From positions 1-41,331 of the forward strand of contig JAMOVQ010000094.1 of NCBI GenBank assembly GCA_027067575.1: a stretch of DNA of 41,331 nt, given 5' to 3'. The position numbers were made by a program, and so were the translations under genes. The notes under the pieces are model-generated. The model saw nothing but the letters and a program-made list of their open reading frames with translations, did not search any database and had not been told where the DNA came from. Shown piece after piece: positions 1 to 41,331 of this stretch (position 1 is its first letter; each line of letters begins with the position of its first letter). The DNA is from Thermoanaerobaculia bacterium (GTDB lineage: Bacteria > Acidobacteriota > Thermoanaerobaculia > Thermoanaerobaculales > Sulfomarinibacteraceae).

Positions 1-896
1 CCGACGGCGACTGGAGCGGGACCGTTGATCTCGCCGGTTCGGGAGGCGGCTACGGTTCCGAGACCGCCCAGGTTCAGGTGACGGTGACGGACAACGACTC
101 GCCGGGCGTGACGGTCAACCCGACCACGATCAACGTCTCGGAGGATGGGGCCACCGATTCGTACACCCTCGTCCTGAATACTCAGCCAACGGGAGACGTG
201 ACGATCGGAATCTCGTGGGGGAATCAGCTGATGATCTCACCCAACTCCGTGACGTTCACGTCGGCGAACTGGGACACGGCGCAGACCATCCAGGTCAGTG
301 CAATCGACGATGGGAATCTCGAAGGTGATCATACGGAAGTGATCACCCACGACATCACGGCGAGCGCCGATCCCGACTACACGTCGGGCAACATCACCAT
401 CGACGACGTGACGGCAAACATCACGGATAATGAGCCGGTCTATCTGTTCATTGATTCGGATGGTGATGCGCTTGGGTATGGCGGGTTCTCCGTCGATGTT
501 GCCGAGGAGGGCCAGACGAGTGACACGTTCATGGTCATGTTGATGGACGATCCTTCGGACGATGTCACGGTGACGCTGACGCCTGATGGCAACGTGACGG
601 TGGATCCGACCACGTTGACGTTCACTTCCTCCAACGGAACGGCCCCGCAGACCGTGACGGTCACTGCGATCGACGACAATGTCTTCGAGGGTGGCGTCGG
701 CCACATCTATGCAGCCAATGTTGGGGTCTCGGCGTCGAGTGCCGATCCGATCTTCGATGGGGCGACGGCCGATGTCCCCATCAATGTCGAGGACAACGAC
801 CGTGCACCCGCCGTGCCGGTGCTCGGTCACACTGGCCTGGTGCTCCTCATCGGACTCCTGACCGCCATTGGAGTGGCCGTGCTCCGGCGCCGCTGA
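1..896 (+). CDS. C-terminal part of a secreted Calx-beta-like repeat protein with IPTL-CTERM-like tail
   Basis: The gene enters from the left edge; the open frame (third base of the window begins a codon) runs without a stop to 896. Two repeats of roughly 115 residues follow each other, each with the pattern P-TTL/I-F-S-N-W-QT-V-V-AIDD-EG-H and ending in a DND/DNE turn, as in Calx-beta-like extracellular repeats that often bind calcium. The last 28 residues are a short VPVLGHTG motif, a hydrophobic stretch and three terminal arginines. That is the layout of the IPTL-CTERM sorting signal (usual motif IPTLSEWG), although here the motif is divergent. I infer an exported, surface- or matrix-associated protein. 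The N terminus and any signal peptide lie outside the window. Family assignment is by repeat style only. Confidence 0.75.
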   Translation, partial: DGDWSGTVDLAGSGGGYGSETAQVQVTVTDNDSPGVTVNPTTINVSEDGATDSYTLVLNTQPTGDVTIGISWGNQLMISPNSVTFTSANWDTAQTIQVSAIDDGNLEGDHTEVITHDITASADPDYTSGNITIDDVTANITDNEPVYLFIDSDGDALGYGGFSVDVAEEGQTSDTFMVMLMDDPSDDVTVTLTPDGNVTVDPTTLTFTSSNGTAPQTVTVTAIDDNVFEGGVGHIYAANVGVSASSADPIFDGATADVPINVEDNDRAPAVPVLGHTGLVLLIGLLTAIGVAVLRRR

Positions 897-921
897 GGCC
901 TGGCCTTCTCATTCCGGATAG

Positions 922-952
922 CCGCCCCGGGGAGACCTCGGGGCGGTTTTTT
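922..952 (+). terminator. Rho-independent terminator of the Calx-beta-like gene
   Basis: Stem CCGCCCCG (922-929) pairs with CGGGGCGG (939-946) across a 9-nt loop and is followed directly by six T (947-952). It begins 26 nt after the stop codon. Confidence 0.9.
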
Positions 953-1120
953 CGATCGGAGCAGTGGGGACGGAACCCTTCGGGCTGCGTTCGGAGTATT
1001 CGCTCGGGACAGGGAGGCTGCGGGAGTGTGTTCCGGGAGTCGAGATGACATTTCCGGTGGGGAGGTCGTTTCATGCCAGCGCAACGGCATCGTCCGGACC
1101 GGAGCTTGCAAACCGGAATG

Positions 1121-1143
1121 AGTCGTGAGAAACTTCCACGACT
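1121..1143 (+). other. Small hairpin in the leader of the Asp-box/PKD gene
   Basis: AGTCGTG (1121-1127) and CACGACT (1137-1143) form a perfect 7-bp stem with a 9-nt loop, 39 nt before the chosen ATG. There is no T-run, so it is not a terminator. It could be a 5'-UTR stability or regulatory element, or chance. The rest of 953-1182 shows no gene and no convincing promoter. Confidence 0.35.
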
Positions 1144-1182
1144 GTTCATGGGCCGGATCGGGCCGGCGTGATGGAGGGCGCA

Positions 1183-4100
1183 ATGAAAGAAAACGTGATT
1201 CGCAGGGGAGCGATCATCCTCGTCATCTTTGGACTGCTCGCAGGAACGGTTCCTGCCGTCCTCGCGGATGGGGGCGACATCGATCAGACGCTGGGAGTGG
1301 ACCAGCGCGTCGATTACAAGTCGCTGACGGACTACGGCCCGTGGGACGACCGCAACTACGGGATAACCTACGAGGATCTGCAATGGCTCGCGCCGGACGA
1401 GGCATCGATCAAGATGGCCGTTCCGGCGTTCGCCCGGATCGAATGGCGGAAGAAGCATCCCGAGATGAAGAACCCCGGGGTGACCTATCCCCGATCGTTC
1501 CCTGAGATCTTCAAGATCGTCTACGGTGGGCTGCTCGTCGATGGGCATTTCGTGACGTCGCCCCGCTCCGAGGAGGAGGACCGGGCGGACTGGAACGGCG
1601 AGATCAAGATCGAGCCGGGTGCCGAGTCGGCCATCGCCATCAATCCGACCAACACGGATCAGGTCATCGCCGGGTTCAACACCTCGACGCCGCATCAGCG
1701 GATGGTGTACTCGACGGATGGTGGGCAGACCTGGCAGTTCTCGGTCGACCTGGCGTCGAGCTGTTGTGACCCGACCGTGGCGTGGTCCTCCGACGGCCAG
1801 ACGGCGTACACGGCTTCTCTTCTCAACTGCGGCTTCAGCGGTTGCGGCGTCGCAGTCTTCAGGTCGACCGACTTCGGCCAGACGTGGACCAAGATCCAGG
1901 ATCTGACGGACAGCGGCTCGGACAAGGAGTTCATCCAGATCGACACGTATCCCACGTCGGCGTACAGGGACTATCTGTACGTCACCTGGCACGACGGTAA
2001 CGTGCTCCAGTTCGCCAGGCTCCGTCCGGGTCAGGCGACCTTCGATGCGGTCCAGAGCTTCACGAACGATCCCCACGGGATCGGCAGCGACATCGCCACG
2101 GACACGGCGGGCAACGTCTACTACGTCTGGCCCTCCACGACGAACCGGACCATCGTCTTCAAGAAGTCGACGGACGGCGGTGCCACCTGGACCAACGCGG
2201 CGGTGATCTCCACCACGGAAGGACAGTTCGACTGGCCGATCCCGGCCATGGAGAGCCGGAATGCCTGGATCTATGTCGCCGCCGATGCCGATCTGTCCGG
2301 GGGGGCTTACAACGACAGTGTATACGTCGCCTGGACCGATACGACCGCTCCTGATAGCTCCACCGCGGCCGACAATCACACTCAGATTCATGTGGCCTAC
2401 ACCCGAGACGGTGGTGCAACGTGGACCACGGTGATCCCGCATCCGACGGATGACGCGAACGAGGTGGACCGGTTCAACCAGTGGCTCGACGTGGACGAGA
2501 ACGGGGACGTCCACCTGATCTACTACTCCACCGAGGTCAACAGGCCGGACCGGACCCAGGTGGACCTGTTCTACCAGGTCTCCCAGGACGGCGGCCAGAC
2601 GTGGAGCACGCCCCAGCGGGTGACCTCCGTGACCTCCCCCAACATCCAGGACAGCTTCGAATACGGCGACTACAACGGTCTCGACGCCGTCTCGTCGAAG
2701 CTCCTTCCGATCTGGACGGACAACCGCGGTGGCGACAAGGCGGACTCCATCGACGTCTACACCGCCGATGGCCAGCTCTGCACGCCGCCCACCGTCGACT
2801 TCACCATCTCTCCCAACCCCGCTCAGGCCGGTGAGACGGTGACCTTCACGTCTACCGTCAGCGGCGGCACGGCCCCGTACACCTACGAGTGGGACTTCGA
2901 TGGTGACGGTGTTGTGGACTCAACCGACGCCAACCCGACCCACGTCTACAACGCCTACTACGACGGCACCGTCCGGCTCGTGGTCACCGATTCCCAGCCG
3001 TGCGGCATCACCGTGACCCACCCCATGACGGTCGATGCCCCGAGCGTGATCTACCAGGCGACCGGTACGCCGGTCGAGGTCTGCGGCGACGGTGACTCGA
3101 CCGTGGAACCGGGAGAGGAGTGGGCCGTCCCGGTGACCGTGGAGAACATCGGGAGTCAGGACGGTCAGGCGGTGCAGGCCACTGTGACCGCGGTCGGTTC
3201 TCCAGCTGGGATCACCATGACCCAGGCCACCATCGATTTCGGGACGGTGAACTCCGGAGGCACGTCGACGGCCTCGTTCCAGTTCCTGATCGACGCCTCG
3301 TACACGCCGTGCGGCTCCGAGGTCGATTTCGACCTGGGAACGATCACGTGGACCGGCGGCAGCGGCCCGGGCCAGGCAGGTATCTACACCGCACCGGTCG
3401 GTGGTGGCACGGGCACGGTCGTCCGGTATTCCGACGATTTCGAGGACGCGACCACGTGGGGCGGTCTGAACTACGCCGGTGACGACAAGTGGGCCGTCAC
3501 CACGGGACCGGGTCCGCACACCGCGGGCGAGTGGACCCGGACGAACACGGCGCTCGGCGGCAACAACAGCATGCCGGACGGCGGGAGCGGGTACTGGGTC
3601 GTCGCGGATTCGGACACGGCCGGCAGCGGCAACACGACCTCGACGATCTTGACATCCCCGGTGATCGACCTGACCGGTGTCACGCTCGGTCCCATCACGC
3701 TGGACGTGGATCTCTACTACAACGACTACTCCTCGGATAGTGAGCACGGCTACGTCGAGGTGTATGACGGGTCCACCTGGCAGACCATCGCCGACTACAA
3801 CGGATCCGACGTCAACGGCCATCAGAGCTACGACGTCACCCAGTACGCGGCGAACAATGCGGCGTTCCGGGTCCGGTTCTCGTACCAGGACGCCTCGTTC
3901 TCCTGGTGGTACTCGGTCGACAACGTGCAGGTGATCTCTCCCGTGGATCCGGTCTGTGACAACACCACGCCGTGCGGTGGCCCGATCGCGGCGTTCGAGG
4001 CGCCGGATCGCGCATGCATCGGGACGGCGGTCCAGTTCACCGACCGCTCCTCCGGAGCGGCGACCTGGTCGTGGGACTTCGGTGACGGCACGTCCGCCTC

Positions 4101-4431
4101 GTCCGACCAGAACCCGACGCACACCTTCACGGTGGCGGGGACCTACACGGTCACGCTGACCATCGACGATGGCAACGGCAACACCGACACCGTATCCCAC
4201 ACCATCACGATCATCGGCTCCACGTCGGTCGTCCTGGCCGACGTCGATGCGAACGGCATCGCGAACGCCGCGGACCTCGCCTCGTGGATCGCCGAGCTCG
4301 CCGACGGTGACGGCACCGCGGTGGGCGATCGCTGCAACGCCTTCGCGACCAGCAACCAGGCAGACATGGACGGTGATTCCGACATCGACACGGCCGACCT
4401 CGTGGCGGGCGTTGGGGCGCTGTTCCAATAG
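1183..4431 (+). CDS. Large secreted Asp-box (BNR) / PKD / dockerin-like protein
   Basis: ATG 1183 is preferred because GGAGGG lies 4 nt upstream; GTG 1168 and ATG 1171 are in-frame alternatives. A basic start followed by a hydrophobic stretch ending in AVLA is a signal peptide. Domains in order: an N-terminal region; a sialidase-like propeller with five Asp boxes (STDGGQTW, STDFGQTW, STDGGATW, TRDGGATW, SQDGGQTW); a PKD domain (YEWDFDGDG); a CARDB-like sandwich; a jelly-roll segment beginning SDDFEDATTW; a second PKD domain (WSWDFGDG). The C terminus has two calcium-loop-like segments (DVDANGIANAADL and DMDGDSDIDTADL), as in dockerin-like domains. At 1,082 residues it is a large extracellular protein. 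I do not see catalytic sialidase residues I could defend, so the propeller may only bind. A strong terminator follows. Confidence 0.85.
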   Translation: MKENVIRRGAIILVIFGLLAGTVPAVLADGGDIDQTLGVDQRVDYKSLTDYGPWDDRNYGITYEDLQWLAPDEASIKMAVPAFARIEWRKKHPEMKNPGVTYPRSFPEIFKIVYGGLLVDGHFVTSPRSEEEDRADWNGEIKIEPGAESAIAINPTNTDQVIAGFNTSTPHQRMVYSTDGGQTWQFSVDLASSCCDPTVAWSSDGQTAYTASLLNCGFSGCGVAVFRSTDFGQTWTKIQDLTDSGSDKEFIQIDTYPTSAYRDYLYVTWHDGNVLQFARLRPGQATFDAVQSFTNDPHGIGSDIATDTAGNVYYVWPSTTNRTIVFKKSTDGGATWTNAAVISTTEGQFDWPIPAMESRNAWIYVAADADLSGGAYNDSVYVAWTDTTAPDSSTAADNHTQIHVAYTRDGGATWTTVIPHPTDDANEVDRFNQWLDVDENGDVHLIYYSTEVNRPDRTQVDLFYQVSQDGGQTWSTPQRVTSVTSPNIQDSFEYGDYNGLDAVSSKLLPIWTDNRGGDKADSIDVYTADGQLCTPPTVDFTISPNPAQAGETVTFTSTVSGGTAPYTYEWDFDGDGVVDSTDANPTHVYNAYYDGTVRLVVTDSQPCGITVTHPMTVDAPSVIYQATGTPVEVCGDGDSTVEPGEEWAVPVTVENIGSQDGQAVQATVTAVGSPAGITMTQATIDFGTVNSGGTSTASFQFLIDASYTPCGSEVDFDLGTITWTGGSGPGQAGIYTAPVGGGTGTVVRYSDDFEDATTWGGLNYAGDDKWAVTTGPGPHTAGEWTRTNTALGGNNSMPDGGSGYWVVADSDTAGSGNTTSTILTSPVIDLTGVTLGPITLDVDLYYNDYSSDSEHGYVEVYDGSTWQTIADYNGSDVNGHQSYDVTQYAANNAAFRVRFSYQDASFSWWYSVDNVQVISPVDPVCDNTTPCGGPIAAFEAPDRACIGTAVQFTDRSSGAATWSWDFGDGTSASSDQNPTHTFTVAGTYTVTLTIDDGNGNTDTVSHTITIIGSTSVVLADVDANGIANAADLASWIAELADGDGTAVGDRCNAFATSNQADMDGDSDIDTADLVAGVGALFQ

Positions 4432-4453
4432 GGCGGACCCATACGAACACGAT

Positions 4454-4482
4454 GGGCGGGGCCTCCGGGCCCCGCCCTTTTT
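4454..4482 (+). terminator. Rho-independent terminator of the Asp-box/PKD gene
   Basis: GGGCGGGGCC (4454-4463) pairs perfectly with GGCCCCGCCC (4468-4477) around a TCCG loop, followed by five T (4478-4482). It lies 22 nt after the stop codon. Confidence 0.93.
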
Positions 4483-5004
4483 CGTAAACGAGGGACTCGC
4501 AACACGGAACACGATCTCGCGGGGTTCCTGAAAGCGGTATGGGGCACAGGTGAGAACTCGCCGCAGGCCACGCCGTACGCCCTTCGTCGCGGGGCGAGCG
4601 GGTCGCGGTGTTTCGGCTCGAAGCACAGTTGTCAAGGGACACCCAGATTCCCGCAGTTGGGGGACATCCGTCTTCCCGGCGTGGGAACGCCTCCTCTGTT
4701 CTTCCTTCACGAAGTTTCCGGCTCCTTCCAGCGGTGAGGGAGACGTTCTGCCATCGGCCGTGAACCGCGGCACCGCAGGTGCCGAGTCCAGAACGATGAT
4801 TCTGTCGAGTTCGCGACCGGTGGTGAGCCAACTCCGGGTCCGTTGCTCTGATTCACTGACGGGGCAGGCCGGCCGGCAAGGTCCTTGGATGGGAGCTCGA
4901 TGGCGGGACGGTTCTCCCGACGCACACAGGATGGGCAAGACCTGGGGACTGCCCGGGCCACCGAAGGGGCGTTCCGGGGCGTGGTGTGCTACCCTCTCGG
5001 CGGG
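4483..5004. other. Gene-free stretch before phnD
   Basis: About 520 bases without a credible gene: open frames here match no family and lack ribosome-binding sites. Two similar words, AAGGGACACCC (near 4634-4644) and GGGGGACATCC (near 4659-4669), lie 25 nt apart and recall the GGGACAC repeat at 12.5 kb. TACCCT (4990-4995) could be the -10 box for phnD, only 9 nt before its ATG. Confidence 0.4.
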
Positions 5005-6372
5005 ATGGAACCGGGGAGGAGGTTGGTCTCGCGCGTTGGCTGGGCCGTGCTGGTCCTGCTGTTCGTGATCTTTGTGTGGGGGCTACACAGGCGTGCAGTC
5101 CTGGAGGCCAGCGGCGAGACGGTGATCCGGATGCTGTTCGTCCCCTCGGTGGAGCAGGGGACGTTGGTCCGGCGTGGGGACGAGCTGGCCCGGTTCATCC
5201 GCGCCGACAGCGGGCTGACGCTGCGCTCCGAGGTGCCCACGAGCTATGCGGCGGTGATCCAGGCGCTGGGGACCGGGCAGGCAGACGTGGCGTGGGTCCC
5301 CGCGTTCGCGTACGTGCTCGCCCACGCGAGGTACGGTGCGGAGGCGAGGCTCCAGATCGTTCGGTCGTACGACGTCTTCGGGATCGTGGTGACGAGGGAG
5401 GGGCCGGGCGAGCCAGCGGAGCTCGCCGAGCTCGGGGGCCGGCGAATCACCGTTCCAGGAACCTTGCCCGACGATCTCCGGCAGCGCGTGGTGGAGTGGC
5501 TGGACGCCGAGGCGCCGGGCTGGATCGAGGTGGCGGCGGATGACGACCTCGACGCGGTGCGGGCGCTGGTGGAGAATCCGGCGGGTGTCGATGCGGCCGT
5601 GTCGTCCCACGTCTTTTCGGGGCCCAACGATCTGGTGGGCGACGGGCGCAAGGCGCTGGAGGCTTTGCGGCCTGGGACGCTGCGGGAGACACGGGTCCTC
5701 GCCAAGACCGCTCAGCCGGTGGCGGAGCTGACCACGAGCTACAACGGGTGCATCCTGACCCGGACGGATTCCGGAATCCGCCGGCTCGACGACCTCAACG
5801 GCCGCACCATTGCGTTCTCGGACGAGACCTCCACGTCGGGGCACGTCTTCGCCCGGGCCCTTCTCGATGCCGCCGGGGTGCGGCTTGGGCACGTGCTGTT
5901 CGCCGGCGGCCACGCCAACGTCGTGCAGGCCGTGGCAGACGGGAAGGTCGCCGCGGGAGCTGCGTTCTACTCGCCGCCGGGTGAGCAGGAGGTCCGGGAT
6001 CACACGTTCGTGGGCGACGCCCGCCGGCTCGTGCTCAAGCGGTTTCCGAGCGATGCGGAGCGGCTTCATTTTCTCGCCGACGTGCGAATCATCGCCTTGT
6101 CTGCTCCGATCCCCAACGATGTCTGTTGCATCCGGAAGGGGTTCCCCCAACGGGTGTGGGACCGGTTCGAGGCGTCGCTCAGAAGGTTTCTCCAGACGGA
6201 GGACGGGAAGGCGGCGTTCCATGACCTGGTGGCCGGTGTGGACGCGGCGGCGTGCGACGACACGACGTTCGACGGGTTCCGCGACGCGCTCAAGCGCTCC
6301 GGCGTGAGCGCAGGGAAGTTGCTCGAGGCCGAGGAGGCGAGACTGAAGCGGCGGAAGGGGAACGGATCGTGA
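5005..6372 (+). CDS. phnD: Phosphate/phosphite/phosphonate ABC transporter substrate-binding protein with extra inserted lobe (PhnD-like)
   Basis: This is the periplasmic ligand receptor of the PhnCDE importer. ATG 5005 puts the start just before a basic stretch and a hydrophobic helix (about residues 9-27), an uncleaved anchor or signal peptide. The first lobe has the family words TSYAAVIQALGTGQADVAWV and FAYVLAHARYGAEARLQIV. The second has TSYNGCILTRTDSGIRRLDD, LNGRTIAF and DETSTSGHVFARALL, then GGHANVVQAVADGKVAAGA. Between them lies about 110 extra residues (VVTREG to VLAKT) that resemble a degenerate copy of the second lobe. At 455 residues it is much longer than usual PhnD (about 300-330). 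The stop overlaps phnC by 4 nt. The true ligand (phosphonate, phosphite, phosphate, or thiamine-type as in mycoplasma p37) cannot be read from sequence. Confidence 0.85.
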   Translation: MEPGRRLVSRVGWAVLVLLFVIFVWGLHRRAVLEASGETVIRMLFVPSVEQGTLVRRGDELARFIRADSGLTLRSEVPTSYAAVIQALGTGQADVAWVPAFAYVLAHARYGAEARLQIVRSYDVFGIVVTREGPGEPAELAELGGRRITVPGTLPDDLRQRVVEWLDAEAPGWIEVAADDDLDAVRALVENPAGVDAAVSSHVFSGPNDLVGDGRKALEALRPGTLRETRVLAKTAQPVAELTTSYNGCILTRTDSGIRRLDDLNGRTIAFSDETSTSGHVFARALLDAAGVRLGHVLFAGGHANVVQAVADGKVAAGAAFYSPPGEQEVRDHTFVGDARRLVLKRFPSDAERLHFLADVRIIALSAPIPNDVCCIRKGFPQRVWDRFEASLRRFLQTEDGKAAFHDLVAGVDAAACDDTTFDGFRDALKRSGVSAGKLLEAEEARLKRRKGNGS

Positions 6373-7166
6373 CGGAGCGGCCGGTGGGTAGCGGCGCAGA
6401 AGCCGTGCGGATCGAGGGCCTGTCGAAGGTCTTCGACGAGCGGGTCCGTGCGCTGTCGAACATCGACCTCGTTGTTCGCGAGGGCGAGTTTCTTGCGGTG
6501 CTGGGGCTCTCGGGCTCCGGAAAGTCCACGCTGCTCCGGTGCATTAACCGCCTGATCGACCCGACGGGGGGACGGATCTGGATCGACGGCGAGGAGATCA
6601 CGGCGGCGAAGGGCGCTCAGCTTCGCCGGATGCGCCAGAAGATCGCCATGATCTTCCAGCAGTTCAACCTCGTGCGCCGCCACTCGGTGATACTCAACGT
6701 GCTGACGGGAACGCTGGGCCGGACGGGCATCGCAGGCTCGCTCCTGCTGCGGTTCCCCCAGGAGGAGCGGCGGCGGGCGGTGGCGTTCCTCGAACGGGTC
6801 GGCCTCGGTGACCACGTGGAAGCACGGGCGGACACGCTCTCGGGTGGCCAGCAGCAACGGGTCGCCATCGCCCGGGCGTTGATGCAGCGGCCGCGGCTCG
6901 TGCTTGCCGACGAGCCGGTGGCGTCGCTGGATCCGGCGCTCCGCCATTCGGTGATGCGCCATATCGAGGCGCTCAACCGCGATGAAGGGCTGACGGTGCT
7001 CTGTTCGCTGCACGACATCGATCTGGTCAAGGCGTACGCCACACGGGTTGTGGCGCTCCGGGCGGGGCGCCTGGTGTGGGCGGGACTTCCGGAGGAACTG
7101 GACATGGACGTGTTTCACGAGATCTACGGCGAGGACGCCGAGATGGCCTCCAACGCGAGCCTGTGA
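6369..7166 (+). CDS. phnC: Phosphonate-type ABC transporter ATP-binding protein (PhnC)
   Basis: Cytoplasmic ATPase of the importer. GTG 6369 overlaps the phnD stop as GTGA and has AAGGGG upstream, so it is chosen over an upstream in-frame ATG inside phnD. Walker A GLSGSGKST lies at about residues 46-54 and the Q-loop region reads MIFQQFNLVRR. The signature LSGGQQQR lies near 157, Walker B VLADEPVASLDP near 177, and the switch His in LHDIDL. FNLVRRHSVILNVLTGTLG matches the PhnC branch of the ABC ATPases. The length of 265 residues is typical. It is followed immediately by phnE. Confidence 0.93.
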   Translation: MTERPVGSGAEAVRIEGLSKVFDERVRALSNIDLVVREGEFLAVLGLSGSGKSTLLRCINRLIDPTGGRIWIDGEEITAAKGAQLRRMRQKIAMIFQQFNLVRRHSVILNVLTGTLGRTGIAGSLLLRFPQEERRRAVAFLERVGLGDHVEARADTLSGGQQQRVAIARALMQRPRLVLADEPVASLDPALRHSVMRHIEALNRDEGLTVLCSLHDIDLVKAYATRVVALRAGRLVWAGLPEELDMDVFHEIYGEDAEMASNASL

Positions 7167-8269
7167 GCGGTTCGATGGCCGGGGAGACACCGCTCGCCGC
7201 AACGAGGACCCCCTGGGAGCGGGCCGTGGGCCGCCTGAAGGCCATCGTCATCGACACGGTGTTGCTGGCGCTCGCCCTGGCCATGGCCGAGTTCCTGGCG
7301 CTGGCGTTCTCGGGCCGGCGCGGACCCACGGGGATGCTGCTCGGGGCCGAGGAGATCCTGGACCTGCTCCACTACGGCTGGATCGCCTCCCTGGCGTTCG
7401 CGGGCGCGATGGTGTGGAACCTGTTCGAGCACTTCCTGGGCAGCTCCCCGGGCCGGGCGCTGGCCATGGGGCCCCGGGAGGCCGAGGAGGGGCTGGAGTG
7501 GCACGAGACGCTCCGGGGCTGGTTCGTCGCCGTGCTGATCGAGCTGACGTTCTTCACCGGCTGGCTCGTCACCGAGGTCGACCTCGGCTCGTTCCTGACC
7601 AAGTTCTCCAAGGCCTCGGGGATCGTCCGGGGGCTCGTACACCCCTCGGGCGCGGTGCTCCACCAGGGGCTCGTGCTGCTGGTCCAGACGATCTTCCTGG
7701 CGTTCATGGCCACGGCGTTCGCCATCCCCGTAGCGTTCTGCCTCTCGTTCCTCGCGGCCCGGAACCTGACCCGGGGCAGTGCCCTGTCCCGGGCGGTCTA
7801 CCTCGTGACCCGAACGGGAATGAACTTCACCCGGGCCGTGGAGCCGCTGGTCTGGGCACTGATCTTCATCTCGTGGGTCGGTATCGGCCCGTTCGCCGGG
7901 GTTCTGGCGCTCTGGGTCCACTCGGTGGCGGCGCTGACCAAGCTGTACTCGGAGCAGATCGAGTCCATCGATCCCGGCCCGGTGGACGCCATCAAGGCCA
8001 CCGGGGCCCGGACACTCCAGGTGCTGCGGTACGGTGTGGTGCCGCAGGTCATCCCGCCGTTCCTGTCGTTCACGATCTACCGGTGGGACATCAACGTCCG
8101 CATGTCCACCATCATCGGGTTCGTCGGCGGCGGCGGGATCGGCTACATCCTCAAGCCTCGGGTGGACCTCGGCGAGTGGGGCGAGGTCGGGACGCTGGTG
8201 CTCCTGATCGCCGTCACCGTCTGGCTGATGGACCTGGTGTCGGCGAAGATCCGTGAGCGGATCGTCTGA
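7163..8269 (+). CDS. phnE: Phosphonate-type ABC transporter permease (PhnE) with N-terminal extension
   Basis: Inner-membrane channel subunit. GTG 7163 overlaps the phnC stop by 4 nt, the same arrangement as phnD/phnC; ATG 7175 is an in-frame alternative. The second half is a standard PhnE permease: hydrophobic helices from FLAFMATAFAIPVAFCLSF onward, then the EAA-type loop TGARTLQVLRYGVVPQVIP that docks on the ATPase, then FVGGGGIGYIL. The first roughly 160 residues add two or more membrane segments and a soluble loop (EAEEGLEWHETLRGW) not present in ordinary 260-280-residue PhnE. One possibility is that this extension works with the enlarged PhnD; that is inference. recQ starts inside its last codons. 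Confidence 0.88.
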   Translation: MSGSMAGETPLAATRTPWERAVGRLKAIVIDTVLLALALAMAEFLALAFSGRRGPTGMLLGAEEILDLLHYGWIASLAFAGAMVWNLFEHFLGSSPGRALAMGPREAEEGLEWHETLRGWFVAVLIELTFFTGWLVTEVDLGSFLTKFSKASGIVRGLVHPSGAVLHQGLVLLVQTIFLAFMATAFAIPVAFCLSFLAARNLTRGSALSRAVYLVTRTGMNFTRAVEPLVWALIFISWVGIGPFAGVLALWVHSVAALTKLYSEQIESIDPGPVDAIKATGARTLQVLRYGVVPQVIPPFLSFTIYRWDINVRMSTIIGFVGGGGIGYILKPRVDLGEWGEVGTLVLLIAVTVWLMDLVSAKIRERIV

Positions 8270-10106
8270 CGGCGGGGCAGCCTCCCGGCTCACGGAGGTC
8301 CTCCGGCGGACCTGGGGGTTCGAGGGGTTTCGGGAACACCAGCGTGAGGCGATGGAGGCGATCCTCGCGGGGCGGGATTCCCTCGTCGTGCTGCCGACGG
8401 GTGGAGGGAAGTCGCTCTGCTACCAGGCGCCGGCGGTGGCCATGGAGTGCCTGGCGGTGGTGGTCTCGCCGCTGATCTCGCTGATGAAGGACCAGGTCGA
8501 CGCCCTCGTGGCGGCAGGCGTACCCGCGGCGTTCTACAACTCCACCCTGGGGCCGGAAGCGCGGCGGGAGGTCGCGTCGCGCTTCAGATGCGGCGAGCTC
8601 CGGCTGCTCTACGTCGCGCCGGAGCGGCTGATGGGGGAGGGGAGCGAACGGTTTCTCGAGCTGCTCCGCGCAGCGGGTCCGCGGTTCGTCGCCGTGGACG
8701 AAGCCCACTGCATCAGCCACTGGGGGCACGACTTCCGGCCGGAGTACCGGATGCTGGGGCGGCTGAGGCAGCACCTCCCCGGGATCGGCCTCCACGCCTT
8801 CACCGCCACGGCGACGCCCCGCGTGCGGCGGGACATCGTGGAGCAGCTGGGGCTCCGGGACCCGGTGGAGGTGGTCGGGACGTTCGACCGGCCGAACCTC
8901 GTCTACCGCGTCCGGTGGCGCAACGACCTGCTGGCCCAGGTCCGGCAGGTACTGGACGCCCACCCGGGCGAGGGGGGGATCGTCTACTGCCTGGCCCGCC
9001 GCGACGTGGACACGCTGGCCGCGCGGCTGGCCCGGCTCGGCTACTCCGTCGCGCCGTACCACGCGGGGATGTCCGACGAGGACCGCAGGCGGAACCAGGA
9101 GGCGTTCGTCGCGGAGCGGGTGGACGTCGTGGTCGCGACGGTGGCGTTCGGGATGGGGATCGACCGCTCCAACGTGCGGTTCGTCGTCCACGCCGCGGCC
9201 CCCCGGTCGGTGGAGCACTACCAGCAGGAGACCGGCAGGGCCGGACGGGATGGTCTGCCCGCCGACTGCACGCTGCTCTACGCCCCCTCGGACTTCGCCG
9301 TGTGGCGGAGCCTGCTCGAGTCGAGCGGGGAGGCGAGTCCCGAGTCGGAGGAGCTGCTCGGCCACATGTGGCGGTACGCCTCCCAGGTCCGGTGCCGGCA
9401 CCGGGCGCTCTCGGAGTACTTCGGCCAGCCCCACCGCGGCGCCTGCGGGGCGTGCGACGTCTGCCTGGGTGAGCTGGAGCCGGTGGAGGACGCCACGGTG
9501 CTGGCCCAGAAGATCCTCTCCTGCGTGGTCCGCACCGGCCAGCGGTGGGGCGCCGCGCACGTGACGGACGTCCTGCGCGGTGCGAGCACCGAGCGGATCC
9601 GGAGTGCGGGCCACGATCGGCTCTCGACCCACGGGCTGCTGGCCGGGATGCCCGTCCCGGAGATCCGCGCGGCCATCGACCAGCTGGTGGACCTCGGGCT
9701 GCTCACCCAGGAGCCCGGGCGGTTCCCGACCCTCTCGGTGACCGAGGCCGGGTGGGAGCTGCTCCGCGGCCGCCGGGAGTGCGCGCTCTGGCGCCAGCCG
9801 GTTCCCGCCCGCCGGACGGGCCGCGGAGGACGGTCCGTCCGCAGGGACGACGCCTCGTGGGAGGGTGTGGACCAGGAACTGTTCGAACGGCTCCGGGCGC
9901 TCCGCAAGGTCATCGCCGAGGAGCGCGGCATCCCGCCCTACGTCGTCTTCCACGACCGGACGCTCCGGGAGATGGCGCGCCTCGTACCGCGGACCCCCGC
10001 GGAGCTGCTACGGGTCCACGGCGTGGGGGAGCGGAAGGCCCGCGAGTTCGGCCCAGCGTTTCTCGAGGCCATCGCCGCCCACGGAGAAGAGTCTCTGGAG
10101 GATTGA
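8253..10106 (+). CDS. recQ: ATP-dependent DNA helicase RecQ
   Basis: A 3'-5' DNA helicase for recombination and repair of stalled forks. GTG 8253 lies inside the end of phnE (17-nt overlap); the Shine-Dalgarno is weak, but no other start precedes the conserved N terminus. Motif 0/I: FREHQREAM then LPTGGGKSLCYQ (about 48-59). Motif II: VDEAHCISHWGHDFRPEYR (near 148). Motif III: FTATATP. Motifs V/VI: VATVAFGMGIDRSNVRFVVH and QQETGRAGRDG. The RQC zinc site uses the Cys before RHRALSEYF and the three Cys in CGACDVC. A winged helix and a C-terminal HRDC domain (DQELFERLRALRKVIAEERG) complete a 617-residue, E. coli-like architecture. Sharing a transcript with a transporter is unusual. Confidence 0.95.
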   Translation: MSGSSDGGAASRLTEVLRRTWGFEGFREHQREAMEAILAGRDSLVVLPTGGGKSLCYQAPAVAMECLAVVVSPLISLMKDQVDALVAAGVPAAFYNSTLGPEARREVASRFRCGELRLLYVAPERLMGEGSERFLELLRAAGPRFVAVDEAHCISHWGHDFRPEYRMLGRLRQHLPGIGLHAFTATATPRVRRDIVEQLGLRDPVEVVGTFDRPNLVYRVRWRNDLLAQVRQVLDAHPGEGGIVYCLARRDVDTLAARLARLGYSVAPYHAGMSDEDRRRNQEAFVAERVDVVVATVAFGMGIDRSNVRFVVHAAAPRSVEHYQQETGRAGRDGLPADCTLLYAPSDFAVWRSLLESSGEASPESEELLGHMWRYASQVRCRHRALSEYFGQPHRGACGACDVCLGELEPVEDATVLAQKILSCVVRTGQRWGAAHVTDVLRGASTERIRSAGHDRLSTHGLLAGMPVPEIRAAIDQLVDLGLLTQEPGRFPTLSVTEAGWELLRGRRECALWRQPVPARRTGRGGRSVRRDDASWEGVDQELFERLRALRKVIAEERGIPPYVVFHDRTLREMARLVPRTPAELLRVHGVGERKAREFGPAFLEAIAAHGEESLED

Positions 10107-10131
10107 GTGCGCGGGGGGCCGGCCTCGCCGG

Positions 10132-11175
10132 TCAGTCGTCGAGGCAGAGGGGTTCGGGCTGCTCCGAGGCGCCACCGGTGGCCCGCAGGAACCGCTGGAC
10201 CAGGGTCGCGACGGTCCTGTCGAGCCGGTCTGCCGTCCGTGCGCCGGCCGGGAGGGGGATCTGAGCTCCGGCCAGGGTCTGGTGGCCGCCGCCGAAACCG
10301 CGGCGCCCGGCCATCCGGTGGGCCACCCGCCCGGCGTTGCCCTCCCGGTCCGAGGTCCGGAGGGAGACATGGATCGTGTCGCCGACGCACCCGATGCAGC
10401 AGGACCAGGTGACGCCCTCCACCCGGAGCAGCAGGTCGGCAGCCTCCGCGATCATCTCCTGGGAGTCCAAACGACCGAGGTTGGAGACCACCCTCGTTCC
10501 GTACAGCGTCGCACTGTCGAGCGCCCTGCGGAGCCGCGAGAAGTAGGCGCGCGGCAGCGGGGCGGAGACGATACGCCCGAGGGCACGTGGGTTCGCCAGC
10601 GGGTAGAGCTGGAGGAACGCCTCGATGTCGGCGCGGGTACTCTCCCGGCCGAGGTCCTGGGTATCGGACCGGATGCCGTAGACGAGTGCCGTGGCCAGCT
10701 TCGTCGGGATCTCGATGGCCGCCGCGTCTAGGTACTGGTACAGGATCGTCGAGGTGGCGCCGTACCGGGAACGGATGTCCGTGAACCGCGCGGAGCGGGA
10801 CTCCCGCCGGATCGGATGGTGGTCGATGACGATGTCGGGTACGCACCCGTCGGGGAGGGAGATGTTGCCTGCGCCGGGCTGGGCGTCCACGACCGCCACA
10901 CGGTCGAACCGTTCGCTGTCGAGGGACGCGATGGAACGGGGATTGAGACCAAGGTACCGGACGAGCGCCTCGTTCTCCGCCCGTCCGACGGTTCCCCCAT
11001 GGCCGAGCGAGCAGGCGATCCCGTGGCGCTCGTTGGCGATCTCCCGGAGCGCCGCGGCGGCGGCGATGGCGTCGGGGTCCGGGTTGTTCTGCATGACGAC
11101 GAGGAGCGTCCGGCTCCCCTCGAGCACGAGGTCCAGCTTGCGAAGGCGTTCCTGGGGATCGATCCGTGCGGCCAC
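10132..11175 (-). CDS. DHH/DHHA1 family phosphoesterase (NrnA-like)
   Basis: A manganese-dependent phosphoesterase of the DHH superfamily, whose members include nanoRNases, pAp phosphatases and cyclic-dinucleotide hydrolases. GTG 11175 has GGAAAGGAG upstream. Motif I is QNNPDPDAIAAAAAL (about 29-43), with Gln where many members have His. Motif II is VVDAQPG, motif III is IVIDHHP. The DHHA1 substrate-binding domain ends with GFGGGHQTLAGAQIPL. The length of 347 residues fits NrnA-like proteins. A TATACT box (complement of 11195-11200) lies 19 nt before the start. It converges with recQ, and 25 nt separate the stops. The exact substrate is not predictable. Confidence 0.88.
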   Translation of the reverse strand: MAARIDPQERLRKLDLVLEGSRTLLVVMQNNPDPDAIAAAAALREIANERHGIACSLGHGGTVGRAENEALVRYLGLNPRSIASLDSERFDRVAVVDAQPGAGNISLPDGCVPDIVIDHHPIRRESRSARFTDIRSRYGATSTILYQYLDAAAIEIPTKLATALVYGIRSDTQDLGRESTRADIEAFLQLYPLANPRALGRIVSAPLPRAYFSRLRRALDSATLYGTRVVSNLGRLDSQEMIAEAADLLLRVEGVTWSCCIGCVGDTIHVSLRTSDREGNAGRVAHRMAGRRGFGGGHQTLAGAQIPLPAGARTADRLDRTVATLVQRFLRATGGASEQPEPLCLDD

Positions 11176-11226
11176 GGGCGCTCCTTTCCCGGGAAGTATA
11201 GCCCGCTTGTCCTCAGGGGCGCGGGG

Positions 11227-12327
11227 TCAGAAGTCGTAGCCGACGGAGAGGATCGTCCGGAAGTCGTTCCTCTTCGGGACGGCGCCGTCCTTCCCGGGCC
11301 GTGGCTCCTGGATGTGGTCCCAGACCCAGAAGAGGCTGACGCCCACCTTCCGGAACAGGCCGAGGTCGAACCCGGTGCGGAGGTGGCTCGTGAACCGTCC
11401 GGACTCACTGTCCACCACGTGGGTGTTGAGGTCGACCAGGTACCGCAGCCAGCCCGTGAGGCGCGTCTCGTACCGGGTGCCCAGGGAGAGGCTCGGCGTG
11501 TCGGCGGTGGACGGCTTGCCGGGATCCACCGCATGGAAACTCGTGTGCTGGAACCCGAGGCTTCCGTTGACGTTCCAGCGGGACCGGGAGGTCCGGACCA
11601 CCTGCCATCCGAGCCCAGCACCGAGGGTCCAGCGGGCCGCCACGTTCTGGAACGGGTCCCGGTAGAACTCGCCGTTGAGCGGGGTCAGGTAGAACCGGTC
11701 GGAGACGAACCGGTCCCACACCGCCGTGGCGCGGTGGTTGTCCGCCGTGCGCCTGCCCGCCGTGTCCGTCAGGTTGCCCAGGTACCCGATCCGGAGGCGG
11801 TCGCGGGGGGTCCGGCGGACCGAGTCCAGGAGCAGGTTGGTCTCGAGCTGCTCGGTGTTGCCGGAACGCGCGTTGAGCCCGGCCCGGACCCGGCCGCTCC
11901 AGTAGTTCCGTTCGCGGGGATCCCCGACGGTGACGGCGAGGACCTCGCCAAGGGGCGCCGCGGCCACCTCCCGGCCATCCGCATCGACCACCCTGACGGT
12001 GCCGGACTCGACCTCCAGGCGGCCGACGGCTGTCGGGCGATCGAGCAACGCCACCTGGGAGATCCTGGAGCACCGCAGCGTCCGGATCCTCGTCCAGGGG
12101 ATCTTCACCGTCCCGATCCCGTCCGAATGGAACTCGAGCTTCCCCTCGTACATGTCGCCGATCCGGCCCCGCAGCCACTCGCCGGATTCGAGGCCGACCC
12201 AGTCCGCGGTGTCCCCACCGGCCTCGGGGGGCAGCCAGCCCTGGTCGGCCGCCGTCGTAGGGAGCACGACGAACAGCAGCAGGAGAACGGTGGCGGCGAC
12301 GATCCAGCGGCGCGTCGGAAACGGCAT
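11227..12327 (-). CDS. DUF481 (YdiY-like) outer-membrane beta-barrel protein
   Basis: ATG 12327 is chosen because AGGGGGG lies just upstream and a signal peptide follows (RRWIVAATVLLLLFVVLPTTA, ending near residue 27); the open frame extends further up without coding character. An N-terminal segment (GEWLRGRIGDMYEGKLEFHSD, with a KIPWTRIRTLRC motif) precedes a barrel that starts at YWSGRVRAGLNARSGNTEQ, the mark of DUF481. Alternating strands follow and the protein ends in YDF, an aromatic C terminus expected for barrels inserted by BamA. 366 residues. The function of DUF481 proteins is unknown. It lies 51 nt downstream of the DHH gene start, on the same strand. Confidence 0.85.
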   Translation of the reverse strand: MPFPTRRWIVAATVLLLLFVVLPTTAADQGWLPPEAGGDTADWVGLESGEWLRGRIGDMYEGKLEFHSDGIGTVKIPWTRIRTLRCSRISQVALLDRPTAVGRLEVESGTVRVVDADGREVAAAPLGEVLAVTVGDPRERNYWSGRVRAGLNARSGNTEQLETNLLLDSVRRTPRDRLRIGYLGNLTDTAGRRTADNHRATAVWDRFVSDRFYLTPLNGEFYRDPFQNVAARWTLGAGLGWQVVRTSRSRWNVNGSLGFQHTSFHAVDPGKPSTADTPSLSLGTRYETRLTGWLRYLVDLNTHVVDSESGRFTSHLRTGFDLGLFRKVGVSLFWVWDHIQEPRPGKDGAVPKRNDFRTILSVGYDF

Positions 12328-12672
12328 TCGGACCCCCCCTCCGTGCCCGCTCCCGCGGGCGGCCAGCGGCGAGGATACCGGGCCCGCCAGGGGCTGTCGA
12401 CCCGGTCGTCGCGGGCCTCCCGGCCATGTTCCCGGGATGAACACGACGCATCCCGACGCATCCGGCGGGCGCCAGAGAAGGTTTGGGCCGGCCAGGAAGC
12501 CCGGGAGGTGTTGGAGAAGCAACGCACCCTGGAAAACAGTATCCCGTACCGTTCGCCGGAGGCGTACTGATAAACAGTGTCCCTTTTTCCGTACCCTTCG
12601 CCGGATCAAATAGACAGTGTCCCTTTCTCTTGGGTCGGGTTCTGCGGTCCGGGGGTGGGACGTTGGGTGCGT
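12328..12672. other. Gene-free stretch between DUF481 and threonine aldolase genes
   Basis: 345 bases without a credible gene. The open frames crossing it on both strands lack family resemblance. It holds the short three-copy repeat described separately (12534-12625) and no clear terminator for either neighbour. Confidence 0.5.
12534..12625 (-). repeat. Three imperfect copies of a GGGACACTGT-type intergenic repeat
   Basis: On the plus strand the word ACAGT recurs at 12536-12540, 12574-12578 and 12614-12618, spaced 38 and 40 nt. Copies 2 and 3 read ACAGTGTCCCTTT. Copies 1 and 2 also share a tail of GTACC-TTCGCCGGA (near 12546-12560 and 12591-12605). Read on the minus strand, this is GGTACGG...GGGACACTGT. 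Similar GGGACA-type intergenic repeats are seen scattered in several GC-rich bacterial genomes; whether this is the same family is inference. No transposase accompanies it. Confidence 0.6.
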
Positions 12673-13719
12673 TCAGAGGGTCTCGCGGACGAGGCGCTCC
12701 ATCACGGTCGCGGCGTGGTCGATGTCTTCCGGACCGATCTCGTAGTGGGTCACCATGCGGATCCGGTCGTGGCCCAGGGCGTTGGCCAGGACGCCGCGGG
12801 CCCGGAGCCTGTCGACGATCTCCCCGGCCGTCAGCGGGAAGGCGGGCCGGACGCCGAAGAAGACGATGTTGGTCTCCACGGTGGCCGGATCGAGGTCGAA
12901 AGCCGGCAGGGCGGCGATCCGGCCCGCCAGGCGGCGGGCCGTGAGGTGGTCCTCGGCGAGGCGGGGGAGCATCTCGTCGAGCGCCACGAGACCCGCGGCG
13001 GCCAGGACGCCGGCCTGGCGCATCCCACCGCCGAACAGCTTCCGGATCCGGCGCCCCTCCCCGATCGCCTCCTGAGAGCCGAGGAGGACGGAGCCCACCG
13101 GGGCGGCGAGCCCCTTGGAGAGGCAGAACATCACGGTGTCGCACCCGGCGGCGAGCTCGGACGCCGGGACGCCGAGCGCCGCCGCGGCGTTGTGGATCCT
13201 GGCCCCGTCGAGGTGCACGGCGATCCCGTGCCGCCGGGCGACCTCCACGAGCTCCCGCATCCTGCCGGGCGGCACGACCCGTCCGCCGGCGAGGTTGTGG
13301 GTGTTCTCGAGCAGGAGGAGGCGCGTCGGCGTCCGGTACCCCGCGGGGGGCTGGATCGCGCGCTCGACGGCGGCCGGGTCCGGGATGCCGTCCGCCGACG
13401 GCACGGGGCGGGGCAGGGCCCCGGAGAGGGCCGCCATGGCTCCCATCTCGAAGTTGAACACGTGGCACCCCGCATCGCCGACGACCTCGGAACCGGGCAC
13501 CGTGTGGAGGTGGACGGCGATCTGGTTCCCCATGGTCCCGGTGGGGACGAACAGCCCGGCCTCGAACCCCATCAGTTCCGCGGCGCGATCCTCGAGCCGC
13601 CGGATGGTGGGGTCCTCGCCGTAGACGTCGTCTCCCACCTCGGCCTCGGCCATGGCGCGGCGCATGGCGGGCGTGGGCCGGGTGACCGTGTCCGAGCGGA
13701 GGTCGACGATCCGTTCTAT
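12673..13719 (-). CDS. ltaE: Low-specificity L-threonine aldolase family PLP enzyme, apparent AUA start
   Basis: It cleaves threonine or allo-threonine to glycine and acetaldehyde using pyridoxal phosphate. Family words: [51 protein letters not shown] (Schiff-base Lys, about residue 203) and FGGGMRQAG. The conserved N-terminal motif [18 protein letters not shown] is encoded in frame, but no ATG, GTG or TTG precedes it before the in-frame stop at 13765-13767. The only plausible initiator is ATA at 13719-13717, which sits 5 nt after GAGGGGG. That Shine-Dalgarno overlaps the stop of the upstream aminopeptidase gene, suggesting coupled translation. Starting at ATG 13665 would remove the DLRSDTVT motif. 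With the ATA start the length is 348 residues, normal for the family. Confidence 0.85.
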
Positions 13720-13729
13720 GCCGGCCCCC

Positions 13730-14815
13730 TCAGCCGAGGACGTACTCGCCGTCCTCGATGACCGTCACGGTCCGGCCGTCGGGGTGGACGATCACGGCGC
13801 GGCGGACCTGGATCGGGTTGCCCTTCGCGTAGACGATGTCCTGGTGGACCACCGTCGAGGCGTCGCGGAACCGGTCGACGCCCCAGACGCCCCCCAGGTG
13901 GTCCGATCGGCCGAACGCCCAGTGGAACCCCGCCTTCTCGTCTTCGAGGACGTTGCCGGTGACCACGGCGCTCTCGTTGACGCCGAACGCCACCTCGGCG
14001 ATGTTGGTTCGTGCCGGATCCTCGGCGAACAGCTCGGCGTACCGTTCTGCCAGCGGTCCGTCGCCCTCCACGATCTCGATCCGGTTCGCGGCCACGTGGA
14101 ACAGGACGAGCTCGCCGTCCTCCATCACGGGGATCGTCCCGGCGGTCCACGACGGGACCCCGTCGCGCTCGCCCTCGTACGGCACCTCGAACGTCTCCCC
14201 GGACGGCAGGTTGATGATCCGGTCCCCCTCCTTGAACCGGGGGAGGAAGCCGTCGTCGGCCTCGGGCGTGCGGTACCGCAGGTCGAACCAGCACCGGTGG
14301 CCCGTGGAGAACAGGACGTCCGCGAGCTCGGCGCCCTCCATCGCCTCCAGGATCGCCTGGCACCGGCGCGCGACCACGCCGTAGTCGGCGGCCAGGGCGC
14401 TCTCCTCCATCCGCTTGAGCACGCCGGGCATGGAGGCGGCGCGGAAGTCCTCCTTCTCCTCGGCGAGCTCCGAGAGCGGCGCCGTGGCCGAGAACTCGGT
14501 CATGGCGACCACGAGGGTCGAGTCGAGCAGCGTCTCGCGAAGCGGGACCTCCTCGCCCTCGAGGAACCCCGTCTCCGGCAGGTCCGCGTTGTTGGCGCCC
14601 GTCGCCGGGAAGCTCAGCATCGGCCGGACCTCGAACCCGATGCGCGAGCCCAGGCGGGCGAACGCCTCGCGCCACTCCTCGGCCATCCTGCGGCGTTCCT
14701 TCCACTCCGGGTTGTCCGCGATGTCGCCGTGGGGCAGGTCCACCATGACGGTGACCACCTCGCCGGGCTGTGGGTCGAACACGTCCACGAGCAGCTTCTC
14801 GAGATCGATGGCCAT
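13730..14815 (-). CDS. M29-like metallo-aminopeptidase (AmpS/AmpT type)
   Basis: ATG 14815 has a textbook AAAGGAGG Shine-Dalgarno. The 361-residue protein resembles the M29 aminopeptidase fold. [14 protein letters not shown] supplies the conserved Gly-Glu metal region; later blocks read [36 protein letters not shown] and [13 protein letters not shown], giving further Glu, His and Asp metal ligands. The N-terminal half ([20 protein letters not shown]) is less conserved. A substrate cannot be named; relatives remove N-terminal residues from peptides. It is the first gene of a two-gene unit with the threonine aldolase, and together they could release and cleave amino acids. Confidence 0.72.
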
Positions 14816-14836
14816 GGGGCCTCCTTTCGGCCGTGC

Positions 14837-14842
14837 ATTGTA
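14837..14842 (-). promoter_or_regulatory. TACAAT -10 box of the aminopeptidase/threonine aldolase operon
   Basis: The complement of 14837-14842 reads TACAAT, 21 nt before ATG 14815. No good -35 is seen at 16-18 nt; a TTGACC (complement of 14869-14874) lies too far upstream at 26 nt. The intergenic region is divergent to the TolB-like gene. Confidence 0.45.
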
Positions 14843-14979
14843 CCGCCGCACGGGCCGGCCGGGGGTGCGGTCAACCCGGAGCGTCCGGGGGGCGTCTCCA
14901 GGGAGGAGTACCGGTGCGGCGTGGACGGGAGCCGGGCCGTGGCGGTATGGTTGATACGGGACACCGGGGGAGGGTTGTG

Positions 14980-16347
14980 ATGATCGGACGGCGGCTGTTC
15001 GCGACGTTCCTTCTCGTGGCCGGGGTGGCGTTTCCGGCCTCCGGACCGGCGGCGGGGGCGGGGAGGGGAGGGGGAGGAACGCTGCTGTACCAGCGTGTCC
15101 GCCACGTGGTGACAGCTGGAGGCTCGCCGGGCTCCGGGTGCCGGTCGGTGACCGTGCTCGAGCTCCTCGACGCGGGGACGATCCGGCCGGACGGGACGGG
15201 CCGGACCCGGCTCGCACTCGAGGACCACGTCATGTCCAGGGTGCGGACCGGAGGGTGGGACCGGTTCTTCTACGTGGCCACGCCCGCGGATCCCGTCCGG
15301 CGGTTCGGTCCGGTGGGCCGCAGCGGCGTGGTCGAGACGGTCAACTGGGAGGCGCCCTCCCAGTCGGTCCGGGGCGCGTCCCTCTCGGGCGGGAAGGGCA
15401 CGGCGGTCGTGGTCCGGGAGACCGGCGGGCGGTTCCCCGGCGACCTCCAGGTCTCCCCGGGAAACGGGCACGTCGTCTGCCCCTGGACCCGGCGCATGAC
15501 CCCCCCGAAGGGGCAGGTCTATTTCGGGCGGTTCGATCCGTTCAGCGACGAGGCGGCCCTCCTGATCGCCGATCCGGTCACGGGCGCCCGCCGGACGGCC
15601 CTGGACGGTGAGTACAGCCGTGCGCTGTTCGAGAGCTTCGCGGACCTCTCCACGGACGGGCGGTGGTTCTACACGGTGGCCCACTGCGGGCGGGGCTTCG
15701 AGCTCGTCGGCGTCGAGCTCGCCACGGGGAGGGTCCGGACGTTCCCGGAGCTGTTCCCCCGTTTCGACCCCGGGTCGCTCCCGTGGAACGAGCTGTACCC
15801 GAAGGGCCGCGGGGTCGCCTGGCCGACGTTCCGGATCTCGCCCGACCGGACGCGGCTGGCGGTCACGAGGGACGTGTACGACCATTCCTGCAACGTCACC
15901 ACGTGCAGCTGCGTGGTGCACCACACCCTGTGGATCGTTTCCCTGGACGGCGGGCCGGCCCGGGTGGAGCGCGGCCGCGTCGGGTACGTGACCGACCTCC
16001 GGTGGAGCCCCGACGGCTCCCGTCTGGCCGTGGCGTCGGTGGACAGCGGTGGGTGCAACCCGGAGTACGTGGGGTCGCGGATCGAGCTCCTCGACAGGAA
16101 CGGCCGCCCGATGCGGACCGTTCTCCGGAAGGCGCACACGAAGGTCACCAGCGTCCGGTGGTCGCCGGACGGGCGGCGCCTCGGGTGGGACCGCTACGGA
16201 ACGGACCTGGTCGGACGACTGGAGGTCGCGGACGTGGCTTCGGGCGCCGTCCGCGAGGTCGTGAACACGCGCGAGCTCGGCATCCCGGTGGACCGCAAGC
16301 ACCCCGTGACGCTCCTCCTCTGCGCCTGGCTGCCGGAGAGGCGTTGA
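14980..16347 (+). CDS. Secreted TolB/WD40-like beta-propeller protein, unknown function
   Basis: ATG 14980 follows GGGGGAGGG by 5 nt; GTG 14977 and ATG 14947 are alternatives. A signal peptide follows (RRLFATFLLVAGVAFPASG). The C-terminal half has propeller words typical of TolB/PD40 repeats: RISPDRTRLAV, TDLRWSPDGSRLAVASVD and VTSVRWSPDGRRLGWDR. The middle contains several Cys (SCNVTTCSCVVH) that could form disulfides or bind metal. 455 residues. I do not recognise a specific family. It converges with the PlsC-type gene. Confidence 0.72.
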   Translation: MIGRRLFATFLLVAGVAFPASGPAAGAGRGGGGTLLYQRVRHVVTAGGSPGSGCRSVTVLELLDAGTIRPDGTGRTRLALEDHVMSRVRTGGWDRFFYVATPADPVRRFGPVGRSGVVETVNWEAPSQSVRGASLSGGKGTAVVVRETGGRFPGDLQVSPGNGHVVCPWTRRMTPPKGQVYFGRFDPFSDEAALLIADPVTGARRTALDGEYSRALFESFADLSTDGRWFYTVAHCGRGFELVGVELATGRVRTFPELFPRFDPGSLPWNELYPKGRGVAWPTFRISPDRTRLAVTRDVYDHSCNVTTCSCVVHHTLWIVSLDGGPARVERGRVGYVTDLRWSPDGSRLAVASVDSGGCNPEYVGSRIELLDRNGRPMRTVLRKAHTKVTSVRWSPDGRRLGWDRYGTDLVGRLEVADVASGAVREVVNTRELGIPVDRKHPVTLLLCAWLPERR

Positions 16348-16368
16348 AAGCGCCGCGGTTCCGGCCCT

Positions 16369-16394
16369 GAGCGGGCCGCATCTCGCGGCCGCTC
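16369..16394. terminator. GC hairpin between convergent genes, possible bidirectional terminator
   Basis: GAGCGG-G-CCGC (16369-16379) pairs with GCGGCCGCTC (16385-16394) with one bulged G and a 5-nt loop. It sits exactly between the stops of the propeller and acyltransferase genes. There is no U-tract, so termination strength is uncertain. Confidence 0.45.
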
Positions 16395-16397
16395 GCG

Positions 16398-17291
16398 TCA
16401 GTCGAACCGGCCCGTCTCGTAGAAGTGCTCGAGGCGGTCATCCTTCTCCCGGAACCGTTCCAGGAGCCACGCGGCGAGCGCCTCCCGCCCCTCCGGGAGC
16501 GTCTCGATGGGAAAACGCCGGGCGTGCATGTGGATGCGGCGGACCTGGCCCAGCGCGAGCTGCCAGAGGGTCGGGACACCCTCCTCGTAGCCGACGGTCA
16601 GGTCGTAGACCGCTGCGACGTGGCCCCGGAGGGCCTCGACGGTGGCTGCGAACCCCTTGGTCCGGGGCACGAGGGTGTGGCGTGGCGGCGTCAGACCGCG
16701 CTCCTCGGCGAACCGGCGGGCCCGTTCGAGCTTGGCCCGGGTCAGCCGGGTCCCCTCGGGGTAGGTGACGAGCCAGACGGGAAGCCGCTCCCCGACGATG
16801 GCGGCAAAGGCCCGCTCGATCCGGCCGCGGTCCTCCGTCCAGCGGCGTCTGACGAAGACGCACCCCAGAAACACCATCCCCCAGCCCATTCCGGGAACCC
16901 ACTTGAGCGGGTCTTTGACGAAGAACTTGAGGTGCCCCAGCATCCCGCGCGGCTTCGCCAGCATCATCACCGCCACGATGTCCGGCATCTGCTGGTGGTT
17001 CGAGATGACCACCGCGTTCTCCCGGGGCGGGATCTCGTCACCGGTCAGGACGAGCCGGGTGCCCCGGAGCCGCTCCACCGCCAGGACGCACCAGCCCCAC
17101 CACGTTCCGGCAAGGGTCGTGTTGACCTTCCGAAACGCCGGCTTCGAGAACGGGACCAGCACGTAGCTCAGCATCTGGAGCACGTTGAAGAACAGGAGTG
17201 TCAGGAACAGGACGACGGCCAGGGGGATCGTCGTGGCGACCCGCCACCAGTGCCGGGGGCCGGTTTCGGGGGGCAGGGGATCCAGCGGCAT
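16398..17291 (-). CDS. PlsC-family lysophospholipid acyltransferase
   Basis: A membrane acyltransferase of the 1-acyl-glycerol-phosphate / lysocardiolipin acyltransferase group. A long hydrophobic N-terminal segment (about residues 17-45) anchors it. Catalytic HX4D is NHQQMPD near residue 97; the phosphate-binding block is YPEGTR near 174; PRTKGF is the third block. LKWVPGMGWGMVFLGCVFV is typical of the eukaryotic-like AGPAT/LCLAT branch. 297 residues. The start codon shares one base with the stop of the upstream decarboxylase (TGATG), so the two are translationally coupled. The acyl donor and acceptor are not predictable. Confidence 0.87.
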   Translation of the reverse strand: MPLDPLPPETGPRHWWRVATTIPLAVVLFLTLLFFNVLQMLSYVLVPFSKPAFRKVNTTLAGTWWGWCVLAVERLRGTRLVLTGDEIPPRENAVVISNHQQMPDIVAVMMLAKPRGMLGHLKFFVKDPLKWVPGMGWGMVFLGCVFVRRRWTEDRGRIERAFAAIVGERLPVWLVTYPEGTRLTRAKLERARRFAEERGLTPPRHTLVPRTKGFAATVEALRGHVAAVYDLTVGYEEGVPTLWQLALGQVRRIHMHARRFPIETLPEGREALAAWLLERFREKDDRLEHFYETGRFD

Positions 17292-18739
17292 CAGAGGGCC
17301 TCCTCGATGGCGGCGCGGCAGGCCTCCATGTCCTCCTCCGTCGTCCGGAGGTTGCCCACCGCCAGGTGGATCACGGTTCCGACGTCGAGCCGCGTGTGGG
17401 AGAGGAACACCCGTCCGCCGGCGTTGATCCGTTCGAGCAGTGCCATGGTCAGGCGGTCCGCCTCGGCCGGATCGGTGACGCCGGGGAACCGGGGCCTGAA
17501 GTTGACCACCGAGAACGGGACCGGCGCGGCGAGCTCGAGCCGCGGGTGGGCCTCGACCCAGGCGGCGAACTCCCGTGCCATCCGGACATGGGCGCGGATC
17601 CGCTCCCGCAGTCCCTCGGCCCCGAACGACCGGATGACCCACCACAGCTTCAGGGCCCGGAACCGCCGGCCCAGCTGCACGCCGTAGTCCATCAGGTCCA
17701 CGACCTTCCCGGTCTGGGGGGTCGTCAGGTAGTCGGGGACGAGGGAGAACGCCTGCCGGAACAGCTCGGGACGGCGGGTGTAGACGGCGGAGCAGTCGAT
17801 CGGCGTGAACAGCCACTTGTGCGGGTTGAAGACGAAGCTCGAGGCCCGTTCGCACCCCTCCAGGCACCAGCGGAACTCCGGGCAGACGGCGGCCGAGCCG
17901 GCGTAGGCGGCGTCCACGTGGAGCCACAGCCCCTCCCGTTCGCACAGCTCGGCGATGGCGGGGACGGGGTCGACCGACGTGGTGGAGGTGGTGCCCACCG
18001 TGGCGATCACGGCCAGGGGCCGCCGGCCCGCGGCCCGATCCTCCGAGACGGCCCGGGCGAGCGCCTCCACGTCCATCCGGTACTCGGGATCGTGGGGGAC
18101 GGCCCGGAACCCCTCCAGACCGATGCCCGCGGCGATGCACGCCTTGGCGATGGACGAATGGGCCTGGTCCGAGGCGTAGACGGCCAGGGGCGGCAGGTCC
18201 GGACGCCCGGCCATGCCGCGCTCCCGGATCTCGAGCCCCGCCGCCTCCCGCGCGGCCATCACCGCCAGCATGGAGCTGATGGAGGCGGTGTCGGTCAGGA
18301 AGCCGAAGAACTCTTGCGGAAGACCCAGCATGGAGCGCAGCCAGCCGAGGACGTGGAGCTCGAGCTCCGTGGCGGCGGGACAGGTGCGCCACAGCATCCC
18401 GTTGACGTTGAGACCCGCCGAGAGCAGCTCGCCCAGGATGCCGGGCCCTGAACCCGTGATTCCGAAATAGCCCATGAACCCCGGGTGGTTCCAGTGGGTC
18501 ACGCCGGGCAGGACGACGCGCTCGAAGTCCCTCCAGATGGCGTCCGGCGGCTCGGGGGCCTCCGGGGGCCCGAGGGGGAGGGCGTCCGAGATGGCGCCGG
18601 GCCGGACCTTCGAGAGCACGGGGTACCGCCGTGCGCCACCGGCGAGGTAGTCGGCGATCCAGTCCACCATCCGGTGGGCCTCGATCCGGAACGTGTCGGC
18701 GTCGAGATCCATCCCGCCCGGCAATGTGGAATCGTCCAT
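17291..18739 (-). CDS. PLP-dependent aromatic-amino-acid/glutamate decarboxylase family (group II)
   Basis: It decarboxylates an amino acid to an amine with pyridoxal phosphate. ATG 18739 follows GGGAAG; an internal Met (18712) is the alternative. Motifs: WNHPGFMGYFG, the PLP-stacking His in YASDQAHSSIAKA, VATVGTTSTTSVDPV, HVDAAYAGSAAVCPE (PLP-nitrogen Asp) and FNPHKWLF with the Schiff-base Lys near residue 309. The length of 482 residues and overall layout match aromatic-L-amino-acid decarboxylase (DOPA/tyrosine/tryptophan type) more closely than GadB. The exact substrate is open. It is coupled to the acyltransferase downstream. A TACACT box (complement of 18756-18761) lies 16 nt upstream. 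Confidence 0.9.
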   Translation of the reverse strand: MDDSTLPGGMDLDADTFRIEAHRMVDWIADYLAGGARRYPVLSKVRPGAISDALPLGPPEAPEPPDAIWRDFERVVLPGVTHWNHPGFMGYFGITGSGPGILGELLSAGLNVNGMLWRTCPAATELELHVLGWLRSMLGLPQEFFGFLTDTASISSMLAVMAAREAAGLEIRERGMAGRPDLPPLAVYASDQAHSSIAKACIAAGIGLEGFRAVPHDPEYRMDVEALARAVSEDRAAGRRPLAVIATVGTTSTTSVDPVPAIAELCEREGLWLHVDAAYAGSAAVCPEFRWCLEGCERASSFVFNPHKWLFTPIDCSAVYTRRPELFRQAFSLVPDYLTTPQTGKVVDLMDYGVQLGRRFRALKLWWVIRSFGAEGLRERIRAHVRMAREFAAWVEAHPRLELAAPVPFSVVNFRPRFPGVTDPAEADRLTMALLERINAGGRVFLSHTRLDVGTVIHLAVGNLRTTEEDMEACRAAIEEAL

Positions 18740-18755
18740 CGGTGCTTCCCGGGGA

Positions 18756-18786
18756 AGTGTACCCGCTCCCCACGAGGCGGTAGAAT
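18756..18786. promoter_or_regulatory. Divergent -10 boxes between decarboxylase and sensor-like gene
   Basis: Minus strand: TACACT (complement of 18756-18761), 16 nt before ATG 18739. Plus strand: TAGAAT (18781-18786), 16 nt before ATG 18803. Neither has a clear -35. The two promoters are back to back in a 63-nt gap. Confidence 0.4.
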
Positions 18787-18802
18787 GCGGGCGGAGGTTC
18801 CC

Positions 18803-19309
18803 ATGCAGCGTTTCCTTATCATCCTGCTCGTCACCGTCCTCGCCGCCGGCGCGGTGGGGTACCTCATCCTTCAGCGCGCCCACGGCAAGGCGATCGCCGA
18901 GCTCCGCGCCACGGCGGAGGAGCGGGTCGAGGCCGAACGGCGCCAGGCCGCCGAGGTGCTGGGCCAGCTGGCCCAGGATCTCGCCCGCACCCTGGCCGTG
19001 ACCTTGGCCGACGACGTGGCCCGCCAGGACGTGGCGGCGCTGGAGGCCGAGGTCGCGGCGGTCGTGCAGGGGAACCGGATCGCGGGCGTTCTGGTGCTCG
19101 ACGACGAGGGCAACGTCCTGGCGACGAGTGACCTGCGCTACCGGGACCGGCGGCTGGACGATCCGGCGACACGGAGAGCGCTTGCGGTGACCACCGTGAC
19201 CACCGCGGAGGAACCTCCGTCTCCCGGCCAGCTCGAGGTGGACGCCCCGATCCTCTCGGCGGGCCGCCGGGTGGGGACGCTCCGCCTGTTCGTGGACGTG
19301 GCGGGGTGA
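18803..19309 (+). CDS. Membrane-anchored sensor-like protein without output domain
   Basis: ATG 18803 has GGAGG 5 nt upstream; ATG 18785 is in frame but lies in the likely -10 box. One N-terminal membrane helix (FLIILLVTVLAAGAVGYLIL) leads to an Ala/Glu-rich coiled coil (about 25-70). A small alpha/beta module follows with the words NRIAGVLVLDDEGNVLATSD and PILSAGRRVGTLRLFVDV. This resembles the extracytoplasmic single-cache sensor of histidine kinases and chemoreceptors, but the 168-residue protein stops before any HAMP, kinase or cyclase. It may be a stand-alone ligand binder or a partner of another receptor. Function unknown. Confidence 0.65.
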   Translation: MQRFLIILLVTVLAAGAVGYLILQRAHGKAIAELRATAEERVEAERRQAAEVLGQLAQDLARTLAVTLADDVARQDVAALEAEVAAVVQGNRIAGVLVLDDEGNVLATSDLRYRDRRLDDPATRRALAVTTVTTAEEPPSPGQLEVDAPILSAGRRVGTLRLFVDVAG

Positions 19310-19354
19310 TCGCGGCCGGGGGAGCCGAGCCGCCCCTTCCTCCGTATCGTTCCT

Positions 19355-19370
19355 GAGACGGCGCCGTCTC
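19355..19370. repeat. Perfect 16-bp palindrome upstream of the LVIVD gene
   Basis: GAGACGGC-GCCGTCTC (19355-19370) is a perfect palindrome 46 nt after the sensor-like gene. It could be an operator or a hairpin that ends transcription, but no T-run follows. Confidence 0.5.
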
Positions 19371-19529
19371 GGTTCGGCGACACGGCCGGACTCCGGTTCG
19401 CCGGGTTCGCCGGGACGAGGAGCCCGGCACCGTCCGTCCGGTCGCCGTCTCCGGGCAACGGCCGCCATTGCGGGACGCGCCGGGCTCGCTGGCACGATCC
19501 ATGCTCCTTCCCGCGGCAGGAGGTGTGCC

Positions 19530-22500
19530 ATGTCGATCGCTCGTCCGAACCGATCCGTTTCGATGCTCCTCGTGGCCGTCTGCGCCGCATGGACGGCCGT
19601 TGCAGGGTCCGCATCGGGCCAGTGTCCCGTCCTTGCCGGAAGAAACGGCTTCGGGCCGACCTGGGATCTCGCCGTGGCCGACGGCATCGTGTTCGCCGGC
19701 AGCGGCAGCGTCCTGGTGGCGGCCGAGGCGGTCTCCGGAACGGAACGAGGCCGCGTCGATGTCGGGGGAGTGATCCACGGTGTCACCGTTTCCGGAGGCC
19801 GGGCGTACGTCGCCGCCGACGGGCAGGGCCTCGTCGTCGTGGACGTGACCGATCCTGCCTCGATGAGGGTGCTCGGGACCGGCGTGGGCGCTCCGGTCTG
19901 TCTCGGCGTGGCCGTCTCCGGCGACACTGCGGCGGTGGCGGCGGGGTGGACCGGTCTCGTGCTGTTCGACGTCTCGGACCCCGCATCGCCGCGACGGGTC
20001 GGCGTGTCGTCGGCTGGGGCCTACGCTCTGGCGGTCGCCCTCTCCGGTCGGGTTGCGGCGGTCGGAGAGAGCGTCGGGGGGGTGCGGCTCGTGGACGTCT
20101 CGGACCCGTCGGACCCTGTGGAGCTGGCCACCGTGGACACCGCCGGGGAGGCCGGAGGGCTCGCATTCTCGGGCGACACGCTCTACGCAACGGACAGCCA
20201 GGAGGGGCTCGTCGTCCTGGACGTTGCGGATCCGTCGAACCCGGTCCGGCTCGGAGCCGTGTCCCTCCCAGGGTTTCCGGAGGACGTGGCGGTGTCCGGA
20301 ACCACGGCGTGGGTGGCGGCGGACTACGGCGACCTCGTTTTCGTCGATGTGGCGAACGCCTCGGCTCCTTCCGTGCTGTCGGTCCTGCCGATCGACTCGG
20401 GCGTCGCCGTGGCCGTGGCGGTGGACGGGACGGCCGGCTGGGTGGCCCTCCACGCGGGTGGGGCCGTGCGGGTGGATGCTTCGACCCCCTCTGCTCCCTC
20501 CGAGGGGGCGAGGCTGGCGGCCCACGGGGAGGTCCGCGCCGTGGCCGGAGTCGGGGACCATGCCGTGGTCGCGGACTGGAGCGGCGCAAGGCTGCGGATC
20601 ATCGATCCCGCGGCCGGTGGAGGTCCCGCAGAGGTGGCGTCGGTGGAGTTGCCCGGTACGGCGGCGGCGCTGGCGGTCTCGGGGGGGAAGGCGTACGTCG
20701 CCCTGGACTGGTTCGGTCTCGTGGTGGTGGACCTTGACGATCCGCTCCATCCCGTCATCGAGGGCAGCGTGGCGCTGCCCGGGCACCCATCGGGTGTGGC
20801 GCTGGCGGGAAGCCACGTGCTCGTACCGTGTTCCGGTGCGGGGCTGGAGGTCGTGGACGTCACTGATCCGGCATCGCCCTCCGTTGCGGGCGAGCTGGAG
20901 CTGTCCGGGAGTCTGTTCGGCGTGGGCGTCGTCGGCGATACGGCGTACGTGGCGGCGGGTGGTGATGGGGTCGTGGTCGTGGACGTCTCGGACCCCATCC
21001 ACCCCTCGCGTGTCGGAGCGGCTTCCACCCGTGGCACGGCGCTGGACGTGGCCCCGTTCGGAGACCGCCTGGCCGTCGCGGACTACTACGGCGGTCTGAC
21101 GGTGATGGACGTCTCGGCGCCTCAGACCCCGGTCGTCGAGGGCCATCTCGATCTGCCCGACGCGACCCGGTCCGTCTCGGTCAGGAACGGGCTCGCCTTC
21201 GCCGGTAACTCGCTCCAGGGGCTGACGGTGATCGACCTCTCGGACCCGGCCTCGCCCGCAGCACGGGGGTTCGTCGAGGTTCCCGGGGACTCGTGGGGAG
21301 GTGCGTTCGTCGGGAACCTCTACGCCCTTGCCGAGGGCCAGGGCGGGGTCGCTTTCTTCGACGTTTCCGGATGCGGGTCGGGTCCGGCGGCTCCGGTGGC
21401 GGACTTCTCGTTTCGTCCCTCGGCGCCGAAAACCGGGGAGACGGTCTCGTTCACCGACCTCTCGACGGGTTCCCCGACATCCTGGCACTGGGATTTCGGC
21501 GACGGGTCGGCGAGCACCGAGCGGAACCCGACCCACGTCTACACCTCGTCGGGAACGTTTGGCGTCACACTGGAGGTGGCGAACGGATCCGGGTCGGACT
21601 CCGTCACCAGGACCATCGTGGTGCATCCGGTCGGGGAGTTGCCGCCGATCCACTTCCCGTTCGCGCACCGGTACGTGGTCGCCGCCGCGGCGCACGTTCC
21701 GGGGGCGGCGGGGACGAACTGGGTCACGGACCTCGTGCTCCACAACCCGGGGACGGAGGATGCCATAGTGGATGTCTTCTTCCTCGAGACCGGGAAGGAC
21801 AACTCGGCGGCCCAGCCATCGGAATTCACCGTGCCAGCGGAGAGCTCCGTGAGGTTTCCCGACGTGCTCGCCTCGCCGTTCGGTCTCGGCCATGCGACGG
21901 GAGCGCTGTACATCGGGTCCGACCGGCCGCTCGTGGTGTCGTCGAGAACGTTCAACGACGCTGCGGAGGGGACGTTCGGGCAGTTCATCCCGGGCCCGGA
22001 TCTCTCCCGGTCTCTCGGGACCTCGGAGACGGCGATTCTCGTTCAGCTCGAGGAGGCCGCGGACTCCTCACGAGGGTTCCGGACGAACTTCGGCGTTGCC
22101 AACGTCTCCGGGGTTCCGATCCACGTGGTCGTGGACGGGTACGCGGCGGATGGCGCACGGCTCGGTTCGGTCGGTCTCGACGTCCCGGCGTGGTCCCACG
22201 TGCAGATCAACCGGATCCTCTCCTCCAGGCTCGGGGCGCCGGCGGCCGACGATGCGTATCTCGTGGCCCGGACCGACACGGAGGGCGCCTGCTGGTTCGC
22301 CTACGCCTCGGTCGTGGACAACCGCTCGGGCGACCCGACCTACGTGGCGCCTGCGGACGACTGGGAAGGCCCGGTCTGGATTGCCGCGGCGGCCCACGCC
22401 GAGGGGTACAACGGAACGGTCTGGCGGACGGCGGTGGAGGTCTGCGCGTTCAGTGGGACGCTCGACGACGTGACGCTGCGCTGGGCGGAGGACGGCGCCT

Positions 22501-23060
22501 CCTCCCCGCGCGAGACCTCGCTCGGCGGTGTTCCCGGCAATTGCCGCCGCTTCGGGGACATCCTTGCCGATGCGTTCTCCGCGAACGGCACCGGCGCGCT
22601 GGCGTTCACGGCCGGGCAGGGCCGGCTGACGGTCGGCAGCCGGACGTTCAACGACGCCGGGGACCGGACCTATGGACAGTCGATCCCGGCGGTTCCGGCA
22701 TCCGCGGCGTTCCCGTGGGGGACCACGGCACGGCTCGTACAGCTCGCCCACTCCGCGGATCGCAGCAGGGGGTTCAGGACGAACATCGGCATGGTGAACG
22801 TCGGGGACGTTGCCGTGACGCTGCGGCTCGAGCTCCGCTCGGGGGACGGGGGCTCCCTCGGCGTGAAGACGGTTCGGCTCGCGGCGGGGGAGCACCGCCA
22901 GCTCAACGATGTCTTCCGGGAGTTCACGGAAAGCTCGGTGGACGACGCCTACGCCCTGATCGCGGCCACCACCGGTCCCGCCTCATGGCTGGCCTACGCC
23001 TCGGTGGTGGACAACCGCTCGGGCGACCCCGTGTTCATACCGGCGGTGGCCACCGACTGA
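19530..23060 (+). CDS. Giant secreted LVIVD-repeat / PKD protein with duplicated C-terminal domain
   Basis: ATG 19530 follows AGGAGGT by 5 nt. A signal peptide (VSMLLVAVCAAWTAVAGSAS) leads to a long array of LVIVD repeats of roughly 40 residues, each with words such as LVVVDVTDPASMR and AYVAADGQG; these fold as a beta-propeller-like array on the outside of the cell. A PKD domain follows (WHWDFGDGSAS, near residue 650). The last 470 residues are two copies of a domain of about 235 residues (about 705-944 and 945-1176). Each contains AAAAH...GT-W, a RTFN motif, RGFRTN, and ends AYASVVDNRSGDP. 1,176 residues. Probably an adhesion or matrix protein; no catalytic motif seen. A strong terminator follows. 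Confidence 0.85.
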   Translation: MSIARPNRSVSMLLVAVCAAWTAVAGSASGQCPVLAGRNGFGPTWDLAVADGIVFAGSGSVLVAAEAVSGTERGRVDVGGVIHGVTVSGGRAYVAADGQGLVVVDVTDPASMRVLGTGVGAPVCLGVAVSGDTAAVAAGWTGLVLFDVSDPASPRRVGVSSAGAYALAVALSGRVAAVGESVGGVRLVDVSDPSDPVELATVDTAGEAGGLAFSGDTLYATDSQEGLVVLDVADPSNPVRLGAVSLPGFPEDVAVSGTTAWVAADYGDLVFVDVANASAPSVLSVLPIDSGVAVAVAVDGTAGWVALHAGGAVRVDASTPSAPSEGARLAAHGEVRAVAGVGDHAVVADWSGARLRIIDPAAGGGPAEVASVELPGTAAALAVSGGKAYVALDWFGLVVVDLDDPLHPVIEGSVALPGHPSGVALAGSHVLVPCSGAGLEVVDVTDPASPSVAGELELSGSLFGVGVVGDTAYVAAGGDGVVVVDVSDPIHPSRVGAASTRGTALDVAPFGDRLAVADYYGGLTVMDVSAPQTPVVEGHLDLPDATRSVSVRNGLAFAGNSLQGLTVIDLSDPASPAARGFVEVPGDSWGGAFVGNLYALAEGQGGVAFFDVSGCGSGPAAPVADFSFRPSAPKTGETVSFTDLSTGSPTSWHWDFGDGSASTERNPTHVYTSSGTFGVTLEVANGSGSDSVTRTIVVHPVGELPPIHFPFAHRYVVAAAAHVPGAAGTNWVTDLVLHNPGTEDAIVDVFFLETGKDNSAAQPSEFTVPAESSVRFPDVLASPFGLGHATGALYIGSDRPLVVSSRTFNDAAEGTFGQFIPGPDLSRSLGTSETAILVQLEEAADSSRGFRTNFGVANVSGVPIHVVVDGYAADGARLGSVGLDVPAWSHVQINRILSSRLGAPAADDAYLVARTDTEGACWFAYASVVDNRSGDPTYVAPADDWEGPVWIAAAAHAEGYNGTVWRTAVEVCAFSGTLDDVTLRWAEDGASSPRETSLGGVPGNCRRFGDILADAFSANGTGALAFTAGQGRLTVGSRTFNDAGDRTYGQSIPAVPASAAFPWGTTARLVQLAHSADRSRGFRTNIGMVNVGDVAVTLRLELRSGDGGSLGVKTVRLAAGEHRQLNDVFREFTESSVDDAYALIAATTGPASWLAYASVVDNRSGDPVFIPAVATD

Positions 23061-23076
23061 ACGGCGGCGCAAAGAA

Positions 23077-23110
23077 GCGGCCCCGCCGGAGCGGGGCCGC
23101 CATTTCGTTT
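23077..23110. terminator. Bidirectional terminator between LVIVD and barrel genes
   Basis: GCGGCCCCGC (23077-23086) pairs perfectly with GCGGGGCCGC (23091-23100) around a CGGA loop. T-rich CATTTCGTTT follows on the plus side; the minus-strand continuation is CTTCTTTGC. It sits between two convergent stops (23060 and 23127). Confidence 0.85.
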
Positions 23111-23126
23111 CCGTTTCTGGGTTCGC

Positions 23127-25256
23127 TCAGAAGCTCCAGCCGAGCGACGCCCTGTAGAGCGTCATGGTCCCCGACGTGTCGTACAGGTACGGCGCGTCGT
23201 CGGAGAAGTCGGCGTAGCGCAGGCCGAGGTTCACCCGGAACGACTTGTTGATGTGGTAGGTCGCATCGAGCTCGGCATCGATCCTCGTCGTGTCGAGGTC
23301 CGAGTAGGTGTGCGACTGGGAGAAGTCGAACGCCATCGACGGGTGGGTCGCCGCATACTCTGGTGCGGAGAGCGAGAACGGGTCGAGCCCGGCCTCGGAG
23401 GTTGTCCACGTCAGGTTGAACCCCAGGTCCCACCGGTCGTTCGGGTGGACCCTGAACCCCGCCATCACCGTGTTGCTGGTCGAATCGTAGTTGAGCAGGT
23501 CGCGCGCGTAGCCATCCTGGCCACCCATGACGCCGCCTGCTCACCCATCGAAGATCGGGATGGTGGTCGGCGATTCGAGCTCCGAGTCCAGCCAGGCGTA
23601 CCCGACGTACCAGTCCCAGTGCTCGGACGGCGCGGACCAGAACGTCAGCATGAACGACTGGTTCGTCCGCGACCAGTCGGTCAGGTCGCCTCCGTCGTTC
23701 GAGCCGTCCCACCACCGGTACGTTCCCGAGACGGTTGCCGAGCCCCACGAGTAGCTGGCGCCGAGCCGGATCTCGTCCCAGCTGTCCGGAGAGGCCGTAC
23801 CGTCCCCGATCCGTGCGTCCTGGAACTCGTAGTACTGCGGGGAATGGAACGGGTTCGTGAACGGCGGCGACTCCAGGGTCGACGCCTGCTGGTCCAGCGC
23901 CATGAACGGGTTGTCGATGTCCGCGTGGCGGTACGACGCTCTGAGGTTCCAGTGCTTCGCCGGGTGGGCGTGCCACGTGATGCCCAGCAGGTTCTTCGTG
24001 GTGTCGGTGTCCGTCGGCGTGACGTGGTAGGAGTCCCGGTCGATCCCCTGGTACTTCCACTGGAAGCGGAGCGTTCCGCCCCTGTGGCCGATCCGGTACC
24101 CGACGTCGAACGCGGACTCGAACACGTCCCGGTCGAGCGACGAGAGCCGCTCGAAGTCCGGGTCGAACCCGTACGCCTCCCGGAACGTGATCCCTGCCTG
24201 GGGACCGGCGACGCCGGGCGGCTCGGCCGTGTCCACGAAGAACGGGTCGTTGTCGATGGAGTAGAACCGGCCCCGCCACGTGACGCGCCACTTCTTCCCG
24301 AACCGGCGCGCGGCATTGATCATGTACCCCGAGTAGTCGGCCTCGAGGCCGGTGAACTTGTTCTCCGTGGTGGACCAGACGCCGCCAGCGTTGAAGACGA
24401 AGCCGAGTACGTCGTTGATGTGCAGGTCGAGCCGGGCGATGTCCTTGTCGATGTCGGGCCAGAGGTCGGCCGGCATCGGCCCCTGCGCCGAGTCGTACTG
24501 GAGCCGGTTGTCGAACACGGGCTTCCGCAGCTCTGGGTGCAGGGCATCGTCATAGGTTGTCATGATGTACGGATAGTTCTGGGTCATCTTCCGTGAGGTG
24601 TACCGCGCCCTGACCGTGCCGCCGTGCCAGGCGAGCTTCGCCTCGAGCGTGCCGTCGGTGGTGTGCTCGTTGACGGGGTGGTTGAGGCTGTTGACGTGGC
24701 AGGTGTCGCAGTGCGACAGCGCATACGCCTGCCGGTGCCCCTCGCGGTGCTGGTCCCGGTACTCGAACGCGAAGGTCAGCGCCGGGATGCTCGGAATCTG
24801 TAGCTCTGTCCGGTTCTCCAGGACGGCGTAGTGGATCCCGTAGTCCATGGCCGGGTTGTGGTCGGTGTGGAACACGACCTTCCCGTTGGTCGAGGTGCCC
24901 TCGAGGTTGGTCATCGGATCGTGACCGAACCGGTGGAGCAGCTTGGTGTAGCTCGTGGATGAACGGACGACCCGGCCGATGTCGAAGTCGATGTCGACCT
25001 CGGAGTCGTCGGAGTGGCGGCCGTGGGCCGACACGAGCAGGCTTCCGCCGTCGAAGAACGACTGAAGATCCAGCCCAAGCTCGGGGCCGCCGTCGTCCGG
25101 CTCGTACTCCGAGACCATGTCCGGCGAGTCGTCGGTGCTTGCGCCCCACCCGCCGACGGTCACGGTACCCGTGGTGGACCCGTCCTCGCCGGCCATCGCG
25201 GTCAGCGGCAGCGCGGCGAGGGCCACGATCAGCAGAAGACGAAACGTCCTTGTCAT
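23127..25256 (-). CDS. MtrB/PioB-family outer-membrane barrel of an electron conduit, interrupted by an in-frame UGA
   Basis: The barrel that holds a periplasmic decaheme cytochrome in the outer membrane. ATG 25256 has GGAAGGAGG and is followed by a signal peptide (LLLIVALAALPLTAMA). Strand-rich sequence follows and the protein ends in LGWSF, a barrel C terminus. The reading frame contains one stop, TGA at 23543-23541 (codon 572). The same frame then continues AGGVMGGQDGYARDLLNYDS for 137 more codons that clearly belong to the barrel. Without the stop it would be 709 residues, normal for the family. Options: nonsense mutation or sequence error (TGG to TGA), recoding as selenocysteine, or restart at ATG 23528. 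A heme motif CDTCH is present at residues 183-187. The cytochrome gene lies 14 nt upstream. Confidence 0.85.
23495..23543 (-). other. In-frame UGA with possible SECIS-like hairpin
   Basis: UGA is at 23543-23541. On the mRNA, a 6-pair hairpin (one G-U) with loop GGA spans 23523-23509, so the loop starts 24 nt after UGA. An outer helix with two one-base bulges can pair GCAGGCGGCG (23540-23531), right after the UGA, with the segment ending CCUGC at 23495. A small loop beginning with G at this distance matches the general description of bacterial SECIS elements, but GC-rich sequence forms such stems readily. No Cys or Sec partner lies next to the UGA, which argues against selenocysteine. Confidence 0.25.
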
Positions 25257-25270
25257 GGCTTCCTCCTTCC

Positions 25271-26161
25271 TCACCGCGTCAGTCCGCGGCCGCGACCGGG
25301 AACCGTCTGGGACGGCAGGTCGCTTCCGTGGACCTTGGGGTGGCACTGCGTGCACCGGGTGGTGAACGCGACGTTCATGCTGTGGGTGCCGAACGGGTTC
25401 TCACGCTCCGTGCCGCCCACCTCCACCGGCCCTTCGGGGCTGACGAGCCCCGCGTGGAAGTGGAGCTCGTGGCACTGGAGGCAGAGCATCGGCTCGTTGG
25501 CCGTCAGCAGGTTGTTGGCGACGGTCCCGTGCGGGTCGTGGCAGAGCAGGCAGTTCTCCTCCACCGGCTCGTGCTCAAAGATGAACGGCCCTTCCTTGTC
25601 CTGGTGGCAGGTGTAGCACAGGTCGTTGACCCGTCCCTGCGTGCGGAGCTGGGACTCCGTGGCCGCGTGGGGGTCGTGGCAGCTGACGCAGCTCATCTTC
25701 CCCTCGCGCACTGGGTGGTGGGAGGGCAGTTGCATCTGGGAGCTCACGTCGGCGTGACACGTCCGGCACGATTCCCTCGGGTTCGTGGCGGTGTGGATCG
25801 TATGGCAGTCGAAGCAGGTCAGGCCCTCGGCCGCATGGACCGACGCGTGCCACTCGTTCTGGTCCTTGATCTGGTGGCACTCGAGGCACGCCTCGGCGTC
25901 CTCGGCCGTCCGATCCGCGAAGGTCCGGATGAAGGCGGGATCGCCCTCCTCCTCCATGTGCTTGGTCCCGTCACCGTGGCACCCCTGGCACCCAACGGCG
26001 TGGCCGCCGACCTCGAACGGCTTGATCCGCATGTGGATCTGGTTGGCCATGGCGGCGGCCACATCGTCGTGACACATGCCGCACATCTCCTCCTCCGCGA
26101 GGACCGGCCACGCCACAGCCGCGACGAGCGCCATGATGGCGAGCAGTCGTGTGGCTTTCAT
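25271..26161 (-). CDS. Periplasmic decaheme c-type cytochrome (MtrA/DmsE/PioA-like)
   Basis: ATG 26161 has AAGGAGGAG upstream and a signal peptide (LLAIMALVAAVAWPVLA). Ten CXXCH motifs bind ten c-type hemes, with first Cys at residues 27, 58, 92, 116, 132, 158, 182, 204, 227 and 270 (CGMCH, CQGCH, CLECH, CFDCH, CRTCH, CVSCH, CYTCH, CLLCH, CLQCH, CTQCH). With 296 residues and ten hemes it fits the MtrA/DmsE/PioA group, which forms a heme wire through an outer-membrane barrel. The barrel gene follows after 14 nt. It should pass electrons between periplasm and outside; direction (mineral reduction or oxidation of a donor) cannot be told. No MtrC-type surface cytochrome is adjacent. Confidence 0.95.
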   Translation of the reverse strand: MKATRLLAIMALVAAVAWPVLAEEEMCGMCHDDVAAAMANQIHMRIKPFEVGGHAVGCQGCHGDGTKHMEEEGDPAFIRTFADRTAEDAEACLECHQIKDQNEWHASVHAAEGLTCFDCHTIHTATNPRESCRTCHADVSSQMQLPSHHPVREGKMSCVSCHDPHAATESQLRTQGRVNDLCYTCHQDKEGPFIFEHEPVEENCLLCHDPHGTVANNLLTANEPMLCLQCHELHFHAGLVSPEGPVEVGGTERENPFGTHSMNVAFTTRCTQCHPKVHGSDLPSQTVPGRGRGLTR

Positions 26162-26261
26162 CGATACTCCTCCTTGCTTCCCACTCCTGGTCGGAAAGAG
26201 ACTCGGATCCCCTCACCGCGGCAGGGGAGGGCAGCGGCAACCTCGTCCGCACTGGCGCCTC

Positions 26262-26280
26262 GCCGCCCGCCCGGGGCGGC
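26262..26280 (-). other. GC hairpin in the leader of the cytochrome operon
   Basis: GCCGCCC (26262-26268) pairs with GGGCGGC (26274-26280), loop 5 nt, about 100 nt before ATG 26161 in the predicted 5'-UTR of roughly 175 nt. Role unknown. Confidence 0.35.
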
Positions 26281-26331
26281 TGGTCCGCCCTCAGCGGTGG
26301 GGTTGGCGCGACCACCGTCGAACGGGGCTCG

Positions 26332-26410
26332 TGCTCATATTCACAAGCTAGGGGGGTGCCGGATCGATTGTCAAGCTTATGTCATATTTGAGATATGAGC
26401 ATATCCTCAA
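26332..26410. promoter_or_regulatory. AT-rich inverted repeats flanking the cytochrome promoter, probable operators
   Basis: In an otherwise GC-rich window this stretch is AT-rich. A long dyad spans 26388-26410: TTGAGATATG and CATATCCTCAA around AG, with one extra base in the right arm. Its core GATATG-AG-CATATC (26392-26405) is a perfect 6-bp inverted repeat. TCATAT (26382-26387) and ATATGA (26393-26398) overlap it. The 9-mer ATATGAGCA of the core (26393-26401) occurs again in reverse as TGCTCATAT (26332-26340), close to the predicted transcription start, centre to centre 61 bp. The upstream dyad ends 8 bp before the -35. I do not recognise the regulator; it is not a clean FNR site. Confidence 0.5.
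26345..26374 (-). promoter_or_regulatory. Sigma-70-like promoter of the decaheme/barrel operon
   Basis: On the minus strand TTGACA (complement of 26369-26374, perfect -35) is followed after 18 nt by TAGCTT (complement of 26345-26350) as a weak -10. Transcription would start near 26338. The weak -10 suits an activated promoter. Confidence 0.55.
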
Positions 26411-26464
26411 TCAATAGTTCGTGCTTCGGCCGCCATCACCGGGATGGGTCGCACGCCTCGCGCC

Positions 26465-29041
26465 TCACACGGTCTCGATCCGCACGAGCCGGAGGAGCGG
26501 ACCGTCGAGGTCCTCCGGCCTGACCAGCTCGGCCCGGGCCTCGAGGAACGACAGGTTCTCTCCGGCGGGGTCGAGGAGGACCTGGGTGACGGTGGCCCGG
26601 CCAGGCGCCTCGAAGGCGAAGGTGGTCCGTTCGGCGAGCCGGGCCTCGTGGTTCCAGACCAGCCGGCCGTGGCGTTCGAGGAACGGCGCCATGGCGGCCG
26701 CGAGCCGCTCCGGCGTCCACGGGTCGCCGTCCTGGCGGATGAGGGAGGCCGCCTCCTCCCACTCCCCGGAGGCGAGGGCCGCCACCAGGGCGTGCACCTC
26801 GGCCCTGAGCCGGGATTCCAGCGCGCGGCGGTCGGCGAGCAGGGCGTCGAGCTCGGCGCGGCGGTGACGGGCGTGGCGCTCCTCGGGGGTCGCGAGGAGC
26901 AGGCCGGGGTCCATCAGGCTCTCCCACTCCTCGATCAGGGAGGAGTCGGTCCGTTCGAGGACCGCCCTGAGGTACCGTCCCGCGTCGAGCACGCCGTCGG
27001 TGACGGCCCACCGCGGCACGCTGTGCTCGAGCACGTTGTACAGCCTCGAGAGGTACCGGAGGAGCACGCCCTCCGCCCGTTCGAGCCCGTACCGCCTGAC
27101 GTACTCGTTGAACCCGACCCACCCCTCCACCATCTCCCGGCCGATCGACTTCGGCTGGATGCCGCGGCCCCCGACCCACGGGTGGGCCTTCCGGAACGAC
27201 TCGAACGCCTCGGTCAGGAACTCCTTCAGCGGCTTGGGGTGCTCCACCTCGTCGAGGCGCTCCATCCGCTCCTCGTACGGCACACCCTCGGCCTTGAGCC
27301 GTGCGAGGAGCTCGCCCTTCAGGCGGGAGACCTGCTGGCGGAGGATGACGTCGGGGTCCTCCAGGATCGCCTCCACGAGAGAGAGCACGTCGAGTGGGTA
27401 GGAGGGCTCCCCAGGATCGAGTAGCGCCAGCGCCTCCACGAGGAAGAGTGACAGCGACTGGTGGAGGGAGAAGTCGTACTGGAGCCGCTCGTTGAGCACG
27501 ACCCAGAGGTACCCCGACGCGGTGTCCGGCACCATCTCGATCACCCGCGCCCGGTGGAGGGAGCGGACGAGGCGGGCCGCCTCGGCCAGGTGGCGGCGCT
27601 GGCGGTCGCCGTCCTCGTGGCAGTGCGCGATCAGGGACCGCAGCGAGGCGAAGTTGCGCGCATCCGGGTCGTTGACCTCCGCGTCCCGGGCGAGCAGCTC
27701 CACGATCATCCCGTGGGTCACCCGGAACCGCGACCGCAGCGTCTCCGGCGGCGAGGCGATCAGCTTCGCGAACGTCTCCTCGCTCCAGTTGACCGTCCCC
27801 TTGCGCGGCTGCTTCCGCGGTCCCTTCTTCTTTCCTGCGGCGGCCTTCCGTTCCGCGATGCGGTTCTCGATGACGTGCTCGGGCGCCTGGCAGACCACGA
27901 ACCCCTCGTCGTCGAACCCCTTCCGCCCCGCCCGCCCGGCGATCTGGTGGAACTCCCGCGCGCCGAGGATCTTCACACGCCGGCCGTCGTACTTGGCGAG
28001 CCCCGTGAAGACGACGGTCCGGATCGGGATGTTGACGCCGACGCCCAGGGTGTCGGTCCCGCAGATGACCTTCAGGAGCCCCTCCTGGGCGAGCTGCTCC
28101 ACCAGCAGCCGGTAGCGGGGGAGCAGCCCGGCGTGGTGGATGCCGATCCCGAACGAGAGCACCCGTTTGATCGTCCTCCCGAACGGCGTGTCGAACCGGG
28201 TGGCCGAGAGGGCCTCGCGGATCCGGGACTTCTCCTCCCGGGTGGTCAGCCGGAGGCTCGTCAGCTTCTGTGCCAGCTCGGCGCTCTCCCGGTGCGTGAA
28301 CGCCACGACGTACGCCGGGAGGCGGCCGGAATCCGCGAGGTCCGACACCGTCTCGTGGATCGGCGTCTCCCGGTACTCGAAGTGCAGCGGCACGGGCCGT
28401 TCGGTCCCGGCCACCACGGCGACGTCCCGCCCGGTCCGCTCCCCGATCCGCCGGGCGATCGACGTGGTGTCACCCAGTGTCGCGGACATCAGCAGGAACT
28501 GCGTCCGGGGCAGCTCGATCAGCGGCACCTGCCACGCCACGCCGCGTTCGGGATCGCCGTAGTAGTGGAACTCGTCCATCACCACGGCGGCGATGCCGGA
28601 ACGCTCGCCCTCCCGGAGCGCGATGTTCGAGAGCACCTCCGCCGTGCAGCAGATCACCGGGGCCTCGTGGTTGATCGAGGCGTCTCCAGTCAGCATTCCG
28701 ACGTTCTCCGGTCCGAACAGCCCGCAGAAGTCGAAGAACTTCTCGGAGGCCAGCGCCTTGGTGGGGGAGGTGTACACCGTCCGCTCGCCCCGGCAGAGGC
28801 CGGCGAAGTGGAGCCCCTGCGCGACGAGCGACTTGCCCGAGCCGGTGGGCGTCGCCAGGATCACGTGGTTGCCTGCGAGCAACTCGAGCAGCGCCTCCTC
28901 CTGGGCGGGGTACAGGTCGAACCCGGCCCCGGCCGCCCATTCCAGGAACAGGCCCAGGATCTCGTCGGCGTCGTGCGTTCCCCCGGGGGGCACCCTGCCG
29001 ATCAGCGTCGGGGACGCAGTCTCGCGTTCCGGTGTCGTCAC
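26465..29041 (-). CDS. Ski2-like DEAD/DEAH-box helicase with DUF3516 C terminus
   Basis: A superfamily 2 helicase. GTG 29041 has GGAGG 6 nt upstream, and TACACT (complement of 29060-29065) lies 18 nt before it. Motif Q/I: YPAQEEALLELL and ATPTGSGKSLVAQ (about 63-75). Motif Ia: SPTKALASEKF. Motif II: MDEFHYY. Motif III: MSATLGD. Motifs IV-VI: AFTHRESAELAQ, HHAGLLPRYR, GTDTLGVGVNIPIRTVV and QIAGRAGRKGFD. After a Lys-rich linker (AAAGKKKGPRKQPRKG), the C-terminal 450 residues match the helical plus beta DUF3516 region known mainly from actinobacterial helicases. 858 residues. Probably acts on RNA or structured nucleic acid; the substrate is unknown. Confidence 0.88.
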   Translation of the reverse strand: MTTPERETASPTLIGRVPPGGTHDADEILGLFLEWAAGAGFDLYPAQEEALLELLAGNHVILATPTGSGKSLVAQGLHFAGLCRGERTVYTSPTKALASEKFFDFCGLFGPENVGMLTGDASINHEAPVICCTAEVLSNIALREGERSGIAAVVMDEFHYYGDPERGVAWQVPLIELPRTQFLLMSATLGDTTSIARRIGERTGRDVAVVAGTERPVPLHFEYRETPIHETVSDLADSGRLPAYVVAFTHRESAELAQKLTSLRLTTREEKSRIREALSATRFDTPFGRTIKRVLSFGIGIHHAGLLPRYRLLVEQLAQEGLLKVICGTDTLGVGVNIPIRTVVFTGLAKYDGRRVKILGAREFHQIAGRAGRKGFDDEGFVVCQAPEHVIENRIAERKAAAGKKKGPRKQPRKGTVNWSEETFAKLIASPPETLRSRFRVTHGMIVELLARDAEVNDPDARNFASLRSLIAHCHEDGDRQRRHLAEAARLVRSLHRARVIEMVPDTASGYLWVVLNERLQYDFSLHQSLSLFLVEALALLDPGEPSYPLDVLSLVEAILEDPDVILRQQVSRLKGELLARLKAEGVPYEERMERLDEVEHPKPLKEFLTEAFESFRKAHPWVGGRGIQPKSIGREMVEGWVGFNEYVRRYGLERAEGVLLRYLSRLYNVLEHSVPRWAVTDGVLDAGRYLRAVLERTDSSLIEEWESLMDPGLLLATPEERHARHRRAELDALLADRRALESRLRAEVHALVAALASGEWEEAASLIRQDGDPWTPERLAAAMAPFLERHGRLVWNHEARLAERTTFAFEAPGRATVTQVLLDPAGENLSFLEARAELVRPEDLDGPLLRLVRIETV

Positions 29042-29118
29042 GTCTCGCCTCCGGGCCCCAGTGTACGGCGTCCCCTGGCACGGGCGGCGGGCGGGGGAGG
29101 GAACCCTGCCGGAGCGGC

Positions 29119-29124
29119 TACAAT
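29119..29124 (+). promoter_or_regulatory. TACAAT -10 box directly before a GTG start (leaderless candidate)
   Basis: TACAAT (29119-29124), then six bases (GAGCCG), then GTG 29131. Transcription would begin at or next to the start codon, and no Shine-Dalgarno is present. No clear -35. Confidence 0.45.
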
Positions 29125-29130
29125 GAGCCG

Positions 29131-30012
29131 GTGACCCGCCGCGCCCTCGCCATGGTTCGCCTCCTCCGGCCCGAGCAGTGGCTGAAGAACGGGTTCGTGC
29201 TCGCGCCGCTGGTGTTCGCCGGCCGGCTCCTGGACGCCGGCGCGTGGGAGCGCGCTGTGGTCGCGGCCGCCGCGTTCTGCATGCTGGCCTCCGCGGCGTA
29301 CGTCGTCAACGACCTGGCCGACCGCGAGTCGGACCGGCTGCACCCGGCGAAGCGGAACAGGCCGCTGGCCTCCGGCGAGGTCGGGACGGCCGCCGCCCTC
29401 GTGTTGATCGTCCTCTGCGCCGTCGCCGGGGGCGGGCTGGCCGTGGCCCTCGGCCCCAGGTTCGCGGCGGTCGCCGGCGCGTACCTCGCGCTGACACTGG
29501 CGTACTCGTTCCTGTTCAAGCGCGCGGTGTTCCTCGACGTCATCACCGTGGCCGCGGGGTTCGTCCTCCGCGTGGTGGGCGGCGCCGAGGCGATCCCGGT
29601 GCCCGTCTCGCCGTGGCTGATCCTCTGCGCCTGGCTCCTCGCGCTCTACCTCGCGCTCGGGAAGCGGCGGGCCGAAATCGTCCTGCTGGGCGAGGCCGCG
29701 GGCGACCACCGACGGGTGCTCGGGCGGTACACGCTCCCTCTCGTGGACCAGGCCATCGCCGTGGTCCTCGGCGCCACGGTTGTCGCCTACGCCCTGTACA
29801 CGCTCTCGCCGGACACCGTGGCGCGGGTCGGTTCCACCGCCCTCATCTACACCGTTCCGCTCGTGGTGTACGGCCTGCTCCGGTACCTCTACCTGCTGCA
29901 CCGGCACGAGCTCGGAGGGTCCCCGGCGCGGGCGCTCCTCACCGACCCCCCGCTCCTGCTCTGCGTCCTTCTCTGGATCGGCGTCGCCGGCGCGGTGATC
30001 GTCCTCCTCTGA
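29131..30012 (+). CDS. UbiA-family prenyltransferase, decaprenyl-phosphate phosphoribosyltransferase-like
   Basis: A polytopic inner-membrane enzyme of the UbiA superfamily. GTG 29131 is chosen for the adjacent promoter; ATG 29152 is the alternative and neither has a Shine-Dalgarno. RPEQWLKNGFVLAPLVFAG, YVVNDLADRESDRLHPAKR (first Asp-rich motif, about 55-75), RPLASGEV and LALGKRRAEI match the branch that transfers phosphoribose to decaprenyl phosphate (mycobacterial Rv3806c type). The second Asp region is LFKRAVFLDVITVAAGFVLR. Eight or nine hydrophobic helices, 293 residues. In this branch the product feeds arabinan or other polyprenyl-pentose glycans; here the partner epimerases are not visible, so the pathway is uncertain. 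Confidence 0.85.
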   Translation: MTRRALAMVRLLRPEQWLKNGFVLAPLVFAGRLLDAGAWERAVVAAAAFCMLASAAYVVNDLADRESDRLHPAKRNRPLASGEVGTAAALVLIVLCAVAGGGLAVALGPRFAAVAGAYLALTLAYSFLFKRAVFLDVITVAAGFVLRVVGGAEAIPVPVSPWLILCAWLLALYLALGKRRAEIVLLGEAAGDHRRVLGRYTLPLVDQAIAVVLGATVVAYALYTLSPDTVARVGSTALIYTVPLVVYGLLRYLYLLHRHELGGSPARALLTDPPLLLCVLLWIGVAGAVIVLL

Positions 30013-30015
30013 CCG

Positions 30016-30043
30016 GCCCGCGGTCCCCACCACGGCCGCGGGC
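30016..30043 (+). terminator. GC hairpin after the UbiA-like gene, weak terminator candidate
   Basis: GCCCGCGG (30016-30023) pairs with CCGCGGGC (30036-30043) around a 12-nt loop, 4 nt after the stop. No T-run follows, so this may be Rho-assisted or only stabilise the 3' end. Confidence 0.35.
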
Positions 30044-30481
30044 ACCGTCACGGTCACCATCAGGGCAACGGATGCGGTCACCGTGCCGGCCCGCCGGGGA
30101 CCCCGTCCCCGCCGTCGCGATATTGGGAGCCGCTGGCGGCCGACACGGTGTTTCTTTGTAGAGAGACTGGCGGTCTCCTGTCCCGGAGGCTCGGGCGGTT
30201 TGCCGAGCTCGTGGTGGACTGGTGACGCTGGACGCCTCCCGAGGATTCGCATCCGGGCAATGAGCCGCACCGGAGAGCCCGCCCGGGACCCTCCCTCCGG
30301 AACCCGGGCCGGAGGGAGGCCGGCGTCCGCTTGGACACACCGCTCGAGGTCGAGATTCCCGGCGGAACGGTTCAGTACGTCGTTTCCGGAGGGTCCGCCG
30401 GCACCGAAAGGATGGGAGCGCCCCTTCCGTCGCTTGCCGGGATCCGCCGGGAGTGCTTGAATGGGGAGGCGGGAGGAGTCG
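30044..30481. other. Gene-free stretch before the ThDP enzyme with an 11-bp hairpin
   Basis: About 440 bases without a supported gene. CCTCCCTCCGG (30290-30300) and CCGGAGGGAGG (30309-30319) form a perfect 11-bp stem with the loop AACCCGGG. No T-run follows. A weaker GAGAC/GTCTC pair lies at 30163-30177. A short frame near 30331-30400 (VEIPGGTVQYVVSGG) vaguely recalls the start of an alpha/beta hydrolase but breaks off, so at most it is a remnant. I see no riboswitch signature. Confidence 0.4.
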
Positions 30482-32206
30482 ATGCGACGGGTGACAGGCG
30501 CGCGGCTGATCGTGGAGGCGCTGGAGGCGGAGAAGGTCCGCTGGACGTTCGGGATCCCCGGAACCCACACCATCGAGCTGTACGACGCGTTGGACCGTTC
30601 GTCGATCGAACCGGTTCTCGTGGCGGACGAGCGGTCGGCCGCGTTCCTTGCCGATGGCATTGGGCGTTCCGGGGCGGGAGTCGGGGTGCTGACCCTCGTG
30701 CCGGGCGCGGGGGCGACCCACGCGGCCTCGGGCATCGCCGAAGCGTTCATGGACCAGGTGCCGATGGTCGTGATCCTCTGCGGCGTGCGGAGCGACTTGG
30801 GGAAGGCGTACCAGCTCCACGACATCGACCAGGTGGCGATGCTACGGCCCATCACGAAGGCGGTGAACGCCGTGCGCACGGCCGAGGAGATCGTTCCGGC
30901 GATCCGCGGGGCGTTCCAGGAGGCCTCCCAGGGCGTTCCGGGACCGGTCGTCGTCGAGGTCCCGGCGAACCTCGTCATGCTGACGCAGGAGATCGAGGAT
31001 CGTCCATGGTCCCCGCGGCCGTGGGAGCCTCCCGAGCCGTCTCCCGACGCCGTGGAGGATGCGGCTGGCCTGTTGGCGCGCTCGGTCCGCCCGTTGCTCT
31101 ACGTCGGACGGGGTGCACGGGGTGCGGTCAGCGGGCTCATCCGGCTCGCCGAGGCGCTGAGGAGCCCGGTGGCCACCACGATCCAGGGCAAGGGGGTGTT
31201 CCCCGAGAGCCACCCGCTGTTCCTGTGGAACGGTCTGGGAGATCAGGCGCCGCCGTTCGTCCGGAGGATCGGACGGGAGGCCGACTGTGTCCTGGCCATT
31301 GGCTGCCGGTTCGCCGAGGCCGCTACGGGGAGCTACGGGTTCGAACTGCCCGAGCGGCTGATCCACGTGGACATGGATCCGTCGGTTCCGGGGTGGAACG
31401 TGCCGGCCGAGCTGACGGTCGTCTCCGACGCCGGGATGTTCGTGGAGGCGCTGTTGTCGCGGGTCGAACGGCGGGCGCCGGACCGGCGCCTCGAGGTGTC
31501 CATCGCCGAGGGGCACCGGAGGGTCCGGGCTGCGTGGCGGAAGGAGCGCTCCAGCGCCGGCGTGACGCCGAACGCCCTGTTCGAGGCGCTTCGACGGTAT
31601 GCGGCCCGGGACACGATCTGGGTGACGGACTCGGGCAACGGCACGTTCCTCGCCATGGAGCGCCTCCGGATCGATGCGCCAGAACGGTTCCTCGGGCCCA
31701 TCGATTTCTCCTGCATGGGGTACTCCGTTCCCGCCGCCATCGGCGCGAAGCTGGCCAACCCGGGCCGCGACGTCGTGGCGCTGGTAGGCGACGGTGCGTT
31801 CCTCATGACCGGAATGGAGCTGCTGACGGCGTCACGGCTCGAGGCGGGAGCGGTCTTCGTTGTCCTGCGCGATGGTCTGCTCGGACAGGTTGCCCAGTTC
31901 CAGCAGAGCTCGTCTGGCCGGCGGATCTGCTCGGAGCTCCCGTTCTACGGTCTCGAGGAGATCGCCACGGGGCTCGGCTGCGCGGTGCTCCGGTGCGGGG
32001 ACGACGGCTCAGTTGACGCCGTCATCGAAGGGGCTCTTTCGTGGGCGAGGGAGGACCGCCGCCCCGTGGTGGTCGATCTCACCCTGGGTGTCTCGGGCGC
32101 GACATGGTTCACCCGCGGCGTGCTGAGGACCAGCCTCCGGCGGCTTCCCGCCCGGGATCGGTGGCGCATGACCGCCCGCGCCATCGGCCGCCGGATCGTC
32201 CGGTAG
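30482..32206 (+). CDS. Thiamine diphosphate-dependent enzyme, acetolactate-synthase-like
   Basis: ATG 30482 follows GGGAGGAG; ATG 30461 is an in-frame alternative. Three-domain ThDP enzyme: N-terminal Pyr domain FGIPGTHTIELYDAL with catalytic Glu in ADERSAAFLADG (about residue 51) and PGAGATHAASGIAEAF; central domain (TIQGKGVFPESHP, IGCRFAEAATG); C-terminal PP domain GDGAFLMTGMELLTASRLEA (about 435). The usual Asn-Asn after the GDG motif is replaced in VLRDGLLGQVAQFQ, which marks an uncharacterised subgroup rather than true acetolactate synthase. 574 residues; no small regulatory subunit nearby. The likely reaction is 2-oxoacid decarboxylation or carboligation, substrate unknown. Confidence 0.83.
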   Translation: MRRVTGARLIVEALEAEKVRWTFGIPGTHTIELYDALDRSSIEPVLVADERSAAFLADGIGRSGAGVGVLTLVPGAGATHAASGIAEAFMDQVPMVVILCGVRSDLGKAYQLHDIDQVAMLRPITKAVNAVRTAEEIVPAIRGAFQEASQGVPGPVVVEVPANLVMLTQEIEDRPWSPRPWEPPEPSPDAVEDAAGLLARSVRPLLYVGRGARGAVSGLIRLAEALRSPVATTIQGKGVFPESHPLFLWNGLGDQAPPFVRRIGREADCVLAIGCRFAEAATGSYGFELPERLIHVDMDPSVPGWNVPAELTVVSDAGMFVEALLSRVERRAPDRRLEVSIAEGHRRVRAAWRKERSSAGVTPNALFEALRRYAARDTIWVTDSGNGTFLAMERLRIDAPERFLGPIDFSCMGYSVPAAIGAKLANPGRDVVALVGDGAFLMTGMELLTASRLEAGAVFVVLRDGLLGQVAQFQQSSSGRRICSELPFYGLEEIATGLGCAVLRCGDDGSVDAVIEGALSWAREDRRPVVVDLTLGVSGATWFTRGVLRTSLRRLPARDRWRMTARAIGRRIVR

Positions 32207-32250
32207 GGCGGTTCGCCGGTCGGTTTGGGCCGTGGGAGGACGCGCGGGGA

Positions 32251-32775
32251 TCAGAGTGGCGGGAAGCTGGCCATGATCGCGTGAACGGACTCCCGCATCC
32301 GCTTGCGAGCCTCGACGATGTTCGCCGCAAAGCCGGATGCGGAACCACGCCACAGGAGCTTGCCGGTCTTGGGATCGATCACCTCGATGGTCAGCCGCCC
32401 GAACCGTGAGGGTGTCGCCGGGCTGTAGCCGGGCTCGTACCCGCCGGTGTTCGAGTACCCCTGGCTCCCGGCGGTGGAGCGGCCCTCGTCCGAAAGGTGG
32501 AGGAAGACGCGCATGGTGTAGGGGGCCACACCCTCGGGAGCCGTGTGGAACCCCTTGGAGGCCAGCTCGTCGGCCACCGACTCGAGGGCCGGGCGCCGGA
32601 GCGAGGCGTACTGCTCCAGATCGCCGGCGGGCTCGAGGAAGAACGCCGTTCCCGTGGGGTACGAGACGTCGTCGAACGACTCCGCACGAACGGTCAACTC
32701 GTTGGCCGTGGTGCATCCCGCAGCGGCAAGGCACGGCGCTACGATGAGAAGCAGGGCACCCATCATCCTCTTCAT
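32251..32775 (-). CDS. DUF4136 lipoprotein
   Basis: ATG 32775 shares its last base with the msrC stop (TGATG) and has GGAGG upstream. A signal peptide ends in the lipobox LAAAGC (Cys about residue 21), so the protein is lipid-anchored. The body has the DUF4136 pattern: SYPTGTAFFLEPA, then a helix RRPALESVADELASKGFH, VAPYTMRVFLHLS, and a strand FGRLTIEVIDPKTGKLLWRGSASGF. 174 residues. The function of this family is unknown; members sit in the outer membrane facing the periplasm. Last gene of the argS-msrC operon. Confidence 0.85.
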   Translation of the reverse strand: MKRMMGALLLIVAPCLAAAGCTTANELTVRAESFDDVSYPTGTAFFLEPAGDLEQYASLRRPALESVADELASKGFHTAPEGVAPYTMRVFLHLSDEGRSTAGSQGYSNTGGYEPGYSPATPSRFGRLTIEVIDPKTGKLLWRGSASGFAANIVEARKRMRESVHAIMASFPPL

Positions 32776-33272
32776 CACGAACCTCCGGATCGATTGTACC
32801 CGGCCAGGGCCCGTTCGAGGACCCGGACCACGAGCCGGTACCCGTCGCGGTCCTCCGGCCCGAACCGGTCCGGATCGCGGGAGTCCACGTCCAGCACGCC
32901 GGCGACGCTGCCGTCGGGGGCGTGAAGCGGGACCACCAGCTCCGAGCGTGTCCTCGGGTCGCAGGCGATGTGGCCGGGGAACGCGTTGACGTCCGGCACG
33001 ACCACCGGCTCGTCCCGGTCCACGGCGGCCCAGCAGACACCCGTGTGGGGCGCCAGCACGAGGCACGCCACCGGCCCCTGGTAGGCGTCGACGGTCAGCG
33101 CCCCGCCGCGGAGCATGTAGAACCCCGTCCACGAGACACGCGGGACCTTGTGGTGGAGGAGGGCGGCGGCGGTGGCGCGGTGCGCCACCGGATCCGGCGT
33201 CTTCGAGATCAGCGCCTCGAGCTGGTCCGCGATCCGGGTGAACCGGTCCGCCACGGCGTCGGGACGGCTCAC
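32775..33272 (-). CDS. msrC: Free methionine-(R)-sulfoxide reductase (GAF-fold fRMsr)
   Basis: It reduces free Met-R-sulfoxide in the cytoplasm. GTG 33272 overlaps the argS stop by 4 nt (GTGA) and has GGAGG upstream. The GAF fold contains the three redox Cys at positions 70, 80 and 104 (GPVAC, TGVC, HIACD). Their spacing of 10 and 24 residues is the same as Cys84, Cys94 and Cys118 of E. coli fRMsr. VVVPDVNAFPGHIACD and GVLDVDSRDPDRF are family signatures. 165 residues, normal length. Cotranslated between argS and a lipoprotein gene. Confidence 0.93.
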   Translation of the reverse strand: MSRPDAVADRFTRIADQLEALISKTPDPVAHRATAAALLHHKVPRVSWTGFYMLRGGALTVDAYQGPVACLVLAPHTGVCWAAVDRDEPVVVPDVNAFPGHIACDPRTRSELVVPLHAPDGSVAGVLDVDSRDPDRFGPEDRDGYRLVVRVLERALAGYNRSGGS

Positions 33273-35434
33273 ATCTCCTCCGGGACGGGGATCCCGAGGA
33301 GCGTCTCCAGGATGTCCCGGATCTCGGTGACGAACAGGGAGAAGACGGCCCGCCGGAGCAGCCTGAGGTCCGGGTCCTCCTCGCGGAGCACCGGGTGGCC
33401 GTGGTACAGCTTGTGGAAGAGCTGGGCCAGCTCGTGGGCGTGCTGGGCAAGCAGCGAGAACTCCAGGTTCGCCACGGCCTGCCGGACGATCTCGCCGGTG
33501 CGGGCGCACTGGAGGACGAGCTCCCACAGGTCGTCGGGGATCGCCGTGCCGGCAAGGCGTTCGAGCTCGTCGGGAGCGGGCTCGCCCTCTCCGCGGCGCT
33601 CGCGGAGCTTGTCGAAGATCTTCGCCGCCCGGACGGCGGAGTACTGGAGGTACGGGCCCGTGTCCCCCTCGAACGCCAGCGCCTCGTCGAAGTCGAACGC
33701 CAGGACGCGGTTGCGGGACTGGCGGGCCATCAGGTAGCGCAGGGCGCCCACGGCGATGCCGCGGGCGCGGCTCTCGAGGTCCGGCACGGTCCCGGAGTCC
33801 GACCGTTCGCGGATCGCCCCGGCCGCGCGGGCCTCGAGGGTGTCGAGGAACTCGTCGGCCTTCACGCCGATCCCCCGGCGGCCGGACATCTCCACGTACG
33901 CCTTCGCCATCGCGGCCTCGTCGAGGCCGAAGCTGGCGCCCGTCGCCTCCTCGATCGCCCGGACGGCGGCGGGGGTCAGGGCGACCATCTCGTAGGCGAA
34001 GTGGATCGAGCGGTCCGCCGCCTCGGGGTGGCCGAGCACGCGGACCGCCTCCCGGACGACCTTCTGCGGGTACGACTGGCGGACGTCGATGACGTTGTAG
34101 ACCGTGCTGCCGCCGCCGAACTGGAGCCCCTCGACCCGGTCCGATGGGTCCGAGGTCGTGCGGACCAGCGTCCGGTCCCCGCCGCCATACCGGACCTCGG
34201 CGGCCGGCGCGTCCTGGGTCCAGCGCGCGTAGGGACGGTACCCGAAGTCGTGGCGGCCGCCGTCCGGATCGGTCAGCAGGCCGAACTTCCAGAGCTGGTA
34301 GGCGATATCCTTGCCCGTGTAGGTGACGGTCCCGTTGGAGCGGACGAGGATCTTGTCCGGATCCTCCATATCGGCGAACTCGGGACTTCCCGCCAGCGAC
34401 ATGACCCAGCAGCCCGCGTTCTTTCCCTCGCTCTCGAGGCGGATCGCGCCGGAGTCGCGAAGCAGCTCGAACGCGCGCTGCCAGAAGCCGAGGTGGAGGA
34501 TGTCCGACTCGTGGGGCAGCACGTCGTACGCGACCCCGAGGCGCGCCATGGTGGCCAGGTGGCAGCGGACGTTCCCGTCGGCCACGGACGCCGCGAGCCG
34601 GGCCACGGCCTCCGGCGGGTACGGCTCGCCCGCTGCGGCGGCCCGCCCGAGACGCTCCAGCGCCTCGTCGAGTCCGAGGCCGCCGGTGCCGCCCTCCACG
34701 GCGTGAAGGACCTCGGCGCGGCGGGCCGCGAACGGCTCGTCGGTCTCGTACCGGGCCGTCACGCGGGGGTAGATCTCCCAGCAGAGGTCGTCGAAGTCGC
34801 CGGTGGAGGCGGCCGGGACGCCCACCGCGGGGATCCGGCCGGCCACCGCATCGAGCAGCGCCCGCCGGGAGCCGCCGTCCATCCCGAGTGCCGCGGCGAT
34901 CTCATCCTCCGGAAGGAAGAGGAGACCGACCACCACGTCCGCCACCTGGACGCCCGTGTCGTCGATGTAGTTCTGGACCTCCACGGCGTGGCCGAGCCGC
35001 CGAAGACAGCGAACCAGGATGTCGCCCAGCACGGCGTTCCGGAGGTGCCCGATGTGCGCCGCCTTGTTCGGGTTGATGTTGGTGTGCTCCACGATGACCT
35101 TCTCGCCGGTCCCGGACGAGTCCCTCCGTCCCGCGTACACGCGGCGGAGGATCGTGGGCCGCTCGAGGAACAGGTTGAGGAACCCGGGGCCGGCGATCTC
35201 CACCCGGAGCACCTCGGCCGGCCAGGACGCCCCCCCGGCGACCGCCTCGGCAATCTTCCGGGGGCTCTGGCGGAGCACCCGTGCCAGCGGCAGGGCGCCG
35301 GGCCACGCGAGGTCCCCCAGCTCCCGGCGTGGGGGCACCTCCAGGACGACCTCCTCCGGGCGGTGCCCGAAGGCGTTCTCGAGCGCGTCGGCGATGGCCG
35401 TGGCGGCCGCATTCCGGATTCCATCGAGCGGCAT
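33269..35434 (-). CDS. argS: Arginyl-tRNA synthetase
   Basis: Class I aminoacyl-tRNA synthetase that charges tRNA-Arg. ATG 35434 follows GGGAGGAG. The N-terminal Arg-tRNA domain carries RRELGDLAWPGALPLAR and AGPGFLNLFLE; the HIGH motif is NPNKAAHIGHLRNAVLGD (near 126); the KMSK-equivalent loop is SGRRGIGVKADEFL; the C-terminal DALR domain is Leu/Ala-rich and ends IPVPEEM. At 721 residues it is clearly longer than common ArgRS (about 550-580). Extra sequence lies between the nucleotide-binding halves (about residues 180-270). First gene of argS-msrC-DUF4136. Confidence 0.95.
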   Translation of the reverse strand: MPLDGIRNAAATAIADALENAFGHRPEEVVLEVPPRRELGDLAWPGALPLARVLRQSPRKIAEAVAGGASWPAEVLRVEIAGPGFLNLFLERPTILRRVYAGRRDSSGTGEKVIVEHTNINPNKAAHIGHLRNAVLGDILVRCLRRLGHAVEVQNYIDDTGVQVADVVVGLLFLPEDEIAAALGMDGGSRRALLDAVAGRIPAVGVPAASTGDFDDLCWEIYPRVTARYETDEPFAARRAEVLHAVEGGTGGLGLDEALERLGRAAAAGEPYPPEAVARLAASVADGNVRCHLATMARLGVAYDVLPHESDILHLGFWQRAFELLRDSGAIRLESEGKNAGCWVMSLAGSPEFADMEDPDKILVRSNGTVTYTGKDIAYQLWKFGLLTDPDGGRHDFGYRPYARWTQDAPAAEVRYGGGDRTLVRTTSDPSDRVEGLQFGGGSTVYNVIDVRQSYPQKVVREAVRVLGHPEAADRSIHFAYEMVALTPAAVRAIEEATGASFGLDEAAMAKAYVEMSGRRGIGVKADEFLDTLEARAAGAIRERSDSGTVPDLESRARGIAVGALRYLMARQSRNRVLAFDFDEALAFEGDTGPYLQYSAVRAAKIFDKLRERRGEGEPAPDELERLAGTAIPDDLWELVLQCARTGEIVRQAVANLEFSLLAQHAHELAQLFHKLYHGHPVLREEDPDLRLLRRAVFSLFVTEIRDILETLLGIPVPEEM

Positions 35435-35455
35435 GACTCCTCCCTTGCGGGACGG

Positions 35456-35508
35456 ATTGTAGCGGTCCCTCCCGGGAACGGCACGCCGGTCCCGGAAGGA
35501 TTTACACT
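35456..35508. promoter_or_regulatory. Divergent -10 boxes of argS and the diguanylate cyclase gene
   Basis: Minus strand: TACAAT (complement of 35456-35461), 21 nt before the argS ATG. Plus strand: TACACT (35503-35508), then six bases (GGAGGT), then GTG 35515, so the cyclase message would be essentially leaderless. No good -35 is visible for either. Confidence 0.45.
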
Positions 35509-35514
35509 GGAGGT

Positions 35515-36852
35515 GTGACGGAAAGCCGTGGAAGATCGAACGGGCCAGAAGGAGGCTCCCGGGTTGGCGTGGCGGATGGGGCCCGGCTCACCCTGCGTGC
35601 GGCGGGCCTGTGGGCAGTGCCGCCCGGATGGTTGGACGGTGCGGGTGGGGGGGCGGGAGGAGGAAGCCCCTGGGCGGTCGTGGTCCTTGGCCTGCTCATC
35701 GCCGGGATTGCCGGTTCGATCGTCCTGTCAAGGCTGCGGCGGGCTGCCGTGATTCGAGCACAGATGGAGGCGGCCCTCGAGCGGGACCGCGAGGAACGCG
35801 ATCGGATCGCCGCCCTGTTGACTCACATCAACGAGGGACGATCGCTCGAGGACGTTCTGGAGTACCTGTTCGAGGCGATTCAGGACGTCTTTCCTGCGGA
35901 TCGTGTCGCCTATGCGGCCATCGAGGACGACATCGTGAGGTCGGTGTGGGCCCGTTCGCGATCGGATCGGATGCGCCTCGGGATCGGAATGGAGGCGCCG
36001 CTGGCGGATCACAGCCTGGAGAAACTCGCCCGCGAGGGTGGGATACGGATCATTGCAGACCTCGAGGCCCACCTCGTGGAGATGCCGGATTCTGCGCCGA
36101 CCCGCCTTCTCGTGGAAGAGGGAATGCGATCGAGTCTCTCGGTTCCGCTTCGAGCCTTTGGAAAGCCGGTTGGTTTTCTGTTCCTCGATTCATTCGAGAA
36201 GGGCGCCTACACGGCGGACCATGCCCGCCTGATGGAGCTGATCGGCGGCCAGCTCTCGCTCATCCTCGAGAAGTCCCGCCTGATGATGGAGCTCGAGCAG
36301 GCCAACAGGATCCTCGCCAGGGAGGCGGTCACCGACCCGCTGACGGGCCTGGCCAACCGGAGAGCGTTTCAGCGGCTTCTGGACGTGGAGCTCCGGCGCT
36401 CCCAGCGTTCGGGTGAGCCGGTTGCTCTACTGCTCCTCGACGTGGACCACTTCAAGGCGTTCAACGACCGGCACGGTCACGTGGAGGGCGACGCCTGCCT
36501 CGTGCGGATCGCCCGGATCCTGCATGAGGCGGCTGGCCGGGCCGGCGATTTCGCTGCCCGCTGGGGTGGGGAGGAGTTCGTCGTTGTTCTCGTCGGCACA
36601 CCGGCCGGAGAGGCGGTCGAGATGGCCCAGAGGATCCTCACCCGGATCGAGTCCGAGGCCATTCCCCACGGTGCCTCGCCCGTGGCGCCCCACGTGACGG
36701 CGAGCATCGGGGTTGCCGTTGCAGAAGGGGGCGTCGCGACGGAGCTTGCGGTGCTTCTCCGGGCGGCCGACGAGGCGGTATACCGTGCGAAGCGTGGCGG
36801 GAGAAACCGGATCGAGCTGGCGCGGGGGGCGGGGGGCAGTTCCGGCCGGTAG
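35515..36852 (+). CDS. GAF-GGDEF diguanylate cyclase, membrane anchored
   Basis: It makes the second messenger c-di-GMP. GTG 35515 directly follows the -10 box by 6 nt; GGAGGT abuts the start and is too close to act as a normal Shine-Dalgarno. One membrane helix (WAVVVLGLLIAGIAGSIVL, about 57-75), a short coiled coil, a GAF domain (about 100-255) and a GGDEF domain. The domain begins REAVTDPLTGLANRRAF, and its active site is RWGGEEF near residue 352. The inhibitory I-site RAGD lies five residues before GGEEF, so product feedback is expected. 445 residues. The GAF ligand is unknown. Confidence 0.93.
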   Translation: MTESRGRSNGPEGGSRVGVADGARLTLRAAGLWAVPPGWLDGAGGGAGGGSPWAVVVLGLLIAGIAGSIVLSRLRRAAVIRAQMEAALERDREERDRIAALLTHINEGRSLEDVLEYLFEAIQDVFPADRVAYAAIEDDIVRSVWARSRSDRMRLGIGMEAPLADHSLEKLAREGGIRIIADLEAHLVEMPDSAPTRLLVEEGMRSSLSVPLRAFGKPVGFLFLDSFEKGAYTADHARLMELIGGQLSLILEKSRLMMELEQANRILAREAVTDPLTGLANRRAFQRLLDVELRRSQRSGEPVALLLLDVDHFKAFNDRHGHVEGDACLVRIARILHEAAGRAGDFAARWGGEEFVVVLVGTPAGEAVEMAQRILTRIESEAIPHGASPVAPHVTASIGVAVAEGGVATELAVLLRAADEAVYRAKRGGRNRIELARGAGGSSGR

Positions 36853-36946
36853 TGTCGTGCCGCGGGTTGGAGGCCCGGAGAAGTCGGGGATGCCGGCCGG
36901 CTCCGCGGCTGACCAGGAGTCCGCTGACCTCCACGCCGGAATCGGC

Positions 36947-36952
36947 TACACT
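36947..36952 (+). promoter_or_regulatory. TACACT -10 box of pepT
   Basis: TACACT (36947-36952) lies 36 nt before ATG 36989, leaving a short leader that carries AAGGAGG. No convincing -35. Confidence 0.4.
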
Positions 36953-36988
36953 CTCGCCGGCTGGACGCCAATGTCGAAGGAGGTTCCC

Positions 36989-38278
36989 ATGGCGACGGAG
37001 ATCAGGCTCGGAGCGGACGACCGGAAGGAGCTGCTGGAGCGGTTCCTCAGGTACGTGGCGATCGACACGGCATCGGACGAGGAGTCGGAGAGCTGCCCCT
37101 CGACGGAGAAGCAGAAAGACCTCGCCCGCCTGCTGGTCCGGGAGCTCGAGGAGGTCGGGTGCGAGCGGGTCCGCATGGACGACTGCGCCTACGTCTACGG
37201 CTTCCTTCCCGAGCGGCTGCCCGCCGGCCACCCGGCGGCGGGGAAGGTTCCGGCGGTCGGCCTGATCGCGCACATGGACACCTACCCGAACACGCCCGGC
37301 GGCGGCGTGAAGCCCCAGATCATCGAGGGGTACGACGGCGGTCCGATCACGCTTCCCGGCGCACCCGACGTGGTCCTCGATCCGGCGGCGAACCCCAACC
37401 TGGAGCGGTGCCGGGGCAAGACGGTGATCACCACCGACGGCACGACGCTGCTCGGCGCCGACGACAAGGCGGGGATCGCGGAGATCATGACGGCCCTCTC
37501 GTGGCTCCGGCGGCACCCGGAGGTCCCCCACGGGCCCGTCTCCATCGCGTTCACGCCGGACGAGGAGATCGGGCGGGGCGCCGACCACTTCGACGTGGAG
37601 GGGTTCGGCGCGCGGTACGCCTACACGCTGGACGGCTCGGACCTCGGGGAGATCGAGGACGAGACGTTCTGCGCCGACACCGTCACCGTGACGATCGAGG
37701 GGTACGACGTCCACCCGGGCTACGCGAAGGACAAGCTGGTCAACGCGATCCGCGTGGCGTCGGCCATCGTGGACAACCTGCCGGAGCGGTACCTGCCGGA
37801 GACCACCGAGGGGCGTGAGCCGTACCTCCACCCGTACACGATCTCCGGGGACGTGTCGAAGGTCGAGATGAAGGTGCTGGCCCGGGCGTTCACCGTGGAG
37901 GAGCTCCACCGGCGCGAGGACGCCCTCCGCACCGTGGTGGCCGCGGTGAACGAGCGGTTCCCGAAGGCGAAGATCACCGTGGACGTCCAGGAATCGTACC
38001 GGAACATGGCGTACAAGATCGCCGAGGACCCGCGTGTCCTGGAGTACGCCCTGGAGGCCGTGCGGCGCGCGGGGCTCGAGCCGCAGCGCCACGCGATCCG
38101 CGGGGGCACGGACGGCTCCCGCCTCTCGTTCATGGGGATCCTGACGCCCAACATCTTCGCAGGCGGCCAGAACTTCCATTCGATCCGCGAGTGGGTCTGC
38201 CTGGAGTGGATGGAGAAGGCCGTGGAGGTCACGCTCCAGCTGCTCCAGGTGTGGGTGGAACGGTCCGCAGGGGAGTAG
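36989..38278 (+). CDS. pepT: Peptidase T (tripeptidase, M20 family)
   Basis: A cytoplasmic zinc aminopeptidase that removes the N-terminal residue from tripeptides. ATG 36989 has AAGGAGG 5 nt upstream; ATG 36971 is in frame but precedes the Shine-Dalgarno. Zinc and catalytic blocks: GLIAHMDTYPN (His, Asp), LLGADDKAGIAEIMTAL (bridging Asp), AFTPDEEIGRGADHFD (catalytic Glu and metal Glu), YTLDGSDLGEIEDETF, and NIFAGGQNFHSIREW (final His). VHPGYAKDKLVNAIR is the dimerisation-domain His loop. 429 residues, close to the usual 410. Converges with the TetR gene. Confidence 0.94.
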   Translation: MATEIRLGADDRKELLERFLRYVAIDTASDEESESCPSTEKQKDLARLLVRELEEVGCERVRMDDCAYVYGFLPERLPAGHPAAGKVPAVGLIAHMDTYPNTPGGGVKPQIIEGYDGGPITLPGAPDVVLDPAANPNLERCRGKTVITTDGTTLLGADDKAGIAEIMTALSWLRRHPEVPHGPVSIAFTPDEEIGRGADHFDVEGFGARYAYTLDGSDLGEIEDETFCADTVTVTIEGYDVHPGYAKDKLVNAIRVASAIVDNLPERYLPETTEGREPYLHPYTISGDVSKVEMKVLARAFTVEELHRREDALRTVVAAVNERFPKAKITVDVQESYRNMAYKIAEDPRVLEYALEAVRRAGLEPQRHAIRGGTDGSRLSFMGILTPNIFAGGQNFHSIREWVCLEWMEKAVEVTLQLLQVWVERSAGE

Positions 38279-38302
38279 GGGAGGCCGAACCCCGGCGAGC
38301 GC

Positions 38303-38836
38303 TCAGGGGCGCTCCTCCCGGAAGGGGAGGAGGGCGTCCAGGAGGCGTCTGCGCTCCACGTCGCCCAGACCGAACCCGGGCCGCAGGACGGGCCAGAGCA
38401 GCGCGGCGCCCACGAGGGGCGCGAGGGTCCGGGCCAGGGCGGCTCGCACCGCCGCGGGCGTGCCTTCGCCCTCCGCCGGCTCGAGGCGCTCCAGCGTGCG
38501 CCGGAGGTGGGGCGCGGCGGCCTCCAGGGCGATCTCCCCTCCGTCGGCCAGGTCGTGGAGCAGGAGGCGGACATCCGGGGAGCCGGCCTCGAGGAGCGCG
38601 GCGAGATGGTCCGCGGCCGGACCGGAGCCGCCGGGGCGGAGGATCGTCTCCACGGCGCTCCGCAACGCGGCGCGGTACAGCTGACGCTTGCCGCCGAAAT
38701 GGTAGGAGACGGCCCCCAGGTTGACGCCGGCGTGGGCGCAGATGGTCCGCACCGGCGTCGCGTGGTAGCCGCGCTCGCCGAACAGGCGGATCGCGGCCTG
38801 GACGAGGCGTTCACGTGTCCCGGCGTCCGGTTCCAT
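38303..38836 (-). CDS. TetR/AcrR-family transcriptional regulator (CecR-like)
   Basis: A DNA-binding repressor of 177 residues. ATG 38836 is chosen because the protein then starts at the N-terminal helix RERLVQAAIRLFGERGYHAT. The helix-turn-helix reads TICAHAGVNLGAVSYHFGGK, with recognition-helix words close to those of CecR/YbiH (where NYYFGGK is typical). The C-terminal ligand domain is short and Leu/Ala-rich. It is divergent from kdsB, and an inverted repeat in the gap could be its operator, so it may control itself and the kdsB-pyrG unit. Ligand unknown. Confidence 0.88.
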   Translation of the reverse strand: MEPDAGTRERLVQAAIRLFGERGYHATPVRTICAHAGVNLGAVSYHFGGKRQLYRAALRSAVETILRPGGSGPAADHLAALLEAGSPDVRLLLHDLADGGEIALEAAAPHLRRTLERLEPAEGEGTPAAVRAALARTLAPLVGAALLWPVLRPGFGLGDVERRRLLDALLPFREERP

Positions 38837-38876
38837 GGATCCGTTCTACCACGGGAGGGGCGGGGGCGAAAGAGGC

Positions 38877-38893
38877 AAACGAACGTTTGTTCG
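38877..38893. promoter_or_regulatory. Inverted-repeat operator candidate for the TetR regulator
   Basis: CGAAC-GTTT-GTTCG (38880-38893) is an inverted repeat and overlaps a second one, AAACG-AA-CGTTT (38877-38888). It ends 5 nt before the kdsB -35 box, in the 102-nt gap between the divergent genes, as expected for a TetR-family operator. Confidence 0.55.
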
Positions 38894-38898
38894 AACCC

Positions 38899-38927
38899 TT
38901 GACGGTCCGCGGGTGAGCCGGTAGCAT
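38899..38927 (+). promoter_or_regulatory. Sigma-70-like promoter of kdsB-pyrG
   Basis: TTGACG (38899-38904), a 17-nt spacer, then TAGCAT (38922-38927). The start would fall near 38934, only about 5 nt before ATG 38939, giving an almost leaderless message. Confidence 0.6.
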
Positions 38928-38938
38928 CCGGGGACAGG

Positions 38939-41331
<2,393 letters not shown>

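Follow-up and report, generated by a model that had tools for sequence, protein, structure and literature searches.

The window, which is the whole stretch of 41,331 nucleotides that we analysed (contig JAMOVQ010000094.1 of a Thermoanaerobaculia bacterium), encodes on its minus strand a decaheme c-type cytochrome and, separated from it by 14 nt, an MtrB-type outer-membrane barrel protein whose reading frame contains an in-frame TGA (Table 1). The barrel frame opens with an ATG and has its first TGA at codon 572. Beyond this codon the same frame runs on for 137 sense codons to the terminus ...RASLGWSF and a final TGA (23129-23127). The 137 codons and their aromatic C terminus were as stated in the original prediction, which had been made from the DNA letters alone. 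Its remark that no cysteine lies near codon 572 was equally accurate, the only two cysteines of the protein being those of its CDTCH motif.

Table 1. Features of the cytochrome-barrel locus, with positions in the window.
Feature	Position	Strand	Evidence
GSU2203-family periplasmic decaheme c-type cytochrome gene, first gene of a presumed two-gene operon	25271..26161	minus	NF041028
GSU2204-family predicted selenoprotein gene, encoding a 709-residue MtrB-type outer-membrane barrel with predicted Sec at 572	23127..25256 (including final TGA)	minus	
CXXCH haem-attachment motif CDTCH, residues 183-187	24696..24710	minus	C183, C186 and H187 invariant in 29 homologues
UGA codon 572, very probably read as selenocysteine	23541..23543	minus	29 TGA and 2 Cys in 31 genes; invariant column
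ATG 12 nt past the UGA, proposed restart, not supported	23526..23528	minus	unconserved in homologues
Predicted bacterial SECIS element, GGA loop (23517-23515) on a 7-pair stem	23508..23524	minus	compensatory changes; synonymous redrawing; published bSECIS model

Residues 9-571 of the barrel protein matched NCBIfam family NF041027, described as "GSU2204 family CXXCH-containing (seleno)protein", at 584.2 bits (curated cut-off 350 bits) and over the complete profile (positions 1-580 of 580). The end of this profile coincides exactly with the UGA, the TGA codon following directly and then the open frame described above. The part encoded after the UGA matched Pfam family MtrB_PioB (27.7 bits, cut-off 23), and the protein stayed below the cut-off of TIGR03509, which describes MtrB/PioB decaheme-associated barrels (18.7 bits, cut-off 240.05). 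The upstream gene showed 350.9 bits to its family (cut-off 325), and the same upstream neighbour was found for four homologues of the barrel gene (L020, L032, L037 and L055). By these profile matches we assign the barrel gene as a new Acidobacteriota member of the already catalogued GSU2204 selenoprotein family. It shares with that family the match over the whole profile up to the UGA, the single CXXCH and the GSU2203-family decaheme partner, and nothing sets it apart from other members. Convergent with the barrel gene, the plus strand (19530-23060) encodes an exported-looking protein of 1176 aa with many LVIVDVSDPxxP-type repeats followed by a PKD-like segment.

Decoding of the in-frame UGA

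We searched 396 Acidobacteriota genomes and found 32 with a match over the GSU2204 family cut-off. Among the 31 distinct genes that were readable across the codon (the gene in the window included), 29 carried TGA at the site and two, from genomes of one genus (L025 in G369 and L027 in G129), carried TGC; none of the 31 had TAA, TAG or a tryptophan codon. The in-frame TGA is thus conserved beyond chance. A glycine precedes the site, the two following residues are alanine or glycine, and in a protein alignment of 29 sequences the residue at the site was as invariant as C183, C186 and H187. One further partial match to the family (L056, G349:C51:16908-18002) contained an in-frame TAA and is possibly a decayed copy.

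For a lone in-frame stop in a draft genome a single-base event is the default expectation, and the original prediction had considered a TGG-to-TGA change or an assembly error to be the simpler reading, by which the gene would be broken or misread. The homologues exclude this reading: 28 further genes, taken from independent genomes that span many families, also have TGA here, and no homologue has tryptophan. Nor does a broken gene agree with the purifying selection on the frame past the UGA, where dN/dS against L028 and L031 was 0.28-0.29, the same as before the UGA (the more distant L024, L030 and L038 were set aside as near saturation). We therefore regard a nonsense mutation or sequencing error as practically out of the question.

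The original prediction had also pointed to an ATG shortly after the stop, from which translation might restart to give two proteins. This ATG does exist, but in many homologues it is replaced by ACG, ACC, ACT or AAC, and in L025 and L027 the site is a cysteine codon within one continuous frame. A barrel ending at the UGA would furthermore be unlikely to fold, as it would lack the last five of its 26 predicted strands. With the ATG unconserved, a restart has next to no probability.

The third option raised in the original prediction, selenocysteine, was supported by two of the checks that it had named, the homologue codons and the content of the genome (3.08 Mb in 191 contigs). All four components of the selenocysteine machinery were present: SelB (contig C149, 316.9 bits), a tRNA-Sec with anticodon TCA (C116, 78.7 bits), SelD (C111) and SelA (C141), each over its cut-off. 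No formate dehydrogenase alpha subunit was found over the TIGR01553 cut-off in this genome, and no other MtrB/PioB barrel was detected elsewhere in it. A preserved downstream frame would be expected from any kind of readthrough, including near-cognate insertion of another amino acid or a general change of the code. Against another amino acid stand the full selenocysteine machinery, the conserved stem-loop described below and the identity of the replacement residue, which is cysteine and occurs in genomes without SelB over the cut-off. A general reassignment of UGA as a sense codon is unlikely because the barrel gene itself and several of its homologues terminate with TGA. Insertion of a different residue is accordingly a very unlikely explanation.

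SelB was found over the cut-off in 37 of the 40 genomes tested, the exceptions being the two genomes with the cysteine form and a third (G055) without such a barrel. Neither cysteine-type genome had a tRNA-Sec over the cut-off. In G055 a tRNA-Sec was found over the cut-off (61 bits), and the missing SelB is possibly an assembly gap. With 80 candidates scored per genome, no tRNA-Sec was found over the cut-off in four of the UGA-type genomes (G282, G016, G090 and G276) and only weak matches in two more (G222 and G030). We counted these six genomes against the selenocysteine reading, and take the missing or weak matches as a detection limit because the assemblies are fragmented and only this number of candidates was scored. 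The exchange between selenocysteine and cysteine in this barrel family thus appears, on the genomes compared, to be tied to the presence of the selenocysteine machinery. Taken as a comparative genomic argument, these data let us predict with high confidence that UGA572 is decoded as selenocysteine.

A conserved stem-loop after the UGA

The original prediction described a SECIS-like hairpin of 6 pairs with a 3-nt GGA loop 24 nt after the UGA, within a bulged outer helix. The loop and its distance stood, the first loop base being the 24th nt past the UGA, while the stem was found to have 7 pairs (GUGGCCA at 23524-23518 with UGGCUAC at 23514-23508). The outer helix was seen in the fold of the single sequence but was not conserved among homologues, only the upper stem-loop being so, and we dropped it from the element. 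The published model of bacterial SECIS elements describes an apical loop of 3-9 nt with G in the first two loop positions, a stem of 4-16 pairs and a loop located 16-37 nt after the UGA. With its loop sequence, stem length and spacing the hairpin agrees with all of these features. An Rfam scan of the window gave no matches; since bacterial SECIS elements differ widely between genes, this outcome carries no information.

In 22 homologues that could be compared in register over a 9-pair stem, 84% of the cells held standard pairs, in comparison to 71 +/- 2% after shuffling and 32-52% when slid, and 28 cells showed changes on both sides of the pair. The covariation score was 0.323 versus 0.114 and was reached by none of 500 shuffles, figures that are not probabilities given that the sequences are related. 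RNAalifold retained only the 5 central pairs, and we therefore counted pairs on the named structure and against a synonymous null, in which the protein sequence was kept and codons were redrawn from each gene's own usage (2000 draws). The 29 UGA genes formed 192 of 203 possible pairs of the 7-pair stem versus 123.7 +/- 5.4 in the redrawn sequences (maximum 142). In the two cysteine genes the hairpin was degraded, with only 4 and 2 of the 7 pairs.

Across the TGA forms the 3-nt loop sits 22-24 nt past the UGA. One clade (L041-L043, L045, L046 and L057) has an unrelated stem sequence and a GGU loop two nt nearer to the UGA, which suggests, from the sequences compared, that the element may have been remodelled within one gene family.

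Fold, topology and the haem site

A sequence search of the PDB with the barrel protein yielded no relative. An AlphaFold model built from the 29-sequence alignment (mean pLDDT 83.6) contained 26 barrel strands, as counted from the listed strands, of which five lie past the UGA. The best structural match in the PDB was MtrB (6r2q chain B; E 9.9e-24, TM 0.69/0.75), far above TonB-type receptors. The modelled barrel thus resembles MtrB by its fold and would work like MtrB, yet it is filed in a family of its own.

The C terminus of such barrels is generally periplasmic. Counting back from it along the predicted strands placed the short turns in the periplasm and the long loops outside. By this strand counting, residue 572 would lie in an extracellular loop modelled with low confidence (residues 568-582, pLDDT 37) and the CXXCH motif at the tip of a long hairpin, likewise on the extracellular side. 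By strand order, roughly half the barrel separates the two hairpins in the model.

Distant paralogues below the family cut-off (L052, a second copy in G124, as well as L053 and L054 in G060 and G154) kept the CXXCH motif and had neither selenocysteine nor cysteine at the site, which is lysine in L052. A decaheme gene was also found upstream of L052. We considered whether selenocysteine is needed for haem attachment and rejected this, because CXXCH is kept in the distant L052 and L053 that lack selenocysteine.

Known systems and a possible role at the cell surface

The closest known system by structure is MtrCAB of Shewanella, whose MtrB likewise has a decaheme partner gene. Sequence identity between MtrB and the barrel described here is 12%, and the GSU2204 family has the CXXCH haem site and the selenocysteine in addition. 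No MtrC-type gene adjoins the barrel gene in the window. A predicted selenoprotein of a respiratory c-type cytochrome system is also known from ExtKL (GSU2937-2936) of Geobacter, where a conserved TGA within the reading frame drew attention to the cytochrome c selenoprotein (PMC1914089; PMC5877670). It differs in being a five-haem cytochrome of another family, with no barrel.

An MtrB/PioB family barrel is listed as a predicted selenoprotein in a 2022 review (PMC9312934), and the GSU2204 family is among the predicted selenoproteins in a 2026 review (PMC13188914). Judging from the neighbouring reference numbering, the listing of GSU2204 likely goes back to a PLoS Genet 2008 paper (PMC2398784), the main text of which does not name the gene. 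In G. sulfurreducens with hematite, GSU2203 was up 2.7-fold and GSU2204 2.4-fold (PMC4070692). We found no experimental study of the family, the literature consisting of review table entries and this one expression table.

We propose that the stem-loop would direct SelB and tRNA-Sec to decode UGA572 as selenocysteine, and that the barrel would sheathe the decaheme cytochrome encoded just upstream in the outer membrane. The pair would most likely move electrons across this membrane to an acceptor outside the cell. The selenocysteine would be located in a flexible loop outside the cell, on the side that also carries the CXXCH haem of the barrel itself. At this outer end of the conduit it might take part in redox reactions, bind metal or associate with haem. 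We offer such a redox or metal/haem contribution on the outer face as a hypothesis, our confidence in any specific role being much lower than in the decoding itself. More tentatively still, selenocysteine and the barrel's c-type haem could together serve a two-gene conduit as its extracellular redox terminal, so that no MtrC-type outer cytochrome would be needed; we consider this conceivable but rather doubtful.

New for this family are the covariation evidence for the SECIS element, the cysteine replacement linked to the absence of SelB, and the hypothesis of a relay at the surface. The phylum-wide UGA/Cys pattern, together with this covariation and the occurrence of cysteine where SelB is missing, raises what had been an entry in a catalogue to a selenoprotein prediction with good support. 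Ordinary gene calling halts at the UGA and yields a truncated barrel and a fragment, and thereby conceals an MtrB/PioB-type conduit, the only one that we detected in this genome. The need for selenocysteine in an outer-membrane electron conduit, apparently on its outer face, becomes a testable question. If true, our hypothesis of an extracellular redox terminal would bring selenium chemistry right to the surface of cells that respire minerals or metal(loid)s.
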